Shown in pieces: positions 1 to 64,000 of a DNA stretch of 64,000 nucleotides; within the stretch, counting starts at the first letter, position 1, and each line of letters opens with the position of its first letter. A program made the position numbers and the translations under genes. The stretch comes from Halobacteriovorax sp. (lineage in GTDB: Bacteria; Bdellovibrionota; Bacteriovoracia; Bacteriovoracales; Bacteriovoracaceae). Below the pieces are notes generated by a model. That model saw only the letters and a list, made by a program, of their open reading frames with translations, did no database searches and was not told where the DNA came from. The stretch covers positions 1 to 64,000 of the forward strand of contig JAIFLR010000049.1 of the NCBI GenBank assembly GCA_020048985.1. Reading direction: 5' to 3'.

Positions 1-596
1 TTCCAGCTCACAAGGACTTCATTATTAAACTCATAAATTTCGACATGTCCTTGCTGAGGCTCATGTTTTGGCAGCGTTAGCCAGGCATCGTTTTGATAGA
101 GTTTTTGAACTGTTTCCAAAATTACATCGCGTCCAATAATACAATTAGGTATAGGGGCAATGGAGTGGTCCTTTACGTTTAACATCCCCATACGTTTTTT
201 GTTTTGGTCGTAATGAAGCTGAATTCGGTTACGGTAGTGGGTTCTTCTGGTTGCAGGAGTCACTCGTATTTCAGGATGAGAAACCTTTTGAAAAAGCTTT
301 TCTAAATTTTGCTTTTTGAAGACAAGTTCCTGCTCGTAAGGTGTGTGCAAATAATGGCATGAAGGGCAATTTTCAAAGTGAGGACAAAGGGGCTTTATTC
401 TTAGAGGCGAAGGCTGAGTCAGATGATGGAGGTTGGCAAAACAAACGCCTTTCTTTTCAGATACAACGCGCGCCTCCCCGGTATCGCCGGGCAAGGTTTT
501 AGGTATAAAAGTAATTTTATCAGTTTCTTTACTTACTCCTTGCCCAAGGCTATCCATACTGAGGATTTTAAATGGCAGCATTCGTTGTTGTCGCAT
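1..596 (-). CDS. 23S rRNA (uracil-5-)-methyltransferase, RumA/TrmA family, C-terminal part missing at window edge
   Basis: The gene reads leftwards from an ATG at 596-594, with an AGGG ribosome site just upstream, and runs off the window after about 198 codons. Residues about 10-60 look like a TRAM RNA-binding domain. They are followed by a cysteine cluster, CPHFENCPSC, typical of the iron-sulfur site of RlmD/RlmC-type enzymes, and by the RNRIQLHYD-like start of the central domain. The family methylates C5 of uridine in 23S rRNA or tRNA using S-adenosylmethionine. The catalytic SAM-binding half lies outside the window, so the exact target (RlmC, RlmD or TrmA) cannot be fixed. It is divergent from ktrB with 45 nt between the two starts. 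Confidence 0.85.
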   Translation of the reverse strand, partial: MRQQRMLPFKILSMDSLGQGVSKETDKITFIPKTLPGDTGEARVVSEKKGVCFANLHHLTQPSPLRIKPLCPHFENCPSCHYLHTPYEQELVFKKQNLEKLFQKVSHPEIRVTPATRRTHYRNRIQLHYDQNKKRMGMLNVKDHSIAPIPNCIIGRDVILETVQKLYQNDAWLTLPKHEPQQGHVEIYEFNNEVLVSW

Positions 597-641
597 GAAC
601 TATCCCTAGGAATATTTTAAAAAGACAGTAAGATTTAAGCT

Positions 642-2369
642 ATGAATTACTTAATGGGAAGATTGCCATTCTTGCTGGAGATTGTCATCAATGGCTTTTT
701 CGTACTCCTATACACTTTTAAAAAATCTAAACAGGTACCCGAACTTCTTAGTAAGTTGCCGCTCGAGCTGATTTTTCAGTACGCAATTTGGGTTGTTCCA
801 GTTGTGTTATTCACTTCTCTCATCGCCAATTTTCTTAAAAGTGAAGGTTTTGAGGATTTCATTCGAAGGTTTATTTTCTCCCTTATCATTTTTGTGCCAG
901 TCCTCATAACCTGGGGTGATATTGAATTCGTCTACTGGTTATCTGCTGTTCATTTGTTTTCTACAATTATTTCTTTGTATGAAAAACCGGAGGTCAAAAC
1001 TCCGGACCATGTTTCTGGAACCAGCAGTTTTCTTTTTAGGCTTAAGCTTCAGCCAACTCAGGTTGTTCTCCTGTCATTTGCGGGCTGGATCTTACTAGGT
1101 GCATTGGTTCTGATGCTGCCTGTATCGGCCAACCCCGGACGAGCTGTTTCATTTATTGATGCACTCTTTATGTCCACCTCAGCAACTTGCGTAACCGGAT
1201 TGGCCTCAATTTCGCTGGTTGATGACCTAAGTGTCTTTGGTCAAATGGTTTTGCTGGTTTTGTTACAGGTTGGTGGACTAGGAATCATGACTCTTTCAAG
1301 TTCTCTCGCCGTTATCATGGGAAAAAACCTTCAGATGCGAGAGCAGGTGATCATGCATGACGTGCTTGATACTTCTAGTTCAGAGGAACTCTTGGATCTG
1401 GTTGTGAATGTTATCAGGTATACTTTCGCGATAGAATTCGTGGGGGCGATCCTGCTCACCATCGGATTTTACCAGGAAGGCTTTGAAATCGGCCAATCTT
1501 TGTATTACGGGTTCTACCATTCTATCTCGGCTTTTTGTAATGCTGGATTTGCCCTGTGGAATAATAACCTTGAGGACTTTAAGTTTACGCCTCTCATTCA
1601 CTTCACGATCGCCTTTCTTATTATCCTAGGGGGGATTGGATTTTCAGTGATGAAAGACGTAACTGATATGTTCAAAAAGAAACGGAAACTACGCTCACTT
1701 TCACTCCATACAAAAATTGTTCTAGTCACCAATACGCTACTCCTTTTTGGCGGGACATTTTATTTGTTCTTCGGAGAATTTCTACACGCTTTTCAAGACT
1801 ACACGATGTGGGGAAAATTCCAGGTTGCGTTCTTTCAGTCCGTCACTACTCGAACGGCAGGATTTAATACAATCAACTTAGTGGCACTCCAACCCCACTG
1901 TATTTATCTGATGATTCTTTTCATGTTTATTGGTGCCTCACCAGGCTCTACCGGTGGTGGTGTTAAGACTTCTACTTTTGCGATCTTATTATACTCAGTT
2001 AAAGCGACTCTACAGGGACGACAAGAAGTTGAAATGTTCGAGAGAACGATTCCCGCTCAGACAGTCGTAAAATCAATTGCGATCTTTATTATCTGCCTGA
2101 TTGTTGTCAGTGTCGGCGTACTTGTTTTGGTTCGAGTTGAGCCGGATAAAAGTTTTCTTTCTCTAATTTTTGAAGTTGTGAGCGGATTTGGCACGGTTGG
2201 CTTGAGTTTAGGGATTACACCTTTCTTAAGTAGCATGGGGAAAATGTGTATCATTGCCATGATGTATTTGGGCCGCGTGGGTCCTTTAACTTTGATTCTT
2301 GCAGTAGGAAGCCGAGTTGTTTTACCAAGTAACGTTGAATACCCGGAAGGGAAAGTATTAATAGGATAA
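642..2369 (+). CDS. ktrB: Potassium uptake channel subunit KtrB/TrkH family
   Basis: This 575-residue integral membrane protein forms the K+ translocating pore of a Ktr-type uptake system. The first 120 residues carry extra hydrophobic helices. The four-fold pore repeat starts near residue 138. The selectivity-filter glycines are visible in TCVTGLA (about residue 185), CNAGFA, RTAGFN and SGFGTVG, and the gating-loop GSTGGG is also visible. It is followed 4 nt later by the ktrA gene, so pore and regulatory subunit are co-transcribed. There is no good Shine-Dalgarno sequence. TAAGAT lies 7 nt before ATG and may be a -10 box of a leaderless transcript. KtrB versus TrkH is decided here by the single-RCK KtrA-like partner. 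Confidence 0.93.
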   Translation: MNYLMGRLPFLLEIVINGFFVLLYTFKKSKQVPELLSKLPLELIFQYAIWVVPVVLFTSLIANFLKSEGFEDFIRRFIFSLIIFVPVLITWGDIEFVYWLSAVHLFSTIISLYEKPEVKTPDHVSGTSSFLFRLKLQPTQVVLLSFAGWILLGALVLMLPVSANPGRAVSFIDALFMSTSATCVTGLASISLVDDLSVFGQMVLLVLLQVGGLGIMTLSSSLAVIMGKNLQMREQVIMHDVLDTSSSEELLDLVVNVIRYTFAIEFVGAILLTIGFYQEGFEIGQSLYYGFYHSISAFCNAGFALWNNNLEDFKFTPLIHFTIAFLIILGGIGFSVMKDVTDMFKKKRKLRSLSLHTKIVLVTNTLLLFGGTFYLFFGEFLHAFQDYTMWGKFQVAFFQSVTTRTAGFNTINLVALQPHCIYLMILFMFIGASPGSTGGGVKTSTFAILLYSVKATLQGRQEVEMFERTIPAQTVVKSIAIFIICLIVVSVGVLVLVRVEPDKSFLSLIFEVVSGFGTVGLSLGITPFLSSMGKMCIIAMMYLGRVGPLTLILAVGSRVVLPSNVEYPEGKVLIG

Positions 2370-2373
2370 TTTT

Positions 2374-3069
2374 ATGATCATTGCTGTAATTGGTTTAGGT
2401 ACGTTTGGAGCGAAGACTGCCGTCAGGCTTTTTGAGAAGGGAGCTGAAGTCATCGCCATCGATTCAAGGCCTGAGCTGGTGGACCGGATTAAAGATAAGG
2501 TTTCTCACGCCATTTGCTTTGATGTTACCCAAGAGAAATCTCTTCGTGCGGTCAATATCTCCGACGTCGATACCGCCGTGGTCGCCATTGGTGACAACAT
2601 CGAGATGAGTATCATGGCGGTAGCGATGCTGCGAAAGCTCGGGGTGGGGCGAGTAATAGCTCGTGCAACAACTCAATTACATGAACACGTGCTTCGTGAA
2701 ATTGGGGCCTCCGAAATTATTAAAGTTGAAGAAGAAATGGGAGAAATCGTTGCCAGTAAAATTGCTGCTCCCCACGTTTTGCAACGTTATAACTTTGCTG
2801 CAGGATATTCCATTGTTGAAATCAGGTTGGGGAAATCCTTCGAAGGTAGAACACTTGTTGAGTCTCAGATTCGTCAGAATTATTCATTAAACATTGTTGC
2901 TCTTCAAAAGCGCGTTCCCTACATCAATGAAGAAGGTAAAGCCGCTTACCGAGTAGTTATTAACGATTCTCCTTTACCTATGGATGTTATCGAAGCCGAT
3001 GACATCGTTGTTTTGGTTGGTAGTGAGAAAAACCTGGATCGTTTGTTCCAGGACCTAGAAGAAGTGTAA
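2374..3069 (+). CDS. ktrA: Ktr potassium uptake regulatory subunit KtrA (RCK protein)
   Basis: This 231-residue cytoplasmic protein has the RCK architecture. An N-terminal Rossmann fold carries the nucleotide-binding motif GLGTFG at residues 7-12 and an acidic residue ending the second strand (IAIDS). A C-terminal RCK_C domain follows (about residues 140-225). The family forms an octameric ring under KtrB and gates it in response to ATP/ADP, NAD(H) or c-di-AMP. The start ATG follows GGATAATTTT. It lies directly downstream of ktrB. The length matches single-RCK KtrA rather than the double-length TrkA. Confidence 0.93.
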   Translation: MIIAVIGLGTFGAKTAVRLFEKGAEVIAIDSRPELVDRIKDKVSHAICFDVTQEKSLRAVNISDVDTAVVAIGDNIEMSIMAVAMLRKLGVGRVIARATTQLHEHVLREIGASEIIKVEEEMGEIVASKIAAPHVLQRYNFAAGYSIVEIRLGKSFEGRTLVESQIRQNYSLNIVALQKRVPYINEEGKAAYRVVINDSPLPMDVIEADDIVVLVGSEKNLDRLFQDLEEV

Positions 3070-3081
3070 ACGGAGAAAGTC

Positions 3082-4251
3082 ATGCAATTATCTTTAAAAC
3101 GCAGAGTCGCCTTCAGTTTCATTATAGCCAACGTTGTGGTGCTGGTGATGGGATTTATGGTTTTTTTCTTTTTGGATTCCCTGAATAATCAGATTTCCAG
3201 CATTACCGTTAACTCGAATAAGATTTCTCTTTTAACGGATGAAGTTCGAATTTCAGCGGTTTCAATTTTGAAAATGCAAAAGAAAATCCTCACAACCAAG
3301 CCGACGTCAGAGGACTTAAAACGACTTGAGAATCTTTGTGAAGGTTTTCAATCCCAACTTCAGAGACTTGATAGCTTTTATTCCGAAGTTGAGGCCAAGA
3401 AAATTATTTCTCGTTTACAGGGATATGTTGATTCACTCAAAACGATTGTCGGAAAATCGTCACTTTTTTACCGGGATGGGGAAGGTTTATCTACGATTAA
3501 CGAATTAACAGATAAAATCCTTGAAGCATTTTCAGAGTTTCAAGATATTCAGTATTTTCAAAATGAACAACGCGACAAACAGGTTAAATCAATCATTGGT
3601 GAAACACGCAGGAATATGTTGATAACTCTGATTATTACATTCCTTGGGACGATTCTGCTTTCCCTGGTTGTTCCTGGCAAAATTGCCATGCCTTTTAAAA
3701 AAATCAACGATGCTGTCAGAGAACTACAAGACTGCAACTTCGATGTATCCATTTATTATGATTTAGATGATGAAATCGGAGAGTTGGCCCGCGAACTGAA
3801 TAAAATGATTGTGAATATGAAGAAATTTGAACAGCTTCGTACGGACAGAATTTCGGTTGAGCATCGCAAGTTTGATACCCTCGCCAACATGGTGAAAAAG
3901 AACATCATGATTGCTAATGCCAAGGGTGAACTTATCTACATGAACAACCCCATGTATGCCTTATTAGAGATGCAGTCTGATGATATTATAAATAAAATCA
4001 TCACAGATACCCTGATGCCTGACTCCATTGTGGAAACCTTCGAAGTGGCAATTAAGCGGCGCTCTAAAATTGAAAATGCCGAGATTACCATTCCTAAGCG
4101 TAAGAAAGTGCTGAACACGGAAACTGGCGAGTACATGTTCGAGGAAACTTCAGAGGTTTACCATGGTTACGCCACTGTTATTCCTATCCGCGCTAAAGAG
4201 TCAAATTTGGACTATTACATGATGATTATCTCTAAAGAGGTCTTTGTTTAG
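3082..4251 (+). CDS. Membrane receptor with HAMP and PAS domains but no output domain
   Basis: The 389-residue protein has an N-terminal membrane helix (residues 8-31), a helical extracytoplasmic region of about 150 residues (four-helix-bundle-like), a second membrane helix (about 178-200) and a HAMP-like linker ending DEIGELARELNKM. A PAS-like domain (about 265-389) with an NAKGELIYMNNPMYALL core completes it. No histidine kinase, methyl-accepting, GGDEF or phosphatase domain follows, so the protein ends with the sensory PAS fold. A GGAGAAAG site precedes the ATG. It sits 12 nt after ktrA and may report on K+ or osmotic state, or feed an unlinked kinase; this is inference. Confidence 0.75.
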   Translation: MQLSLKRRVAFSFIIANVVVLVMGFMVFFFLDSLNNQISSITVNSNKISLLTDEVRISAVSILKMQKKILTTKPTSEDLKRLENLCEGFQSQLQRLDSFYSEVEAKKIISRLQGYVDSLKTIVGKSSLFYRDGEGLSTINELTDKILEAFSEFQDIQYFQNEQRDKQVKSIIGETRRNMLITLIITFLGTILLSLVVPGKIAMPFKKINDAVRELQDCNFDVSIYYDLDDEIGELARELNKMIVNMKKFEQLRTDRISVEHRKFDTLANMVKKNIMIANAKGELIYMNNPMYALLEMQSDDIINKIITDTLMPDSIVETFEVAIKRRSKIENAEITIPKRKKVLNTETGEYMFEETSEVYHGYATVIPIRAKESNLDYYMMIISKEVFV

Positions 4252-4268
4252 CCCACTGATTAGTGTAT

Positions 4269-4298
4269 GCTTGACCCCTCACACAAAAAGGGTCAAGC
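4269..4298 (+). promoter_or_regulatory. Perfect 9-bp hairpin just before the lepA start
   Basis: GCTTGACCC and GGGTCAAGC flank a 12-nt loop. The structure lies 17 nt after the receptor stop codon and 7 nt before the preferred lepA ATG at 4306, where a Shine-Dalgarno sequence would normally be. No T-run follows, so it is not a standard terminator. It may control lepA translation or be a protein-binding palindrome. Confidence 0.5.
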
Positions 4299-4305
4299 AG
4301 CAGCT

Positions 4306-6108
4306 ATGGATACAAGTCTCATCCGAAATTTTTCAATTATCGCCCACATTGATCACGGTAAATCGACCTTAGCGGATCGAATTATAGAGATGTGTAAAGC
4401 CGTTACCGATCGTGAAAAGTCTGATCGAATGTTGGATAACATGGATCTTGAAAAAGAGCGTGGGATCACCATTAAGGCCCAAACAGTTCGCCTGGCCTAT
4501 AAAGCGAAAGATGGAATCACCTATTATTTCAATTTAATCGATACTCCGGGACACGTAGATTTTACCTACGAGGTTTCCCGTTCTCTTGCTTCTTGTGAAG
4601 GGGCTCTTTTAATTGTTGATGCTTCTCAAGGAATCGAAGCACAGACTTTGGCCAACGTATATATGGCCTTGGAAAACAATCTTGAGATTCTGCCAGTGAT
4701 CAACAAAATTGATCTTCCGCACGCAGATCCAGAAAAAGTTAAAAAAGATATTGAAGATGTTATTGGCATTGATGCCTCAGAGGCTCCGCTGGTTTCAGGG
4801 AAATCTGGTCTCGGTGTAGATATTTTGCTCGAAGAAATCGTAAAAAAAATTCCACCACCAAAAGGTCAGGTGGATTCACCACTTCAAGCCCTCATTTTTG
4901 ATTCGTGGTTTGATCCGTACAGAGGTGTTGTGGTTCTGGCGCGTATTATGGAAGGCACGCTTAAAGTGAAGGATAAAATTCACTTTAAGTTTAGAGGATC
5001 TGATTACGAAGTTTTAAAGCTTGCCGTCAACCAGCCCTTTTATCTGGAAGTTCCACAATTGGCCGCTGGAGAAGTGGGCATGATTGTTTGTGGAATTAAA
5101 ACGGTTCGTGACGTTAAAGTCGGGGACACAATTGTTCACACAGATAAAAAAGACACCACTCCTACGCTTGCTGGTTATAAAGAAATTAAGCCTATGGTTT
5201 TCTGCGGGATTTTTCCGGTGGATTCCGAAGAATATGAAGTTTTAAAAGAGGCTCTAGAAAAATTGGCCCTTAACGATTCATCTTTTACTTATGAGCCAGA
5301 AGTTTCTCAAGCTCTTGGTTTTGGATTTCGTTGTGGATTTTTAGGTCTTCTTCATATGGATATTATTCAAACTCGTCTCGAAAGAGAGTTTGATCTTGCT
5401 CTGATCTCAACGGCTCCCTCGTGTAATTATGAAATTCATACCACGACTGGTGACGTCTACATGATCGATAACCCGGCAAAATTACCTGACCCTACTCAGA
5501 TTGAAATGATCAAAGAGCCAACAGTTAAGCTTTCTATTCATTTACCAAATGATTACGTCGGTAAAATCATTAAACTATGTGAAGACCGCCGTGGGCGCGA
5601 TCAGAATATTAATTATATTACTGAAGACCGCGTTCAACTTACTTATGTTCTTCCGCTTTCTGAGATGATGTTTGATTTTTACGACCAATTGAAATCTCTA
5701 TCTAAAGGTTATGCCTCAATGGATTACGAGCTTCATGAGTACATGGAATCTGACATGGTTAAGCTTGATGTATTGATTAACGGAGATAAGGTTGATGCCC
5801 TGTCTATGATCACCCATCGTAGCAACGCTCAACAACGAGGCAAAGATCTAACGTTCAGACTGATGAAGGTGATTGACCGCCAACAATTTGATATCGCCAT
5901 CCAGGCCGCCATCGGGTCTAAGATCATTGCCCGTGAATCGATTAAGGCCCTTCGTAAAAACGTACTTGCGAAGTGTTATGGAGGTGACGTTTCCCGTAAA
6001 CGTAAGCTCTTAGAAAAGCAAAAAGAAGGGAAAAAGCGGATGAAAATGGTCGGGAATGTTGAAATTCCTCAAGAAGCCTTCTTGGCAGTTCTTAAAACTG
6101 AAGAGTAG
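4306..6108 (+). CDS. lepA: Elongation factor 4 (LepA GTPase)
   Basis: This is an about 600-residue translational GTPase that acts on the ribosome, where EF4 is thought to back-translocate or remodel stalled or initiating complexes. Visible motifs are the P-loop AHIDHGKS near residue 15, the switch region [19 protein letters not shown], and the LepA-specific C-terminal domain ending in [17 protein letters not shown] prefer ATG 4306 ([12 protein letters not shown], the usual LepA beginning). The in-frame ATG at 4267 would put a perfect hairpin inside the coding region. Neither start has a clear Shine-Dalgarno sequence. Confidence 0.96.
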
Positions 6109-6111
6109 AAT
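6082..6111 (+). promoter_or_regulatory. Candidate sigma-70 promoter for leaderless 6117 gene
   Basis: TTGGCA (6082-6087), an 18-nt spacer and TAGAAT (6106-6111) lie inside the lepA 3' end. The next ATG is only 5 nt after the -10 box, so a transcript would begin at or within a few bases of the start codon. Confidence 0.45.
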
Positions 6112-6116
6112 ACCCT

Positions 6117-6737
6117 ATGCTCGAAATCGTTCATGAACACCTAGATAAAGTTTTAAGCCTCTATACGGAGGGCTCTCATTTCGATGACTTAAAATCAGCG
6201 AAGGAGAACTATTTCTCCATCACTGGTAAACTCGACGAAGATAAAGAAGAGTTTGAGTCTCGCATGAATTGTTTTAATGACTGGTACATCTTCCAGCATC
6301 GTAATAAGGATGGATCAAAAGTTATTGAAGATTACATTCGTAGCAGTCAGTTGGATGTTGAATTATCTCAAGCTCTTTTGAATGTGAATCACTCACTTTT
6401 TGAGTTTTCTAAAATCAATTTCAGAAAACAAATTGTTCTTCACGATATTCTTCATGATGAAAAAATTGTTCTTGTGAAAAATCATCCAACTATTTCATTG
6501 ATGGAAGGGGATGTGTTTACAGGAAGAGTTATTAAGTTCAAGGGCGCTCACTATCTTCTTCGTGGGGTTTGTATTCTGCCTCAAGGCGTAAAATCCATTC
6601 TGAAAAAACAGTCCAAGAAAGTCCGAAAGCTCAATAGCTTTGAAGAAGAGTTAAAATTTCTCCTTCAACTTGAAAGTCTTAAAACCAAAGCAACTCACTA
6701 CGGTCACATCGATCCAGCAAAAATCTTCATCTTTTAA
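6117..6737 (+). CDS. Conserved-looking hypothetical protein, soluble, 206 residues
   Basis: I do not recognise a family. The protein is charged, soluble and without a signal peptide. The N-terminal half is helical. The C-terminal part (about residues 110-165) reads like a small beta domain, with FTGRVIKFKGAHYLLRGVCILP, and is followed by a lysine-rich stretch (KKQSKKVRK). It starts 8 nt after lepA. No Shine-Dalgarno sequence is obvious. A promoter-like TTGGCA/TAGAAT pair ends 5 nt before ATG. The stop lies 3 nt from the stop of the convergent gene. Confidence 0.7.
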   Translation: MLEIVHEHLDKVLSLYTEGSHFDDLKSAKENYFSITGKLDEDKEEFESRMNCFNDWYIFQHRNKDGSKVIEDYIRSSQLDVELSQALLNVNHSLFEFSKINFRKQIVLHDILHDEKIVLVKNHPTISLMEGDVFTGRVIKFKGAHYLLRGVCILPQGVKSILKKQSKKVRKLNSFEEELKFLLQLESLKTKATHYGHIDPAKIFIF

Positions 6738-6740
6738 TTC

Positions 6741-7697
6741 TTATTTTCTTTTACTAAGCAGATAGGGAATGACACCCAGAACGTTCACTAAGAGTGTGAC
6801 GACAAAATAAATATTGAAGAGCGAAGCTCCGTTTTCAATTCCTGAGTACTCAAAAAGTTTTTGGAAGATGGCATGCCCGACTCCAAGTCCGGATGGAGCA
6901 ATAGGCAGGGCGAGTGTCATGAGACCCAGAGGAATAAATGCGAGGGCCTGAACAAAGTCCATGTGCCCACCCACAAACGGATAGACCAGTGACCAAAAAA
7001 TAACAACACCGATCAGTTGAATCAGGATAGATAATGCCACGGCCTTAAGCATTCGTGACCTAATCATCACAAGATCGTCCCAAAGAGAAATGACTCTCGT
7101 AAATAAACCTGAAAGAAATTTTGACTGCAGAAAAATCAGAACTGACCTGATGTGTTTATGCCAGTACATAAAAATTCCGACTGAAGCGATTATCATCATG
7201 ACTAAAAAATAATTGAATCGTAAGAGAGGCTCCATGGCGGGTGCATTGTTTAAAATGTGACCTGAAAAACACAGGGAATTGATTCCTACCAGAAGAATCA
7301 GACCTGAGAGGCCCATAACTCGGTCGATGAGTATCGAAGCAAAAAGGAATTGCTTCGAGAAGGCCTGATCAAATTTTTGCACGTAAAGTATCTTAACCAG
7401 ATCACCACTCACGCTGCCGGGAAGAACACTGCTGAAGAACTGTCCAATCCAGGAAATTTTAACCATTCCACTGATTGGGATTTCAGCCGTGCTGCGTGCG
7501 CCTAAAATACTTCTCCAACGAAATGAAATAAGCAAAAAGTTGAGTACACTGAGGAAAATCGCCAAAAAGACAGCCAGAGGGTGGTCTTTTAAACTCGCTA
7601 ACAGCTTGAAATCCAGTTTCCCGGATGACAATAACCACCCAACGAGGGCGGCGGCGATAGAGAATTTAAGAAGATTAATGAAAATTGTTTTCAGCAT
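6741..7697 (-). CDS. Flippase-like integral membrane protein (LPG synthase TM / UPF0104 family)
   Basis: This 318-residue polytopic membrane protein has about eight hydrophobic helices. It carries the hallmarks of the lysylphosphatidylglycerol-synthase transmembrane family: an FRWRSILGA motif after the second helix, GQFFSSVLPGSVSGDLVK in the middle and PSGLGVGHAIFQKLF near the end. Members without the C-terminal aminoacyl-transferase domain are thought to move lipids or glycolipids across the inner membrane. The substrate is not predictable here. The start at 7697 has no Shine-Dalgarno sequence. TTTACC-17-TAAGAT lies upstream on the same strand with only 9 nt between the -10 box and ATG. Confidence 0.85.
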   Translation of the reverse strand: MLKTIFINLLKFSIAAALVGWLLSSGKLDFKLLASLKDHPLAVFLAIFLSVLNFLLISFRWRSILGARSTAEIPISGMVKISWIGQFFSSVLPGSVSGDLVKILYVQKFDQAFSKQFLFASILIDRVMGLSGLILLVGINSLCFSGHILNNAPAMEPLLRFNYFLVMMIIASVGIFMYWHKHIRSVLIFLQSKFLSGLFTRVISLWDDLVMIRSRMLKAVALSILIQLIGVVIFWSLVYPFVGGHMDFVQALAFIPLGLMTLALPIAPSGLGVGHAIFQKLFEYSGIENGASLFNIYFVVTLLVNVLGVIPYLLSKRK

Positions 7698-7706
7698 GCT
7701 GTGCAG

Positions 7707-7735
7707 ATCTTATAACTTGTACCTAAATTGGTAAA
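7707..7735 (-). promoter_or_regulatory. Candidate promoter of the flippase-like gene
   Basis: On the minus strand TTTACC (7735-7730) and TAAGAT (7712-7707) are separated by 17 nt. The ATG follows 9 nt after the -10 box, and no ribosome site is visible between them. Confidence 0.4.
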
Positions 7736-7754
7736 TGCGAAAAGGATATGTGTC

Positions 7755-8555
7755 ATGAAGATCGGTGTTATTCAGCTGCAGTCAGTCCTTGATCCAGAGG
7801 TCAATCTTGGGACTATTAAAAAATTTCTCAGTGAAGCAAAAAAAGAAAATGCTGTCGCCGTATTTTTGCCGGAAGCTTTCTATTCTATGTCAGATGGCAC
7901 AAGGCCAACGCCCCATTTAGTAGATTTTAATAATGAGCATTACAAGGCGATCCAATCTCTCGCTATCGATTCTGGTCTCTACATACTGGGTGGTTCAGCT
8001 GCTACCAATTTAGATGGCAAGGTCATGAATCGTTCTTACAATTTTGACCCTAAGGGAAATGATATTGCGTTCTACGATAAGATGAATCTATTTGCTTGTG
8101 ATCTATCCAAGCACTCAAGCAATCAAATCATTGATGAGGGAAGAGTTTACACGCGGGGAAACAAGCCTCAGATGATCGACGTTGAAGGCTATAAGATCGG
8201 TCTTTCAATTTGTTTTGATCTTCGTTTCCCTGAATTGTTTAGGTCTTACTCGTCTCAGGGAGCTAACGTTCTCTCCATTTCTTCTGCATTCACTGTTCCA
8301 ACGGGAAAAGCGCACTGGCACACTCTCATCCGCGCCCGCGCCATCGAGAATCAATCCTATGTTGTGGCCAGTGCCCAATGGGGAAAACACAACGAGAAAC
8401 TAAGCACCTTCGGTCACTCCTTAGTAGTTGATCCATGGGGCGAGGTTCTTGCTGATGCTGGTGAGGGCGAAAAAATAGTTTTTGCTGAATTCAGTTTGGA
8501 TCGTCTTAGTTCTGTCAGAGAAAGATTAGACGTAATTAGAAACCCAAAAAACTAA
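7755..8555 (+). CDS. Carbon-nitrogen hydrolase, Nit1/deaminated-glutathione amidase-like
   Basis: This 266-residue cytoplasmic amidase of the nitrilase superfamily has a complete Glu-Lys-Cys triad: E40 in FLPEAF, K109 in YDKMNLF and C153 in SICFDLRFPE. The sequence around the cysteine and the later RARAIENQ and GHS(L)VVDPWG motifs place it with Nit1-like enzymes, which hydrolyse deaminated glutathione. That precise substrate is inference. I choose ATG 7755, which has AAAAGGAT 8 nt upstream, rather than 7728. It abuts the convergent NifU-domain gene with no intergenic base. Confidence 0.9.
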   Translation: MKIGVIQLQSVLDPEVNLGTIKKFLSEAKKENAVAVFLPEAFYSMSDGTRPTPHLVDFNNEHYKAIQSLAIDSGLYILGGSAATNLDGKVMNRSYNFDPKGNDIAFYDKMNLFACDLSKHSSNQIIDEGRVYTRGNKPQMIDVEGYKIGLSICFDLRFPELFRSYSSQGANVLSISSAFTVPTGKAHWHTLIRARAIENQSYVVASAQWGKHNEKLSTFGHSLVVDPWGEVLADAGEGEKIVFAEFSLDRLSSVRERLDVIRNPKN

Positions 8556-8810
8556 CTACATGTAGGGATTAGTTCCACTTTGGTGGTCCGTTACATCTAC
8601 GACATCAACGATGTCCGGGAAGTTTTTCTTTATTACTTGCTCCATACCGCCTTTTAATGTGGCCTTGGAACTAGAACATCCCTGGCATCCGCCAAAGAAT
8701 TTAATAAAAAGAATATTATTATCAATATCAACCACCTCGACGTTGCCTCCGTGTTGGGCAAGTGCTGGTCGAATTTGTTGATCAAAAAGTTTTTCAATTT
8801 GTGCAATCAT
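8556..8810 (-). CDS. NifU C-terminal-domain iron-sulfur protein
   Basis: This 84-residue stand-alone NifU_C domain carries C42-x-x-C45 in FGGCQGCSSS, the ligand pair that holds a transient 4Fe-4S cluster between two monomers. Such proteins (Nfu type) deliver clusters to apo-targets such as lipoyl synthase or aconitase. It has no N-terminal A-type domain, unlike NfuA. It lies 12 nt downstream of an exported-protein gene on the same strand, and both are probably co-transcribed. Confidence 0.92.
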   Translation of the reverse strand: MIAQIEKLFDQQIRPALAQHGGNVEVVDIDNNILFIKFFGGCQGCSSSKATLKGGMEQVIKKNFPDIVDVVDVTDHQSGTNPYM

Positions 8811-8822
8811 AGGATTCTTTTA

Positions 8823-9329
8823 TCACATTTTGGACAAATGTTGGCTTTTAAAATCTTGAAGGAGTACCTGCAAGTTTTTTGCTTGGTTACTTCCATAAGT
8901 GAATGGGGGAACCCAAGTCAGACTTTCAACCATCCCATTCTGAGTGATTTTATAAATCAGGCCTTCTTGTGGTTTTCCAGCAAAGAACCAACTGGCGTCG
9001 TCATTTTGATCGGCCAGTGACATCTGCACCAGAGTGAGTTGTTTCATTTCAGGATCTTCAATTCTTAACGGATTATGAAATTTAACCACGGCACTTGCGA
9101 CAACATCATCTCGAAGAGTAATGGTGAGTTGGGATGAATCCGGTAGTATATAAGTGATGGTGTTTCTCTGGCGAGAAACGGGAGAGCCGAAATGAGCTTC
9201 AACTTCACTTACGGTCATTTGCAAACGTAGAGCTTTTAACTCAACTTTCTGGGTCACTGTTTGGTTAGCGTTGATATAGGCAGCGGCGATGATCCCCATG
9301 ACGGCAGCGAAAACAAAAGCTAATTTCAT
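8823..9329 (-). CDS. Exported or membrane-anchored protein, BamE-like repeat suspected
   Basis: The 168-residue protein begins with a hydrophobic segment (residues 2-18) that can be an uncleaved anchor or signal peptide. A region around residues 35-75 (MTVSEVEAHFGSPVSRQ, then alternating hydrophobic strands) resembles the SmpA/OmlA/BamE-type fold, but similarity is weak by eye. The rest is not recognised. A GAGG site lies before ATG 9329. It is transcribed with the NifU-domain gene. Confidence 0.65.
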   Translation of the reverse strand: MKLAFVFAAVMGIIAAAYINANQTVTQKVELKALRLQMTVSEVEAHFGSPVSRQRNTITYILPDSSQLTITLRDDVVASAVVKFHNPLRIEDPEMKQLTLVQMSLADQNDDASWFFAGKPQEGLIYKITQNGMVESLTWVPPFTYGSNQAKNLQVLLQDFKSQHLSKM

Positions 9330-9481
9330 AAGCAGCCTCGCATTAAAAGTACGATCGTTGTATTAGACCATTCAGATGAGTTATTGGCTAGGCTTTTAGG
9401 TGTGAATAAAAGCTATTTATTTTTTTTTCCGAAATGCAAAAAAAATTATAAGTTATCAAAATTGTTTCGTCTCTGACCTCG

Positions 9482-9487
9482 TATAAT
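9482..9487 (+). promoter_or_regulatory. Consensus -10 box of the helicase gene
   Basis: TATAAT lies 14 nt before the only usable ATG (9502), since the Walker A motif starts nine codons later. No clear -35 element is seen at 16-18 nt. The transcript would carry a leader of about 7 nt. Confidence 0.45.
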
Positions 9488-9501
9488 CGTAAAGCTTTGG
9501 A

Positions 9502-10416
9502 ATGTGTGACCTACTTATTTTGACGGCTCCTCCCGCATCAGGGAAAACTTACCTGATTTCAAAACTTATTCAGGATTTAAATCAATCATTTTTGGTTATA
9601 TCACCCCTGCGCGCGCTGGCCAATGAGTGCCTCTCCAAATGGGGGTCCAGTTGTTTGGTGATGACTCCGGAGGAGTGGTTGAAAAAAAGAAAAGTCGCGC
9701 AGATTCTCATTCTTGATGAGTTTCATCTCAATTTTTATTGGGGAGATACTTTTAGACCACAGATGTGGGAAGCCTTCTATGAAATGGTTCAGGGAGCTGA
9801 ACTAGTGATTTTACTCACAGCGACCCTCACGCAAGAAATGACCAATGAAATTAAGCAGTATAACTGCCAATTTGATCAAATCATCTGGGCAGATTACGGC
9901 AACCAGCAGCTCAGAAATAAACCCCTCCGTTATTACAAGGCTTCTTCAGTAAGATGGATTGAGAATTATCTTTTAAATCTTACTCATGCAACCAGCGGCA
10001 ATCTTATTTTCTGCGCTTATCGCTCGGAAGTAGTTAAATGGGAAAAGTTGCTGAAGGCGAGAGGTTTCACAGTCTGGACCTGCGTAGGTGGGGAAGCGAG
10101 TTTGTTTTCCATGAAGGTGCAGAGTGAGAAACCTCCTCAGTTTATTGTGGCCACCACAGTTCTCTCTCATGGAGTCAACCTTCCAAATATTTCCAGGATA
10201 TTTTTTCTCTATCAAGTCAAGAATTTGGATTTTTGGATTCAGATGGTGGCCAGGGGAGGACGCAGGGGGGAGACATTTGAAGTGTTTGCTCTGGAGAATC
10301 CAGTTGGAATTAAATGGAACAAATTATTAAATTCCTTGGCGATCGCGAGATTAAGTTTAAAGATGAAAGGGCAACACTTACTCAAGCAGATAGAAGAATG
10401 GTTTTTGAAGGCGTAG
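9502..10416 (+). CDS. Compact SF2 DExH helicase-like ATPase
   Basis: This 304-residue protein holds both RecA-like lobes of a superfamily 2 helicase in minimal form. Motif I is APPASGKT (9-16), motif II DEFH (72-75), motif III TAT (106-108), a motif IV-like stretch NLIFCAY (167-173), motif V TTVLSHGVNLP (218-228) and motif VI QMVARGGRRG (247-256). There is no Q motif, accessory domain or long C-terminal extension, and it is much shorter than usual DNA or RNA helicases. It overlaps recO by 19 nt, which suggests translational coupling and a DNA-repair role (inference). The leader is very short and lacks a Shine-Dalgarno sequence. Confidence 0.75.
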   Translation: MCDLLILTAPPASGKTYLISKLIQDLNQSFLVISPLRALANECLSKWGSSCLVMTPEEWLKKRKVAQILILDEFHLNFYWGDTFRPQMWEAFYEMVQGAELVILLTATLTQEMTNEIKQYNCQFDQIIWADYGNQQLRNKPLRYYKASSVRWIENYLLNLTHATSGNLIFCAYRSEVVKWEKLLKARGFTVWTCVGGEASLFSMKVQSEKPPQFIVATTVLSHGVNLPNISRIFFLYQVKNLDFWIQMVARGGRRGETFEVFALENPVGIKWNKLLNSLAIARLSLKMKGQHLLKQIEEWFLKA

Positions 10417-11180
10417 TTATTCATAAGGTTCCCTACAAAGAGCGGGATCTGATCGTTAAACTCCTCATGCGAAATGGGATGATGGGTAGTTTCTATATTT
10501 ATGGTGGTCAGGGCGGTGGTAAACACCATAAGCCAACTATTTTTGAAATCGGCTCAATGGTAAAAATTCAAATCAGAGAGCAAAGGGCCGGCAAGATCGA
10601 AGGCAATGAGTTAATGATGGCGAGTGAAAGCCAAAGACTCTGGGAACCAGAACTCATTCGCCACAATATCCAAGCTTTCTACCTCGTGTGTTTATATCTC
10701 GAAATTTTACAAAAGTTTTCCATGAATTTTCAGGTCAACACTAGTGACTATGACAATATGGAGCATGAAGGAATTTTTTCGGTTATTAGTAATGCTCTTT
10801 TTCATATGAATGATTCTTTGAAAAAAGAAGAATTCGTCGCTCACCAACATTTAACTTTATATATGGTGAAGCTCTTATTTCACTTGGGGATTATGCCGGA
10901 GACTGATAACTGCTCTTATTGTGGAACAGGTCTAATGGAATCTCTGGGGGTGACTTTCCAGCCAGAGAACGGGCAGTTCTCTTGCACTCAATGCGTAAAC
11001 GCTGAAAATGAAAAAGGCTTTTTACTACGGATCAAAAAGAGTTACCAAACAAAGTATCAGGATTATCTGGAGCTCACTGGAACTAATTTCCAGGAAGCTG
11101 ATAAACTTATTCAGTTCTTCTGCCATCATTTCCAGCTCAGGCCAGTGGAGCTTAAGTCTTATGGATTACTTTTAAGGTGA
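10398..11180 (+). CDS. recO: DNA repair protein RecO
   Basis: The 260-residue protein has the RecO layout. An N-terminal OB fold (MVFEGVVIHKVPYKERDLIVKLL, residues 1-80) is followed by a helical domain and a C4 zinc module (CSYCGTG about residue 173, CTQC about 200). RecO anneals DNA and loads RecA with RecR in the RecFOR pathway. The start at 10398 matches the family and overlaps the helicase end. An upstream in-frame ATG (10314) would add 28 residues of unrelated sequence. The 3' end overlaps the convergent phosphatase gene by 22 nt. Confidence 0.88.
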   Translation: MVFEGVVIHKVPYKERDLIVKLLMRNGMMGSFYIYGGQGGGKHHKPTIFEIGSMVKIQIREQRAGKIEGNELMMASESQRLWEPELIRHNIQAFYLVCLYLEILQKFSMNFQVNTSDYDNMEHEGIFSVISNALFHMNDSLKKEEFVAHQHLTLYMVKLLFHLGIMPETDNCSYCGTGLMESLGVTFQPENGQFSCTQCVNAENEKGFLLRIKKSYQTKYQDYLELTGTNFQEADKLIQFFCHHFQLRPVELKSYGLLLR

Positions 11181-11677
11181 TTGGCAAAATCGAGTAGGGT
11201 TTTATAATAAGGAAATTCTGACTTTTGCTCGTGCCTGACCAGAATCCCGGCAATCCCTGCACTTTTTCCCGACTCGGGATCGATCAGTTTATCCCCAACC
11301 ATGTAGGCGTGTTTTGGATCAATGTGGTATTTGGTCATTAATTCTTGGATCATTTGGCCCGAAGGTTTGCGGCAATGGCAGTTCTCATCGGGTGAGTGAG
11401 GACAAATGGCAAAATCTTTAAAAGGTTGAAGTTTGTTTTCTCGCAGATCATTTTGCAGCTGGCGGTGGATAACATAAACTGATTCGAGAGAAAAATAACC
11501 GCGACCTACACCGGATTGGTTAGTAACCACAAAAAGTTCATATCCTAGATTTTGAAAAAGCTGCAAAGCTTTCATGGTATCTGAGAAATATTCAATATCC
11601 TCTACTCGCGAAAGATAGTTCTTATCCTGGATCAAAGTCCCATCGCGGTCGAGGAAGATGGCCTTCCGTGTTTTAAT
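11159..11677 (-). CDS. HAD-IIIA phosphatase, GmhB/HisB-N-like, apparent ATT start
   Basis: Read from ATT at 11677-11675, the protein has 172 residues and starts MKTRKAIFLDRDGTLI. This contains the HAD nucleophile and acid/base pair D10 and D12. It continues with VTNQSGVGRG (motif II), a zinc-loop CPHSPDENCHCRKP and VGDKLID (motif IV). These mark the heptose-bisphosphate/histidinol-phosphate phosphatase group. The first ATG/GTG/TTG-type codon (TTG 11635) would remove the catalytic aspartates, and an in-frame stop lies just upstream. A GGAGG site sits 8 nt before ATT. A GmhB role in LPS heptose synthesis is plausible but unproven. Confidence 0.8.
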   Translation of the reverse strand: MKTRKAIFLDRDGTLIQDKNYLSRVEDIEYFSDTMKALQLFQNLGYELFVVTNQSGVGRGYFSLESVYVIHRQLQNDLRENKLQPFKDFAICPHSPDENCHCRKPSGQMIQELMTKYHIDPKHAYMVGDKLIDPESGKSAGIAGILVRHEQKSEFPYYKTLLDFANHLKSNP

Positions 11678-11705
11678 TTACTTAGCCTCCGTTAAAGCTT
11701 AAGAT
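11677..11705 (+). promoter_or_regulatory. Candidate leaderless promoter of msbA
   Basis: TTTACT (11677-11682), a 17-nt spacer and TAAGAT (11700-11705) end 6 nt before ATG 11712. No Shine-Dalgarno sequence is present. The -35 box touches the start of the divergent HAD gene. Confidence 0.5.
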
Positions 11706-11711
11706 ATCCGC

Positions 11712-13424
11712 ATGATTCACGTTCTCAAGTTAATGTTCCCATATCTTCGTCCTTTTTGGAAGGAGGCGCTTCTCGCGACTCTTTTGGCCTTCCCTTTAGC
11801 TGCCATTAAGGCCTATGAAGCCTTCCTCGTGAAGGATATTTTTGACAAGGGGTTTGCGGCTGGCTCCTCTTCTCAGGATGCTCTTGGCCTCGCTCTCTTG
11901 TTGGTGGGTCTAGGTATTTTGAACTTCCCTTTAAGGTATTATCACTATTTTGGTCTCAGACAGGTGGTGGATAAATCCACACGACTGATCAGGTCTAAGA
12001 TTTATGATAAGTTTCAGCTTCTACCGGCAAAATACTATTCCCAGCAAAAGCAAGGGACACTCATTTCAACCATTATGAGTGACACCATGGTTTTTTCAGA
12101 AGCCTTTAAGAACTCTCTGGAAGTCATCCGTGAGCCGATTACTGCGCTTTCCCTATTAGGAGTCGCATTTTACCATGACTGGCAACTCACTTTGATTATC
12201 TTTGCCACCGCTCCACTTTTCATGATCACTCTTCATTTTTCCGGTAAAAGAATCCGCAAATATATTGGTCGGGCCCAACAAGAAAATGCTGAAATGACAC
12301 ACATTGTGAGTGAAGCCTTGGGTGGACAAAAAATTATCAAAGCTTTTGGTTTAAGAGAGTATATCGTTGAGAGATTTGAAAAAGCCCAGTCCCGGTTTCT
12401 CGCCAATCGATCAAAAAGTAACTCTGCAGAAGAGATTTCTCATCCGCTTGTTGAGCTGATTGGTTCTTTTGCTTTTGCTGGAGTGATCATCTTTGCTCAT
12501 CATCGCATCACCTCTGGTCAACTAACTACAGGTGGGTTCATCTCTTTTGTTGCTGCTCTCGCGATGTTTATGGACCCTGTGCGAAGATTTAGTAAGGCCA
12601 ATGCCAAACTTAATCAGGCCCAAGCGGCTGCGACCCGTATTTTTGGACTTCTCAGTGTGGAAGAAGAACCACAGGCCAGTTTGAAAGAACTGCCTGGTTT
12701 TCATAAGACGATAGAATTTAAAAATGTCTCTTTTTCTTACGGCGAAGGCACAGTTCTCAATGGTTTTAATCTTTTGATCCATAAAGGCGAAAAAATCGGT
12801 CTGGTTGGTCTATCGGGATCTGGTAAGTCGACACTGGTCAGTCTACTCCTTAGACTTTATCCGGTTGTACAGGGAGAAATTCTGATCGACGGGATTAATA
12901 TCAATGAATACAGCCTTTCATCTGTGCGGAAAGTTTTCGGTCTGGTTAGTCAGGATATATTCCTGTTTAACGATACAATCCGGGAAAATCTCACCACTGG
13001 TGATAAACATACTGATGAGGAAATTCTCCACGCTCTGGAAATTTCCTATGCCTGGGAATTTGTTAAAGACTTACCAGGTCAGCTTGAAACACAAATTGGG
13101 GACCGAGGTGTAAGACTCTCGGGAGGCCAAAGTCAGCGTCTCACAATTGCCCGTGCCTTTTTGAAGAACCGTGACGTGCTTCTCTTCGATGAAGCGACTT
13201 CTGCTCTGGATAACGAATCGGAAAAAATTGTACAGCAAGCCTTGGAGCGCGTGGCCGGTCATAAAACAGTGGTGGCCGTGGCCCATAGACTTTCAACTTT
13301 GAAAGATTTTAATCGCATTGTGGTGATGAAGGACGGCGTGAAAATCGAAGAGGGAAGTCATCCTGAATTGATTGCTAAAAACGGCGAGTATAAAAAGCTT
13401 TTTGAATTATCTCAGCGAGATTAA
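11712..13424 (+). CDS. msbA: Lipid A/phospholipid export ABC transporter MsbA-like
   Basis: This 570-residue half-transporter has an ABC type-1 exporter membrane domain (six helices, residues about 15-310) fused to an ATPase domain. Walker A is GLSGSGKST (about 367-375), the Q-loop lies in VSQDIFLFND, the signature is LSGGQSQR, Walker B is VLLFDEATSALD and the switch histidine lies in VAHRLST. Homodimers of this type flip lipid A core or related lipids across the inner membrane. Other exporters of the family (peptide, drug) are possible. Its stop codon shares TTAA with the stop of the convergent gene. Confidence 0.85.
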   Translation: MIHVLKLMFPYLRPFWKEALLATLLAFPLAAIKAYEAFLVKDIFDKGFAAGSSSQDALGLALLLVGLGILNFPLRYYHYFGLRQVVDKSTRLIRSKIYDKFQLLPAKYYSQQKQGTLISTIMSDTMVFSEAFKNSLEVIREPITALSLLGVAFYHDWQLTLIIFATAPLFMITLHFSGKRIRKYIGRAQQENAEMTHIVSEALGGQKIIKAFGLREYIVERFEKAQSRFLANRSKSNSAEEISHPLVELIGSFAFAGVIIFAHHRITSGQLTTGGFISFVAALAMFMDPVRRFSKANAKLNQAQAAATRIFGLLSVEEEPQASLKELPGFHKTIEFKNVSFSYGEGTVLNGFNLLIHKGEKIGLVGLSGSGKSTLVSLLLRLYPVVQGEILIDGININEYSLSSVRKVFGLVSQDIFLFNDTIRENLTTGDKHTDEEILHALEISYAWEFVKDLPGQLETQIGDRGVRLSGGQSQRLTIARAFLKNRDVLLFDEATSALDNESEKIVQQALERVAGHKTVVAVAHRLSTLKDFNRIVVMKDGVKIEEGSHPELIAKNGEYKKLFELSQRD

Positions 13425-14263
13425 TTATTTATTGGCCAGATTTCTGAAACAGAATTGAAGTGGGCCATATCACTATACCCCCGACTGTAATGAACAAAAT
13501 TTCCATTTTTATGTACGTCATAGTTTGTTCCTTGAATGGTACTTTTTCCCGATTCAAATTTAACCCCAACTTCACTTCTTAATTGATTCGCGAATTTTTC
13601 TGGATCCATGCCTTTGACTGTGGCGAGGGTGAGTTTGCCCTGACTTTTTTGATACCAGGACTTAATTGCGTCCTTGGTTGTGACGCTATAAATTCCATCA
13701 TAAATACTTACCTTAGCAGTTTTGATTTCTGCATTTAACGCTGCGGCGACATACTTTCCCCCTCCCGAATGGCCTGAAAGGTGAAGGGGAGAATCTTTAA
13801 GGTGGTTCCCAAGAGCGCTTTGCGCATCAGCAAGAAACTGGGTGTAGGAATTCTTGTCTTTAAAAAATTCCTTGTAGGTCGCGTTGGCGCCAGTGCTTTG
13901 AGGAATAATTGTGATTTCAGAATTTTCACATAAGCTTTTTTGGATACCAAAAGCTTTGACCATACTTTGCAGGCTTCCCTCGTAGGGCTTGGTTTGAGCA
14001 AGACCTAGGATGTGGCCATGAAAATGAAGTCTTAGGCTGTCGATGGTTTGGGGAATAGTGATGAGAACGGGTTTTGGGTAACTTCCCAATTTGCCCGTAC
14101 ACTCGTTGTAGGCGCAGTCGGCTAAAATTTGCTTGGTGCAACTAAATCCATGAAGCTTAACAGATGTAAGTACTTCCTCTGGGGAAACCTCTTCACAAAC
14201 AGGGTCTGTTGCAAAGCTGAGTGATGTACTCAGGATAAAGAAAATTAAGAATAATTGCGTCAT
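13421..14263 (-). CDS. Secreted alpha/beta-hydrolase-like protein
   Basis: The protein of about 280 residues begins with a signal peptide (MTQLFLIFFILSTSLSFA). The mature part contains GHSGGGKY, a typical nucleophile elbow G-x-S-x-G. Upstream is LRLHFHGHILG, which fits an oxyanion-hole strand, and a late histidine (DMAHF) could complete the triad. Several cysteines near the N terminus suggest disulfides. The substrate is unknown; esterase, lipase or peptidase would all fit. The ATG at 14263 follows AGAGGA closely, and an in-frame ATG at 14275 would add four residues. Confidence 0.7.
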   Translation of the reverse strand: MTQLFLIFFILSTSLSFATDPVCEEVSPEEVLTSVKLHGFSCTKQILADCAYNECTGKLGSYPKPVLITIPQTIDSLRLHFHGHILGLAQTKPYEGSLQSMVKAFGIQKSLCENSEITIIPQSTGANATYKEFFKDKNSYTQFLADAQSALGNHLKDSPLHLSGHSGGGKYVAAALNAEIKTAKVSIYDGIYSVTTKDAIKSWYQKSQGKLTLATVKGMDPEKFANQLRSEVGVKFESGKSTIQGTNYDVHKNGNFVHYSRGYSDMAHFNSVSEIWPINN

Positions 14264-14354
14264 GTTTCCTCTCATAAAGCTCTTCGGTAAGACGGGCTTT
14301 TTTCTTAGGTTTATGATAAAACTTTGAGGTCAAAATCATCATCAGGAGAGAAAT

Positions 14355-15674
14355 GTGTCAGAAGAAAATCTGAAATCCATGGCCGATCTGGTCGCCCACT
14401 GTAAGAGTCGCGGTTTTGTTTTTCAAAGTTCAGAAATCTACGGTGGCCTTGGATCATGCTGGGACATGGGTCCACTTGGTGTTGAGTTAAAAAATAACGT
14501 TAAGAATGCATGGTGGAAGGCGATGACCTTTCGTGATGACATTGATGGAGTTGATGCTGCCATTTTGATGCATCCTTTGGTATGGAAAGCTTCTGGTCAC
14601 GTTGATAACTTCACTGATCCGATGGTGGATTGTAAGGCCTGTAAGGGACGCTTTCGTGCAGATAACATTGATCTGACTGCACCATGCCCGACTTGTAAGG
14701 CCAAAGACTCTTTTACTGAACCAAGAAATTTTAACCTGATGTTCACGACTCACATGGGTCCAGTTCAAGAAACAGCTTCAGTTGTTTATCTTCGTCCTGA
14801 AACAGCTCAGGGTATTTTTGTAAACTTCATGAACGTTCAATCAACCATGAGAAGAAAACTTCCCTTTGGTATTGCTCAGATAGGTAAAGCCTTCAGAAAT
14901 GAAATCACTCCTGGTAACTTCATTTTCAGAACTCGTGAGTTCGAACAAATGGAAATGCAATACTTCATCAAACCAGGAACTCAAATGGAAGCGATGGAGC
15001 AGTGGAAAGAAATTCGCTGGAAATGGCATTTGGATAATGGTCTTCGCAAAGAAAAACTTCAATTTAAAAAACACGATGCCCTTGCTCACTACGCTGATGC
15101 AGCTTTTGATATCGAATATGAATTTGCTCACGGTTGGGGAGAAATGGAAGGGATCCACTCGCGAACTGACTTCGATTTAAAACAGCATGCTGAATTTTCA
15201 AAGAAAAATCTTCAGTACGTAGATCAGATGGATGGAAACAAAAAATATATTCCATACGTTCTTGAAACTTCTGTGGGCTGTGACCGCTGTATGCTGGCGA
15301 TCATGAGTGATGCTTACCGAACAGAGTTTCCAGGAAACGCAGAAAAAGAAAGAGTTGTGATGAGATTTAAACCATCTCTTGCTCCTATTAAAGCTTCGGT
15401 TATGCCGCTTATGAAAAAACCAGAACTCGAAGGAGTGGCCACAAGTTTACTTCGTGATCTGCAAAAAGATTTCAAATGCGAATACGACACAGCTGGTTCA
15501 ATCGGTAAACGTTATCGTCGTCAGGATGAAATCGGGACTCCGGCCTGTATCACTGTTGATTTTGATTCTTTAACTGATCATTCAGTAACTATCCGTGACC
15601 GCGATACAATGGTTCAGGAACGAATTGCACTGGATAAAGTAAAAACATATTTAAAAGAAAAATTTTCTCTCTAA
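14355..15674 (+). CDS. glyS: Glycyl-tRNA synthetase, single-chain class II
   Basis: The 439-residue enzyme charges tRNA-Gly and belongs to the alpha2 (eukaryote/Bacillus-like) type. Motif 1 is near the N terminus, and the zinc-type insert CKACKGRF...CPTCK (about residues 95-115) is followed by [14 protein letters not shown]. Motif 2 is [22 protein letters not shown], motif 3 is EPxxGCDR-like ([11 protein letters not shown]), and a C-terminal anticodon-binding domain completes it. Translation uses GTG 14355 behind AGGAGAG. An out-of-frame ATG overlaps this GTG by one base and reads to a stop within seven codons. It forms an operon with the dikinase gene. Confidence 0.94.
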
Positions 15675-15689
15675 TACTGGGGATATCTC

Positions 15690-18347
15690 ATGACTAAATG
15701 GGTTTATAAATTTTCAAGTGACCTAACTGACGGAAACAAAGACATGAAGGGTCTGCTTGGCGGCAAAGGTGCTAACCTCGCCGAGATGTGCAACCTTAAA
15801 CTGGCTGTTCCACCGGGATTTACGGTTACGACAGAAGCCTGCCTTGATTACTACAAGGCAAGTAAAGAAATCACCCCAGAGATACGATCTCAAGTGACTG
15901 AGGCCCTAGCTTGGGTGGAAAAACTTACGAATAAAAAGTTCGGTGATATTGAAAATCCACTTCTTTTCTCTGTTCGCTCAGGCGCCAGAGCTTCAATGCC
16001 AGGAATGATGGATACTGTTTTAAACCTAGGTTTAAATGATAAGACGGTTATTGGAATGGCCAAGAAAACGGACAACGCTCGTTTTGCCTGGGACTCTTAT
16101 CGTCGTTTCATTCAAATGTATTCAAACGTTGTTCTTGGGGTAAACACCTCACACCTTGAATCCAACATGGAAGATTTGAAAGAAGCTCGTGGTGTGCATG
16201 AAGATACCCAGCTGACTGCTGCTGATTTAGAAGAACTGGTTAAAGTTTATAAGAGTGTTCTCTTGGAAGATCACGGAATTGTTTTTCCACAAGATCCTGT
16301 TGAGCAGTTATGGAAAGCGATCGCTGCTGTTTTTGGTTCTTGGCACAACAATCGTGCTACCAAATACCGTGAAATGAACAATATTCCTCATGACTGGGGA
16401 ACGGCCGTCAATATTCAGTCGATGGTATTCGGCAACATGGGTGACACTTGTGCTACTGGAGTTTGTTTTACTCGTGATCCGTCCACTGGTGAAAAAAAAT
16501 TCTTTGGAGAGTTTTTAGTTAATGCTCAAGGTGAAGATGTTGTTGCTGGGATCAGAACTCCTCAGCCAATTAATAATGATTCAAAAATGGAATCAAACAA
16601 ACATCAGAAAACTCTCGAAGAAGTTATGCCTAAGGCTTACGCCGATTTGGTGACTGATTATAAAATGCTGGAAAAGCATTACAAAGATATGCAAGACATC
16701 GAGTTTACGATTGAAAATAATAAACTCTATATTCTTCAAACCCGTAATGCGAAGAGAACTGTTAACGCTGCTCTTAAAGTTGCTGTTGATTTAGTGGCTG
16801 AAGGCATGATTTCTGAAAAAGAAGCGATCCTTCGCATTCAGCCGGAAGACTTAAACCAACTTCTTCACCCGCGCCTTGATCCAAAAGCTAAAAAAACAGT
16901 TATCGCCACTGGACTACCTGCCTCTCCTGGAGCGGCTTCTGGTCAAATGGTTTTCACGTCTAAAGCTGCAGAAGATTGGGCCAAAGATGGTAAAAAAGTG
17001 GTTCTGGTTCGTGCCGAAACTTCTCCGGAAGATATCGGGGGAATGGCAGCGGCCACTGGTATTTTAACAGCTCGTGGTGGGATGACTTCCCATGCAGCAG
17101 TGGTGGCCCGTGGTATGGGGAAACCTTGTATTGCTGGTTGTACGGCACTCGTGATTAGTGAAAAAAATAAAACTCTCACAGTTAAAGGCAAAGTTTTTAA
17201 AGAAGGTGATTACATCACTTTTGACGGGGCCAATGGGGAAGTCTACGAAGGTGTAATCCCTACTATCGAAGCCAAGATCACTGCTGATTTTGCGACTTTC
17301 ATGAAATGGGCAGACGCTACTCGCAGACTCAAAGTCAGAACCAATGCTGATACTCCTGAAGATTCAAAAATTGCTGTAGAATTTGGTGCCGAGGGTATTG
17401 GCCTTTGCCGTACTGAGCACATGTTTTTTGCTCCAGAACGTATCCTTGCTGTTCGTGAAATGATTTTTGCTGAAACAGATAAGGATCGTAAAAAAGCTCT
17501 GGATAAACTTCTTCCCTTCCAGCGAGATGACTTCAACGGAATCTTCAAAGAGATGAGTGGTCTTCCGGTCAATATCCGTCTTCTTGATCCACCTCTTCAT
17601 GAGTTCTTACCTCACCAGGAAAAAGATCAACAGGAACTGGCCAATGTTTTAGGCATTACCATTCAAGCTGTTAAAGAAAGAAATGATGCTCTCCATGAGT
17701 TCAACCCGATGCTTGGTCACCGTGGATGTCGTCTGGCGATTACTTATCCTGAAATTTATTTGATGCAAGTTCGTGCGATCATTGAAGCAGCTGTTGAGTC
17801 TGATAAAAAAGGCATTAAAGTTCTTCCAGAGATCATGATTCCACTAATTTCAGAACTTCGCGAATACTCTACAATTCAAACAGAGTGTAAGGCCGAAATT
17901 GAAAAGGTCTTCAAAGAAAAAAATCACACCGTAAAATACAAAATGGGAACCATGCTTGAGCTTCCTCGCGCCTGTATCATGGCCGGTGAGATTGCTAAAG
18001 AAGCAGAGTTCTTTTCTTTCGGTACCAATGATTTAACTCAAACGACTTTTGGCTTGTCACGTGATGATGCTGGAAAATTTCTTCCAAGCTATACGTCGCG
18101 TGGGATTTATCCAAGAGATCCATTTGTTACAATTGATACCGACGGCGTGGGATTTCTAATGAAGCATGCTATTGCTGAAGGAAAGAAAACCAATGCAGCC
18201 ATTCATGCGGGCATATGTGGAGAGCATGGTGGTGAGCCGGCTTCTGTAGAATATTGCCATAAAATTGGCCTCGACTACGTTAGTTGCTCTCCATTCAGAG
18301 TGCCTATCGCCAGATTGGCAGCGGCCCAGGCAGTTTTAAAAAGTTAA
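15690..18347 (+). CDS. ppdK: Pyruvate, phosphate dikinase
   Basis: This 885-residue enzyme interconverts pyruvate, ATP and phosphate with phosphoenolpyruvate, AMP and diphosphate. The N-terminal ATP-grasp domain starts GGKGANLAEM and includes FSVRSGARASMPGMMDT. The phospho-histidine domain has GGMTSHAAVVARG, with the swivelling histidine near residue 468. The C-terminal TIM barrel has GLCRTEHMFF, GHRGCRL, GTNDLTQ and CGEHGGEP. The length is normal for the family. It lies 15 nt downstream of glyS and is followed by a strong intrinsic terminator. Confidence 0.97.
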   Translation: MTKWVYKFSSDLTDGNKDMKGLLGGKGANLAEMCNLKLAVPPGFTVTTEACLDYYKASKEITPEIRSQVTEALAWVEKLTNKKFGDIENPLLFSVRSGARASMPGMMDTVLNLGLNDKTVIGMAKKTDNARFAWDSYRRFIQMYSNVVLGVNTSHLESNMEDLKEARGVHEDTQLTAADLEELVKVYKSVLLEDHGIVFPQDPVEQLWKAIAAVFGSWHNNRATKYREMNNIPHDWGTAVNIQSMVFGNMGDTCATGVCFTRDPSTGEKKFFGEFLVNAQGEDVVAGIRTPQPINNDSKMESNKHQKTLEEVMPKAYADLVTDYKMLEKHYKDMQDIEFTIENNKLYILQTRNAKRTVNAALKVAVDLVAEGMISEKEAILRIQPEDLNQLLHPRLDPKAKKTVIATGLPASPGAASGQMVFTSKAAEDWAKDGKKVVLVRAETSPEDIGGMAAATGILTARGGMTSHAAVVARGMGKPCIAGCTALVISEKNKTLTVKGKVFKEGDYITFDGANGEVYEGVIPTIEAKITADFATFMKWADATRRLKVRTNADTPEDSKIAVEFGAEGIGLCRTEHMFFAPERILAVREMIFAETDKDRKKALDKLLPFQRDDFNGIFKEMSGLPVNIRLLDPPLHEFLPHQEKDQQELANVLGITIQAVKERNDALHEFNPMLGHRGCRLAITYPEIYLMQVRAIIEAAVESDKKGIKVLPEIMIPLISELREYSTIQTECKAEIEKVFKEKNHTVKYKMGTMLELPRACIMAGEIAKEAEFFSFGTNDLTQTTFGLSRDDAGKFLPSYTSRGIYPRDPFVTIDTDGVGFLMKHAIAEGKKTNAAIHAGICGEHGGEPASVEYCHKIGLDYVSCSPFRVPIARLAAAQAVLKS

Positions 18348-18352
18348 TGATT

Positions 18353-18380
18353 AAGCCCCTCCTGAGAGGGGCTTTTTTTT
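18353..18380 (+). terminator. Intrinsic terminator after ppdK
   Basis: The 9-bp stem AAGCCCCTC/GAGGGGCTT with a CTGA loop is followed by a run of T to 18380. It lies 6 nt after the ppdK stop. Confidence 0.93.
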
Positions 18381-18438
18381 AGGCCCTGGTGCTGATGATG
18401 ATTAAGAGAGAGACAAATACCAAAAAAAGTAATTTCAT
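18379..18438 (-). CDS. Candidate 19-residue hydrophobic peptide
   Basis: An ATG at 18438-18436 with a strong GGAGGG site 4 nt upstream opens a 19-codon frame (MKLLFLVFVS, then a leucine/isoleucine run, then TRA) ending in TAA at 18381-18379. Nearly the whole peptide is one hydrophobic helix, so it would insert in the membrane. It sits between the ppdK terminator and the next gene, on the opposite strand. It may be a small membrane protein or the remains of a signal peptide. Only the ribosome site and composition support it. Confidence 0.4.
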   Translation of the reverse strand: MKLLFLVFVSLLIIISTRA

Positions 18439-18500
18439 TTTTCCCTCCGGAAGTAGGACGTTGTAGTCATTTAATTGATTATTGGGAACTGAATAGAACC

Positions 18501-18529
18501 TTGAGTTTTATAGGCATCTCATTTAAGCT
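18501..18529 (+). promoter_or_regulatory. Weak candidate promoter of the serine hydrolase gene
   Basis: TTGAGT (18501-18506) and TAAGCT (18524-18529) are 17 nt apart. ATG follows 6 nt after the -10 box, and no ribosome site is present. The -10 match is poor. Confidence 0.25.
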
Positions 18530-18535
18530 CAAAGC

Positions 18536-19444
18536 ATGAAAAAGATTGTTCAAATTGTTAAAACACTCATGCCACATGAAGCATTTGATGCTCTGGGTGT
18601 AGGTGTTATTGATTTCAAATCAAATTCATTCCAGGCCTTAGAGGCCAATCAATTTGAAGGGGAAGTTAAGTTCAGGCCTGAGCCAACTTTATATTTTGAT
18701 CTCGCGTCACTGACTAAACCCCTCACGAACTCTCTGTCCTATTTTTTGAAACCGGAAGCTTTTGATGCAGACGCCCTGCTTTGTTTGAATCATCGAGGAG
18801 GGTTACCTGCTTGGGGCCTTCTGCCGCGTAAGGGATGGAAAGAGCAGATTTTAAGTTATCCTATCAAAGAAAGCGAGACTCTCTATTCAGACTTTTCGGC
18901 CTTGAGAGTCATGTTGGAGCTAGAAAAGAAGGGGATCAGTTCGAAAAAGATTTGTTCTGAGGTCTGGGATAAAGAGACTATGAATTGGCTAGATCTTCCC
19001 GACCACTTTCCGACTCCGCAATATGGTTTCAAAAACTCTTTGCCAAACTTTGGGCAGGTTCATGATCCCAACGCTTGGGTGATTCATGATTTTTGTTCTC
19101 ATGCTGGGTTATTCTCTACTGTGGATGGACTTTGCCGAACACTGCTTAATTATCAAAAGCAGACTGGCTTTATTGAAAAAGTGAAAAACGATTTGAGTAA
19201 GCACACTCATCGTTTTATTTATGGTTGGGATAGAGTTGAAAACCCAGAAACGAGCTTGGCGGGCAAAGGGTGTGGACCAAAATCTTTCGGGCACCTTGGT
19301 TTTACTGGGACCTCGATTTGGATTGATCCTGATAAAATGCTGGGACACGTGATTTTATCCAACGCCACTAAGATTCATTGGTATGACAAACAAGGTCTTA
19401 ATGATCTTAGGCGCGCAGTCGGGGAAACGATTTGGCAGCTGTAA
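18536..19444 (+). CDS. Serine hydrolase of the beta-lactamase/esterase (PF00144) family
   Basis: The 302-residue protein lacks a signal peptide. It has the class C beta-lactamase-like triad: S58-L-T-K61 in FDLASLTKPL, a Y-S-D motif (117-119) replacing Y-x-N, and an HxG-type motif in GHLGFTGTS near residue 265. HDPNAW is also typical of EstB-like esterases. Members act as esterases, D-aminopeptidases or penicillin-binding hydrolases. The cytoplasmic location makes an esterase or muropeptide-recycling role more likely (inference). The 5' region lacks a Shine-Dalgarno sequence. Confidence 0.8.
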   Translation: MKKIVQIVKTLMPHEAFDALGVGVIDFKSNSFQALEANQFEGEVKFRPEPTLYFDLASLTKPLTNSLSYFLKPEAFDADALLCLNHRGGLPAWGLLPRKGWKEQILSYPIKESETLYSDFSALRVMLELEKKGISSKKICSEVWDKETMNWLDLPDHFPTPQYGFKNSLPNFGQVHDPNAWVIHDFCSHAGLFSTVDGLCRTLLNYQKQTGFIEKVKNDLSKHTHRFIYGWDRVENPETSLAGKGCGPKSFGHLGFTGTSIWIDPDKMLGHVILSNATKIHWYDKQGLNDLRRAVGETIWQL

Positions 19445-19526
19445 TTTCTTAAATTGAAAAAAATTCAGGGTCTTTGAGGGGGATCCCTTGCAAAGGCCAA
19501 TTTCTGGGTGGACCAGGCCAACCTCC

Positions 19527-19555
19527 TTGACTCATATCTTCTAAATTCGTATTTA
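19527..19555 (+). promoter_or_regulatory. Candidate leaderless promoter of the 19565 gene
   Basis: TTGACT (19527-19532), 17 nt and TATTTA (19550-19555) end 9 nt before the ATG of a signal-peptide start. No ribosome site lies between. Confidence 0.4.
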
Positions 19556-19564
19556 AGCCCCCGC

Positions 19565-20788
19565 ATGAAATTTTTAATTCTTCTTTTCTTATTTTTGTTG
19601 CCCCTGGGTAATTCATTTTCTCAGGAAAATTTCGACGACTATGAGTTCTTGGCCAAGGCCCAGACGGTGGTTATTGAAAACAATCAATTGGTGAGTCTTG
19701 ATTTTGAAAACCGATTGATTCAGGTTTTTTCAGAAAGACCTGAGCTTCTTACTGATGAAGATCCTACTAAGTTGATAGAAGCTATTGAGGAGTTAACATC
19801 TCAGGGTCTGCCAAATCGTGTGAAATTTAAACTTTCTGAAGCCGTCAGAAAGCCCGTTGTTGGTCTGGCCCATGAAATACGCACCATCGTAAGAAAATAT
19901 GGCATCGCCACGGGAATAACTTACGCGACCATTTCAATCACGAGTTATATTGTGCCTGTTCTCTTAGTCGCCGCCGGGCAACCTCAGTTGGCGGCCCTTA
20001 TTACGGCTTTTCCCACTGGTTCGGTCTATTTGATTGGTGTTGTGGCCTTCACTAAAGTGGTGAATCATCGGAAAATGATCAAGCTCTATGGTGGCAAAGA
20101 TCAATTTCATTATTATAAAAAACTTCATAAGCAGGTAAATAAAAGTCTTCATCTTAAAGGGAAGGGAAGTCTGATTGTACCGATGGAAAAAATCACTGAA
20201 GCTGAAATGAGTGCTCTTGTTCTTAATGGTTCAAATGTTATTAATAAGTTTTTGAGCTTTATCGACCATAAACGCCCTAAGTTGGACATGAAGCAATTAA
20301 AGTACTTTTTGAAGAGAAACGAAGCCTGGGATCAGACTCTGGAAAAAATTAAATCATCTACCGCTTCAGATGAGTTAAAAACTGCCAGCATGCTTTATCA
20401 TATTCAAGTTTCAAATTTAGATCTTTATCGTGAAATCCAGTTAGCTTTCCCCAAAAGTTTTATAGGCATTTCTGACTTTGAATTTTCCCAAGAGCTCAAA
20501 AACTGGAGTCTCGCTGCTGTTCATGCTGGAACCAAAAAAGAACTGGAAGAGACAATCGCCTTAATTCCAGTAGGAGTCCGTGTTTTGGATGTGGTCAAAA
20601 TTTGGGTGAAATGTGTGGTTCCTTATCTAATTGAGGAATCTAAAGGTTTACCCTACGCCAGCTATCGGTCGCTCTCAAAATCTCTGATGGCGCTGGAGGT
20701 TTCTTCTGAGCGCGCCCCGGGCAGGTTAGTGGATGAAGCCTGGAGAGCTGAATTTGCTAATTACCTCCAATCTGCACTTCAAAAGTAA
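19565..20788 (+). CDS. Exported or membrane protein of unknown function
   Basis: The 407-residue protein starts with a clear signal peptide (MKFLILLFLFLLPLGNSFS). Two hydrophobic segments around residues 115-165 (GIATGITYATISITSYIVPVLL and FPTGSVYLIGVVAF) could be membrane helices. The rest is helical and charged. I recognise no family. The ATG at 19565 is preferred over GTG 19508 because it begins the signal peptide. There is no Shine-Dalgarno sequence, but a promoter-like pair ends 9 nt upstream. Confidence 0.65.
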   Translation: MKFLILLFLFLLPLGNSFSQENFDDYEFLAKAQTVVIENNQLVSLDFENRLIQVFSERPELLTDEDPTKLIEAIEELTSQGLPNRVKFKLSEAVRKPVVGLAHEIRTIVRKYGIATGITYATISITSYIVPVLLVAAGQPQLAALITAFPTGSVYLIGVVAFTKVVNHRKMIKLYGGKDQFHYYKKLHKQVNKSLHLKGKGSLIVPMEKITEAEMSALVLNGSNVINKFLSFIDHKRPKLDMKQLKYFLKRNEAWDQTLEKIKSSTASDELKTASMLYHIQVSNLDLYREIQLAFPKSFIGISDFEFSQELKNWSLAAVHAGTKKELEETIALIPVGVRVLDVVKIWVKCVVPYLIEESKGLPYASYRSLSKSLMALEVSSERAPGRLVDEAWRAEFANYLQSALQK

Positions 20789-20840
20789 GTATACTAGTCT
20801 TGTCAGTTACCCTTATTTTATCGCTAGATAAATAGGCTTT

Positions 20841-20849
20841 TGTTATAAT
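20841..20849 (+). promoter_or_regulatory. Extended -10 promoter of mpl
   Basis: TGTTATAAT is a TGn-extended consensus -10 box, 24 nt before the mpl ATG. An AAAAGGA ribosome site lies between. No good -35 box is seen, which is usual for extended -10 promoters. Confidence 0.6.
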
Positions 20850-20872
20850 CGTTCTACTGAAAAAGGATTTTC

Positions 20873-22275
20873 ATGGAACTAACAAACTTGATCTCTCAAG
20901 ACGATCTCATTGCTCGTCGCTCTCAAATTAAAAAAGTTTTCTTCTACCGAATTTGTGGTGCAGGAATGGGTCCAGCTGCTGTTTTGGTGAAGCAAGCTGG
21001 CTTTCAGGTGGAAGGGGCCGACTCGGCTTTTTATCCTCCGATGAGTACGTTTCTTGAAACCACCGGCATACCTTTATTCAAATTAGATCAGGTCACTCCT
21101 GAGTTCTTAAAACAATATGATCTCATCGTTGTGGGAAATTCTGTGTCTGGTAAAGCTGAAGCAGCTCGCATGATTGAAAAAACAGGCGTTCCTTTTACTT
21201 CATTTCCTTCGGCACTCGGCTCACTTGTTCTAAAAGATAAGAATGTCGTGGGTATTGCTGGCACTCATGGGAAAACGACCACAACTTATTTCATGACTCA
21301 GCTGTTGGAAAAACTTCATCAGAATCCTGGAAACCTTATTGGTGGAATTATTGAAGGACGAGATCCTTCGATGCTGGGAGATAAGTATTTTGCAATTGAG
21401 TCAGATGAATATGACTCCGCTTATTTTCACAAAATCTCTAAGTTTCGTTTCATGCGGATATTTTTCCCAATGTAGAGAAAATTGAAGATGAGTTCAGAGA
21501 TGTGATTCCGAAAATGAAGACGCTTATCTTCAACCAAGAGTACCCATCGGCGATGAAGTTATATAAAGATTATTATGGGAAGAATCCAGCTCAAAAATGG
21601 TTCCTATACGGCGAAGGCTCACAAATGGGTCCTCACGAAGTAAAAACTTTTGAGAATGGATCGACCTTCACGGTGACCTGGAACGGAGAGAATATTCCTT
21701 TCAAATCAACGGTCGTTGGACAGCATAATGTGCTTAACCTTACCAGTTGCTTGATTTTTCTTCTTTCTGAGGGATTTAAAGTTAGTGACGTACAGAAAGC
21801 TGCTGATGAAATCGGAATGGTTAAACGTCGTCAGGAAGTACGTGGAAAATATAAAGGCATGATTGTCATTGATGACTTCGCCCATCACCCTCGTGCCATC
21901 ACTGTAACTATGGATGCGATTCGTGCTCGTTTTAAAAATAAAAAAATCATTACAGTTTTTGAGCCCATCTCTGCGACAGCTAGAAGTTCAATTTTTCAAA
22001 ACGAATTCAGAGACTCTCTTGCTGCTTCAGAAAAAGTGATTATTGCCAAAGCTGAAATTGCCACCACCGCTCTGGGGGGAACGGATCTTGATAGTGATAA
22101 ACTCACAAAAGAGATTGCTCAGAAAAATCAGGCAGCTGTATGCGTAAGTAAACTTGATGATCTGAGAAAAGCGATTGATGCCTTCGCTGAACCAGATGCT
22201 GTTTTATTAATACTAAGTAACCGTACATGTCTTGGTTTATGGGAGTCGAGTTTTGTTCAAGAACTTAAGGCTTAA
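20873..22275 (+). pseudogene. mpl: UDP-N-acetylmuramate:tripeptide ligase (Mpl), broken by an internal deletion and frameshift
   Basis: The gene would recycle murein tripeptide by joining it to UDP-MurNAc in the cytoplasm. The first frame (20873-21475) has the Rossmann GAGMGP, GNSVSGKAEA, the P-loop GTHGKTTTT and ESDEYDSAYF. At about 21450 it changes frame. The second frame resumes with HADIFPNVEKIEDEF and carries VDDFAHHPRAI-like and FEP..ATARSS motifs to 22275. In known Mpl the segment between SKF and HADIF holds about 14 more residues with the conserved NLEFD motif. These are absent, so about 43 nt appear lost rather than a single base. Either a real pseudogene or a sequence error. Confidence 0.85.
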
Positions 22276-23905
22276 GGGATCTTTTTTTCTCGCGATGATT
22301 TTCTCTTTGTCTTCGTGCGCATCTCCCTCCGTTAAATGGCAGGGGGACATGTCGAATCACGTGGCCACTTATATGGATTCTTTTCATAAGTTCCGTGAAC
22401 GAATTTGTGTTCCGAAGGCAGAAAGCCTTTTTGAAGAATATCTTAAAGCTTACCGTGGCCAAGGCTACTGGATTCCTGAGCTTGAGGATGATGTTGATGT
22501 TAAGTCTATCATTTCGCTTATCCCTGAATACGAAAAGAAACTTATCTGGATTCGTCAGCAGGCCAAACAGGTAGGGAAAACGGGGCTTCCTTCCCAGGCC
22601 ATTACCAAGGATATTCGTTTTATTCTTAGGAAGCTTTTACAGCTGAAAAAGAGTGAGCTTTCAGTCAATGAAGCAGAAAAAGTATCTTCTCGTAAGGAGT
22701 CTTTAAAGCTTCAAGAAAAGCTGTCGAGCGCCTATGAAGCACTCATTAAAAAAGTTTCTTTCCTCTCAAACTATAAATATCCAGTAGACCATCTAAAAAA
22801 CAGAAAGATATTTGATGATTTTAGAGAAAAGGAAGACGCGCCATCGGTTGAAATAGCCAACTATACATTTCTTTACCGTAAAATTTTGGAAGATGGTGCC
22901 TATAACCCTGATCATACTGGATCGGATATTTATCTCCGCACAACCATTGATACCCTTCACTTTGAACTTAAAGAGCATGACTTCTATTTAACTGAAGATG
23001 CTCGTTACGATCTTGAATTTGTTTTAAGCAAAATTGAAAAAGAGCTTGAACGGGGAAAAACTAAGATTCTAGAAGAAAATCAAAAATCAATTATTGTTAA
23101 TAAAATTAAGACGACGCCAAACCGTGAACTCATAAAAGAACATAATAAGGCAGCCGATCAGCTTAAGAAGTTTGTTTATACCAAACAAGCTGAAGTTTAT
23201 AATCACTGGCTTAACCAGCCGGAACTCACCCGCTCAATTTTCGTTATTGAGACGATTCTTTTAAATGAGGTGGGGGGAGTTGATGGTGAAGATGCTCTGG
23301 AGCGCATGGACGTAGCGAGAGTGGTTCAGAATCGACAGGATAAACCCAAGTATCTCTCGATAGGTAAAAAAGAATTCATCTATCCTTATCTGAAAAATGT
23401 GACGACTGATTTTCATTTAAAAAATGAAAGATGGCTTAACGCTCTTTTCAAGCAGGGAGAATTCTCTTTCACCTATTATTATATGAGTGGAGTGGCGAAG
23501 ATATTTTGCCCTGATATGGCGCCAAGTGCCCGCAAGCTTCGGGCCAAAAACGTGGAAATTGCTCTTCAAGTCCTCAAAGAAGGCGAAACACCCTTTAAAG
23601 CTACCCGCTATTTTTCTCGCTCCAGTATGATTGGACGTATTCATATGGACAGCATCTGGGAAGATTACGAAGTCTATCCGGAGCGGCCAGCACTTATGGC
23701 CGCGGGACAGGAGAAGCTTTTAAAAGCTTTTAAAAATGGTGATTATTCCTATTTGTATTCTTTTGAGGATCCTAAGCGGGAAATCTTTCAAGTCGTTGAG
23801 ATAGGTGGTGAGAATTACGCTTTAGGCGAGAAGAGTGGTATAAAAATCTTCTACAAGCACAGAAATCCTCACTACTTCAAATATTTCACCAAAATCGGAA
23901 AATAG
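22253..23905 (+). CDS. Lipoprotein of unknown function, possible cell-wall-hydrolase-like region
   Basis: Starting at TTG 22253, which has GGGAG 7 nt upstream and overlaps mpl by 23 nt, the protein has about 550 residues. A lipoprotein signal ([12 protein letters not shown], cysteine at residue 22) leads it. The middle is helical and lysine/glutamate-rich. Residues about 335-450 include EVGG...[13 protein letters not shown], a pattern loosely like SleB-type cell-wall hydrolases (LNRV motif), followed by a region ending RYFSRSSM. That similarity is weak and by eye only. Coupling to mpl would fit a role in envelope turnover (inference). Confidence 0.6.
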
Positions 23906-23939
23906 ATCTAATTTAGCCCAAAAAACCCCGAAAATCTTT

Positions 23940-23968
23940 TTGATAAAACGCATAGAGCAAGGTATAAA
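23940..23968 (+). promoter_or_regulatory. Sigma-70 promoter of metK
   Basis: TTGATA (23940-23945), a 17-nt spacer and TATAAA (23963-23968) form a near-consensus promoter 56 nt before the metK ATG. An AAGGAG ribosome site lies in between. No SAM riboswitch fold is seen in this short leader. Confidence 0.7.
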
Positions 23969-24023
23969 TCCCCCCACTATAGTTTATTATTTGTTTAGTT
24001 TATCGCCTGCAAGGAGCAAGTAT

Positions 24024-25187
24024 ATGTTGAAAGATTATATGTTTACCTCTGAGTCTGTTACCGAGGGTCACCCGGATAAAATCGCAGACCAAATTTCTGA
24101 TGCCGTTCTTGATGCCATGCTTGCACAAGATCCTAAGTCTCGCGTTGCTTGCGAAACTTTGATCACTACAGGTCTAGTAGTTGTTGCTGGTGAAATCACA
24201 ACTGGAGCTAACGTTGATATCAACGAAACAGTTCGTAAAACTATCAAAAAAATTGGTTACGACCATTCAGATAAAGGCTTTGACTGTAACACTTGCGGCG
24301 TAACAATCGCAGTTGGTAAACAGTCTCAAGATATCGCTGTTGGTGTAAACGAAGGTGAAGTGAACGCCTTTGACCAAGGTGCTGGTGACCAAGGTTTGAT
24401 GTTCGGTTACGCCATCAATGAAACTGAAACTTTCATGCCTATGACAATTGATCTCTCTCACAAACTTGCTAAGAAATTAGCTGAAGTTCGTCATAATGGG
24501 AAAGTTCCTCTTCTTCGCGCTGATGGTAAGACTCAAGTGACTGCTCAGTACATTGATGGAAAACTTTCTCGTATCGACGCTATCGTAGTTTCTACTCAAC
24601 ATGCTGAAGAGATGACTCTTAAGCAAGTTCAAGAAGCAATTATGGAAGAAGTAATCAAGAAAGTTGTTGATCCTAAGTACATTGATAAAAACACTAAATA
24701 CTTCATCAATCCAACTGGCCGCTTTGTAATCGGTGGACCAATGGGGGATTGCGGTCTTACAGGTCGTAAAATCATCGTTGATACGTACGGTGGTCACGGT
24801 GCTCACGGCGGTGGTGCATTCTCTGGAAAAGATCCTTCTAAAGTCGATCGTTCAGCTGCCTATGCTGCTCGTCACATTGCTAAGAACGTAGTGGCCGCTG
24901 GTCTTGCTGACCGCGCTTTGGTTCAAGTTGCTTACGCCATTGGTGTAGCTAAGCCGATGTCACTTTTGATCGATACTTTTGATACAGCTAAAGTTGATGA
25001 GAAAAAATTAACTGCAGCTATCAACGAACTATTCGATATGCGTCCTAAGGCAATCATTCAGCGCCTTGATCTTCTTCGTCCTATTTACTCTGAAACAGCT
25101 GCTTACGGTCACTTCGGTCGTACTTCTGCCAAAGGGTTCAATTGGGAGAAGACAGATATGGTGGATGCTCTTAAAGGTTTCTTCTAA
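24024..25187 (+). CDS. metK: S-adenosylmethionine synthetase
   Basis: The 387-residue enzyme makes S-adenosylmethionine from methionine and ATP. Visible signatures are [20 protein letters not shown]-type N terminus, [12 protein letters not shown] (the hexapeptide region), [21 protein letters not shown] and the glycine-rich [19 protein letters not shown]. The length is typical. ATG 24024 follows AAGGAGCAAGTAT. An upstream in-frame start at 23940 would fall in the promoter. A strong terminator follows. Confidence 0.97.
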
Positions 25188-25188
25188 T

Positions 25189-25220
25189 AAAAAAAGCCCT
25201 CTTCGGAGGGCTTTTTTTTT
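25189..25220 (+). terminator. Intrinsic terminator after metK
   Basis: AGCCCTC and GAGGGCT enclose a UUCG tetraloop. They are flanked by an A-run and followed by nine T, so it can work in both directions. Confidence 0.95.
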
Positions 25221-25242
25221 ATGTTAATTTCCCAAAATCCCT

Positions 25243-25248
25243 TAGAAT
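25243..25248 (+). promoter_or_regulatory. -10 box of a leaderless small gene
   Basis: TAGAAT ends 6 nt before ATG 25255. The metK terminator ends at 25220, so a promoter must lie in these 34 nt. No Shine-Dalgarno sequence fits. Confidence 0.45.
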
Positions 25249-25254
25249 AATTCA

Positions 25255-25485
25255 ATGACCGAAATCTTTTTCCTCGCCAGACATATTCCCTTTTGGGCCA
25301 CAGCCTTAATTGTTCTTGGGGGAGAGTTCGGTTATCTTTTCTGGCTCAAAAAGAAGAAAAAAACGGCTACCTTGTGCTTAATGATTGTCGTTATTGGCCT
25401 AGCCGCTAACGTCTTTTATATCTGGGCCGGTGGGCCAGAGAAATCTGTGAAAATTATCAAAAAGATGCACCGCGACCATAAGTAA
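25255..25485 (+). CDS. Small two-helix membrane protein
   Basis: The 76-residue protein has two hydrophobic helices (about residues 10-30 and 40-57) separated by a lysine cluster (KKKKKT), which suggests both termini on the same side of the inner membrane, probably outside. I recognise no family. It is isolated between the metK terminator and a regulator gene and has its own putative leaderless promoter. Confidence 0.65.
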   Translation: MTEIFFLARHIPFWATALIVLGGEFGYLFWLKKKKKTATLCLMIVVIGLAANVFYIWAGGPEKSVKIIKKMHRDHK

Positions 25486-25604
25486 TTTTGTCTTACATTT
25501 GACACCCCATTAATTAACTCATTGAAAACAAAAGAAACCGTAGGGGTCTAAAGTTTGACACTAAGACTCAGGTTCTAGTAAATTTGAGTTATCTTGGAGG
25601 ATCT

Positions 25605-27119
25605 ATGGACGACATGAACTTTCTTCATCAGAGCTTTGATGGGTCGATTGACCACAATTTTCCGCCCATCATTATTGTCGAGGACGACAAGCTTCTTGGG
25701 ATGAGTCTCAAGAGGTATCTTGAGCAGACTTTGAAACTCAAAGTGCAACTTTATACCAGCGCTGAAGATTGTCTGATGGATTTCGCTAAGAACCATCCGC
25801 TCGAAAATCCTTTCTGTCTTATTACCGATATCAGTCTTGAGCAGGGATCAGATGGTCTTTTGCTCATCGATATTCTTAAAGAGAAGGGCTTTGAGTTTGT
25901 TTCAATCGTGATGACTGGCTTTGCTAGTATTGAGACAGCGATTGCGGCGACTAAGAAAGGTGTGTTTCATTATCTAACTAAACCTTTTGAACCAGAAAAT
26001 TTAAAGCGACTTGTGATCCAGGCGCTTCAAGCAAAACTATCTGCCAATCTTCCTGCTGAAATTATGAACGATGGTGCTGGGCTCTTCGCCGATGGAAGCC
26101 GCACCCGTCTACCATCTAAGCTTAAAATGGACCGCGCCACGGTTGAAGATACTTTTGAAGGCATGATTGGCCGCTCAAAAGTGATGAGAGACGTTTTTGA
26201 AAGAATCAGTAAAGTTGCTAAGACGGATTCAACTATTCTTATCATGGGCCCATCAGGAACTGGTAAGGAGCTTGTTGCTTCTGCTATCCATAAGCTTTCT
26301 AATCGTAATCAGAAAAATCGCATTTCAGTTAACTGCGGAGCGATTCCTTCGGAACTTTTGGAGAGTGAGCTCTTCGGACACATGAAGGGATCATTTACGG
26401 GTGCTATCTCTAACCGCAAGGGGAGATTCGAACTGGCGCAGGGTGGAACGATATTCCTGGATGAAATTGGTGATATGCCAATGCTTCTTCAGGTCAAACT
26501 TTTACGTGTTCTCCAGGAACGAGTGATTGAGCCAATTGGATCAACTGAAATTCTTCCTATTGACGTGCGTGTGATCGCAGCAACCCATAGAGATATTGAT
26601 AAAGCCGTAACGGAAGGAAAATTTCGTGAGGACTTGTTCTATCGTCTGAATGTTATTCCTATAAAAATGCCGTCCCTTAAAGATCGTCGTGAAGACATAC
26701 CTCTTTTGATCTCTCACTTCCTTGACCGTTTTGTCTCGGCCGATCATTCGAACGAAATTACTTTTGCTCCTCTTACGATTGACCTCCTCATGGGCTACGA
26801 TTGGCCAGGAAACGTTCGTGAGCTTGAGAATGTGATCGAGCGTCTGGTTATCTTACGTGGAGGAAATGAAATCCTTCCTGAGGATCTTCCGGCCAAAATC
26901 TTCCGTTCTAACCCACTTGCCACTCAAACCTATAAAACACTTTTTGAGTTGCCTGATCTTGGGGTAGACCTGAAGCAGATTCTTTCTGATATAGAAGACT
27001 CTTTAATCATGCAGGCCATGAATCGAACCAGAGGCAATAAAAATCAAGCCTCGAAGCTTCTGACCCTTAATCGGACAACCCTGATTGAGAAAATGAAGAA
27101 AAAGAACTTAGAATTGTAA
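25605..27119 (+). CDS. Sigma-54-dependent response regulator (NtrC family)
   Basis: The 504-residue protein has a receiver domain with acidic pair EDD (26-28), phospho-acceptor D75 and K126. An AAA+ domain has Walker A GPSGTGKE (about 214), the sigma-54 contact loop GSFTGA instead of the commoner GAFTGA, and Walker [10 protein letters not shown] Fis-type helix-turn-helix ([21 protein letters not shown]) closes it. It activates RNA polymerase with sigma-54 after phosphorylation by an unlinked kinase. ATG 25605 is chosen for its GGAGG site. Two TTGACA boxes (25499, 25555) lie upstream without good -10 partners. Its targets may include the sigma-54-type site at 54734. Confidence 0.92.
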
Positions 27120-27125
27120 AAATAT

Positions 27126-27151
27126 AGCCACCTTCGGGTGGCTTTTTTTTT
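27126..27151 (+). terminator. Intrinsic terminator after the sigma-54 regulator
   Basis: A 7-bp stem AGCCACC/GGTGGCT with a UUCG loop is followed by nine T, starting 6 nt after the stop codon. Confidence 0.94.
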
Positions 27152-27285
27152 GATTGTCAGGATTGTGTCAAGGTAGTTTTAGGCTTAAGTTAATTCGGCT
27201 CACCCCCCTTTAAAAATTTTTTTGAGTTCGCTACAAGAGCGCCACATAAGTGAAACAAAAACAAATCTCATTAAAGGAGAAAAAA

Positions 27286-27732
27286 ATGAAACAACTAATT
27301 ATCGCTCTCAGTCTCTTGGCCATGTCTGCTGCTCAGGCAGGAGAAATAAAAATTAAATCAATCAGCCAGTATGAACTTTGGGGTTCTGCGAATGCTTCAT
27401 CGGCATTCGGAATCAATCCAGATATGGGTCGCGCATGGATAGAAGTCACAGTGACGGCCAATGATCCAGATGGTGGTCTTTCAGAAGTAGAGCGCATTAA
27501 AATGGAAGGCATTACATATGATCAGCAAACTGGTGCTATCAATGTTGATTTTGAAGGGAAAATTACAACTTGTGCTGAATATAAAACTGTTGGCCGCTCA
27601 ATCTTCCGTCAGAAAGTGATCAAGATGACTCCAAACTGTAAGTTTGTAAGTCGTTGGAGAAAATTCTCTTATGACAATGGTTTTGAAATGAAGAAGACAG
27701 CTGCTCTTGATCTTTTTTTAATCGTAGAATAA
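27286..27732 (+). CDS. Small secreted protein of unknown function
   Basis: The 148-residue protein has a signal peptide (MKQLIIALSLLAMSAAQA, cleavage after AQA). The mature part looks beta-rich with two cysteines (TTCAEY and NCKFVSRW) that may pair. ATG 27286 follows a very strong AAAGGAGA site. An upstream start at 27250 lacks support. No family is recognised. It is monocistronic: a terminator precedes it and a perfect hairpin follows. Confidence 0.7.
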   Translation: MKQLIIALSLLAMSAAQAGEIKIKSISQYELWGSANASSAFGINPDMGRAWIEVTVTANDPDGGLSEVERIKMEGITYDQQTGAINVDFEGKITTCAEYKTVGRSIFRQKVIKMTPNCKFVSRWRKFSYDNGFEMKKTAALDLFLIVE

Positions 27733-27743
27733 TGAATCAACTT

Positions 27744-27770
27744 GTAGGGGCCATTGTGGCCCCTACTTCT
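27744..27770 (+). terminator. Probable terminator after the 27286 gene
   Basis: The perfect 9-bp stem GTAGGGGCC/GGCCCCTAC with a 5-nt loop starts 11 nt after the stop. The T-tract after it is weak (TTCTAAGT). Confidence 0.6.
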
Positions 27771-27909
27771 AAGTAAGAAACCTCAGTAAATCCCCTGTTT
27801 TTAGTATCAATCTTACTGGCAATTAAACCTTTGTCGTGTTGTCAAAACGCACCTTTGACGAGTGGTTAGCATCTCCATTATTCCTATAGGTAGACAGGAG
27901 TATGCTTAA

Positions 27910-27984
27910 ATGAATTCAGTGTTGTGGGTGAGCTTTATAATGCTTACGTTCTTACTCGTCAGTCTTCGACTTTTTTCTTTCTGA
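27910..27984 (+). CDS. Candidate 24-residue hydrophobic peptide
   Basis: ATG 27910 lies 9 nt after AGGAG and opens 24 codons encoding one membrane helix (MNSVLWVSFIMLTFLLVSLR, then LFSF). The 3' part overlaps the end of the convergent MCE gene by 33 nt. A second ATG at 27902 gives only three codons. The region from 27733 otherwise holds only the hairpin at 27744. Evidence is limited to the ribosome site and the composition. Confidence 0.35.
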   Translation: MNSVLWVSFIMLTFLLVSLRLFSF

Positions 27985-28803
27985 GTCTTCAATAGACTCT
28001 CTAATGAAATATTTTATAACCTTATTTCGAGAGGCTCCGCCGAGAAGTGCGCGAAGACTTTCATGAAGGCTATCATCATAGATAAGAGCATTCATAGTTC
28101 CTGGACCACTTTCAATTCTGGCCATGATTCTCTCGATGGACCCAGAGGCTTTTTCAAGTCTCGCCATGCTAAGATTCACGTTTTTAACAGTCTGGCCTAG
28201 TTGAGCTTCTCGCAATTCCTGGGTGATCTTTTCAACGTTTTGGCTGGCCTTACTGAGTGAATTGACGGTTTCAATAAGCTTCCTTCCGTCATCCATATTG
28301 AAAATAATCTGATCAAGACGGCTTAGGATACGTTCCGTGATTGTCGCGATGGACTCACCTTTAGTCATAATTTGTTTCATATCGGCTAAGTTTTCAGATT
28401 GCAGCACGTCCTTTTCAGGATTGAAAACATTGGATGTTTTGGTGCCATCATAAATCTCAAGATATTTATCTCCAACTAGACCAGCGGTAGAAATTGAAAC
28501 CTTTGAATCTTGTTTGATCCATTTGAGTTGAGATTCCAACATCGTAAATCTGATTTCAACATTCTCTTCACCAAGAATTTCAATATCATGAACACTACCA
28601 ACTCTAATCCCTTTAAGTTCAACGTAGGATCCAGGTTTAAGGTTTTTTACATTCTCTACATGCGCTTTCATCTCTATTTTGGTTTCAAAAAATGAATTTT
28701 CCTTTCCGATGCTAACGATCATAACCATGAGGATGCCAGTTAGGGCGGATATGAATAGACCTACTTTAATAAAATTCTTTTCATCTTTTTTTCGAAGCTT
28801 CAT
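27952..28803 (-). CDS. mlaD: MCE-domain substrate-binding protein of an Mla lipid transporter
   Basis: The 283-residue protein has one N-terminal membrane helix (residues 12-32) and an MCE domain (about 40-120: KNLKPGSYVELKGIRVGSV, STAGLVGDKYLEI). A long helical tail follows, typical of MlaD-type proteins that form hexameric rings in the periplasm and pass phospholipids between inner and outer membranes. AAGGAAGAG precedes ATG. It is the last gene of the lipoprotein-mlaE-mlaF-mlaD operon. No MlaB or MlaC gene is present nearby. Confidence 0.9.
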   Translation of the reverse strand: MKLRKKDEKNFIKVGLFISALTGILMVMIVSIGKENSFFETKIEMKAHVENVKNLKPGSYVELKGIRVGSVHDIEILGEENVEIRFTMLESQLKWIKQDSKVSISTAGLVGDKYLEIYDGTKTSNVFNPEKDVLQSENLADMKQIMTKGESIATITERILSRLDQIIFNMDDGRKLIETVNSLSKASQNVEKITQELREAQLGQTVKNVNLSMARLEKASGSIERIMARIESGPGTMNALIYDDSLHESLRALLGGASRNKVIKYFIRESIEDSERKKSKTDE

Positions 28804-28812
28804 TTCTCTTCC

Positions 28813-29541
28813 TTACAGTGAGCTGGAGAAGTTTTTAATAAAAATATCATCACTCGTTTCAAATTGTTCTATCGTGCCTTCAAAATATATTTTTCCGTCT
28901 CTGAGTATCAGTAATCGGTCACAGATCTTTTTAGCTGCAGGGATATCGTGGGTGACAAATATTCCAGAAAATCCGCGTTTCTTAAATTGATTCATGATAT
29001 CTAAAACAAGATCTACGTTAAGGGGATCAAGTCCCGCTGTAGGCTCATCATAAAGCAGCACTTCTGGGTTCAGCGCCATGGAGCGTGCCAGGCCCACTCG
29101 TTTTTGCATTCCCCCTGACAGGTCCGGGGGCATGAGATCCCTGGATTCTGCCATATTAACGAGATTTAGGATTTCCATTACTCTCGTTTCAACTTCACTT
29201 TCTTTAAGCTGAGTGTGCTCAAATAGGGGATAAGCGACATTTTCAAAAACAGAAGCAGAATCAAATAGGGCCCCGCTTTGAAATGAATAGGATACTTTTG
29301 TTCTAATCTTAAAGAGTTCTTCTTCTGATAAATTATCTATCCTCTGCTTTCTATAATAAATTTCACCGCTATCGATTTCTTCCAGACCTATGAGTGACCT
29401 TAGTAAAACTGATTTTCCGGTTCCTGAATTTCCCAGAAGTCCGATTGTTTCTCCCTTATAGAGATTAAAAGTGACCCCTTGATGAACTTGTTTGTCCTCA
29501 AAGCTTTTTGTCACGTTTTTAATTTCTAAAAGTGTTTCCAT
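28813..29541 (-). CDS. mlaF: Mla lipid transporter ATPase (MlaF)
   Basis: The 242-residue ABC ATPase has Walker A GNSGTGKS (about residue 37-44), a Q-loop in SYSFQSGALFDS, the signature LSGGMQKR and Walker B VLLYDEPTAGLDP, followed by the switch histidine in FVTHD. The GALFDS and GGMQKR details are typical of MlaF/Mkl. It powers the MlaE permease. I use ATG 29541, one base after the mlaE stop. TTG 29550 would add three residues. Confidence 0.93.
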   Translation of the reverse strand: METLLEIKNVTKSFEDKQVHQGVTFNLYKGETIGLLGNSGTGKSVLLRSLIGLEEIDSGEIYYRKQRIDNLSEEELFKIRTKVSYSFQSGALFDSASVFENVAYPLFEHTQLKESEVETRVMEILNLVNMAESRDLMPPDLSGGMQKRVGLARSMALNPEVLLYDEPTAGLDPLNVDLVLDIMNQFKKRGFSGIFVTHDIPAAKKICDRLLILRDGKIYFEGTIEQFETSDDIFIKNFSSSL

Positions 29542-29542
29542 A

Positions 29543-30307
29543 TTATCCAAACAATAGAAGAAGTATTTTACTTAAAAAGAAATCTGAAATGAGAATAATC
29601 GTTGATGTGGTCACAACTACCCAGATGGTGGCGTTACCCACGCCCTTAGTTCCATCGGTGGTTAAAAATCCCCGATAACAAGCAAGAAGTGAAATGACCA
29701 AACCGAAAAAAGCGCATTTAATCATTAAACCAAATACATCCATGAACTTAATGGTTGTAAGGACCTTATTGATGTAAAAGCCCGCGGGCATACTGAATTC
29801 AGAGTTTGCTATGAGCAGCCCCCCCACAATCCCCATGAAGCCCGCAAGCGTGCCAAGAAGGGGAAGTGAAATAACAGCTGCCAAGACTCTCGGAACGACT
29901 AAAACACGCACTGGAGAGGTCCCCAGGGCCCGAATCGCATCAATCTGCTGAGTCACATTCATAGCTCCAATTTCTGCACTAATCCCTGATCCAATCCGGC
30001 CGGCAACTAAGAGGGAGGTGAACAAAGGGGCCAGCTCTCTTAAAAGAGACAATGAGACAATCGCGGGTACATAAAGGGTGCCACCAAATTTTTCAAGGCC
30101 ATAACCAAATTGGAGAGTCATGACCATGCCTGTGACAATTCCAATCACCAGCGTAATCGAGATAGAGCCAATTCCAAGATGTATAATTTGCTCGTAAAGT
30201 CGTCCCAGATAAAATGGCTTTGAAAATGTGCAGCGTACGAATGCTAAAAAGAGTTCAGTGATCTCGCCAGTAATTTGCAGGTTCTTTTTTATTTTTTGAG
30301 CAATCAT
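29543..30307 (-). CDS. mlaE: Mla lipid transporter permease (MlaE)
   Basis: The 254-residue membrane protein has about six helices and the MlaE signature (LVAGRIGSGISAEIGAMNVTQQIDAI, then PRVLAAVISLPLL). It forms the membrane core of the MCE transporter that moves phospholipids for outer-membrane asymmetry. Its ATG overlaps the TGA of the upstream lipoprotein gene (ATGA), and its stop is one base from the mlaF start. Confidence 0.94.
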   Translation of the reverse strand: MIAQKIKKNLQITGEITELFLAFVRCTFSKPFYLGRLYEQIIHLGIGSISITLVIGIVTGMVMTLQFGYGLEKFGGTLYVPAIVSLSLLRELAPLFTSLLVAGRIGSGISAEIGAMNVTQQIDAIRALGTSPVRVLVVPRVLAAVISLPLLGTLAGFMGIVGGLLIANSEFSMPAGFYINKVLTTIKFMDVFGLMIKCAFFGLVISLLACYRGFLTTDGTKGVGNATIWVVVTTSTIILISDFFLSKILLLLFG

Positions 30308-30780
30308 TTAAATTCCACTGAATCTAGAAATTGTTCAAAGTCAGTATTTACTTCTTTGGCCGATTCAAGTGGTGTAATTGAAACAAAATCAAAATAGCAG
30401 TTGTTTCTTCTCGTATTAAGGACATTCAGACCGACAGGGACGCCGTCCACCAAGCCTTCTCCTTCAAGACGATAAGCTTCGCGGTTTTTAAAAGTCGTAT
30501 AGTCTCTTTTTTCAATTTTAAGCTTATCGACAGTATTAAAAGTTTTATTGGCGAGTTTGTCTAAAGGCTGATCCTGAAATTCATCACAAAAGCTATTGGA
30601 AAGGAGAATGCGTCCATCAAGTTTATTTACCCAAACGTAGTCAGATCGATCTTCATTTTTCTGGGTCCAGTTTTCTGATTGGAATTTAACTTTATAGCCG
30701 CTACCCTTGGCACTTTCCGGCTGACTTGGTCCCATAGAGAGAGAACAACCTGTGATGAATAAAAGAAGCCATACCCACAT
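30304..30780 (-). CDS. Lipoprotein coupled to the Mla operon
   Basis: Starting at ATG 30780 with GGTAGAG upstream, the protein has 158 residues. A lipobox is visible in MWVWLLLFITGC. The mature part has two further cysteines and alternating strands, with no family I recognise. The ATGA overlap with mlaE implies translational coupling, so it is likely part of the transporter, for example an outer-membrane partner (inference). In-frame starts further upstream (to 30957) lack ribosome sites and would bury the signal. Confidence 0.7.
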   Translation of the reverse strand: MWVWLLLFITGCSLSMGPSQPESAKGSGYKVKFQSENWTQKNEDRSDYVWVNKLDGRILLSNSFCDEFQDQPLDKLANKTFNTVDKLKIEKRDYTTFKNREAYRLEGEGLVDGVPVGLNVLNTRRNNCYFDFVSITPLESAKEVNTDFEQFLDSVEFK

Positions 30781-30951
30781 AACTCTACCGATTTGAGCGG
30801 TTAATAAAAATGTCATACATATTAAGTTATTGTAATCCTTCTGCATATAAAGATATGTCAAATCATCGACAGGATTTTTTTGCCTATGGGTAAAATATGT
30901 CTTTTGGAATCTCAAAAGTAGGCTACACTCAGATTTGAGGTAGGTAAAAAT

Positions 30952-30968
30952 GACCACAAGAAGTGGTC
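30952..30968 (+). promoter_or_regulatory. Inverted repeat before the flagellar TPR gene
   Basis: GACCAC and GTGGTC are separated by AAGAA. TGAGG and CCTCA flank it at a distance. A second small hairpin (AAGAC/GTCTT) holds the AGGAAG ribosome site of the 31001 gene in its loop. It may be an operator or a leader structure. Confidence 0.4.
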
Positions 30969-31000
30969 GCCTCAGATGAAAGACAGGAAGTCTTCAAAAA

Positions 31001-33691
31001 ATGAAAATTTTGCCAGTTCTATTAATGACGGTATTTTGTTGCAGTATATTTACTGCGCAAATTGCGTTGGCCGAGATTTTCAATCAAGAAGCCCTCAAAA
31101 CTCACCTCCGCTGGAATCTGTTAGTTCCCAAAGATCAGTTCTTCATTAACAAGAAAGAAGGCGTCCTTAATATTGAAACAGTCAATCTGGAACTATTCCA
31201 TACGCTCGCCGGTGAGATGGCCAAGTTAAATGCAGACGGACAATATATAGAGAGCATTTCTTATTCTAAAGAGAACTTTCCTGCCAAGCCAGCTACCGTA
31301 TCGGTTAAGTTAAAAGACCCTTCGGTAGAACTTTTTTCTTTTTATCGGGACGCTGACAAAAAGTACATATTAGATTTTTGGATTAACACTGATCTTGTGA
31401 CTGAGAAGACAGCGGCATTTAAAAAACCGCTCCCGCTGCCGGTTAATCAAGCCTCAGTCATGGCCCCGAAAAAGAATATTGCTCCAACAAATCCTATGTT
31501 GGCAAAAAAGAGCAGCATTCTTCCTATGGTTGAAGTGACCAACGAGATCGCCAACGAAAAACTTCCACACCCCGGGTACCGTGACTTTAGATATGGTGCG
31601 AGTTTTATTTGGGATTATCGGGCGATGATTCCACAGTTAGAGAAAGATATTTATCTCGCCTCAAAAATTCCTGATTCACTCTATCCTATTAAAGACAGAA
31701 CGAATTTAGATGACCCTAAAGAAGCTCACATGCAGTTGACTGTGAACTTCTACCGTGAGGGAAAATGGGGATTACTTAACAAATCAATTACTCTTTATGA
31801 GAAGAAGTATGGTCGCGATACGAACGCAGTCATAAACGAATTTCTTAAGGCCAATGCGCTTTTGAAGGGAAATATAGCCAAGCCAAACCGTGGAATCACG
31901 CAGTCTGCGATGGTTATTCTTTCTAACATCAAAGAAATGACGACTGACTATGAACTGAAAGCTTCAATTCTCCGTTATCTCATTCAGTACAGTGTAGATA
32001 TGAAGGATCATGTAAGGACCCTCGAACTCTCAAAACAACTTTTTGTTGAGGCGAGGGGAGAATTTGATCAAAACCTAGTGATCCAATCCGCCCTCACGAT
32101 CCTTCATGCACTGGCCGAATTAAAGCAAGTTGAAAAAATTGAAGAGTTTTTAAGTGACAAGAAACTAGCTAGCATCTTGCCGCCACAGATGGGCATTGCT
32201 TATACGACCTTTGCTCTCCTTTCAAAAGGGGAAACAAAAGAGACCATTAAACGATACAATACAGTTTCTAAGTCCCTGGCCAAGCCCATTCACCCAGCGA
32301 TCCTCTATAACGTAGCTGAGAGCTATTTTCGCCGTTCGGACTACCTCGCTGCCAATAAATTATTTGATGAATTCTTGAATTCATACTCATACCTCCTTCA
32401 AGCACCCTTTGCTCGTTTACGACTTGCACTTGGATATGAGCTTATGGACCGTGAGATTGGTGAGACACTTGTTCTTTACAGAAACGCCATTGATAGATCC
32501 ACGGATCCGGCAGCTCGCTATGAAGCGAAACTCCGTTACGTTGCACTCAGAATCGCACGAAAACTAAATCCAAATGAGGAAGACCAGGAAACAGCTGTTT
32601 TCCTTGAGCAGTCACCGGATGAGTCGAAGGCGATAACGGCAGACCTCAAGAAACTTCTGTGGCTCGTTCGTTTAAGATTTTTTATTGGCACAAAAGATTA
32701 TGAGAAGGCCCTAGCTTACCTGACCTCAATTCCGCTTGATACTATTAAGCCAGCTGAGAGAAGAGTGTTTGAAGGTGACGGTGCTGAAATTGTTTTTGGT
32801 ATTATCAAAGACGCTTACCTTAAAGAAGATTACGCAAAAGTAGTTAAGATTTGGGAAGTGTATAAAGCGAAATACGAGTCAAAAGTTGCCAAGAACTTGT
32901 ACCTGAACTTTGTTGTTTGTGATTCCTTTATTAAGCTTGGCCTCTATAAGAGTTATGACCGTGCACTAGACACTTTTAAGACTGTTCAAGGTGAAGAACC
33001 ACGCATCTTTCCTATCTGGGTTGAGAGAGTAAAAACTACAAACCTGGCAGAGATGGTGGAAGAACTTAGCTTAATCAGAATGGTGGCAGATAAGGACTGG
33101 AAGGGCGCAAGTGACAAGCTGGCCTCATATCCAGTGTCACTTAGGGACTCTTTAAACTATCCGTACTACATAGGATTGGTTCACTTTCACCAGAAAGAGT
33201 ACCCAGAAGCTATAACAGAATTCGAAAAAGTGTTGGTTAAACAAAACAGTGAAAACCAGCTTACGCCTCGACAAACGGCTGATCTTTTAATGGGTTATGT
33301 GGACTCTCTTTATCAGTTAAAGGACCAGGAACGGTTTAAAACTGTGGTCCGGGCCCTAAGTCAGGACATCAACGCCTCCAAGTCGGCACCGATCTTGAAT
33401 GTGTCTGAGCGAGTTAACTACCTCCTCATCGAATCATTCGCTGGAGAGGCAAAGCCAGAATGGAAGGAGATCGAAATGATGACGAAGGGTTTCAGAGAAA
33501 AATTTCAAAAATCTCCTTACACTGCACGAATCGGATACCTTTACGGGTTATCATTGATTAAGAGTTCGCGAATCGCGGAAGGTAAGGAGGTACTTAGCCT
33601 TTTAACAAGTGATGAAAAAGTTCCTCTGCATATTAAGGAAATGTGTAGAAGTGAATTAGCGACTTTGGAATTAGTAGAAAAAAAATTATAA
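31001..33691 (+). CDS. Exported TPR-repeat protein heading the flagellar cluster
   Basis: The 896-residue protein has an N-terminal signal peptide (about residues 1-24, ending ALA). A first domain of about 150 residues follows (including VELFSFYRDADKKYILDFWI), then a long all-helical region with tetratricopeptide-like patterns, for example YNVAESYFRRSDYLAANKLF (about 440-460) and YYIGLVHFHQKEYPEAITEF (about 720-740). Such proteins are protein-interaction scaffolds in the periplasm. The position directly upstream of a flagellar regulator and flgB suggests a role in motor assembly or a periplasmic collar (inference). Confidence 0.75.
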   Translation: MKILPVLLMTVFCCSIFTAQIALAEIFNQEALKTHLRWNLLVPKDQFFINKKEGVLNIETVNLELFHTLAGEMAKLNADGQYIESISYSKENFPAKPATVSVKLKDPSVELFSFYRDADKKYILDFWINTDLVTEKTAAFKKPLPLPVNQASVMAPKKNIAPTNPMLAKKSSILPMVEVTNEIANEKLPHPGYRDFRYGASFIWDYRAMIPQLEKDIYLASKIPDSLYPIKDRTNLDDPKEAHMQLTVNFYREGKWGLLNKSITLYEKKYGRDTNAVINEFLKANALLKGNIAKPNRGITQSAMVILSNIKEMTTDYELKASILRYLIQYSVDMKDHVRTLELSKQLFVEARGEFDQNLVIQSALTILHALAELKQVEKIEEFLSDKKLASILPPQMGIAYTTFALLSKGETKETIKRYNTVSKSLAKPIHPAILYNVAESYFRRSDYLAANKLFDEFLNSYSYLLQAPFARLRLALGYELMDREIGETLVLYRNAIDRSTDPAARYEAKLRYVALRIARKLNPNEEDQETAVFLEQSPDESKAITADLKKLLWLVRLRFFIGTKDYEKALAYLTSIPLDTIKPAERRVFEGDGAEIVFGIIKDAYLKEDYAKVVKIWEVYKAKYESKVAKNLYLNFVVCDSFIKLGLYKSYDRALDTFKTVQGEEPRIFPIWVERVKTTNLAEMVEELSLIRMVADKDWKGASDKLASYPVSLRDSLNYPYYIGLVHFHQKEYPEAITEFEKVLVKQNSENQLTPRQTADLLMGYVDSLYQLKDQERFKTVVRALSQDINASKSAPILNVSERVNYLLIESFAGEAKPEWKEIEMMTKGFREKFQKSPYTARIGYLYGLSLIKSSRIAEGKEVLSLLTSDEKVPLHIKEMCRSELATLELVEKKL

Positions 33692-33722
33692 ACGAACCCA
33701 CTAACAACGGACAGGAGGTCTA

Positions 33723-34664
33723 ATGTTATCTCAAGGTTTAAATCTCGTAGGCAATCACCCAAAATTCAATTCAGCCCTTGAAATGGCACGTAATGTGGCC
33801 GTGACAAAGACTCCTATTCTGATTTCAGGAGAAACAGGATCTGGAAAAAAGGCGATTGGTTCGTATGTTCACCAAAATTCTGCTCGCAAGAATGCTCGTC
33901 TAGAAGTTGTAGACTGTAGTGTTGATACGGCAAACGTAGAGAAGATTGTCCTTGGTTACCGTTGTGATGAAACAGGCCGTTTCATTCGTGGCGTACTAGA
34001 AGTTGCCAACGGTGGTACGGTAATATTTGCCAACATTGACGCACTGGATGATATTTTTCAAAAACGGCTCTATACTATCCTTCAAGAGCTTCCTGATTAC
34101 GAGTTAGATGTTCGCGTTCTTGCTACAACTTCGAAGAATCTTTCTAAGTTAGTTGGTGCTGGAAAGTTCTCACGTGCTTTATACACATATTTCAACGGAG
34201 CGCAGATCGACATGATCTCACTTCGCGAAAGAGGGACAGACGTGGAGTTAATCGCTCGTCACTTCATTAATGAGTACGCAACTGAGACATCTGCTGGTGA
34301 GCTATCACTTTGCGAAGAAGCTGCTCGTAAACTTTCTGACTACAATTGGAATCAAAATCTAATTGAACTTCGTTCTTTCATTCGTAAGACACTTTCTAAT
34401 ATGGAAGGCAGCACTTTGGATCTTGCTGCAATCGAAAACGGTGAGCGTAAAGTTGAATTCACTTCAAATGAAATAGATGAAGATGGCTTCAAGCTTATGT
34501 CACTTAAAGATGCTGAAAAGCTTCTTATTAAGAAAGCATTGGTTTTCACTTCTGAGAATAGAACTCAAGCGGCAAAAATCCTTGGTGTTTCTATCCGTAC
34601 TCTTAGAAATAAAATTAATGAGTACAGAGGCGAAGGCACTACGTATTTCATTAACTTAAGATAA
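33723..34664 (+). CDS. Degenerate sigma-54-type AAA+ regulator with Fis helix-turn-helix
   Basis: The 313-residue protein resembles the AAA+ and DNA-binding parts of NtrC-like activators without a receiver domain. Walker A is intact (GETGSGKK, 36-43). The sigma-54 contact loop GAFTGA is missing: that place reads VLGYRCDETGRFIRG. Walker B has lost its D-E pair (IFANIDALD where FLDEI is expected). The C-terminal Fis-type helix-turn-helix (NRTQAAKILGVSIRTLRNKINEY) is well kept. It therefore probably binds DNA but cannot activate sigma-54 polymerase in the normal way. A strong AGGAGGT site precedes ATG. It lies 29 nt upstream of flgB. Confidence 0.85.
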   Translation: MLSQGLNLVGNHPKFNSALEMARNVAVTKTPILISGETGSGKKAIGSYVHQNSARKNARLEVVDCSVDTANVEKIVLGYRCDETGRFIRGVLEVANGGTVIFANIDALDDIFQKRLYTILQELPDYELDVRVLATTSKNLSKLVGAGKFSRALYTYFNGAQIDMISLRERGTDVELIARHFINEYATETSAGELSLCEEAARKLSDYNWNQNLIELRSFIRKTLSNMEGSTLDLAAIENGERKVEFTSNEIDEDGFKLMSLKDAEKLLIKKALVFTSENRTQAAKILGVSIRTLRNKINEYRGEGTTYFINLR

Positions 34665-34693
34665 TTTTTATATAAATTGTTGAGGCCAGTCAC

Positions 34694-35101
34694 ATGGATG
34701 TGAATGACAAGACACTTAAGGCACTAACGACCGCGCTGAACTTTCGAGAGATGCGCCAGGAATTAATTTCCTCGAACGTTGCAAATGCCAATACGCCAGG
34801 ATTCAAAGCTAAAAAAATAGACTTTGAAGAGGCGTTGGCACGAGCTCTGGACGTTGATGGTCAAATGGGTATGAACGTGTCTGATGGGCGTCATCACGAT
34901 GTGGGCAATGGCGGTTTCAATAATCTTGAGCCAGAAATTTATGATAATCCAAACGGTGTTGTTTCAGAAAATGGAAACACGGTGGACGTAGAAGCTGAGA
35001 TGGCCCAAATGGCAGAGAATAAATTGATGTACGATGCTTTGGTTCAGTTGATTAATAAAAAGATGGGCATAATGAAATATGCCATCAACTCTGAGAAGTA
35101 A
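34694..35101 (+). CDS. flgB: Flagellar basal-body rod protein FlgB
   Basis: The 135-residue protein is a proximal rod component exported by the flagellar type III system. The conserved N-terminal helix with SSNVANANTPGFKAKKIDF (about 30-50) is visible. So is the C-terminal helix (EAEMAQMAENKLMYDALVQLINKKMGIMKYAI). It opens the basal-body operon flgB-flgC-fliE-fliF-fliG. Confidence 0.95.
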   Translation: MDVNDKTLKALTTALNFREMRQELISSNVANANTPGFKAKKIDFEEALARALDVDGQMGMNVSDGRHHDVGNGGFNNLEPEIYDNPNGVVSENGNTVDVEAEMAQMAENKLMYDALVQLINKKMGIMKYAINSEK

Positions 35102-35112
35102 GGGGAATATAG

Positions 35113-35547
35113 ATGGATTTACTCTCTAGCTTACGTATTAGTTCAAGTGGTCTGGCTGCTCAACGTAAAAGAATGGAAGCCCATTCTTCTAACATTGCGA
35201 ATGCTCAGACTACCAGAACTGCTGAGGGTGGCCCTTACAGAAGAAAAGAAGTTGTTTTCGGCTCAGAGCCGGAAAGAGAAGCTTTTTCTGAGATCCTGGA
35301 AGGTGAACTGGCCGAGAATGCTCAGACGGTTCATGCAACTGAGGTTGTTCATAGTGATAAGGTTATATTTAAGCATGACCCAACTCATCCTGATGCAAAT
35401 GCAGAGGGGTATGTGGCGATGCCGGATATTAACCCAATGGTAGAGATGGCCAACATGATTGAAGCTCAAAGAGCTTATGAATCAAACGTAACGGCGATTA
35501 ATACAACGAAACAGATGGCGATGAAGACGTTGGAAATTGGACGATAA
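35113..35547 (+). CDS. flgC: Flagellar basal-body rod protein FlgC
   Basis: The 144-residue rod protein has the N-terminal motif SSSGLAAQRKRMEAHSSNIANAQT and the C-terminal NPMVEMANMIEAQRAYESNVTAINTTKQM. Both form the coiled rod core. GGGGAAT precedes ATG, 11 nt after flgB. Confidence 0.95.
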   Translation: MDLLSSLRISSSGLAAQRKRMEAHSSNIANAQTTRTAEGGPYRRKEVVFGSEPEREAFSEILEGELAENAQTVHATEVVHSDKVIFKHDPTHPDANAEGYVAMPDINPMVEMANMIEAQRAYESNVTAINTTKQMAMKTLEIGR

Positions 35548-35561
35548 GAAAGGAATAAACT

Positions 35562-35921
35562 ATGTCGATTAAAGACATTTCAAGCTTTCAGAAAACTCTT
35601 GGAAACGCGGATGCGAAGGGTTGGAGTCGTGCAGTTGATAATGACTTCGGTGGAAATTTTAACATTGAAGGGGCGCCTTCAGTTGGTGGTCCGGAAGGTG
35701 CAAAAAGTTTCGGGGATTTTTTACAAGATTCAATTGGGAAAGTGAATTCCCTGCAAAATGAAGCTAATGTAGCGATGGAGCAACTTGCAAGCGGCGAAAG
35801 CCAGAACTTGCATGAGACATTGCTCGCCGTAGAGAAAGCAGATATTGCTTTCAGAACTATGAACCAGGTAAGAACGAAAGTAATCGATGCTTACCGTGAA
35901 ATTATGAAAATGCAGATCTAA
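35562..35921 (+). CDS. fliE: Flagellar hook-basal body protein FliE
   Basis: The 119-residue protein links the MS ring to the rod. The C-terminal half carries the family pattern (FLQDSIGKVNSLQNEANVAM and LLAVEKADIAFRTMNQVRTKVIDAYREIMKMQI). AAAGGAA precedes ATG. Its place between flgC and fliF is standard. Confidence 0.94.
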   Translation: MSIKDISSFQKTLGNADAKGWSRAVDNDFGGNFNIEGAPSVGGPEGAKSFGDFLQDSIGKVNSLQNEANVAMEQLASGESQNLHETLLAVEKADIAFRTMNQVRTKVIDAYREIMKMQI

Positions 35922-35959
35922 TTAGGATGATTAGATAAGCTTGAATCAGGAGGATTCAG

Positions 35960-37648
35960 TTGAATAACTTCTTTTCGCAAACGATAGAAAACTTTCTAGA
36001 CTTCTTCAGGTCACTAGATATGACCAGAAGAATAGGAATGATTGGTGTTGCCGCCTTGGTAATTGCCCTGATGGCAGGAATTATCATTTACGCTGGGAAA
36101 ACTGATTATAAAGTTTTATATACCGATCTTACAAAAGATGATTCCGCAACTATCGCTCGGATGCTTGAGGAGGGGAAAATCTCTTATCAAGTGAAGGATG
36201 ATGGTAAAACCATTCAAGTACCAGAAGACATGGTTGAAATCTGGCGCTTAGAGATTGCCAAAAAAGGTGTTAACTTTACAGGGACTGTTGGCTACGAAGT
36301 TTTCGACAAACAATCATTTGGAACTACCTCATTTGTACAAAAAATAAATAAACAAAGAGCTCTCGAAGGAGAGTTGGTTAAAACCATTATGCATATCAAG
36401 GGCATTGTTCGTGCCCGTATCCATTTATCTATTCCTGAATCGTCTCCCTTTGTTTCAGAGAGAAAACCACCAAGTGGTTCTGTAGTGCTTGATGTTGAGC
36501 GTGGTGTAACCATGACTAACGATGAAGTTAAAGGGATCCAGTCGCTTGTGAGTTCATCTGTGGATGGAATGAGATCTCATAACGTTGTTGTTATCGATTC
36601 TCGTGGTAAGAAGCTATCTGAAAACGACGGCGACCAGATGTCTACTGAGACCGCTAATCAAATTGCCTTAGAAACGAGATTAAATTCACAGTATGAGAAA
36701 AAAGTAGAAGAGATTCTTTCTCGAGTTATTGGCGAAGGTAAAGTTATTGCGAAAGTGTCCCTTAAGATGGACTTTACTGAAAAAGTAGAAACCCAGACTT
36801 CGTATGATCAGGAAAACTCAGCAGTAGTGTCTGAAGTGCGAAACGAACAGAAAATGGTGGGGGTTCGTCCTTCGCCGCAAGGTATTCCAGGGGCGAGATC
36901 GAATCTTCCTGGAGAAACCCCACAGCCGGGAATTCCAGAAACTCGCAACGATGTTGATAAGTCCCTTGTTACTAGAAATATGGCCGTTCCTACAACTGTG
37001 ACAAAATCGAAAAAGCCCACTGCTTCAATAGCAAGCATGTCTGTAGCCGTAATGGTTGATGGTAAAAAGATTCCCGTTTTGGCCAAAGATGGCTCTCATA
37101 TGGTGAACGAGGATGGGGTTAATATTACTAAGTATCAGGCATGGACTGAAGATGAACTTCAAAACTTTCAACAGATTGTAGCTAGCTCTCTGGGTATTAA
37201 CCAGGGCCGCGGTGATAAGCTCGTTATCAAGAACATGGAATTTGCGACAGAAGATCTTGCAGAGATGGAAGCGATCATGAGAGCACGTGAAAATCGTGAG
37301 CTTATGAAAAATGTTACTAAATACCTAATGATTGGTGCCATTATATCGCTTTTCTTCTTCATGGTAGTGAGACCATTTATTCAGTGGCTTACTGAAAACT
37401 CGGTTGAGTCAATTGAAGACTTCTTGCCGAAAACAATTGAAGAACTTGAAAAAATTCAGGCCAATCAGCGCCTTCCAGGACTTGAGGATGTGCTTCCTTC
37501 GATTGAAGACAAACTCAATCCAGAGAAGATTGAAGGGAACATGCTAAGAGAGAAAATTATATCTCTTGTTGAAGCGAATCCTGGTAAAGCAGCTCAGGTG
37601 ATTCATGAGATGATTCACACTGCTGATGGACAAAAAGAAATTGCTTAA
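35960..37648 (+). CDS. fliF: Flagellar MS-ring protein FliF
   Basis: The 562-residue inner-membrane ring protein begins at TTG with a GGAGG site 5 nt upstream. A first membrane helix (about 30-47), the ring-building motifs (KVLYTDLTKDDSATI; RIHLSIPESSPFV) and a proline-rich linker (about 310-345) are visible. A second membrane helix (about 455-470) and a C-terminal FliG-binding tail follow. Length and order match the family. Confidence 0.95.
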   Translation: MNNFFSQTIENFLDFFRSLDMTRRIGMIGVAALVIALMAGIIIYAGKTDYKVLYTDLTKDDSATIARMLEEGKISYQVKDDGKTIQVPEDMVEIWRLEIAKKGVNFTGTVGYEVFDKQSFGTTSFVQKINKQRALEGELVKTIMHIKGIVRARIHLSIPESSPFVSERKPPSGSVVLDVERGVTMTNDEVKGIQSLVSSSVDGMRSHNVVVIDSRGKKLSENDGDQMSTETANQIALETRLNSQYEKKVEEILSRVIGEGKVIAKVSLKMDFTEKVETQTSYDQENSAVVSEVRNEQKMVGVRPSPQGIPGARSNLPGETPQPGIPETRNDVDKSLVTRNMAVPTTVTKSKKPTASIASMSVAVMVDGKKIPVLAKDGSHMVNEDGVNITKYQAWTEDELQNFQQIVASSLGINQGRGDKLVIKNMEFATEDLAEMEAIMRARENRELMKNVTKYLMIGAIISLFFFMVVRPFIQWLTENSVESIEDFLPKTIEELEKIQANQRLPGLEDVLPSIEDKLNPEKIEGNMLREKIISLVEANPGKAAQVIHEMIHTADGQKEIA

Positions 37649-37681
37649 TTTTGAATAATAAATGGTTTCAGGAGTAAGATT

Positions 37682-38719
37682 GTGGCCGATGAACAACAAA
37701 GTTTAGAACCAGATGTGCAATTTGCGCTACTTTCAGGCCAGGAAAAGGCTGCTATTCTTTTGTCCGCTTTGGGGCCAACGACAACAAAGTTGATTTTCAA
37801 ACACATGAAAGACAACGATGTTAAACGTATGATTAACAGCATGTCGTCCATTTCTAAATCACCTATCTGGATGGTTAAAAAAGTTCTCGAAGAATTTTAT
37901 TCAGCTATCAATGAAGATGCTGAACTTCTCTTCTCAGAAAATAAAGGCCGTGACTTTATTCTGGGCACACTTGGCGAAGATCGTGCAAAACAACTTCTTG
38001 GTCAGATTGTAGATGTCGGAACGAATAACACTCTTGAATCTCTGGAACTTGTAGATACGAGAACTCTTGCTAACTTCCTCATCAATGAACATCCTCAGAC
38101 GATTGCTCTTATCTGCGCACATTTGCCAGTAGAGAAAAAAGTAGATGTGCTCCGTAAACTTCCTGAAGGCCTTCAAGCAGAGGTTGTTCTTCGAGTGGCG
38201 AATCTTGATTTCGTTTCACCAGAACTTATTGCGCAGCTTGATGATGTTCTTAAAACAGAGCTCTCTACGCTTGGATCAATTGATACTCAGCAGTTGGGTG
38301 GTGTTGAGCCTATCGCAGATATGCTCAATCTCATGGACAAAAACTCTGAGAAAAATATCATGGCAAGAGTTGAGGAAAAAGATCCTGAGCTTGCTGAAGA
38401 AATTCGTAAACTCATGTTTGTCTTTGAAGATATTATTTTTGTTGATGATAGAGGTATTCAAGAGCTTCTTAAAGGTGTGGATAATACTAAGCTTGTTATT
38501 GCTCTTAAAACAGCTCCTGACGAAGTTAAAACCAAACTCTTTAAGAATATGTCTAACCGAGCAGCAACTCTTCTTAAAGAAGATTTGGATGCCATGGGAC
38601 CTACAAAAATTTCCGATGTGGAAAAAGCTCAGCAGGAGATTGTCCAGCAGCTTAAAGATCTTGAAGCTAAAGGTAAGGCGCTTATTTCTCGAGGTGGAGA
38701 AGGCGACGCGTTCGTTTAA
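37682..38719 (+). CDS. fliG: Flagellar motor switch protein FliG
   Basis: The 345-residue switch protein starts at GTG behind CAGGAG. It has the N-terminal FliF-binding part (QEKAAILLSALG), the EHPQT motif in NEHPQTIALICAHLP (about 135-150) and the C-terminal torque domain with conserved charged residues (FVFEDIIFVDDRGIQELLKGVD; PDEVKTKLFKNMSNRAATLLKEDL). It couples stator force to rotor turning. Confidence 0.96.
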   Translation: MADEQQSLEPDVQFALLSGQEKAAILLSALGPTTTKLIFKHMKDNDVKRMINSMSSISKSPIWMVKKVLEEFYSAINEDAELLFSENKGRDFILGTLGEDRAKQLLGQIVDVGTNNTLESLELVDTRTLANFLINEHPQTIALICAHLPVEKKVDVLRKLPEGLQAEVVLRVANLDFVSPELIAQLDDVLKTELSTLGSIDTQQLGGVEPIADMLNLMDKNSEKNIMARVEEKDPELAEEIRKLMFVFEDIIFVDDRGIQELLKGVDNTKLVIALKTAPDEVKTKLFKNMSNRAATLLKEDLDAMGPTKISDVEKAQQEIVQQLKDLEAKGKALISRGGEGDAFV

Positions 38720-38734
38720 AAGGCAGTTTAATTT

Positions 38735-38935
38735 ATGCAGAAGTACCGTACATCTGAAGTTAAATCATTTGAATTCTCCGACCTCAAGGGAACTCATGTC
38801 ATCACTCAGAGTGATTTTAAAAGCTTCAGTTTTGAAGAGCTTAATGGTGAATCAGCTAAAACCGAAAAAATCTCGGAAGAATCCTTGCGCTCAGAACGCA
38901 GTTTTGAGAAAAGACAAGAATCCAAGAAGAAGTGA
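38735..38935 (+). CDS. fliH: FliH N-terminal part (frame broken from the rest)
   Basis: The 66 residues (MQKYRTSEVKSFEFSDLKGT and onward) occupy the place of the FliH N terminus between fliG and fliI and end in TGA at 38933. The alternative frame is already open from 38908, where it continues as EKTRIQEEVTRRLEASYK, a normal FliH coil. One extra A in the AAAA run at 38909-38912 would join both parts into a 240-residue FliH. As written, the two parts overlap as GTGA, so separate coupled translation is also possible. Confidence 0.65.
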   Translation: MQKYRTSEVKSFEFSDLKGTHVITQSDFKSFSFEELNGESAKTEKISEESLRSERSFEKRQESKKK

Positions 38936-39465
38936 CCAGACGGCTGGAGGCTTCCTACAAGGATGCTTATGCTGAAGGTGTTGAAAAGGGCCGGGAAGAA
39001 GGAAAGGCGCAAGCCTTGCTTCAATACCAGGAAGAACTAAATCACAAGATAGATGGGTTTGTTGAAATAGTTAATGAAATTCAAGCCCAGAGCGGTAAAT
39101 TGATTGAGAAAAATCGTCACGAAATTTACTCATTTGTTAAGCAATTCACAAAGTGGATCATTCTTAAAGAAGTTAATGAAAAGTTATACCTTGAAACACT
39201 TCTTGAGAAATTAATTTTAGAACTCAATGCCCGGAAAAATCTTGTGATCAAAGTAGGCAAAGCAAATTTTGATAAAATGCCAGAGGTCGTTCAGGTTGTT
39301 GAGGCCCGTCTGGGTCAGCTTTCCAATCTGAGAATTGAAATAGGTTCTGAAATTCAGCACCCTGGTATCCTGCTGGAATCTGAAAATGGTTTAATTGATG
39401 GCACTCTTGAAGGTGTTTTTAAAAACATTGATAAGATTTTTGAGCAAGTAGTTAAACATGAGTGA
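38932..39465 (+). CDS. fliH: FliH C-terminal part, flagellar ATPase regulator
   Basis: The 177-residue frame, from GTG 38932, carries the recognisable FliH features. A coiled segment with GxxxG-type spacing (YAEGVEKGREEG, residues 13-24) comes first. The C-terminal domain follows and ends with IEIGSEIQHPGILLESENGLIDGTL, typical of FliH/HrpE. FliH dimers hold and inhibit the FliI ATPase. The stop overlaps the fliI start. No good ribosome site precedes the GTG, which favours a frameshifted single gene. Confidence 0.8.
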   Translation: MTRRLEASYKDAYAEGVEKGREEGKAQALLQYQEELNHKIDGFVEIVNEIQAQSGKLIEKNRHEIYSFVKQFTKWIILKEVNEKLYLETLLEKLILELNARKNLVIKVGKANFDKMPEVVQVVEARLGQLSNLRIEIGSEIQHPGILLESENGLIDGTLEGVFKNIDKIFEQVVKHE

Positions 39466-40810
39466 GGATCTAAACCTCAATCTCATTCTTCGTCACATTG
39501 AAAGCCGCATTCCTTATGAGAAAGTTGGAAAGATTATCGCCTCTAGGGGGATGGTTTATGAAGCAGCTGTGCCTAGAGCAGTATTGGGTAGTAACGTTGA
39601 ATTCATTGCTGAGAATGGTGAACGCTCACTGGGTGAAGTTGTAGCTATTCAGGGCACCAATTGCATGGTCATGCCATACAACGAAATTTCCGGGATCAAT
39701 TCTGAAACAAAGATTCATCTTAAGGAAATTGTTACCGAAGTTAGAATTTCACCAAATATGTTAGGTAGAGTTATCGATTTTCAGGGAAATCCCATGGACA
39801 ATAAAGGTCCAATCGAAGGGCCTTATGAAAAAAGATCTATTTTCGGCACGCCCCTAAACCCACTTGATCGTCCACCAATTCGAGAACCCTTAGATACTGG
39901 AATCAGTTCTATTAACTGCTTTATTACTGCCGGTAAGGGTCAACGTTTGGCAATTATGGCGGGATCTGGTGTAGGTAAATCAGTTTTAATGGGTATGGTT
40001 GCCAGAAATACGAATGTCGATATTAACGTCATTGCGCTTATTGGTGAACGAGGTCGAGAGGTCTTGGAGTTCATTCAGTCGGACTTGGGTGAAGAGGGCC
40101 TTAAACGATCAGTAATTGTTGTAGCTACCTCGGATACCTCGGCTCTCATTAGGACGAAGGCAGCATACACAGCAACCACCATTGCTGAATTTTTTCGTGA
40201 CCAGGGTCAAGATGTGCTTTTGATGATGGATTCAATAACACGTTTTGCTATGGCCAGTCGTGAAATTGCGCTTTCTACGGGTGAGCCACCAGGGCAGAAA
40301 GGTTATACACCAAGTGTTTTTGCTAAATTACCGAAGTTAATGGAGCGAGCTGGTACCAAAAAAGGTGCGGGATCCATAACTGGAATCTATACCGTTCTCG
40401 TTGAGGGTGGAGATATGGACGAGCCAATCGCTGATGCCGTTCGAGGTATTTCAGACGGACATATTGTGCTCTCAAGACAATTGGCAGCAAGAAACCACTA
40501 CCCTGCAATAGATGTTCTTTCATCCATATCAAGGGTTATGCCGAAGGTGACTTCGAAAGAGCATAAAATAGTTGCCAGTCATTTACGTGATCTTTTGGCT
40601 TCTTATAAAGAGTCTGAAGACCTAATCACCGTGGGGGCCTATAGCCGTGGATCAAATCCTAAGATAGATAAGGCAATTGCCATTTATGATGATTTAACAA
40701 ATTTACTGCGCCAACAAGTTGAAGAATCATTTACCATTGAAGAGCTTTTTGACCGCATGCTGGATATTGCCCGAAAGGCAGAGACGGCAGTCGATCCAAA
40801 TTTTAGATAA
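39458..40810 (+). CDS. fliI: Flagellar type III export ATPase FliI
   Basis: The 450-residue ATPase resembles F1-beta. Walker A is GSGVGKSV (about 168-175), followed by ALIGERGREV, Walker B VLLMMDSITRFA and the C-terminal helical region SRGSNPKIDKAI. It dissociates chaperone-substrate complexes for flagellar export. The start overlaps fliH by 8 nt, and fliJ follows after 2 nt. Confidence 0.96.
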   Translation: MSEDLNLNLILRHIESRIPYEKVGKIIASRGMVYEAAVPRAVLGSNVEFIAENGERSLGEVVAIQGTNCMVMPYNEISGINSETKIHLKEIVTEVRISPNMLGRVIDFQGNPMDNKGPIEGPYEKRSIFGTPLNPLDRPPIREPLDTGISSINCFITAGKGQRLAIMAGSGVGKSVLMGMVARNTNVDINVIALIGERGREVLEFIQSDLGEEGLKRSVIVVATSDTSALIRTKAAYTATTIAEFFRDQGQDVLLMMDSITRFAMASREIALSTGEPPGQKGYTPSVFAKLPKLMERAGTKKGAGSITGIYTVLVEGGDMDEPIADAVRGISDGHIVLSRQLAARNHYPAIDVLSSISRVMPKVTSKEHKIVASHLRDLLASYKESEDLITVGAYSRGSNPKIDKAIAIYDDLTNLLRQQVEESFTIEELFDRMLDIARKAETAVDPNFR

Positions 40811-40812
40811 AT

Positions 40813-41265
40813 ATGAAACGTTATACCTTTCGCCTAGAACCAGTATTGAAAGTTAGAAAACTCAAAGAAGAAAATTGCCGTATGGAGCTGGGACAGCTGA
40901 TTTCAGAGCTGCGGAAAATTGACGATCAATTAGTTCATGACCGAAAAGAAATTGATAATTACTTCACCATTCAGGAAGGAGCACTTAAGACTGGAGTTCG
41001 TGGGGATCAAATCCAGGCGTTCCCGATGCTCGTTTCTGCCAAAGAGAAAAATATTCAGCTACTCATGAGAGATAAAAAGATTCAGGAAGATCAGATTGAG
41101 GCAAAAAAACAAGAACTCGCAAGCCTCAGAGGTGAACTCAAAGTCATCGAAAATTTGAAAGAAAAAGATTACAATGAGTACCGTAAGGCCACAAACAAAG
41201 AGATCGACCAGAAAGTTGAAGAACAAACGCAGAACTGGTTGCAGCATAAAGAACGGAAGGTTTGA
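40813..41265 (+). CDS. fliJ: Flagellar export stalk protein FliJ
   Basis: The 150-residue, almost fully helical coiled-coil protein starts MKRYTFRLEPVLKVRKLKEE, the usual FliJ opening. FliJ sits in the centre of the FliI ring and promotes its assembly. There is no ribosome site of its own; it starts 2 nt after fliI, so translation is probably coupled. Confidence 0.85.
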   Translation: MKRYTFRLEPVLKVRKLKEENCRMELGQLISELRKIDDQLVHDRKEIDNYFTIQEGALKTGVRGDQIQAFPMLVSAKEKNIQLLMRDKKIQEDQIEAKKQELASLRGELKVIENLKEKDYNEYRKATNKEIDQKVEEQTQNWLQHKERKV

Positions 41266-41266
41266 G

Positions 41267-41794
41267 ATGAAATTTTTACTAGCACTAATGATTCTGCCCG
41301 CTGTTGCGTTCTCCGCACCGGCCAAAAGAGTCTATAGCGAAGAAGAATTCATTAAGAAAGTGAATGAAGAGGTCAAAAAGAAAGTCGACTCAATCAAGAA
41401 TAAGTCTGTCTCTGACCTCACAAAGGAACTTCTGGATAAAGAAGAAAAACTTCGGATCAGAGAACTTGAACTTGAAAAACAACAGGACTCTTTGAAAGTC
41501 TCTGATAATGACATAGCGAAGAGATATGCAGAGCTTTCTGCCAAGCAGAAAGATTTTATTGGGTGTGCAGAGAAAAACAATGAAGAGAGTAAGGGGCGAA
41601 TCGGTCAGTTGGTTGAAATGGTCTCAAATATGAAGCCAGAGAAAGCTGCCTCAGTTCTATCCGTGCAAGATCCTGAAATCGCCGTTCAAATTCTCCAGCT
41701 GATTGACGCTAAAAAAGCGTCAAAAATATTCAATTTCATGGACAAAGATATTTCCGCCAAACTTCAGAAGCAGTACCTGCAGATGAAGAAATAG
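41267..41794 (+). CDS. MotE-like/MgtE-N domain flagellar protein, exported
   Basis: The 175-residue protein begins with a signal peptide (MKFLLALMILPAVAFSAPA), then a coiled coil (about 30-100). Next comes an MgtE-N-like module (MVSNMKPEKAASVLSVQDPEIAVQILQLIDAKKASKI, about 120-160). This layout matches MotE-type proteins found after fliJ, which help stator assembly in the periplasm. GGAAGG precedes ATG, one base after the fliJ stop. Confidence 0.8.
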   Translation: MKFLLALMILPAVAFSAPAKRVYSEEEFIKKVNEEVKKKVDSIKNKSVSDLTKELLDKEEKLRIRELELEKQQDSLKVSDNDIAKRYAELSAKQKDFIGCAEKNNEESKGRIGQLVEMVSNMKPEKAASVLSVQDPEIAVQILQLIDAKKASKIFNFMDKDISAKLQKQYLQMKK

Positions 41795-41808
41795 CCGCTA
41801 GGCTATTT
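41789..41808. terminator. Hairpin shared by two convergent stop codons
   Basis: The 8-bp stem AAATAGCC/GGCTATTT with a GCTA loop contains the TAG of the MotE-like gene and the stop of the opposite gene. T-tracts are short, so terminator strength is uncertain. Confidence 0.55.
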
Positions 41809-42600
41809 ATCAAATCCCAGACTCACGTGTTCGCCCAGACCTGAATGATCTCCGTAGTTAACAAAATTCGTACAAGTTAAAGTCTTCTGGTCACCCCAGG
41901 TATTCACCACCACATCGCAACCGTGATCATCATTTTTATTTTTGATAATATCAACAACAGTCACCCAGTGATAATTGAATCCACCACTGTTTAAGAGTAC
42001 GGGAGTTGGTGTGACCTCTACATAGGTCGTGGCAGTTCTATATCGTCTCACCTTTTTAGTGCTTCCAAATAAATCACCTTTTACTGATTTAAGAAATCCG
42101 GATCCGCTCCAGCTCGCTCTCGTATTCCAAGTGACCTTAGGACACGTATTTCGAGCCGGGGATTCTGTGAATATCTTGCGTAAAGATTTTTTCATGGTCG
42201 AGGAGTGCTGACCTGGACTGGCATCTGTCCCATAATAGTCATTACTCTTGGGAGACATATGGCGATTACACAGCATACTTGTAACGTTGGAGACTGCAGT
42301 CTGACCGCAGTAGCCCTCCCAACCGTTATATCCGGTAGAATCAGGCTGGATATGGCTTATGGTTTTATCTGGACAGACATAATAACTAACTGCTTTTAAG
42401 CCCGGATAAAGCACGTCCTTGCCACTGCCTTTAGTGCTGCAAGTGGTGCTGGATTTCCAGACGTATTCCTTACTCCCTGAGGTGGTTTGAATATAGGATT
42501 TTAACTCCAAGTCCTCTAGTGTTGCCTCGATTTCATGACTTGTTGTGGCCATGGCAAAGGGAGAAATAACGAGAAGAAAGGGAAGAATAAGTTTTTTCAT
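41803..42600 (-). CDS. Secreted papain-like/C39-like cysteine protease candidate
   Basis: The 265-residue protein starts with a signal peptide (MKKLILPFLLVISPFAMA). A possible catalytic cysteine is C98 in GWEGYCGQTAVSNV. The histidine is H211 in NYHWVTVVDI and the asparagine is N233 in VVNTWGD; the order and spacing fit papain-fold peptidases. Eight or more cysteines suggest disulfides. It interrupts the flagellar cluster on the opposite strand. The start lacks a Shine-Dalgarno sequence and has TAAAAT 7 nt upstream. It may be an extracellular or prey-directed enzyme (inference). Confidence 0.65.
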   Translation of the reverse strand: MKKLILPFLLVISPFAMATTSHEIEATLEDLELKSYIQTTSGSKEYVWKSSTTCSTKGSGKDVLYPGLKAVSYYVCPDKTISHIQPDSTGYNGWEGYCGQTAVSNVTSMLCNRHMSPKSNDYYGTDASPGQHSSTMKKSLRKIFTESPARNTCPKVTWNTRASWSGSGFLKSVKGDLFGSTKKVRRYRTATTYVEVTPTPVLLNSGGFNYHWVTVVDIIKNKNDDHGCDVVVNTWGDQKTLTCTNFVNYGDHSGLGEHVSLGFDK

Positions 42601-42607
42601 AAATCCG

Positions 42608-42613
42608 ATTTTA
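42608..42613 (-). promoter_or_regulatory. -10 box of the leaderless protease-like gene
   Basis: TAAAAT on the minus strand ends 7 nt before ATG 42600. No convincing -35 box is present at 17 nt. Confidence 0.4.
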
Positions 42614-42763
42614 GTTAATCTTAGAGATTGGGAGGGGTATTTTGAAGATTTTATCCTGGCCGTATAGAAATTAGACACCACTTAAATGCTTGATTTTCCC
42701 AAAAACCGGCAATTCCTTCCTAGTTCGAAAATAAGATTAAAGTATTTTTGGAAGTTTCTGCCC

Positions 42764-42772
42764 TGCTATATT
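42764..42772 (+). promoter_or_regulatory. Extended -10 promoter of the fliK-flgD-flgE group
   Basis: TGCTATATT is a TGn-extended -10 box 51 nt before the fliK ATG. An AGGAA ribosome site lies downstream. No sigma-54 or sigma-28 pattern fits here. Confidence 0.45.
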
Positions 42773-42823
42773 TTTAGCCCTGAGTTATGTGACAATGTTC
42801 CATAGGACCAATAAGGAAACGTA

Positions 42824-44050
42824 ATGATCCAGGCAGCACAAACTAAATACATCGAACCAAAAGCTCCAGTGAGAGCTAAAGGGGCAGTTGCGGAGGAAGC
42901 TAAAGCTTCTGATCCGGAATCGATGATTGAGGGTGCGGATTTTGAGAATGAATTAAAAGCAAGCCTTGGTGAAGAAGCTGAGCCAAAAGTTAAGGCAGTT
43001 GAAGTTTCCGCTGAAATGATGATGATTGCTCCGGCCCAGCTTAACGCTGCCCCCGGTGCTGAGTCTGAAGTAGTTAGTCCTAAAGTTTTTGACCCGGCCC
43101 TTACTCAGGGTGTGGATAAAATCATTCAGCCACAAACTACAGATGTTCCAGTTGAATTAACTAACGAGCAGATTTTAAAACTTGCTCAGGGTGAAGCTGA
43201 TCCAGCGATAAATGCCGAAGTTGAAGGCGAAATTGCTCAGGCCATGCTTAAGACTCCACAGGTTCAAACTGGACGTTCTCCGGCACTTGATTTAGCTAAA
43301 TCAGAAGTTGATTCTCAGTTAGTGAATATGGAAGATTTTGTTGCTCAGAAAAATCTTGCTGTAAAAAAATCACTCAATAATACATCTGCCTACGGTATGC
43401 CGAACAAAGGTCATGCCGGTAAAGCAGGAATGGAAGTCGATCTTAAATCAACTCAAACAATTAATGAGCTTGGATCAACTGAATCTGGAACAGGTGGCTC
43501 TTCGATGAATTCACAGCAATTCATTTTGAATGCACAAGCTGATCTGGGATCGAATGCCAAAGTAAATGAAATGCAAGCTCCGATGAAGACATTTAATATG
43601 TCGGATGTGAAGACAGAAAATTCAAATCAGATCATGACTCAGATTACTGACTATATCGTTCAGGCCAAGGCAGCTAAAGAGCCAACAGTGAATATGCGGG
43701 TTAATCATCAAGAGCTTGGCATGATCGACATTACAGTTAATAAACTTGGTGCAGGTCAAGATTCAATCGCTATCAATATTGCGACTCATTCAATTGATGG
43801 AAAGAATTTCTTTCAGACTAATTCAAAAGATCTTTTCTCGCACTTAACAAATTCAGGACTTAATGTTTCTGATATTAAAGTAGAGACGCCATCACAAACG
43901 GCTAAAAACGAATTTGATTTCGGAAGCCAGTCAGGTCGTGGTGGATCTGGTCAGGAAAAACAGTTCGGTTCTGAGCAAAATCAAAAACGACATGATTCTG
44001 ATCGTCGACAGGATCTTTGGAACCTTCTTAAAGATAAGGAAGCAGCCTAA
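42824..44050 (+). CDS. fliK: Flagellar hook-length control protein FliK
   Basis: The 408-residue protein has a long low-complexity, glutamate/alanine/lysine-rich N-terminal region. The conserved C-terminal Flg_hook domain (about 290-365: TVNMRVNHQELGMIDITVNK, then FFQTNSKDLFSHLTNSGLNVSDIKVE) follows. FliK measures hook length and switches export to filament substrates. It is followed directly by flgD with a one-base overlap. Confidence 0.88.
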   Translation: MIQAAQTKYIEPKAPVRAKGAVAEEAKASDPESMIEGADFENELKASLGEEAEPKVKAVEVSAEMMMIAPAQLNAAPGAESEVVSPKVFDPALTQGVDKIIQPQTTDVPVELTNEQILKLAQGEADPAINAEVEGEIAQAMLKTPQVQTGRSPALDLAKSEVDSQLVNMEDFVAQKNLAVKKSLNNTSAYGMPNKGHAGKAGMEVDLKSTQTINELGSTESGTGGSSMNSQQFILNAQADLGSNAKVNEMQAPMKTFNMSDVKTENSNQIMTQITDYIVQAKAAKEPTVNMRVNHQELGMIDITVNKLGAGQDSIAINIATHSIDGKNFFQTNSKDLFSHLTNSGLNVSDIKVETPSQTAKNEFDFGSQSGRGGSGQEKQFGSEQNQKRHDSDRRQDLWNLLKDKEAA

Positions 44051-45024
44051 TGCCTGAAATGGGAAGACCAGTCACAGCTCAGCAAGCGCAATATAACCAG
44101 GTTCAAATGGCGCCGAAGTCACTTGCTGGCCGCGGTAAATCTGAAGCTCAACAGCGCGAAGCTCTCATCAATAAAGCGACAGGCTATAAACCTAAGAATG
44201 AACTCTTTAAAGAAGGGCCACACAACGCTCTTGGAAAAGATGAGTTCATGAAACTTCTTACATTTCAATTACAGAACCAAGATCCAATGAATCCAATGGA
44301 TCAAAGTAAATTCACTGGTGAGCTTGCTCAGTTTTCTCAGTTAGAGCAACTTTCAAACTTAAATAAAAAATTTGAAGACGCCGGTAAGAATCAGGCGATT
44401 CAAGATAAATTTTATGCTGCTTCTTTTGTCGGTAAAAAAGTTGTAACCACTGGTTCAACTATGAACCTAAAAGAAAGTGGGGACCCAAGTGAAGTTCTTT
44501 TCAAGTTAGACGGCCAGGCTTCAAAAGTGATGGTCCGTATTCTTGATTCTAAGAACAACGTTGCAGGTGAAATCTGGAAAGAAGGTTTGTCTGAAGGTGC
44601 ACATCAAGTGACTTGGGACGGAGTTGCTTTAGATGGAACACCAGCAGTGAAGGGTAAATATACCGCACAAGTAAAAGCGTGGGATGAAAATGGCCAGGAA
44701 GTGGGAACACGAACTGAAGCCACGGGTATCGTACAAAGTGTAACGTTTGATCAGGGTGAACCAGTGTTGACTGTTGATGGTCAGAAAGTTTTCTTGAGAG
44801 ACGTCGCTAGTTTTCATACTTCTGATGTACAAACTCATCAAGCAATTAATCCAGCGATGAATAACACTGCTGCACCTGCTGCTAACGCAGCACGGGCATT
44901 AAATACCGACTTGTCGGGGCGTGATGGTTCGATACAATTTAATAACGGAACAAATGCGGCGAATGCTGTTCCGTCTGAGCAAGCAATAAACGCTTACACT
45001 CAGAACGCAGGGATTTACGATTAA
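44050..45024 (+). CDS. flgD: Flagellar hook-capping protein FlgD
   Basis: The 324-residue scaffold caps the growing hook. The N-terminal FlgD motif LGKDEFMKLLTFQLQNQDPMNPMD (about 57-80) is followed by LAQFSQLEQLSNL. The central FlgD Ig/Tudor region includes GLSEGAHQVTWDGVALDG. An extended alanine/asparagine-rich tail of about 60 residues is longer than usual. AAGGAAG lies before ATG, and the start overlaps the fliK stop. Confidence 0.95.
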   Translation: MPEMGRPVTAQQAQYNQVQMAPKSLAGRGKSEAQQREALINKATGYKPKNELFKEGPHNALGKDEFMKLLTFQLQNQDPMNPMDQSKFTGELAQFSQLEQLSNLNKKFEDAGKNQAIQDKFYAASFVGKKVVTTGSTMNLKESGDPSEVLFKLDGQASKVMVRILDSKNNVAGEIWKEGLSEGAHQVTWDGVALDGTPAVKGKYTAQVKAWDENGQEVGTRTEATGIVQSVTFDQGEPVLTVDGQKVFLRDVASFHTSDVQTHQAINPAMNNTAAPAANAARALNTDLSGRDGSIQFNNGTNAANAVPSEQAINAYTQNAGIYD

Positions 45025-45025
45025 T

Positions 45026-45463
45026 ATGAGCAGCAAAGTTAACTCGTTTCTTATTCCAAATGTTTCTTCACTTCCTTCTGATACTCAGAAGGCAGAGAAA
45101 ACAAACGCCCTTAAGCAGGGAGAGAAGAGCGAGTTTAAGGGCTTAGTTGATCAGCTTTCGAATAACGATATTCGTCTGCCTCAAGTCAGTGGGAAAAATA
45201 TTGGACAGGATGTTCAAGTTTCATCTCACGCGATGAAGAGATTGCAGGAAAGAAATATTGAGCTTGATGGAAATGAATTCATGAAGCTCAAAGAAGCGGT
45301 TAGTAAGTTGAAAGCGAAGGGTAGTCATGACTCTCTCGTAATTACCAACAAGGCGGCCTATGTCGTCGACGTAGATAAAAATACGGTGGTAACTGCGGTG
45401 GATAAAAACAACATGAACGAAAACGTTTTTACGAAAATCGATTCGACTATTTTTATGATGTAA
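45026..45463 (+). CDS. Flagellar operon protein, TIGR02530 type
   Basis: The 145-residue protein carries the conserved pattern of a small protein found between flgD and flgE in many flagellated bacteria: SSHAMKRLQERNIELDGNEFMKLKEAVSKLKAKGS followed by LVITNKAAYVVDVDKNTVVTAVDKN. Its function is not established. The start is one base after the flgD stop, without a good ribosome site. Confidence 0.85.
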   Translation: MSSKVNSFLIPNVSSLPSDTQKAEKTNALKQGEKSEFKGLVDQLSNNDIRLPQVSGKNIGQDVQVSSHAMKRLQERNIELDGNEFMKLKEAVSKLKAKGSHDSLVITNKAAYVVDVDKNTVVTAVDKNNMNENVFTKIDSTIFMM

Positions 45464-45488
45464 AGCTAATGGGAGTTAGCTAGTTTTT
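45464..45488 (+). terminator. Weak hairpin with T-run between the TIGR02530 gene and flgE
   Basis: AGCTAA/TTAGCT with a 6-nt loop is followed by AG and five T. A 6-bp stem is weak, so partial termination or attenuation before flgE is possible. Confidence 0.4.
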
Positions 45489-45593
45489 AATAATAATTTT
45501 GGCATATGAGGTGGCTGGTCCTTTTCTGGAAGCCATGGATGAGAAGCTGTAGTCTTCAAATCCCCTCGCCACATGGAGTCTAGGAGGGACAAA

Positions 45594-46877
45594 ATGAGTA
45601 TTCTTTCATCTTTTAACATCGGTGTTACAGGTCTAAACGCTGCAGGACAATCAATGTCTGTAGTGGGTGATAACATCGCCAACGCTGGTACTTTCGGATT
45701 CAAGTCATCACGTGCAGAATTCCAGGACATGCTTTCAGCTTCTCTTAAAGGGATTGATGGCGGTGACCAAGTTGGATCTGGTACAAAACTCGCACACATC
45801 ACAGCTCAGTTTAACCAAGGAACTGTTGCTCGTACTCAAAACATTACAGATCTTGCCATTAACGGAAACGGCTTCTTTGAAGTCGATGGTCCTCAAGGCA
45901 AAGGCTACACACGTGACGGTGCCTTCCACTTTGATAAGGAAGGTTTCATGGTTAACGGTGATGGTTATAAAGTTAACGGATTTCAGCCTGACGAAAAAGG
46001 TGGAATCACTACTAAGTCTGGCCCAATCAAACTTGGTAACACAACGATCCCAGCAACTCCAACTTCAGAAGTAAAACTTTCGATGAACTTAGATTCTCGT
46101 GAGCCAGTAATGAAGTTTGATCCTGCTAATCCTGAAAAAACATCTAACTTCAATTCATCAATGACTGTTTACGATAACGTCGGTACAGCTCGCTTGATGA
46201 CTGTTTATTATAACAAAGCTGCTGACGGTGCTTCATGGGAATACCACGCCATGATTGACGGTGCAGACGCTACTGGTGGCGTTCCAGGTAAAATGATGGA
46301 AATGGCCAACGGTCAATTGAAGTTCAACCAGAAAGGTGTTTTGGAAGAAGAAATTCCAGGCATGAACAGCTTCAACTTTAATAAGGGTGCAGCTGCAGGA
46401 CAAAAAATCGCTCTTGATTTCGGTAAGTCTCTTAAAGAGGGTGGAACTGGTCTTGATGCTTCAACTCAGTTCGGTTCGAAATCATCTATCGCTCGTCATA
46501 CACAAGATGGTTCTTCGGCCGCTACACTTTCTTCAATGTCTTTCAACGATCAAGGTATCTTGACTGCTGTTTACGATAACGGTCAACAGCGTGACCTTGG
46601 ACAAGTTCTGGTTGCTAAGTTTGAAAACAACGAAGGTCTATTCAAAACTGGTAAGAACTTATTCAAACAAACTCTTAAATCTGGTCAAGCAGCTCTTGGT
46701 AAGCCGGGTGCAGATGGTCGCGGTGAAGTTCTTGCGAAATCAATTGAGCAATCAAACGTTGATATCGCTAACGAGTTCATCAGCTTGATGGCCGCTCAAC
46801 GTAACTTCCAAGCTAACACTAGAACGATCACAACTTCTGATCAGATGTTACAAGAAGTTCTTAACATTAAACGTTAA
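45594..46877 (+). CDS. flgE: Flagellar hook protein FlgE
   Basis: The 427-residue hook subunit has the N-terminal MSILSSFNIGVTGLNAAGQS with NIANAGTFGFKSSRAEFQ and the mid-domain NLDSREP. The C-terminal SNVDIANEFISLMAAQRNFQANTRTITTSDQMLQEVLNI is also present. A full AGGAGGGA site before ATG 45594 suggests high expression. An upstream in-frame ATG (45573) overlaps that site and is rejected. A strong terminator follows. Confidence 0.96.
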   Translation: MSILSSFNIGVTGLNAAGQSMSVVGDNIANAGTFGFKSSRAEFQDMLSASLKGIDGGDQVGSGTKLAHITAQFNQGTVARTQNITDLAINGNGFFEVDGPQGKGYTRDGAFHFDKEGFMVNGDGYKVNGFQPDEKGGITTKSGPIKLGNTTIPATPTSEVKLSMNLDSREPVMKFDPANPEKTSNFNSSMTVYDNVGTARLMTVYYNKAADGASWEYHAMIDGADATGGVPGKMMEMANGQLKFNQKGVLEEEIPGMNSFNFNKGAAAGQKIALDFGKSLKEGGTGLDASTQFGSKSSIARHTQDGSSAATLSSMSFNDQGILTAVYDNGQQRDLGQVLVAKFENNEGLFKTGKNLFKQTLKSGQAALGKPGADGRGEVLAKSIEQSNVDIANEFISLMAAQRNFQANTRTITTSDQMLQEVLNIKR

Positions 46878-46907
46878 TAGTCTCTAACTCCTAGCTTCTA
46901 ACTCCTA

Positions 46908-46941
46908 AGGGGAGCTCAAGCGAAAGCTTGAGCTCCTTTAT
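46908..46941 (+). terminator. Strong intrinsic terminator after flgE
   Basis: The 11-bp perfect stem GGAGCTCAAGC/GCTTGAGCTCC closes on a GAAA tetraloop and is followed by TTTATAT. Confidence 0.93.
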
Positions 46942-46988
46942 ATACAACTCTGTCAGAAGATGTTGGAGGCGCTTTTTAAATCTCACGC

Positions 46989-46994
46989 TAAAAT
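46989..46994 (+). promoter_or_regulatory. -10 box of the leaderless 47001 gene
   Basis: TAAAAT ends 6 nt before ATG. The flgE terminator lies 50 nt upstream, so a separate promoter is needed. No ribosome site is visible. Confidence 0.45.
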
Positions 46995-47000
46995 AGAAGT

Positions 47001-47336
47001 ATGAAAACACTTCTCCTTTCATTCTTATTCGTAACCATGGCTCAAGCTTCTTCCCTACGACCTGATCGAGGTCTCTATGTGTGCCAGCAGGGCAACGAAG
47101 ACAGTATTTGTGATCAAATCTTAAAACCTTTTTTTTCAGGCGATAAACTAACAGGGATTTCTGTAGAGTATGTAGGTTGGTGTGGGTCGATGGGACCTTA
47201 TACATACCCCTGTGAAAATGGAGTGTGCGAAGATGCGGGACTAAAATTTGAATTTCGCGATTCCACTCACTATCGTTGGGAAAATAAGCAGTACGGCTTT
47301 GTTTGTGAAATGGGTAAGAAAATTATTGTCCGCTAG
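47001..47336 (+). CDS. Small secreted cysteine-containing protein
   Basis: The 111-residue protein has a short signal peptide (MKTLLLSFLFVTMAQA). The mature domain has six cysteines, including CQQGNEDSICDQ, GWCGSMGPYTYPCENGVCED and VCEMGKK. It should be disulfide-stabilised in the periplasm or outside. No family is recognised. The 3' end overlaps the convergent gene by 14 nt. Confidence 0.65.
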   Translation: MKTLLLSFLFVTMAQASSLRPDRGLYVCQQGNEDSICDQILKPFFSGDKLTGISVEYVGWCGSMGPYTYPCENGVCEDAGLKFEFRDSTHYRWENKQYGFVCEMGKKIIVR

Positions 47337-47922
47337 CTTTGGCACTCGATGAACCGCTTAGAATTTCAACTGGCTCTTCTCGTTTTTCTGTCGCTGTAGA
47401 TGAATCCATCGAATAATAAACGATTTTACTATCTTTACACGTTTGCCTTTTAAGTTTTTCCACACGTTCACAAGAATGTGCGAGACTGATTTCCGAAATT
47501 TTATCCAGCTCTTGTTGATTACCTAAAACTATTTGCAGAAGCTCACCGCTGGTTTTCTCGGAACAATCTTTCATCATCTCTTTGGAACCTTGCTCGGATT
47601 TCTTTTTCACTACGGCGCAGATGGATTTTTTATCCAGCAGCACATCGGGAGAATTATCATCTAAATCCTGAAAAAATCGGGAAGGGACATTGTTTCCATT
47701 ATTCAGTGCTTGGATAGCTTGTTTTAAAAATCTTTTTTTCGCGTTTCGAGTTTCTTCAATCTCTCTATATTTTTCCCGAGTCAAACTTGTGCAATCACCT
47801 TCCGCAAGAACACTTATCTTAAGGGCAATGGCGACTTGGACTGCCTCATTTAGGCATTCCTCAGCATCCTGAGCAAAAGAAGAGAAGCTAGCGAGGAGAC
47901 CGAGTAAGACTATTATTTTCAT
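47323..47922 (-). CDS. Secreted helical cysteine-containing protein of unknown function
   Basis: The 199-residue protein has a signal peptide (MKIIVLLGLLASFSSFAQ) and a helical mature part with at least six cysteines and a serine/alanine-rich tail. The cysteine spacing is faintly like LprI-type (DUF1311) proteins but too weak to assign. The start has no Shine-Dalgarno sequence. TAAAAT lies 6 nt upstream on the same strand. Confidence 0.6.
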   Translation of the reverse strand: MKIIVLLGLLASFSSFAQDAEECLNEAVQVAIALKISVLAEGDCTSLTREKYREIEETRNAKKRFLKQAIQALNNGNNVPSRFFQDLDDNSPDVLLDKKSICAVVKKKSEQGSKEMMKDCSEKTSGELLQIVLGNQQELDKISEISLAHSCERVEKLKRQTCKDSKIVYYSMDSSTATEKREEPVEILSGSSSAKASGQ

Positions 47923-47928
47923 AGAGTG

Positions 47929-47934
47929 ATTTTA
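47929..47934 (-). promoter_or_regulatory. -10 box of the leaderless 47922 gene
   Basis: On the minus strand TAAAAT is followed by CACTCT and ATG. No ribosome site is present. Confidence 0.45.
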
Positions 47935-48041
47935 AAGTACCTGAGGGACTAATTTTAAAATTAACGGGGTTCCAAGATCTTAGACCATTTCAGAGATGAC
48001 GTACTGGCCTAAAATTGAGGCTTTGAGAAGGGAGGTTTACA

Positions 48042-48122
48042 ATGAGCGGGCAGGAGGTGATCTATGCCATTCCTAATCGTCACGGTTCTTTTGCTCTCGA
48101 CGCTCAGTTTTGCCAAAATTAA
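48042..48122 (+). CDS. Candidate 26-residue upstream peptide overlapping the next gene
   Basis: ATG 48042 has a GGGAGG site 6 nt upstream and opens 26 codons (MSGQEVIYAIPNRHGSFALD and onward) to TAA 48120-48122. It overlaps the start of the 48064 gene in another frame, and its codons 4-6 are the ribosome site of that gene. It may be a regulatory leader peptide; the product itself looks nondescript. Confidence 0.3.
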   Translation: MSGQEVIYAIPNRHGSFALDAQFCQN

Positions 48123-48342
48123 GGATTGCTACAAAGAGGTCAGCCAGGCCGAAAAGAATGAATGCATGTTGTTTGAAAGAGATCAGGCGGTAGGTCGTTT
48201 AATGACCGCCGTGACTGAATCCTGTGCCACTGAAGACGAGGTCCAGGAATCCCGAGGAGGGTCTATCTATCCGATGCTGTTGGATGAATGTATGACGAAG
48301 AAATTAGATCATTTGACCAAGGACTTAAAGGCTGAGAATTAA
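48064..48342 (+). CDS. Small secreted protein with LprI-like cysteines
   Basis: The 92-residue protein has a signal peptide (MPFLIVTVLLLSTLSFA). Four cysteines follow in the mature part (KDCYKEV, NECMLF, ESCATE, DECMTK), in a helical context similar to lysozyme-inhibitor LprI-type domains (weak). The ribosome site AGGAGGTGATC is a near-perfect anti-16S complement. It shares TTAA with the stop of the convergent ferredoxin gene. Confidence 0.6.
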   Translation: MPFLIVTVLLLSTLSFAKIKDCYKEVSQAEKNECMLFERDQAVGRLMTAVTESCATEDEVQESRGGSIYPMLLDECMTKKLDHLTKDLKAEN

Positions 48343-48569
48343 CCGTTGTTTCCGATCGCCTCAACCGGACAAGCGGCCAAGGCGTTTTCAGCTTCTTCGA
48401 CTTCGGCAGGAGTCTGAGGTTGGAGCATAACGTAGGCATGACCATCGTTATCGTTCATAGTGAAAAATTTAGGAGCTTCAACACAGCAAGCATCACACGC
48501 AATACATTGATCATCCACATAGTACTTACCAGGGATGTTGTCTTTGAATCGTGAATTCTTGTCTGCCAT
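48339..48569 (-). CDS. Single-cluster ferredoxin
   Basis: The 76-residue soluble ferredoxin has the ligand set CIACDACC (C-x2-C-x2-C, about residues 22-29) and a distal CP (ACPVEAIG, about 69-70). This fits one 4Fe-4S cluster of the Fer4_15/single-cluster type. It is acidic, as expected for an electron carrier. Its partner is unknown. AGAGGAG precedes ATG. It is 27 nt downstream of the PpiD-like gene. Confidence 0.92.
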   Translation of the reverse strand: MADKNSRFKDNIPGKYYVDDQCIACDACCVEAPKFFTMNDNDGHAYVMLQPQTPAEVEEAENALAACPVEAIGNNG

Positions 48570-48595
48570 GTAAAGCTCCTCTTAACGCGCTTAAG

Positions 48596-50077
48596 TTACA
48601 TTAAAGCAGGGTTTGTGACAATCTTAGCTTTATTATTTAGTGCTTTGATCAACTCTTCTCTCACTTTACGTGAGAAAGCCTGACCTTGAGTGGTTACTTC
48701 GGCGGAAAGTTGGTCTTCCACTTTTTTGCCTTCGCCAGTCACCTTAGAGTTAACTTTTACCAAATAGATGGTTCCAGCGTTACCAAAGTTAAGTACATCA
48801 CCCGGATTTGCCTTAAATAGCTCTTCTGACTCTTTTGGGGCCAGGTTCATTTGACCAATCGTCTGATCATACTGATTGGCATCGGCATTTTTAAAGAATT
48901 GAGCATCAAGCTTTTTCTGAATTTGATCAAGTTCTGCCAGTTTGTTGTCTTTTAGCAAAGCCGTGATTTTTTCTTTTTCAGATTCAAGGAGTTTATCCAA
49001 ATCTTGAGCTTTGGTCTTTTGAATCGCCAATTGAGCGAGTTCGGACTTAACCATATCAAGAGGCTTTGTTTGTGCCGCTTTTTTGTCTTCAACCAAAATA
49101 AGGTGGTAACCAAACTGAGTTTTAATCGGCTCAGAAATAGTCCCTTTGTTCATTTTGAAGGCTACGTCGTCAAATTCTGGAACCATTCTTCCACGGGCAA
49201 ACCATCCCAGATCTCCACCGTTCGTTTTTCCAGTTGGATCCTCTGACTCTTTACCTGCGATAGCGGCAAAGTTCCCAACGTTAATTTTCGATTTAAGGGC
49301 CTTAATTTTGTCCAAGGCTTTGGCATCTTCACCCTTGATCAGGATGTGGCGGGCCTTAACTTCTTCGGCTTGGTTGTATTTAGCGTAATTCTCAGTATAA
49401 GCAGCTTCCAAAGCCTTGTTATTTTCTGGCTTGGCCAAGTAGTCCTTAATTTCTTCTTCCGAAACACTCACCAAAGGCGCCAGGGATTGGCGGCTGATTT
49501 TTATCGCATGAACGTTGATGCCGTTATTCTTAAAGTTAAGAACGTCTTTAACAAAGTTCTCAGAAACTAATGTGCTACTGAATAGCCCATCAACTTTCTT
49601 TTGCTTCAGGTCATTTCCAATAAGCTCTTCAAACTGAGTTGGAGTGTAGCCGTTTGACTGTAATACGTTGCGGTATAAGTTTACATCAAACTGCTCATTA
49701 CGTTTGAAATAGGCGAGATTCTTAATTTCGTTTTTAATCTCTTCTAATGACACAACGAGTCCCATACTGTCAGCAGTATTTGCGATCAATTTCTGTTGAA
49801 TCAGGCCATTCATGACAGATTGTTTGATCCCCATCTCTTCTAATTGCTTCTGAGTCATCCCTTTGCCGCCCATCATTTGATTGAAAAATTCAACCTGACG
49901 GTTAAGGGCAACTTGATATTCTTTGATCGTTATTTCAGTGCCATCAACAGTCGCAACGTTCTTTCCTCCTCCCACAGAGAAGTTATCAAACCCGCTGAAC
50001 AAAAAGCTCGCGGTGATAATGAGAAAGATAAAAGTCAGGATAAAATAAGACATTTTGCTCGCAAAAGCGTTTTTCAT
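48596..50077 (-). CDS. PpiD/SurA-like periplasmic peptidyl-prolyl isomerase
   Basis: The 493-residue protein is anchored by one membrane helix (about residues 11-30). A SurA-N-like chaperone domain (VATVDGTEITIKEYQVALNRQ and the GMTQKQLEEMGIKQSVMNGLIQQ region) comes next. A parvulin-type rotamase domain (about 245-340: ARHILIKGEDA, GDLGWFARGRMVPEFDD, FGYHLILVED) follows, with a helical tail. PpiD proteins help newly exported outer-membrane proteins fold. ATG 50077 follows AAAGGAA. An upstream start (50107) lacks support. Confidence 0.88.
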   Translation of the reverse strand: MKNAFASKMSYFILTFIFLIITASFLFSGFDNFSVGGGKNVATVDGTEITIKEYQVALNRQVEFFNQMMGGKGMTQKQLEEMGIKQSVMNGLIQQKLIANTADSMGLVVSLEEIKNEIKNLAYFKRNEQFDVNLYRNVLQSNGYTPTQFEELIGNDLKQKKVDGLFSSTLVSENFVKDVLNFKNNGINVHAIKISRQSLAPLVSVSEEEIKDYLAKPENNKALEAAYTENYAKYNQAEEVKARHILIKGEDAKALDKIKALKSKINVGNFAAIAGKESEDPTGKTNGGDLGWFARGRMVPEFDDVAFKMNKGTISEPIKTQFGYHLILVEDKKAAQTKPLDMVKSELAQLAIQKTKAQDLDKLLESEKEKITALLKDNKLAELDQIQKKLDAQFFKNADANQYDQTIGQMNLAPKESEELFKANPGDVLNFGNAGTIYLVKVNSKVTGEGKKVEDQLSAEVTTQGQAFSRKVREELIKALNNKAKIVTNPALM

Positions 50078-50226
50078 TGGTTTCCTTTGGACTAAAAATA
50101 AATGCAAGTTATTTTATCGGGGAACAATGGTTGAGGTCAAAGACTTTTGACTAGAAACTTCGTTGGCATTGGGCATTGATTTCGTTACTCTTTAACCATT
50201 CGAGAAAAAACTTTGAGGGTCTGAGC

Positions 50227-51105
50227 TTGAAACTGATAAATGAGTCTTCTAAAACCAAAATTGTCAATAATCTGATGGTGGCAATCCTGGCGGTTTATGG
50301 CATCTCGCAAAAACGCTTTGACCTGAATGAGACGACCTTGTTTCACCAGCTGGTGACTGAGGTTATTTCGCCGGTTCAAGAGGGGCTCGCCAGTTCCAAA
50401 AAATCGCTAACCTTCCTCTGGGAAAACTACCTTTTGATCGTTAATACCAGCAAAGAGAACAATGTTCTTAAAAAGCAGATTTCGCGCCTCGAGAGTGATC
50501 TCACGACGATGGAAGAGGTGAGAAAAGAGAATTTAAGGCTTAAACGGCTTTTAAGTTATTCGGATGAGATGTCTCATCAGCGCGTCATGGCGCAAGTCGT
50601 TGGTTGGGATTCTGCCAACGAATTTAAAGTGATTCGTCTTAACAAGGGGAGAAATCACGGAATCAAGGTCATGGCCCCAGTTATCACTGACCATGGACTG
50701 GTTGGTTATGTTTATCGGGTTACGGACAATTACTCTGATGTTCTTACTATTTTAGACCAAAACAACCGTGTCGACGTGATGATCGAAAGAACTCGCACCC
50801 ACGGGATTGTCGAGGGCGTGTTTAATTTTAAATGTGCACTTAAATACATTATGAGAAATGAGCCAGTTGAGGTCGGGGATAAGTTGATCACCGCCGGCGT
50901 AGGCGGAATCTATCCTAAGGGTATTAAGGTCGGGATGATAACGGACGTAACTAAAGAAAATTTCGGTATGACATTATCGATAGAAGTGATTCCAAGTGTT
51001 GATTTCGATAAATTAGAAGAAGTTTTGGTTTTAATACCAACTGAAGTAGCTTCTGCATCCGCTGTTTCACCTGCGCTTGCTCCAATTGAGGAGAAAAAAC
51101 TATGA
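50227..51105 (+). CDS. mreC: Rod-shape-determining protein MreC
   Basis: The protein has an N-terminal membrane segment, a coiled coil (about residues 75-115) and the two beta-barrel domains of MreC (VVGWDSANEFKVIRLNKGRNHGIK; GLVGYVYRVTDNYSDVLTILD; TAGVGGIYPKGIKVGMI). It links MreB filaments to the cell-wall synthases from the periplasm. I choose TTG 50227 with GAGGG 7 nt upstream (292 residues). TTG 50176 would add 17 residues without a ribosome site. Confidence 0.9.
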   Translation: MKLINESSKTKIVNNLMVAILAVYGISQKRFDLNETTLFHQLVTEVISPVQEGLASSKKSLTFLWENYLLIVNTSKENNVLKKQISRLESDLTTMEEVRKENLRLKRLLSYSDEMSHQRVMAQVVGWDSANEFKVIRLNKGRNHGIKVMAPVITDHGLVGYVYRVTDNYSDVLTILDQNNRVDVMIERTRTHGIVEGVFNFKCALKYIMRNEPVEVGDKLITAGVGGIYPKGIKVGMITDVTKENFGMTLSIEVIPSVDFDKLEEVLVLIPTEVASASAVSPALAPIEEKKL

Positions 51106-51638
51106 GAATGAAATTTTCTCAGATTTTAATATCATTCATCATTACCTTGGCCCTATTGATTGGTCTCGAAATAGTGACATCGACCATCCTTCCCGCTTTA
51201 GGTTGGAAAGAATATCGCCTGACATTTAACGTTCTGATTATTTTATTTCTGGCCATTCGCATGGATTCGCCTCTTGTTCCATGGCTTATTCTTGGCCTTC
51301 AGATGATCCACTCAATTTTTTCTATCGAAGGGTGGGCCCTTGGGACCCTCGCGGGATTAATTGTGATGATGTCTGCCAATTATTTAAAAGAAGTTCTGCA
51401 TCTAACGACTGCGTTTATGACAATGCTTACGGTTCAGTTGTTCCAGGTCATCTGGTACGTGACTGTGACTTTAGTTATTTGTTTGAAGATTTCAGACTTT
51501 GATAAGTTCGGATTAATCCTTTGGAGTTTTATCCCAGGAAGTATTCTTCTGTCCTTAATTTCTCCAGTTTTGTTCTGGATGTTAGGACTCATCTGGAGGG
51601 TTCCTAGTGAAGGTGGCTCTAGAGGAGTAGAGATTTAG
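51102..51638 (+). CDS. mreD: MreD-like membrane protein
   Basis: The 178-residue protein has five or six membrane helices and no other domain. It starts with an ATGA overlap with mreC and is followed by mrdA after 2 nt. Sequence similarity to MreD is weak by eye, as usual for this family, so the call rests on size, topology and operon position. Confidence 0.8.
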   Translation: MRMKFSQILISFIITLALLIGLEIVTSTILPALGWKEYRLTFNVLIILFLAIRMDSPLVPWLILGLQMIHSIFSIEGWALGTLAGLIVMMSANYLKEVLHLTTAFMTMLTVQLFQVIWYVTVTLVICLKISDFDKFGLILWSFIPGSILLSLISPVLFWMLGLIWRVPSEGGSRGVEI

Positions 51639-51640
51639 TC

Positions 51641-53626
51641 ATGTTTGGTGAAGAAGAATTAGTCAAAATACATAAAGATCGGGCAACACTCCTTTCTTAT
51701 ATTATCACCGCCGCTTTCGGTCTGGTCCTGTCACGTCTTTGGTACCTACAAGTCTACAAGGGCGAGACACTCCATAACTATTCCATCCAGAACCGTCTGA
51801 GAAAAGAAGTCGTATGGGCGCCAAGAGGGCTGATCTACTCCAGGGACGATCAATTAATTGTGGATAATATTCCGCGTTTTGATGCCATCCTTACTCCGCA
51901 GTTTTTGATGGAGAAGGAAGAGACGTTGCAGAAGCTCTCTAAAATTCTGAGTCTGGATATTTCAGTCATTAATACTGTTCTCAAAAAGAATTCAAACCAG
52001 GCCAAATATCGTCCTATTATCATTAAAAAGAATATCTCATTTAATGAGCTGGCCCAAATTGAAACTCAGAATGCTGATTTACCGGGAATCAGTGTTGATA
52101 CATTTATCTCCCGAGAATACCGCGACAAAGAAATTGGCGCGCACTTGTTGGGTTATATTTCAGAAGTTTCTCAGACTCAGCTGCCTAAACTGCGTGAAAG
52201 AGACAAGGTGGATTACCGCCTGGGAGATTTCATCGGTCAGTTTGGTATTGAGGAACAACTAGATAATTATCTTCGCGGCGAGAATGGTCATGAGTTTGTT
52301 GAGGTGGATGCCCGGGGAAGAAGAAAACGTTATATCAATACGGATAATCTTTTTAAGGGTGCTGAAGCGGAAAAACCTCTCTCAGGTATGAACGTTAAAC
52401 TCACCATTGACCGAGATATGCAGGTCGCGGCTTTCAATGCCCTGGAAGGCAAAGTCGGCGGAGTGATTGCTTTAGATATTGATTCCGGTGAAGTTCTCAC
52501 GATGGTTTCTCGTCCCTCATTTGATCCTTCTCAATTTTCTCGAGGTCTCACTCCTGAATACTGGCGAAGTCTGGTCACTAATAAAGAGCATCCACTAAGG
52601 GATCGAAATATTCAGGAACACTTTTCTCCTGGATCTACTTTTAAGGCCCTGACTGGTATTGCGGCTTTTGAAGAAGGCGAAATTGACGAAAATACAGAAG
52701 TCTTTTGTACCGGGAAATGGCATTTCGGAAGACGTGCTTATCACTGTTGGAAAAAAGAGGGACACGGAGCAACTAACCTAGTGAAGGCGATTCGTGAATC
52801 TTGTAACGTTTACTTTCAGAAAGCTGCGAACCGAATGCCTATCGATGCTCTGGCCAAATATGCTAAAGCCTTCGGCTTAGGGGCACGTACTGGTATTTCC
52901 CTCCCAAGAGAGGTTGCTGGTTTAATTCCCACTTCTGAGTGGAAAAAGAAACGCTTAGGACAGGAATGGCAGCCGGGTGAAACCTTGTCTTGCGCTATCG
53001 GACAGTCTTACGTTCTTGCTTCGACTATTCAGCTGGCCACTGCCTATGCGGCTATTGCTAACGGCGGAAAGATCTATCGTCCCTTTGTCGTAAAAGATGT
53101 TTTTGATACAAGTGGCGAATTAGTTAAAACTTACACTCCGGAACTTCTGTCTCAAATTCAAATGAAGAATCCCAAGACTCTTAAATTTATTAGAGAAGGA
53201 TTGTTTCAAGTTGTGAATAACCCTAAAGGAACTGCCTGGTACCGTAGAGGGCAGGGAATCTTGATGGCCGGTAAAACGGGAACATCCCAAGTGAGGGGTG
53301 CTAGTGCAGATAAGGTTCACCAAAAATGTGAACTTATGGAATATGAGTATCGGCACCATGCTTTATTCGTAGGGTTTGCACCGGCAGATAATCCTAAAAT
53401 AGCTACAGCTGTTATTGTTGAGCACGGATGTCACGGTTCAAGTGCAGCGGCCCCAGTGGCAGAAGCAGTGATCACTAAATACATGCAAAAATATCATCCT
53501 GATTTGTACCTTCAAAACTTAGAGAAGGATAAAACGATCAAAGACGGGTGGATAAAATCCCTACGTGCTAATGCTGCTCCTAAGCCAGTTGCGGCTCCGG
53601 CCCCAGCGGCACAAGGTGAGGAATAA
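51641..53626 (+). CDS. mrdA: Penicillin-binding protein 2 (elongasome transpeptidase)
   Basis: The 661-residue class B penicillin-binding protein has an N-terminal anchor (about 18-38) and the dimerisation domain (ISREYRDKEIGAHLLGYI). The transpeptidase motifs are STFK in SPGSTFKALTG (about 330), SCN in RESCNVYF and KTGT in AGKTGTSQV. It crosslinks peptidoglycan during elongation with RodA. The tail is alanine/proline-rich. Its stop overlaps the rodA start (TAATG). Confidence 0.96.
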   Translation: MFGEEELVKIHKDRATLLSYIITAAFGLVLSRLWYLQVYKGETLHNYSIQNRLRKEVVWAPRGLIYSRDDQLIVDNIPRFDAILTPQFLMEKEETLQKLSKILSLDISVINTVLKKNSNQAKYRPIIIKKNISFNELAQIETQNADLPGISVDTFISREYRDKEIGAHLLGYISEVSQTQLPKLRERDKVDYRLGDFIGQFGIEEQLDNYLRGENGHEFVEVDARGRRKRYINTDNLFKGAEAEKPLSGMNVKLTIDRDMQVAAFNALEGKVGGVIALDIDSGEVLTMVSRPSFDPSQFSRGLTPEYWRSLVTNKEHPLRDRNIQEHFSPGSTFKALTGIAAFEEGEIDENTEVFCTGKWHFGRRAYHCWKKEGHGATNLVKAIRESCNVYFQKAANRMPIDALAKYAKAFGLGARTGISLPREVAGLIPTSEWKKKRLGQEWQPGETLSCAIGQSYVLASTIQLATAYAAIANGGKIYRPFVVKDVFDTSGELVKTYTPELLSQIQMKNPKTLKFIREGLFQVVNNPKGTAWYRRGQGILMAGKTGTSQVRGASADKVHQKCELMEYEYRHHALFVGFAPADNPKIATAVIVEHGCHGSSAAAPVAEAVITKYMQKYHPDLYLQNLEKDKTIKDGWIKSLRANAAPKPVAAPAPAAQGEE

Positions 53627-54674
53627 TGAATCAACGGTTCCTGGAATTTTTAAAGCGATATGATTTTAGTTTCATTGGAAGCATGTCTGCCATTTTTTTG
53701 GTCGGTATTTTAAATTTATATAGTGCAACTCATTCCCAGACTGGGGAAGGTTTGGATGCTCTCTATAAATCCCAGCTGATGTGGTTTCTTTTTTCAGTAA
53801 GTGTCGCAGTCGCCATCTCGTCTTTCTGGTTATGTTGATGGGGAAAGTAGGGATGGGTGCCCAGCGCTGGTTAGTCCTAGGACCTATTCGGATGCAGCCT
53901 TCAGAATTTATGAAAATGGGCCTGGTTCTCGCCATGGCCCGTTATTTTACAAGGGTTAGTCCGGAGCGCGAGCTGGGCTTTAAAGAACTTATCTTGCCGG
54001 GAATTATTGTCATGATTCCGGCGGTGATGGTTATTCTTCAGCCCGATCTTGGTACCGGAATGCTGCTACTCTTTATTTTCTCCATGATGATTTTTTATAA
54101 GCGTCTGAAATGGAAGACCATTGCTACATTGGGAGTTATTGGACTGGTGTCCGGAGTCCTCATGTATAACTTCGGTTTAAGAGAATACCAGCGTAAACGT
54201 ATTCTTACCTTCATCGATCCCTACCAGGATGCTAAAGGCTCCGGTTATAATGCTATTCAATCTGAGATCGCCATCGGTTCAGGCCGCTTATTTGGAAAAG
54301 GATTCAAGAACTCGTCTCAGGCTTCTTTGAATTATCTTCCAGAAAACCACACAGACTTTGTGTTTGCGATTTTTAATGAGGAGCATGGATTCTTTGGATC
54401 TGTGTTTTTGATTATTCTCTACCTGGTTTTTTTCATGCGGATGATCTGGCTCGCGTCCTCAGTCCAGAGGTTCTATGATTCCGTCCTGGTTGTAGGAATT
54501 ATGTCGATCTTTTTTTGGCATGCCTTTATTAACATGGCCATGGTGTCCGGACTCCTGCCAATTGTGGGGATCCCTCTACCTCTCATGAGTTATGGAGGGT
54601 CCAGCATGCTCACTTTTGGAGTGGGTGTAGGGATGGCGACTTCGATTTCAAATAGCCGAAACTTTTTTAATTAA
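53626..54674 (+). pseudogene. rodA: RodA glycosyltransferase gene broken by an internal deletion and frameshift
   Basis: The first frame (53626-53838) gives the N terminus with membrane helices 1-2 (SMSAIFLVGILNLYSATHSQ; SQLMWFLFSVSVAVAISSF) and stops at TGA. The following sequence continues in another frame from about 53826 with LVMLMGKVGMGAQRWLVLGPIRMQPSEFMK. It then keeps all later SEDS motifs (QPDLGTG, LPENHTDFVFA, GIPLPLMSYGGSS) to 54674. Compared with the family, about 19 residues (end of helix 2 loop and part of helix 3) are missing at the junction, so more than one base is lost. RodA polymerises glycan with PBP2. Loss should be harmful, so an assembly fault is a serious alternative. 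Confidence 0.85.
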
Positions 54675-54693
54675 TTGTCGATTTTTTAGTCAG

Positions 54694-54708
54694 TCTGGCC
54701 AGGCCAGA
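54694..54708. promoter_or_regulatory. 15-bp palindrome upstream of a sigma-54-type promoter
   Basis: TCTGGCC-A-GGCCAGA is a perfect palindrome 25 bp upstream of the -24 element at 54734. No T-run follows, so it is not a rodA terminator. It may be an activator site. Confidence 0.4.
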
Positions 54709-54733
54709 TATCTGAAATTATATGGGCAGCCCT

Positions 54734-54749
54734 TGGCAATTCATTTGCA
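54734..54749 (+). promoter_or_regulatory. Sigma-54 promoter (-24/-12)
   Basis: TGGCAATTCATTTGCA has the invariant GG (54735-54736) and GC (54747-54748) with exactly 10 nt between, and matches TGGCA and TTGCA fully. The expected start lies near 54760, and an AAGGG ribosome site and ATG 54789 follow. Confidence 0.75.
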
Positions 54750-54788
54750 GATTGAGTTGGCATTACTCCTCAATCAAGGGCCTTCCGC

Positions 54789-54995
54789 ATGTTTAAGCTG
54801 TTCTTCCTCTTCAGTATGCTCCTCACTTCTTTCATGAGTTTTGCGTCCCCGCTGGAGCAGATGGTATCGATTAAAGAAAGACTAAGAATTTCATTGTGGG
54901 TTGAGGGACTTGAACAAAAACCGCAGGAGAAATCAGTTCCCCAAGTTAAAAATGAACTCCCCGAGGAAATCGAGCGCTCCCTCAGAAAATTGTGA
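54789..54995 (+). CDS. Small exported protein under a sigma-54-type promoter
   Basis: The 68-residue protein has a signal peptide (MFKLFFLFSMLLTSFMSFAS) and a short charged, helical mature part of about 49 residues without cysteines. I know no family. Support comes from context: a near-perfect -24/-12 promoter, an AAGGG site 8 nt before ATG and a stop before the next promoter. Its control by sigma-54 suggests use in a particular stage, such as motility or attack phase (inference). Confidence 0.65.
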   Translation: MFKLFFLFSMLLTSFMSFASPLEQMVSIKERLRISLWVEGLEQKPQEKSVPQVKNELPEEIERSLRKL

Positions 54996-55014
54996 TTTCT
55001 TCTCTTCGTTAAAC

Positions 55015-55035
55015 ATAGTATGATAGTCATACTAT
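55015..55035. promoter_or_regulatory. MarR-type operator touching its own start codon
   Basis: ATAGTATGA and TCATACTAT form a perfect 9-3-9 palindrome ending immediately before ATG 55036. It contains a TATGAT -10 box (55019-55024). There is no room for a ribosome site, so the transcript is likely leaderless or nearly so. Confidence 0.7.
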
Positions 55036-55491
55036 ATGAAAAAAATCGCGAATATCGGAAGTTTGCTTAAAAAAATCTATCGTGTCTACAGTATCGAACT
55101 CATGAAAGAGCTTCAATCCCGTGGCTTCAATGATCTTCGTCCAAGCTTCCTTGAAATTCTTATGTATCTTTCAGAAAATGATGGTCCATCTATTAAGCTG
55201 ATCGGCAAGGCCTGTGGACTCAAAAAACAAACTATGACGTCTCATCTGAACGAGCTTGAAAAACGTGGCTACATCACTCGCAGCCACTCTGAGCATGATA
55301 AACGCGAGCAACTGGTTTACATGACTGACTATGGTGAAAAATTTAAATTGAATTTGCTTCAGGTAACGAATGATTTGGAAAAACAGTACACATCCAAACT
55401 TGGTGAAGTTGAACTTGATCGCGTAGAGCTGATGCTGGATAAATTGTACCGGGAATTGCTTGAGGGACAAAAGAAGGGAAGCCTGATTTAG
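55036..55491 (+). CDS. MarR-family transcriptional regulator
   Basis: The 151-residue protein has the winged helix-turn-helix of MarR (about 40-105: SIKLIGKACGLKKQTMTSHLNELEKRGYITR then RREQ-like DKREQLVYMTDYG) between dimerisation helices. It probably represses itself through the palindrome at its start codon. The effector is unknown. No divergently controlled partner is seen; the gene downstream is convergent. Its stop overlaps the stop of the convergent rhodanese-like gene by 4 nt. Confidence 0.9.
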   Translation: MKKIANIGSLLKKIYRVYSIELMKELQSRGFNDLRPSFLEILMYLSENDGPSIKLIGKACGLKKQTMTSHLNELEKRGYITRSHSEHDKREQLVYMTDYGEKFKLNLLQVTNDLEKQYTSKLGEVELDRVELMLDKLYRELLEGQKKGSLI

Positions 55492-56006
55492 GCCGAGCGT
55501 CCCTTCACTTCTTCTAATTTGAAACCCTTCCAGTATTTATAGCCACCGGAAACATTGTTACAATTGTAGTAACCCCTCTTCACTAAATATTCGCAGGCCA
55601 GAACAGAATTTGTCCCATCTTCTGAAATAATGAGGAGTGGTGTTGTGCGAGTTTGTATTTCCATAAAACGATCCGCAAACTCTTCCCACGGAATATGAAG
55701 AGCTTCAGGTAATCGGTTTTGCGCACCAAAGTCAGCGGCGGTAACATCAATGAGAATAAAATCAAAATCAGGATTTCGGTAAATGCGCCAGGCCTTCTCA
55801 GGAGAAAGATCCAGATAAGTTCGCCCATTCTGGACGAAATCATCAGAAACTTCTTCTCCGTTTTTAATTCGAATTAAATGATTACGTTCAATTTCCAGGA
55901 GATTGTGAATACGGGTTTCGAGTTCCAGAATTCGGCCCTCAAGTCGGCCCATTTCTTTTTCGAAACTTTGTAACTGGCTAAAGACGTTTGTATGCTTAGG
56001 ATCCAT
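55488..56006 (-). CDS. Coiled-coil plus inactive rhodanese-like domain protein
   Basis: The 172-residue protein has an N-terminal coiled coil (about 8-45) and a rhodanese fold (about 65-165: FDFILIDVTAADFGAQNRLPEALHIPWEEF). Where the catalytic cysteine loop is expected it reads IISEDGTNSVLA, so the cysteine is replaced by acidic residues. It is probably a binding module rather than a sulfurtransferase. AGAGGTGCGGA precedes ATG. Confidence 0.8.
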   Translation of the reverse strand: MDPKHTNVFSQLQSFEKEMGRLEGRILELETRIHNLLEIERNHLIRIKNGEEVSDDFVQNGRTYLDLSPEKAWRIYRNPDFDFILIDVTAADFGAQNRLPEALHIPWEEFADRFMEIQTRTTPLLIISEDGTNSVLACEYLVKRGYYNCNNVSGGYKYWKGFKLEEVKGRSA

Positions 56007-56047
56007 TCCGCACCTCTGATGTCCTATTTTATCAGAGATACGTCAGA

Positions 56048-56950
56048 CTAAAAAAATGGGTAAATAGTGCCAAATTGGATGCGATTCACGATCATAGTAG
56101 TCAGGATTGCCCCAGAAATAAACAGGCAACCTTCATAGAATCCATAACCTATGCTTTGTCTCTCAGAATCAATTGAGCCTTCGTGCCCTCGCTCTTCTCC
56201 CATGCGAATCGGGAAGATTTTCACCAGGCCTTTTTTAAATAAAGGAAAGATGATCAGGGAGAGGACTGTTTTGAGTAGCACCTGAATACAATAGACCGTA
56301 ATGTCGTAGTGTTCCTGGTCAAAACAACTGGCAATAATAAAACCGGCACCCAAAGAAAATCCGCCATAGGAAAAACACAGGGAAAGATTCTTCTGGATCA
56401 ACAAACGGTTAAAGGTGAGCTTGCTAATGAAAGTGTAGTATTTGACTGAGAATCCAACGATGACCAACATATAAAGCCAAAGAACGAGAAGAATGATGAG
56501 AGAGTTTTCGGCTTCCATCATCACGGTTCTGGTCAGGTAGGCGATGACAATGGCGTGGCAAAAGCTGATGACTGCATAACTCATATTCTTTCGTTTAAGA
56601 ATTTCATCAGTGTAATCAAAATTATAAAAAACAATGGATTCAATTATATAAAGCGAAAGCAAGTAGAGTACGATCGCGATTGTTCCCCAAACAGCAAAAT
56701 GAAAAAGACTGAGAAAAACACCGGATGATTCATTAAAAGAAATAGAGGAGAAAATGATTGATATACCAACGAGTCTTGAAAACAAGTGAAGCGTATCTGC
56801 CGGGTTCTCAGAGGGATTAATCTTTTTAAGAACTTGTCTTTTTACTGTTGGGTAAAAAATGACATGTGCGTATCGATAAAGATAGATCATGACGCAAACA
56901 AATGCGGCAAGTAAGAGTCGTATAACCAGTCGATCAAATATTTCGGCCAT
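56048..56950 (-). CDS. Polytopic membrane protein, DUF350-like repeats suspected
   Basis: The 300-residue protein has about eight hydrophobic helices. Two segments, CFSYGGFSLGAGFIIA (about 192-207) and YGFYEGCLFISGAIL (about 270-285), are similar to each other in pattern. They recall the YGxYxGxxxxxA core of DUF350 membrane proteins, which suggests an internal duplication. This is weak by eye. AAGGAAC precedes ATG. It is the last gene of the operon with the HD and exported proteins. Confidence 0.65.
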   Translation of the reverse strand: MAEIFDRLVIRLLLAAFVCVMIYLYRYAHVIFYPTVKRQVLKKINPSENPADTLHLFSRLVGISIIFSSISFNESSGVFLSLFHFAVWGTIAIVLYLLSLYIIESIVFYNFDYTDEILKRKNMSYAVISFCHAIVIAYLTRTVMMEAENSLIILLVLWLYMLVIVGFSVKYYTFISKLTFNRLLIQKNLSLCFSYGGFSLGAGFIIASCFDQEHYDITVYCIQVLLKTVLSLIIFPLFKKGLVKIFPIRMGEERGHEGSIDSERQSIGYGFYEGCLFISGAILTTMIVNRIQFGTIYPFF

Positions 56951-56958
56951 ATAGTTCC

Positions 56959-57618
56959 TTAAAAATTCTCTTTAAAGTATTCGATCAAAAGTGTTTTCAT
57001 ATCCACTTTTTTCATTCTCTCTTCCCGAAAGAATTGGGGAAAACTTTCTTGGGTGATTTTGCCTTGAGGTCCAAATTCTTTATTGGGGCCATAGTAGGGC
57101 TGGTTTAAGCTTGCTTGAGATCTCATTTGTTGGAAAAAATCCATATCCGGTCTGAATTTTCCCCAGCCAAGGTATTTAGGGTAATTCTTGAAGACCTTAT
57201 TAAATTTCCAGATTGTTCTGCCCTTCTTAGTCGTTTTCCATTCACCGAACTCAACATTTCCTAAATATAGGCTGCCTGGTGGTAGCGGTAAAAACTCTTC
57301 GGTACTATCTAATCTTCTGAAGAGTGAAAGTCCGATGTTGCCCATGTTCCTCTTCGCAAATTCTTTACTCGTCCTGACGATGAGCTCTTCGACGTTGTCA
57401 TAACCAGATATGACCCGATATTTTTGGTAATAAGTTTTGATTAAAAAACCAGTGGCATGGGTATCAATCAGAATCGCTGTTGAGGGAGTTCCCTTAATGA
57501 TTTTAGAAAATGCTTTTCCATTTTGTAGATACTGAACACCATGCTCTGTTGGGGAGAGTGCCTTGGCCAGACCAAGATAAGCGATCATCAAAATGGTATA
57601 AAGAAATATTTTATGCAT
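56959..57618 (-). CDS. Exported protein between HD phosphohydrolase and membrane protein
   Basis: The 219-residue protein has a signal peptide (MHKIFLYTILMIAYLGLAKA) and no cysteines in the mature part. Regions such as PGSLYLGNVEFGEWKTTKKGRTIWKF and YPKYLGWGKFRPDMDFF are aromatic-rich, as in periplasmic binding or L,D-transpeptidase-neighbour proteins, but I recognise no family. It starts 3 nt after the HD gene and ends 8 nt before the membrane gene. Confidence 0.65.
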   Translation of the reverse strand: MHKIFLYTILMIAYLGLAKALSPTEHGVQYLQNGKAFSKIIKGTPSTAILIDTHATGFLIKTYYQKYRVISGYDNVEELIVRTSKEFAKRNMGNIGLSLFRRLDSTEEFLPLPPGSLYLGNVEFGEWKTTKKGRTIWKFNKVFKNYPKYLGWGKFRPDMDFFQQMRSQASLNQPYYGPNKEFGPQGKITQESFPQFFREERMKKVDMKTLLIEYFKENF

Positions 57619-57621
57619 AAT

Positions 57622-58914
57622 CTATGCCCGTATAATTTCCTGGATTTTTTTCTGAGCAGATGGTGAAAGCTCCTCAAAATCACAGTGAATTCTATTAACG
57701 GCATGGGACTCGCTGTACTTCTGGAATAAATCGGTCGCTTCTTGAATGTTTTTGGTGACCGAGTGATTAATGGACAGAAGAGATTCTCTCATGACCTTCA
57801 TAGGGTAATGGGTCTGTGGAGAATTGGCAGAGTAATATTTAGAAAGTCTGCCTTTGGATGAGCATTTTATATAATCAATATTTTCTGATTTTAGAAATTT
57901 CTCAAGTTCCGCCATTTGTGGCAAATGAGCAGAGCCAAATGTTTCAAGGATTTTTTTAGGAATATTGTTTTTAACAATTCTTTTCGCCCAGATGTTGGAT
58001 GAGCTTTTCAAAACCCGGTATAGATAGGCATCGTCATGCTCTTGGTAAGCTTCGATATTGGCCGGAATTGAGTATTCTGATTTTGCACTTTCAAAATAGC
58101 GAAGAAGCATTTGCTCAAGGCATACAGCGCGGTAGTGAAAATAAACCATCATAAACATATGGAAGCGGGATAATAGAAAATCGTCAAAAGTAGAAATGGC
58201 CCTTTCAGAAATTCCCAGAAAAGCTTTGTTACCCTCAACGCAGATTTTGAGATTGTCGATAATCCAATCCAGGTCAAATTTTCCATAACTCACGCCACAG
58301 AAATAACTATCTCTCAGGAGATAATCCATTCGGTCGCAGTCCATCTCCGAAGAGACTAATTGATGCAGTAACGGGAAATAATTAATTCCCTTAACAGTGA
58401 AATATTCCGGATGCTTCGTTTCGCCCACAACCAGTTCCGCCACAGCATCGGGTAAAATTCCAAACTCAGCGGTCACACCTTTAAAAGATTGAGTGAATGA
58501 AGAGTCGGTGATTGATTTTATTGTATAATCTTCGTGCGATGCTTGACGGTCTTTGCTTTCAAGAAACTGCTCTGGAAGTTTTAAATCAGAAACATTTGGC
58601 ATCACCGATTCAGTTGAGTGACTTAGGGGAGCATGGCCAATGTCATGTAAGAGACAACCCAGGCGAAGAGTTTCTTTTAGTCTTCGAATATCTGATGAGT
58701 TTTGATCTTTAAATAAACTATTAAAAACAAGGGTAGAAACGTGCATCACTCCGATTGAGTGGAGATATCTCGTATGAGTTGCACCGGGAAAGACATATTC
58801 AGAAAAACCCAGTTGCTTGATATTTCTTAATCTTTGAAAAAAGGGATGCTCAAGTATTTCAATTTCCGCATCACAGATGGGAATTGAACCATGGACGGGG
58901 TCACGAATTTCCAC
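57622..58914 (-). CDS. HD-domain phosphohydrolase, dGTPase/YwfO-like
   Basis: The 430-residue cytoplasmic protein has the family opening EIRDPVHGSIPI and an N-terminal HD domain. The metal-binding residues are in THTRYLHSIGVMH, LLHDIGHAPLSHSTE and a later SSEMDCDRMDYLLRD (distal D). This group hydrolyses dNTPs or alarmone-like nucleotides in the few cases tested. Translation starts at GTG behind GGGAGAAG. It belongs to one operon: glutaredoxin, HD protein, exported protein and membrane protein, with gaps of 12 nt or less. Confidence 0.88.
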   Translation of the reverse strand: MEIRDPVHGSIPICDAEIEILEHPFFQRLRNIKQLGFSEYVFPGATHTRYLHSIGVMHVSTLVFNSLFKDQNSSDIRRLKETLRLGCLLHDIGHAPLSHSTESVMPNVSDLKLPEQFLESKDRQASHEDYTIKSITDSSFTQSFKGVTAEFGILPDAVAELVVGETKHPEYFTVKGINYFPLLHQLVSSEMDCDRMDYLLRDSYFCGVSYGKFDLDWIIDNLKICVEGNKAFLGISERAISTFDDFLLSRFHMFMMVYFHYRAVCLEQMLLRYFESAKSEYSIPANIEAYQEHDDAYLYRVLKSSSNIWAKRIVKNNIPKKILETFGSAHLPQMAELEKFLKSENIDYIKCSSKGRLSKYYSANSPQTHYPMKVMRESLLSINHSVTKNIQEATDLFQKYSESHAVNRIHCDFEELSPSAQKKIQEIIRA

Positions 58915-58925
58915 TAACTTCTCCC

Positions 58926-59189
58926 TTATTCGCCCTGCATTTCTCGGGCGTACTGGTGAATCCAGTCCGCAATGTCGCGTGATTCATGCATAGGCTTATC
59001 ATCAATAAACAAACAGGGAACTGTCCCTCGGCCGGTTAATTTTACAAGATGATCTTTGAATTTATGATCTTCACGAATGTCTAAAAATTTCACTTCGCTC
59101 TCAAGTCCAGTGGCTCTCAAGGCGGATAGCACTATTTGACAATAAGGACATTGCTCAAAGTAATACAGTTCCAATTTTTTTTTATTCAT
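58926..59189 (-). CDS. Glutaredoxin
   Basis: The 87-residue redox protein has the dithiol site C14-P-Y-C17, the cis-proline loop GTVPCLFIDD and a C-terminal helix. It reduces disulfides or glutathione-mixed disulfides in the cytoplasm. GAGAGG precedes ATG. It leads the four-gene operon ending at 56048, separated from the histone-like gene by a terminator. Confidence 0.92.
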   Translation of the reverse strand: MNKKKLELYYFEQCPYCQIVLSALRATGLESEVKFLDIREDHKFKDHLVKLTGRGTVPCLFIDDKPMHESRDIADWIHQYAREMQGE

Positions 59190-59208
59190 ATTCGCTGCCT
59201 CTCAAAAT

Positions 59209-59238
59209 AAAAATGGCTCCCCTTGGGAGCCATTTTTA
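59209..59238 (-). terminator. Terminator after the histone-like gene
   Basis: A 12-bp stem AAAATGGCTCCC/GGGAGCCATTTT with a 3-nt loop has T-runs on both strands. On the minus strand it follows the histone-like stop by 6 nt. Confidence 0.92.
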
Positions 59239-59244
59239 TTCTAC

Positions 59245-59865
59245 TTAATCATCATCAATATCGTCTTCATCTTCATCATCATTTTCTTTAACTTTCTTTT
59301 TTGGACCCTTAACATATTCAATGTCTTCGTCCAATTCATCCACAGTCTCTTCGACTTCTTCCGGAGAGTCGAGGCCTTCTTCATATCCCCAACCGTATCC
59401 GTAGCTTGCTTCGTCTTCGTCGTCTGCTATTTCGTCAGCAGGCTTCGCTTCGCCTTCTTCTTCGTCATCAGCATCAAACTCTGCATCGAAATCATCGTTG
59501 GCTGTATCTGCTGTGTAGTCGTCATTAAATGGGGCAGTCGCCGCGTGAGCAGGAGTTGCTTTCTTAACCACTTCTGCTACGACAACTTTCTTTTCTTTTT
59601 TAGGAGCTACTTTCGCTGCAACTTTTTTTGCCGGAGCTTTTTTAGCTGGAGCTTTCTTAGCGACAACTTTTTTTGCCGTGGCTTTTTTAGCTGGAGCTTT
59701 CTTCGCTACAACTTTTTTAGCTGGAGCTTTCTTGGCCGCAACTTTTTTCGCTGGAGCTTTCTTAGCTGCAACTTTTTTCGCTGGAGCTTTCTTAGCCGCA
59801 ACTTTTTTAACGACTTTTTTTGCAGGTGCTTTTTTAACTACTTTCTTGGTCTTTTTCGTTGCCAC
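59245..59865 (-). CDS. Histone H1-like lysine/alanine-rich protein with acidic tail
   Basis: From GTG 59865 (AAAGGA upstream) the protein has 206 residues. About the first 105 are imperfect repeats of AKKAPAKKV/AAKKAPAKK, very basic and like bacterial H1-type DNA-binding tails. The second half changes sharply to an acidic region ending in DEDEDDIDDD, like RNA polymerase delta or nucleoplasmin tails. The protein probably binds DNA through its first half. The acidic half may control that binding in cis (inference). In-frame codons upstream to 59904 lack a ribosome site. Confidence 0.85.
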   Translation of the reverse strand: MATKKTKKVVKKAPAKKVVKKVAAKKAPAKKVAAKKAPAKKVAAKKAPAKKVVAKKAPAKKATAKKVVAKKAPAKKAPAKKVAAKVAPKKEKKVVVAEVVKKATPAHAATAPFNDDYTADTANDDFDAEFDADDEEEGEAKPADEIADDEDEASYGYGWGYEEGLDSPEEVEETVDELDEDIEYVKGPKKKVKENDDEDEDDIDDD

Positions 59866-59946
59866 AAAAGATCCTTTTGCTGGTGAAGGGTGGATTTTAA
59901 ACACCCTGATTATAAATGGTGGGGCGGTCCTATTTCAAGTCAGGAT

Positions 59947-62706
59947 TTAATGTCTGATGGATCTTATATCACCCGCAGGTGATTGGGGAGGTAAAGGGTT
60001 TGAAAAGTTATTTTGCCTTCTGTCAGCAGTAGCAGCAGTGCTCCCGCGGTCCCCTTCGGAATAGAGCGCCATGCCCGTTCTAACTTCCTCATAGTCTCCT
60101 TTTCCCTCTTGCAGTGAGTCAAGTGTTACTAGTTTTGTTGAATAGAAATTTCTTTTCATGACTTCATTGGTAGCAGGGAATCCAGATGGGGGTATGAGAA
60201 TACCGTCGTCACTCACCCCGTTATAGGGACCAGGCATATAGGCTGAATAAATCCTCTTCTTTTTGGATGCCCAGTAAGTCTCGTTATAGCTATAGTTCAT
60301 CTTATAATGAAGGGGACTATATTGTGGATCTGAAGCACTGCGATTAAAAAATGTTCGCATTAGTTCTATCAGAGGCATCGGACAACCAGATGTATCACTG
60401 ACTTTTTGGAGATTGAATTCTGAACCACCATAGAAGAATTGCCAAAATTCTCCTGCGAGACTTTTACAACTTCTGGGAAATGATTTTATGTTGTATTGGG
60501 GGTCGGTGCTCTTGACATCTGCAATGTCTGAAACAAATTCAGCGGCTTTGATGAATCCCGGAATCGCACCCGGTGAAGCATCTGAACCTTTAAGGGCTGT
60601 TTGATAAATCTGGAGAGCGGCTTGATTGGGTGAAAAGATATAGTTTTTCATGCCAGCTTCTTGCGCTTTCATAAACTCAGTAACAGTTGTGAGTACTGAA
60701 TCTTTATCATAGAGAAGGTCCAGTTGATCATTGGCCCCGAGATAGAGAGGGGCATAAATATCAGCGCGATAGCGCTTAACTCCAGGAGCTGTATTCCCTA
60801 GCGGAGGCAAGCCTGCCCCAGGAATTAAGCCAAAAGAATCAACACCGTCCAATTGATTTATTTCAAAAGGTGTCGGAACAAGGTAGTTAGCCGCTTCATA
60901 TTGGTTAGCGGCCCTTACGCGTGAGATTTGATCTGCCAAGTCCTCTGGTGTAACTTGACCTCCAATATTTCCTCTAAATGCTACAAACTGATCATAGTTA
61001 AAAAGTCCTACTGCCTTATCTCCAAGGTAATCCGTTGGAGGTTTTGAGCCCTTTGGCATGACCGCATATATAGGGTCAGAGGCATTGGAGTAGCTTTCTG
61101 CCGTCATATTGTTGCCAATAAAATCGTAAACAAGATTTGGAATGCCAAACTTTACTGGCTGATTGGCAGCAAAGCCACCGATTGGATCCGTGCCACTTTT
61201 TAACCAAAAGTCTGATCCTGCTAGATCAATTGGAAGTGGAACTCCAGGTCCATATTCCCCTTTATTTAGTCCTCGACCGCCAGGCAAAAATGGATTGGGA
61301 GTCCCAGTAACTTCAAGCGAAGAGATATAAGGAACAGATCGCAGCTTGCCCGGATCTGTTCTGGACGTAAGATAGGAGGTATTATTCCTTTGCGTAAAGA
61401 GCATTGGCCCAATTCTGCCCCCCATGGGCTTAGCAGCAGCATAAGCCGTAAGCTTAATACTCTCAGCGGAAAAAGGATTAAACATCCCAACAAAATCCGC
61501 TTCACCCTTTACGGCGTAGTAAGTTAAGACGTCCGGATTTTTATAAAAACCAAGAGGATATCCAGGGACAGGTAGACCGACTTTTGAAATATCACAGGCA
61601 CCTGATTTATCTTTTTCTGATCGTGGAATTAAGGCAGCATAGAAGGTTGCATAGTTAACCATCATGAGTTTGAGATCAACGAATTGTTTTTGATAAATCT
61701 TATCAGATGGAATGAGAAGGCTAGAATTGGAGCTTGTGGTTTCAAGAGGGGCAAGCTTTGGTGGTAATTCTGTCAGCGTAAACGAATTTTTCATTTCGTT
61801 ATCAGATTCATTACCGAGATTTCTGTATCCAGAATAAAAAGCTTTCACAATTCTTTCATTACCCAAGTGGCTTTTAGCGAACTCATCTACGGGAGTGCAA
61901 GTTCCAATACCACCAATACAAACTGGCTGGGGGGCAGCTTCACGATTCATGACTTTTTCAAGATTTCGAATTCGCATAGCAAGTTCAAGCGCTTGTGGCC
62001 AAGCACCCTGACGGTCAGCAAGAATGGCAGGCCCTCTCGACCCCAGCGAATCACCCTCACCTAGGACATTGTAAGCCCAAGTTATGGTTGCAAGCATATT
62101 GATCCGTGACCTCTTGACGCAATCATGAATTTTTTCACTAATTAATACATCTAAAAATGACCTCGAAGCTTCTTCCGTTCCAGGAATACTGTAGCCACCA
62201 AATTCTGGAAGTCCCGGAACAGCATAACGTTTACAAACATTGGTCTGTGAACCCGCGATGTGAATACACGTTGCCGGAAAATTGTAGGGATCAAAATTAA
62301 CTCTACCTGAAAGCACGTCATTGTCGGCTTGAAGTCTGAAGTCCATGCATTTGCCGTTAGCACAATCATTACCAGCCTTAGGGGAGACAGGATTTTCTAC
62401 CATCGGGGTATTTAAACTTCCGACAACGTAATACTTATACATCCACTCTTTGAAGATGTTTCTCATTTCCCAATTTAAGTACGCGATCTTTGTGAGTTGC
62501 CTGGATTGAACGGCAGCTCCAGCAAAAGCCGATGCATCAGTTGCGTTCTGAAGATTGATTTTGGCCTTCACAAAAAGACCCACGTTAATCACGAAGGCAA
62601 TAACGGAAATAAACACCACCAACGAGGCGGAGAAGAAAATACTAATCTGGCCCCGCTGCGAATTTTTCGGGGCCATTATGCGGTTGCTTTTTGCCACTAG
62701 CGCCAT
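59947..62706 (-). CDS. Giant TadG-like (Flp pilus assembly) membrane-anchored protein
   Basis: The 919-residue protein starts with RGQISIFFSASLVVFISVIAFVINVGLFVKAKINLQNATDASAFAGAA (about residues 18-65), the TadG/TadE-like N-terminal helix and NxxDAxAxAGA signature. The rest, about 850 residues, looks extracytoplasmic and is rich in aromatic, proline and asparagine residues. It is unlike ordinary TadG, which is half as long or less. No other tad genes lie nearby. No ribosome site is seen at ATG 62706, and a further ATG lies at 62676. A role at the cell surface is inferred. Confidence 0.75.
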   Translation of the reverse strand: MALVAKSNRIMAPKNSQRGQISIFFSASLVVFISVIAFVINVGLFVKAKINLQNATDASAFAGAAVQSRQLTKIAYLNWEMRNIFKEWMYKYYVVGSLNTPMVENPVSPKAGNDCANGKCMDFRLQADNDVLSGRVNFDPYNFPATCIHIAGSQTNVCKRYAVPGLPEFGGYSIPGTEEASRSFLDVLISEKIHDCVKRSRINMLATITWAYNVLGEGDSLGSRGPAILADRQGAWPQALELAMRIRNLEKVMNREAAPQPVCIGGIGTCTPVDEFAKSHLGNERIVKAFYSGYRNLGNESDNEMKNSFTLTELPPKLAPLETTSSNSSLLIPSDKIYQKQFVDLKLMMVNYATFYAALIPRSEKDKSGACDISKVGLPVPGYPLGFYKNPDVLTYYAVKGEADFVGMFNPFSAESIKLTAYAAAKPMGGRIGPMLFTQRNNTSYLTSRTDPGKLRSVPYISSLEVTGTPNPFLPGGRGLNKGEYGPGVPLPIDLAGSDFWLKSGTDPIGGFAANQPVKFGIPNLVYDFIGNNMTAESYSNASDPIYAVMPKGSKPPTDYLGDKAVGLFNYDQFVAFRGNIGGQVTPEDLADQISRVRAANQYEAANYLVPTPFEINQLDGVDSFGLIPGAGLPPLGNTAPGVKRYRADIYAPLYLGANDQLDLLYDKDSVLTTVTEFMKAQEAGMKNYIFSPNQAALQIYQTALKGSDASPGAIPGFIKAAEFVSDIADVKSTDPQYNIKSFPRSCKSLAGEFWQFFYGGSEFNLQKVSDTSGCPMPLIELMRTFFNRSASDPQYSPLHYKMNYSYNETYWASKKKRIYSAYMPGPYNGVSDDGILIPPSGFPATNEVMKRNFYSTKLVTLDSLQEGKGDYEEVRTGMALYSEGDRGSTAATADRRQNNFSNPLPPQSPAGDIRSIRH

Positions 62707-62988
62707 TTTTTTCAGTTAAAGTAATGGATTTTACGTCCCTCCATTTTGGTACGGCGTTTGCGAGGTGTAAAGCAATCCAAAGGGTGCCGATCTTTGGAAG
62801 CTGTACGTTTGTGGAATTCGGCCTACCTCTCCTAGCAACCCCACCATGTTTTAACCCACCTAAAAATTCACCTCCCTAGCCATCGAAGGATGTCTAGAGG
62901 CACGTCCAAAAACGAAAAAGGTCGGGGGCAAAACTTGCAGGGTCTAAAGATGAGAGGGAAATGTGATTAAATGGAAGAAGGAGATCGA
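62707..62988. other. Gene-free 282-nt region with hairpins
   Basis: No credible gene is seen. On the leader side of the TadG-like gene there are two perfect inverted repeats: AATGGA/TCCATT (62723-62745) and TCCAAAG/CTTTGGA (62776-62798). There is also a G-rich run on the minus strand (about 62827-62877) with GGGAGG, GGTGGG and GGTGGGG. A structured 5' leader is possible. Confidence 0.5.
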
Positions 62989-63402
62989 ATGGCCAAATAT
63001 TCTAAGCATACATTTAAGCCAAATCAGAATGAGAAAACAGAGTGTTTCTGTGCTCTTTGTCGTTCTCCGCGTGTGATTCGTTATTCCCGGCGCCTGATGG
63101 TTCGTCACTACTTTCAGATCCTGACCCTGGCCTTTGTTTTCACCGCCGCCACCTACAGTTGGTTTAGCTGGAACGGAGCCTTTGCCTTGCCTCTCATTTG
63201 GTTTATTTTTGAAACCACTCATAAGACTCTCTACCGCAAAGATCTTCAGTGTCCATTTTGTGGGTTTGATCCCACTTGGTATAAAAAAGACGTGAAACTC
63301 GCTCGTCGTAAAGTTGAGGAGTTTCTTAAACAAAATCCAGATGGCCCGATCATGGCGAGAGCTCGAAACCAGCGAGAAAATTCCCAGTCCATACGCCAGT
63401 AA
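62989..63402 (+). CDS. Small membrane protein with two zinc-ribbon-like cysteine pairs
   Basis: The 137-residue protein has a CFCALC motif (about 19-24), a hydrophobic hairpin of two helices (about 40-75) and CPFCGFDPTW (about 89-98). The two cysteine pairs lie on either side of the hairpin, hence on the same membrane face, and could bind one zinc ion together. The tail is basic. ATG 62989 has AAGGAG upstream. No family is known to me. The 189 nt after it, up to ssb, hold A/T-rich inverted repeats but no gene. Confidence 0.7.
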   Translation: MAKYSKHTFKPNQNEKTECFCALCRSPRVIRYSRRLMVRHYFQILTLAFVFTAATYSWFSWNGAFALPLIWFIFETTHKTLYRKDLQCPFCGFDPTWYKKDVKLARRKVEEFLKQNPDGPIMARARNQRENSQSIRQ

Positions 63403-63591
63403 TTTTTCAGACTCGCATCAAATTACATTTAATATCTGACGGTTAGAAATTTTCTAATTGGCCCTTCGTTTTCATAGGGAGAGGTTAGGAAAGGAAAGAA
63501 AATATTCCTTTTCTATAAAATAAAACCTGAGGTATTAAGGTTGGATAGTATACATAACTATTTCCTGTATCTCCCATGCGAAGGAGCATTT

Positions 63592-64000
63592 ATGAGCGTA
63601 AACAAAGTTATTTTATTAGGTCGTCTTGGACAAGATCCAGAGTTGAAATACACTCCGGGTGGAGCTGCGGTTTGCAACTTCTCTATGGCCACAACTGAGT
63701 CTTGGACAGACAAACAAGGTCAAAAACAAGAAAAAACTGAATGGCATCGTATTGTTGTTTGGGGAAAACTTGCTGAACTTTGTAACCAGTACCTTGCAAA
63801 AGGTCGTCAGGCATTCGTTGAAGGTCGTCTTCAAACTCGTTCTTGGGACGATAAAGACGGAACTAAACGTTACACAACTGAAACGATGGCAACTACTGTT
63901 CAGTTCATTGGTGGTGCAACAGCTACCAACACCAATACTTCAACTTCTGATAAGTCGTTCAACCAGGCCCCTGCTGCTGAGACAATGAATCAAGAGTACC
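63592..64000 (+). CDS. ssb: Single-stranded DNA-binding protein, cut by window edge
   Basis: The first 136 residues are present. They start [20 protein letters not shown] and carry the OB-fold hallmarks [45 protein letters not shown] and TTVQFIGG. The low-complexity linker ([12 protein letters not shown]) begins near residue 110. The acidic C-terminal tip is outside the window. SSB coats single-stranded DNA in replication and repair. AAGGAG lies 5 nt before ATG. Confidence 0.96.

Follow-up and report, generated by a model that had tools for sequence, protein, structure and literature searches.

A minimal RecQ-like helicase kept upstream of recO in the Bacteriovoracaceae

The window—the whole 64,000-nucleotide stretch of Halobacteriovorax sp. 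DNA analyzed here—carries two interlocking genes on its forward strand. The first (9502..10416, ATG start) encodes a 304-residue protein that the ORF, Pfam and NCBIfam matches, an AlphaFold2 model and fold matching mark as a minimal SF2 helicase, hereafter the mini-helicase. The second (10398..11180) is recO, assigned by NCBIfam, Pfam and alignment, with 260 residues counted from its conserved start. The 3′ end of the helicase gene and the 5′ end of recO share 19 nt (10398..10416), as the original prediction had described. The recO start at 10398 was chosen because it aligns with relatives, a mechanical ORF lister beginning the gene at 10314, and the last helicase residues (EEWFLKA) are fixed by the recO start, whose nucleotides they use in a different frame. 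Judging from the overlap, the mini-helicase gene would be the first of a two-gene operon, which appears to comprise only these two genes in the window; two minus-strand genes (8823–9329, and a NifU-domain gene at 8556–8810) lie upstream, and a minus-strand HAD-type gene overlaps the recO end downstream. The window neighbors that bear a Pfam name are of housekeeping type, and an LPG_synthase_TM-family gene lies at 6741–7697, 1.8 kb upstream of the helicase. A TATAAT sequence at 9482–9487, whose last base lies 15 nt upstream of the helicase ATG, was considered as a promoter or leaderless start and rejected, being unconserved by eye in 14 congeners. Separately, we observed that the minus-strand gene at 8823–9329, divergent from the helicase, encodes a 168-residue protein with no Pfam match at E 0.1; it was matched in 23 of 24 loci (L001–L024), the exception being L021, where 84 nt of sequence precede the helicase match; L025, from another genus, has it too (34%). 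A further minus-strand gene in the window (13421–14275) encodes a 284-residue protein with a signal-peptide-like start and, again, no Pfam match at E 0.1.

The RecO protein of the window scored above the cut-off of TIGR00613 (54.1 bits against 48.7) and of RecO_C (27.2 against 22.1) and slightly below that of RecO_N (25.9 against 27). Within residues 172–199 (10911..10994), an 11-sequence alignment shows the invariant cysteines C172, C175, C196 and C199, which we take to be a likely zinc site.

Both Pfam matches of the helicase lie above the gathering score (DEAD, 39.8 bits, cut-off 26; Helicase_C, 32.0 bits, cut-off 23.5), and motifs I, Ia, Ib, II, III, IV, V and VI extend across two RecA-like domains, as expected of SF2. 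Under the motif names that we have assigned, the protein contains Walker A (APPASGKT, residues 9–16, 9526..9549; seen in the sequence and the family alignment), Ia (SPLRAL), Ib (TPE), II (DEFH, residues 72–75), III (TAT), V (TTVLSHGVNLP) and VI (QMVARGGRRG), the last two spanning residues 218–256 (10153..10269). Motif II leads into a RecQ-type loop, the two together reading DEFHLNFYWGDTFRP (residues 72–86; 9715..9759), and the same aromatic-rich WGxxFRP loop appears in full RecQ proteins of the family as DEAHCVSQWGHEFR or DEAHCISQWGHDFRPEY. Across 68 non-redundant family sequences, G14, K15, D72 and E73 are invariant (65 of 65 aligned rows), T16 is kept in 64 of 65 rows and R251 and R254 in 66 of 66, the remaining two or three rows being gapped at those columns; in the loop, none of the aligned rows departs from W80, F84 and R85 (65 of 65) or from G81 (61 of 61). 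Just eight residues precede Walker A in the window protein, leaving no room for RecQ motif 0, and neither motif 0 nor a Q motif is present before Walker A; counted from the first Met, this leader measures 7–33 residues in 60 of the 68 open frames, 67 in one and 0 in seven. Downstream of motif VI, 32–91 residues follow in 66 of 68 rows, with 0 and 2 in the remaining two. Pfam detected no RecQ zinc-binding, winged-helix (RQC) or HRDC domain in the window helicase; in their place, the AlphaFold2 model has a single C-terminal helix after the last strand (residues 274–303; 10321..10410). The proposal of a minimal SF2 core devoid of accessory domains is therefore borne out.

The generic label of "SF2 mini-helicase" needs refinement: the SF2 core stands but, on sequence grounds, the protein is a member of the RecQ lineage without being RecQ proper. 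The lineage name rests on the RecQ-type loop and the tree position, and the separation from RecQ on scores far below the family cut-offs—the best NCBIfam match is RecQ, yet at 43.2 bits for TIGR01389 (cut-off 640.2) and 35.3 bits for TIGR00614 (cut-off 219.8). Run against the sequences of solved structures, the helicase profile ranked Slh1 first, with ASCC3, the Bloom helicase and the U5 200-kDa helicase also among its best matches; in our view, motifs V (LSHGVNLP) and VI resemble those of Ski2-like helicases. The AlphaFold2 model, computed from a 17-row alignment, had a mean pLDDT of 87 and matched the folds of BLM (Z 20.0, 270 residues aligned, rmsd 3.3) and of the bacterial RecQ core 6crm (Z 19.9, 275 aligned, rmsd 3.3), with DbpA and exon-junction DEAD-box structures tying with both at Z of about 20. 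A tree of 24 mini-helicases, 20 RecQ-like relatives from other families, 12 RecQ and 5 DEAD-box proteins recovered these four groups with supports of 100, 92, 97 and 100, respectively, and set the first three together against the DEAD-box proteins with a support of 100. The mini-helicase branch is long (2.56 changes per column), and the tree does not decide which of the three groups are sisters. When one Lhr sequence was added, an unconstrained quick search gave a warning that long branches were meeting; the constrained tree with the three groups together had the higher likelihood, and their union was not rejected (p-AU 0.873). A generic DEAD-box RNA helicase was discounted on account of the missing Q motif, the RecQ-type loop and the tree position, even though the fold scores are tied. 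Full-length RecQ scored above its cut-off in 10 of 11 family genomes tested, G034 being the one without such a match, and RecR and RecF did so in 11 of 11; in the source genome of the window, a RecQ above its cut-off is found on contig C113, interrupted by the contig end. With a separate full RecQ, RecF and RecR present, the mini-helicase is best seen as an extra paralogue tied to recO and not as a RecQ replacement. From its motifs, it would be expected to be an ATPase and, by analogy, to unwind DNA in the 3′–5′ direction at the expense of ATP.

To our knowledge, RecFOR has no built-in motor, and we know of no settled account of how RecO makes way for RecA on DNA that is structured or covered by SSB. 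The distribution of the gene pair was surveyed with a profile of 17 helicases and another of 11 RecO proteins, both run over the same 129 Bacteriovoracaceae genomes. The helicase profile matched at E 1e-12 or better in 111 of the 129 genomes. Six of these (G026, G086, G091, G106, G130 and G137; best E about 4e-13 to 8e-21) were dropped: in the four with a listed match place, scores of 59–74 bits fell in frames of 595–649 residues, as for full RecQ, and the places in G026 and G086 were not among the matches listed. The mini-helicase was thus counted in 105 of 129 family genomes (91 bits or more) and RecO in 123. Measured between profile-match ends, recO lies less than 200 nt downstream of the helicase on the same strand in 88 of the 105 genomes and 562–1520 nt downstream in a further 11; 99 of the 105 genomes thus have it no more than 1.6 kb away. 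By genus, the helicase occurs in 38 of 48 and the adjacent pair in 33 of 48 (33 of the 38 carriers). Conservation beyond close relatives, on which the original prediction hinged, was therefore confirmed. Six metagenome-assembly relatives assigned to Bacteriovoracaceae or Bacteriovorax carry helicases 45–83% identical to that of the window, and in other genera orthologues with identities as low as 31–37% also precede recO; that such distant orthologues keep this place argues against a chance pairing. In the six family genomes where RecO went unmatched, the mini-helicase is missing as well, a pattern that an assembly gap would mimic. A search of best-matching titles, covering few subscription journals and preprints, retrieved no description of the helicase–recO pair and no paper in which the whole words "Bacteriovorax" and "RecO" both occur.

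In six of the 105 genomes, the helicase has no recO downstream of it on its own contig and strand. The order is reversed in G078, with about 2.8 kb in between, and the two genes are on different contigs of fragmented assemblies in G068, G109, G115, G125 and G135; in the last four of these, other genes flank both helicase and recO. As a side observation, the recO-distant mini-helicase of G109 (L112) misses the GK[ST] pattern, and column counts suggest that its Walker A threonine is replaced by G—possibly another decaying copy.

Eighteen of the 123 recO-bearing genomes have no recognizable mini-helicase, indicating that RecO does not need the motor. In 17 of these 18, a same-strand ORF of 188–319 residues occupies the helicase place upstream of recO; only G114 had no such ORF. 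Sixteen of these 17 degenerate ORFs end between 19 nt before the recO start and about 230 nt inside recO, with approximate recO starts; that of L173, placed separately, ends no more than 20 nt ahead of the recO start or inside the gene. Intact and degenerate ORFs resemble each other at the C terminus (EWFLKA and similar endings), but this likeness was rejected as evidence of homology since it reflects the recO coding sequence in a different reading frame, and the overlapping part was removed before all homology tests except the first profile comparison. In the latter, a profile of 12 mixed ORFs (overlap kept) placed 18 of 30 intact sequences above inclusion, the best at 4.5e-8, a match that covers the part outside the overlap and an E-value scaled to 30 sequences only. 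The motif search relied on a looser Walker A pattern, which catches 66 of 68 intact proteins (the strict pattern catches 49 of 68), together with column counts. The motif patterns seen in degenerate ORFs were limited to GK[ST] in L145 (residue 139) and L147, where the TPTIGKT stretch may be a Walker A remnant, and Q...R.GR in L171; a pattern search found DE.H in none of the degenerate ORFs.

A structural case comes from genus g40, whose seven genomes carry ORFs 24–40% identical to the first of them after overlap removal. An AlphaFold2 model built from these seven sequences alone has block pLDDT values of 74–92 for the first 130 residues and low values beyond, and within those 130 residues the order of strands and helices is the same as in domain 1 of the intact model. 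The top structure matches were Sub2, RECQ1 and RECQL5 (Z 8.4, 8.2 and 8.2; 120–124 residues aligned, rmsd 2.8–2.9), on a scale where the tool warns that Z below 8 can mean a common arrangement. An SF2 helicase is named in 42 of the 50 matches listed, the other eight being Schlafen proteins, a tRNA acetyltransferase and three unnamed chains. Other comparisons gave weaker signals or none: hhalign aligned the g40 and intact-helicase profiles collinearly over 120 columns, Ia to Ia and II to II, at P 0.016 and a probability of 2.8%; the g40 profile had no match among the sequences of solved structures, Foldseek with the g40 model returned none at E 0.001 or better, and Pfam gave none for six of the seven ORFs and one insignificant match for the seventh. 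Taken together, fold and position point to a helicase ancestry, and the g40 ORF is modeled as a helicase domain 1 without the catalytic motifs.

For individual ORFs, HMM scores were compared with those of 500 shuffles, where shuffles without a HMMER report counted as lower-scoring. At most three shuffles reached the observed score for L149, L151, L152 and L154 only (0–1 for the first three); nine did so for L158 and at least 32 for each of the other 12, so that most degenerate ORFs do not beat their shuffles. Pairwise-mean z values, from 40 shuffles each, were 4.9, 7.2, 9.0 and 3.5 for L149, L151, L152 and L154, respectively, and −0.3 to 3.0 for the rest. In hhalign, 300 open frames of 180–330 residues from the same loci, a mixture of genes and spurious frames, served as controls; the top four, which we take to be two MeaB-type GTPases, an ABC ATPase and a helicase fragment, scored 39–50 and the next 25.5. 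L149 (33.5), L152 (31.6) and L151 (27.1) exceeded this fifth control and stayed below the top four, and neither L154 (24.9) nor any remaining degenerate ORF exceeded it; the clade profiles scored 22.9 for g40 and 35.0 for g47. On sequence and position together, L149 (G130, genus g60) and L151 and L152 (G112 and G113, genus g47) were counted as helicase relatives, L154 is borderline, and L146, L147, L148, L155, L173 and L174 are placed by position only. The other g60 members, G129 and G131, carry an intact helicase beside recO.

Selection was gauged in g40 genome pairs. Codon third positions differ more often than second positions in all 21 pairs, and more often than first positions in 19 of them. 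In the non-overlapping part, G086–G087, the only pair of the 21 that is close enough, gave dN 0.28 and dS 1.45 (ratio of about 0.19); G091–G085 gave dN 0.91 and dS 1.43, and the remaining 19 pairs had dS above 2 or saturated. A RecO tree was built from 86 sequences, comprising 64 rows with an intact helicase (some genomes entered twice), 16 of the 17 degenerate loci, five with the helicase elsewhere and one with none. On it, the degenerate state amounts to nine changes, of which strongly supported branches force just two, long branches meeting in this tree. The mini-helicase is a probable pseudoenzyme in a few genera. Delivery of single-stranded DNA to RecFOR by the motor, as put forward in the original prediction, is a hypothesis, and the replacement ORFs, of which some at any rate seem to derive from a helicase and have no catalytic motifs, argue that motor activity is not the sole thing kept.

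One way to account for such decay is that the upstream ORF is maintained mainly to drive recO translation by overlap, the protein being a side product—a possibility that would tolerate loss of the motor and that we hold to be rather unlikely. The spacing of the genes is in its favor. Codon to codon, across 51 non-redundant pairs (leaving out G078 with its reversed order and seven loci where the recO Met was unclear), 34 overlap by 4–146 nt, 11 are separated by 3–18 nt, one by 39 nt and five by inserts of 614–1463 nt, so that 45 of 51 overlap or have gaps of at most 18 nt. The close overlap anticipated from the window alone is hence general across the family and extends beyond the window genus, where 10 of 20 loci overlap by exactly 19 nt, five by 22–61 nt and five have gaps of 3–18 nt. 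The degenerate ORFs, too, end near or inside recO. Coupling, however, does not need catalytic residues, and these are kept in 64–66 of 65–66 aligned rows; the G086–G087 pair shows its low dN relative to dS outside the recO overlap; and the five pairs with long inserts keep the order all the same. Inserted cases that keep the order include G003, G060 and G067. The insert of G067 contains a 414-residue ORF, that of G003 (L012:2443-3384) a gene for a 313-residue, presumably AhpD-like protein with two CSYCxYFH repeats, and that of G060 (L157:1521-2073) two same-strand ORFs of 84 and 105 residues, which to us resemble a toxin–antitoxin pair; seven genomes of genus g32 besides G060 have 562–1520 nt between the helicase and recO matches. 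We also observed a spacing similar to that of G003 in G009 and G012, the G009 helicase being split over two frames.

Another possibility is an independent RecQ-like repair helicase, acting for instance in fork rescue, for which the recO neighborhood is a regulatory convenience and which makes no contact with RecO. The six family genomes where the gene was not found upstream of recO fit this notion, as do relatives outside the family, sampled as 20 loci selected from profile matches in other families of the phylum. These are frames of 347–402 residues scoring 61–110 bits against the family profile, and none of the 20 loci had a RecO match in the 3.1–6.8 kb stretches inspected. The same order in 33 of 38 carrier genera speaks against independence, as does a survey of recombination genes in which systematic clustering was found chiefly among components of stable complexes (PMC1193525); the same source also records clustering of recA with recX, and of recF and recR with replication genes. 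On balance, we consider an independent helicase distinctly improbable. LPG_synthase_TM-like and glutamine-amidotransferase-like genes each adjoin the helicase or lie near it in 19 of 20 outside-family loci. The cluster in L074–L093 combines glycosyltransferase-like, glutamine-amidotransferase-like and LPG_synthase_TM-like genes with the 347–402-residue RecQ-like helicase, the first two names being our own assignments. Along with the LPG_synthase_TM gene upstream of the window helicase, this hints at a shared ancestral neighborhood.

A defense- or toxin-type RecQ-like helicase, kin to DpdF or PsyrT/RqlH and caught in a housekeeping operon, is highly implausible: DpdF (39.5 bits, window protein) and PsyrT (56.4 bits, a distant member) are the best PADLOC matches, but both are weak and partial, the helicase stands beside recO across the family, the named window neighbors are of housekeeping type and a scan of viral contigs yielded one locus only. 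That locus, with 32 matched residues in a 341-residue frame scoring 24.7 bits, likewise led us to discard a phage origin.

The reading that we prefer, with slightly more confidence than doubt, is that a RecQ-lineage paralogue acts in most genera as a RecO-associated motor, either as a subunit of RecO or recruited by it. Such a paralogue would have been reduced to its two RecA-like motor domains and bound into the recO operon of the Bacteriovoracaceae, with direct recruitment by RecO, or a place as its subunit, the most likely arrangement. The winged helix of RecQ is its SSB-docking part and, because it is missing here, targeting would run through RecO and SSB: RecO would reach gaps via SSB, and the mini-helicase would use RecO as its targeting domain. 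Binding of RecO to the SSB tail is reported (PMC10018359). Moving 3′–5′ on one strand, as its RecQ lineage suggests, the motor could open or clear SSB, duplex ends and secondary structure where RecOR loads RecA. In genera without the catalytic motifs, the protein is probably kept beside recO as a structural partner. What the sequences show directly are the conserved motor residues, the gene order with recO, the RecQ-type loop, an extra paralogue beside RecQ, RecF and RecR, and an ORF at the same place in helicase-less genomes; we infer co-transcription, RecO binding, the DNA substrate, polarity, the RecA-loading step and the expression of the degenerate ORFs. This reading is weakened by the six genomes where the helicase was not found upstream of recO, by the 18 recO-bearing genomes without a recognizable helicase and by the outside-family relatives that had no RecO match in the stretches inspected. 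More tentatively, the main role could be that of a dedicated RecO subunit, making RecFOR a motor-assisted RecA loader and leaving a catalytically dead RecO scaffold in several lineages; as part of the same tentative reading, the scaffold form would be a bacterial pseudo-helicase that arose within the recO operon and descends from a paralogue of RecQ.

A family that co-encodes a minimal RecQ-type motor with RecO offers a natural system for studying the coupling of a helicase to a recombination mediator. The intact and catalysis-free versions, apparently both present in genus g60, would separate motor from scaffold function, and the protein would define a very small RecQ-lineage core. The domains that it lacks are usually thought necessary for SSB docking and stable DNA binding.

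Compared with known systems, the mini-helicase shares with RecQ (TIGR01389/TIGR00614) a two-domain SF2 motor in which DE.H is followed by the WGxxFRP loop. RecQ differs in its length of about 600 residues, against 304, and in having motif 0 and the zinc-binding, winged-helix and HRDC domains, all absent from the mini-helicase. The outside-family RecQ-like helicases have a similar RecQ-like core and, in 19 of 20 loci, an LPG_synthase_TM-type neighbor; unlike the short mini-helicase, they extend further before Walker A (with an LRPFQKQAL segment in L074), and two of the five tested had a RecQ zinc-binding match over the cut-off, whereas the window protein has none. The DpdF and PsyrT/RqlH profiles are longer (534–911 positions), with the mini-helicase matching only part of them, and we take their gene partners, e.g., RqlI, to differ from recO. 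For the catalysis-free forms, a precedent for a helicase-like protein of this kind is yeast Utp25, which is named a pseudohelicase (PMC9539457); Utp25, unlike the mini-helicase, is a eukaryotic ribosome-assembly factor without a link to RecO.

Follow-up and report, generated by a model that had tools for sequence, protein, structure and literature searches.

Sequence evidence for a probable class of leaderless genes with a start-proximal TANNNT box in Halobacteriovorax

Results

A conserved small gene behind the metK terminator

The 64,000-nt stretch of DNA analysed here (the window) belongs to a Halobacteriovorax sp. (contig JAIFLR010000049.1), whose assembly is 3.25 Mb long, 91.6% complete and of 42% GC, and whose MetK groups with the MetK of a Bdellovibrio record (SH-aLRT 98). 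Within the window, the intrinsic terminator of metK is followed by a TAGAAT box and by the ATG at 25255 of a short open reading frame (ORF; Table 1), with 36 nt between the terminator and the ATG by our delimitation of the terminator, rather than the 34 nt given in an earlier note on this DNA. The ORF is present in 25 of 26 genomes of the genus, with 53–75% identity in relatives, and its product matched no Pfam or NCBIfam family. Judged by its conservation it is a real gene, because 17 of the 25 genus orthologs keep a TANNNT box at a gap of 5–7 nt (counted between box and ATG) in the interval between the metK terminator and the start codon. At any other position the word occurs in 0–3 of these orthologs, and the box is retained in its place although the sequence of the terminator differs. 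This pattern supports the earlier proposal that TAGAAT is the promoter of the gene; the box has no good −35 element, and a promoter scan gave no consensus pair.

Two orthologs (L143 and L144) carry a Shine-Dalgarno (SD) site in place of the box, and in a third (G091) the box is degenerate, reading TAATAC. In L134, L138 and L142, the T run of the metK terminator abuts the ATG, so that no promoter would fit between them, and AGGA stands immediately 5′ of the terminator hairpin; translation there perhaps follows read-through, with an SD site bridged by the hairpin.

Table 1 Boxes and associated features in the window. Gap, nucleotides between box and ATG; genes are named by the position of their start codon.
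Feature	Position	Strand	Basis or remark
−10 box TAGAAT, gap 6, before 25255	25243–25248	+	Conserved in orthologs
Gene for predicted 76-aa membrane protein, leaderless candidate	25255–25485	+	Conserved ORF
metK intrinsic terminator, hairpin and T run	25189–25218	+	Folds, z −3.25
−10 box TAAGAT, gap 7, before 642 (TrkH family)	629–634	+	TAARAT at gap 6–7 in 7/7 orthologs
TAGAAT, gap 5, before 6117	6106–6111	+	TAG doubles as stop codon of upstream gene
TAAGAT inside GTTATAAGATC, gap 9, before 7697 (LPG_synthase_TM family)	7707–7712	−	10/10 orthologs
−10 box TAAGAT, gap 6, before 11712 (MsbA-like ABC transporter)	11700–11705	+	Ortholog conservation
−10 box TAAGCT, gap 6, before 18536 (Beta-lactamase Pfam domain)	18524–18529	+	Ortholog conservation
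TAAAAT, gap 7, before 42600	42608–42613	−	Candidate; box kept in 1 of just 2 orthologs
TAAAAT, gap 6, before 47001 (111 aa, signal-peptide-like start)	46989–46994	+	Orthologs, coding score
TAAAAT, gap 6, before 47922	47929–47934	−	Candidate from site sequence
Palindrome ATAGTATGATAGTCATACTAT with TATGAT (55019–55024, gap 11), abutting the ATG of 55036 (MarR family)	55015–55035	+	Orthologs

Conservation of boxes at other genes of the window

The earlier note had listed twelve such sites, and all twelve upstream sequences read as quoted, except that TATTTA at 19565 is not a TANNNT word. Ortholog sets were assembled from syntenic loci and protein-searched orthologs; reciprocal best hits between the source genome and a second genome of the genus, G240, gave only 28 pairs with agreeing starts. 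At 642, 6117, 11712, 18536 and 25255, the box stands at a gap of 5–8 nt in at least half of the genomes, and it is kept while the remaining intergenic DNA varies. At SD-led neighbours (metK, 20873, 25605, 33723 and others), the SD site is kept in nearly all genomes, and a box almost never. A TANNNT box precedes 11712 at gap 5–6 in 12 of 12 orthologs (11 after SD filtering), and a gap-6 TANNNT precedes 18536 in 7 of 10 orthologs (7 of 14 after SD filtering). TAGAAT is found before 6117 in 10 of 10 orthologs at gap 5 or 7, which is partly confounded by the stop codon that it contains; the AAT beyond the stop is conserved as well, which favours a box. We regard these five genes as firm candidates on conservation, with the stop-codon caveat attached to 6117. 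The gene at 47001 is a likely leaderless candidate, with TAAAAT at gap 6–7 in two of three orthologs and a positive coding score, the overlapping ORF on the minus strand scoring negative.

Two listed genes have wider spacings and are probably near-leaderless, with short leaders rather than none. Before 7697, TTATAAGATC recurs with at most one change and at a fixed distance in every ortholog, and a leader of about 2–4 nt is probably to be expected. The whole of GTTATAAGATC (7700–7720, minus strand) is near-invariant in 10 genomes and longer than a plain −10 element, and it is possibly a special promoter. At 55036, which probably has a leader of a few nucleotides, the palindrome, which encloses the likely −10 element of the gene, is present in 9 of 9 orthologs with both arms intact in eight, and it looks like an autorepressor operator set on a near-leaderless promoter.

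Two listed sites, 9502 and 19565, were rejected: the starts of the 9502 orthologs vary and share no box, and the single ortholog of 19565 also lacks one. The sites at 42600 and 47922, with two orthologs and none respectively, stay candidates. A box at 2374 (TAGGAT, gap 6, kept in 7/7 orthologs) was left out of the leaderless set, as it falls in the final codons of the preceding gene and has AGGA at SD distance.

Position and SD dependence of the box

For genome-wide counts we used 539 usable gene starts in 650 kb of the source genome (about 20% of it), called by a home-made dicodon model that picks starts from coding signal only and is blind to upstream signals, together with 420 kb of G240. 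SD words peak 5–8 nt ahead of the 539 starts, as expected, and the anti-SD is intact, since the 3′ end of the 16S rRNA reads ...GGATCACCTCCTTT (reverse strand of L081). TANNNT has a peak of its own at gap 6, where 26 genes carry it; positions further upstream have about 12 each, and neighbouring positions about 5. The earlier note had proposed such a count against shuffled controls, and the enrichment is positional and confined to SD-less genes: 19 of 223 SD-less genes have the box at gap 6 (mean 5.1, maximum 12 in 200 dinucleotide shuffles) versus 7 of 316 genes with an SD site (shuffled mean 5.6), a difference with p = 0.001. In G240, the corresponding figures are 14/136 (shuffled 4.4) and 2/194 (shuffled 3.5), with p = 0.0001, and gap 7 is raised too. 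These counts bear out the earlier suggestion that two start modes coexist, the box occurring in SD-less genes and the SD peak in others. They also narrow the proposed range of 5–9 nt, which was too wide: the enrichment is limited to gaps 5–7, chiefly 6, with gaps 8–9 marginal at most. The excess over background at gap 5–7 amounts to about 3% of genes in the source genome and 6% in G240.

The peak is a property of gene starts. Among 9,001 internal ATGs no gap-6 peak was seen, and a strict box (TANRAT-like) stands at gap 6 before 0.12% of them, compared with 2.8% of gene starts. Within the SD-less genes, those that are divergent or first carry a box more often than the others (18/78 versus 9/129, Fisher p = 0.001). 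Of about 47 candidates, all except 2 start with ATG, the codon that leaderless initiation prefers; this adds little given that 90% of the overall set starts with ATG, and some candidates have weak SD-like words or overlap an upstream stop codon.

Promoter character of the boxes

We compared 58 candidate boxes with 589 control TANNNT words lying 12–39 nt from starts. The best form of the box is TA(A/G)(A/G)AT. A −35-like word (TTG/TTAA) stands at exactly −23 from the box, giving a 17-bp spacer, in 19% of candidates and 5.8% of controls; a TGn extended −10 accompanies 22% of candidate boxes and 5.9% of control words; and the best match to TTGACA scores 3.28 for candidates and 2.70 for controls. 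The boxes of the class thus appear to be promoter elements with a −35 partner or an extended −10, a conclusion that applies to the class and not to the 25255 box itself. When a −10 element ends 6 nt before the A of an ATG, the usual initiation point falls on that A; for a box fixed at this distance, the expected transcription start is therefore the A of the ATG.

On contigs C1 and C10 (L082; L091, L106 and L107), we observed several divergent gene pairs, separated by 51–78 bp, whose two members both appear leaderless and whose promoters would therefore overlap.

Spread across Bdellovibrionota

Whole-genome counts of TANRATN6ATG were set against the frame-matched TANRATN12ATG. The source genome has 302 of the former and 211 of the latter. 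Its genus gives 5488 versus 3931 (ratio 1.40), with a ratio above 1 in 18 of 18 genomes; the ratio is 1.26 in genus g6 and 1.19 in 28 further genomes of the source family. In genus g79, of Bdellovibrio's family, the counts are 4010 versus 3235 (ratio 1.24, above 1 in 21 of 21 genomes), and g57 has a ratio of 1.38. A set of 31 genomes, all but one (L055) of other phyla, showed no excess (6467 versus 6589, ratio 0.98). Summed over part of the phylum's genomes, the counts suggest that the N6 excess extends over the phylum and is strongest near the source genome.

An apparent AUU start

A GmhB-like HAD phosphatase gene on the minus strand (11159–11677, start codon at 11677) appears to begin with AUU. 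Immediately after an in-frame TAA the frame reads ATT AAA ACA CGG, with GGAGG 8 nt upstream, and its first ATG, GTG or TTG is found only after the catalytic DRDGT motif. The ATT start recurs in 11 genus orthologs and in one of a sister genus (G016); in G213 this codon is ATG, and in more distant relatives an ATG is located nearby. AUU starts are familiar mainly from infC and pcnB.

Discussion

Our data indicate that leaderless sigma70 transcription very probably operates alongside SD-led initiation in this organism. A minority of genes (about 3–6% by the strict box, on the order of 100–200) would use sigma70-type promoters whose −10 element, TANNNT, ends 5–7 nt before the ATG, so that the RNA would start on the A of the AUG or no more than about 2 nt from it. 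The resulting leaderless mRNAs would lack an SD site, and ribosomes, probably as 70S or as 30S preloaded with fMet-tRNA, would recognise the 5′-terminal AUG, the remaining genes following the normal SD route. The box, its fixed spacing, the absence of an SD site, the −35 or extended −10 partner, the gene context and the conservation are all present in the DNA itself, and from them we infer the actual 5′ end and the mode of translation. We favour the leaderless reading because of the position of the −10 element, its restriction to SD-less genes, the promoter partner, the preference for genes that come first behind a promoter and the conservation in orthologs; together they agree with the earlier note's description of the class as probable leaderless mRNAs.

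The genes could instead have ordinary leaders from promoters further upstream, the TANNNT near the ATG being an AT-rich translation enhancer or an effect of composition. A non-SD route through A/T-rich leaders is conceivable in a genome with 62% A+T upstream of genes and a weak or absent SD site in about 40% of them; however, a specific T-A-N-N-N-T word with a spacing peak sharp to one base rises above dinucleotide shuffles, the −35 or extended −10 partner sits at promoter spacing, and behind the metK terminator there is no space for another promoter, all of which makes this explanation highly improbable. We give still less credence to the idea that the boxes are stop codons (TAA/TAG) belonging to the preceding genes of tight operons, marking translational coupling and not promoters. 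At 6117 (where the TAG ends the upstream ORF), at 2374 and at a few other genes, stop or C-terminal codons do lie inside the box, but the peak survives when genes close behind a same-strand gene are removed (17/173 at gap 6, versus 3–5 at most other positions), and it is strongest in divergent SD-less genes, which alone give 13/78. A stop-codon artefact is thus ruled out for the class and is possible for single cases such as 2374.

A closer variant holds that part of the class at least has very short leaders of 2–6 nt, with the AUG proximal to the 5′ end at a range of spacings. The gap-9 and gap-11 boxes kept in all orthologs of 7697 and 55036 speak for it, as does a slight rise at gap 11 in SD-less genes (10/173, with genes close behind a same-strand gene removed); most of the enrichment nevertheless lies at gap 6–7, which predicts leaders of 0–1 nt, and we consider the variant possible but somewhat unlikely.

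Leaderless bacterial genes are already known, including in delta-proteobacteria. Zheng et al. 2011 (PMC3160421) reported TANNNT-led leaderless genes in 207 of 953 bacterial genomes, among them 8 of 33 delta-proteobacteria (mean 15.8%), a class that then included Bdellovibrio, although that genus is not named in the main text; a figure cited in the StartLink paper (PMC9581028) puts leaderless transcription, as predicted, at 21.6% of bacterial species. The TA-led genes of PMC3160421 share with ours a TANNNT −10 signal about 10 bp from the start codon (here at −12 to −7). The present genes differ in belonging to a Bdellovibrionota family outside Bdellovibrio's own, in their lower share by strict count (3–6%) and in having their conservation traced gene by gene across one genus. 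In Mycobacterium (Shell et al. 2015, PMC4633059) and Deinococcus, two initiation modes likewise share a genome and a −10 element immediately precedes the start codon; in those studies both 5′ ends and translation were measured, whereas our candidates are known from sequence alone, and the leaderless share of about 20–40% (estimates in PMC3160421) is larger than in the mid-GC source genome. Within the phylum, Karunker et al. 2013 (PMC3627812) mapped primary 5′ ends of attack-phase B. bacteriovorus and described FliA (sigma28) promoters, TTAAG-N16-CCGATA; the promoter passages of that paper do not touch on leader length or leaderless mRNAs. Among titles and abstracts found for leaderless genes and Bdellovibrio, none concerned leaderless genes of this lineage. 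The earlier impression that the layout was undescribed here therefore holds for the literature searched, qualified by the delta-proteobacterial counts of 2011, and what we add is documentation from sequence in a phylum for which we found no explicit description.

The orthologs of 25255, 17 of which have a fixed −10 and two of which have an SD site but no box, lead us to a more tentative and rather doubtful proposal: that leaderless and SD-led modes interconvert at single orthologous genes, leaderless initiation being a gene-specific choice maintained phylum-wide and perhaps linked to stages of the life cycle in which ribosomes or the ratios of initiation factors are altered. Start-codon calls and 5′-UTR assumptions in this phylum depend on SD models. 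The candidates, among them the genes for an MsbA-like transporter and a TrkH-family protein, provide a set of leaderless genes that can be tested in this predatory phylum, and orthologs in which a −10 box and an SD site replace one another may expose, base by base, an evolutionary route between initiation modes.
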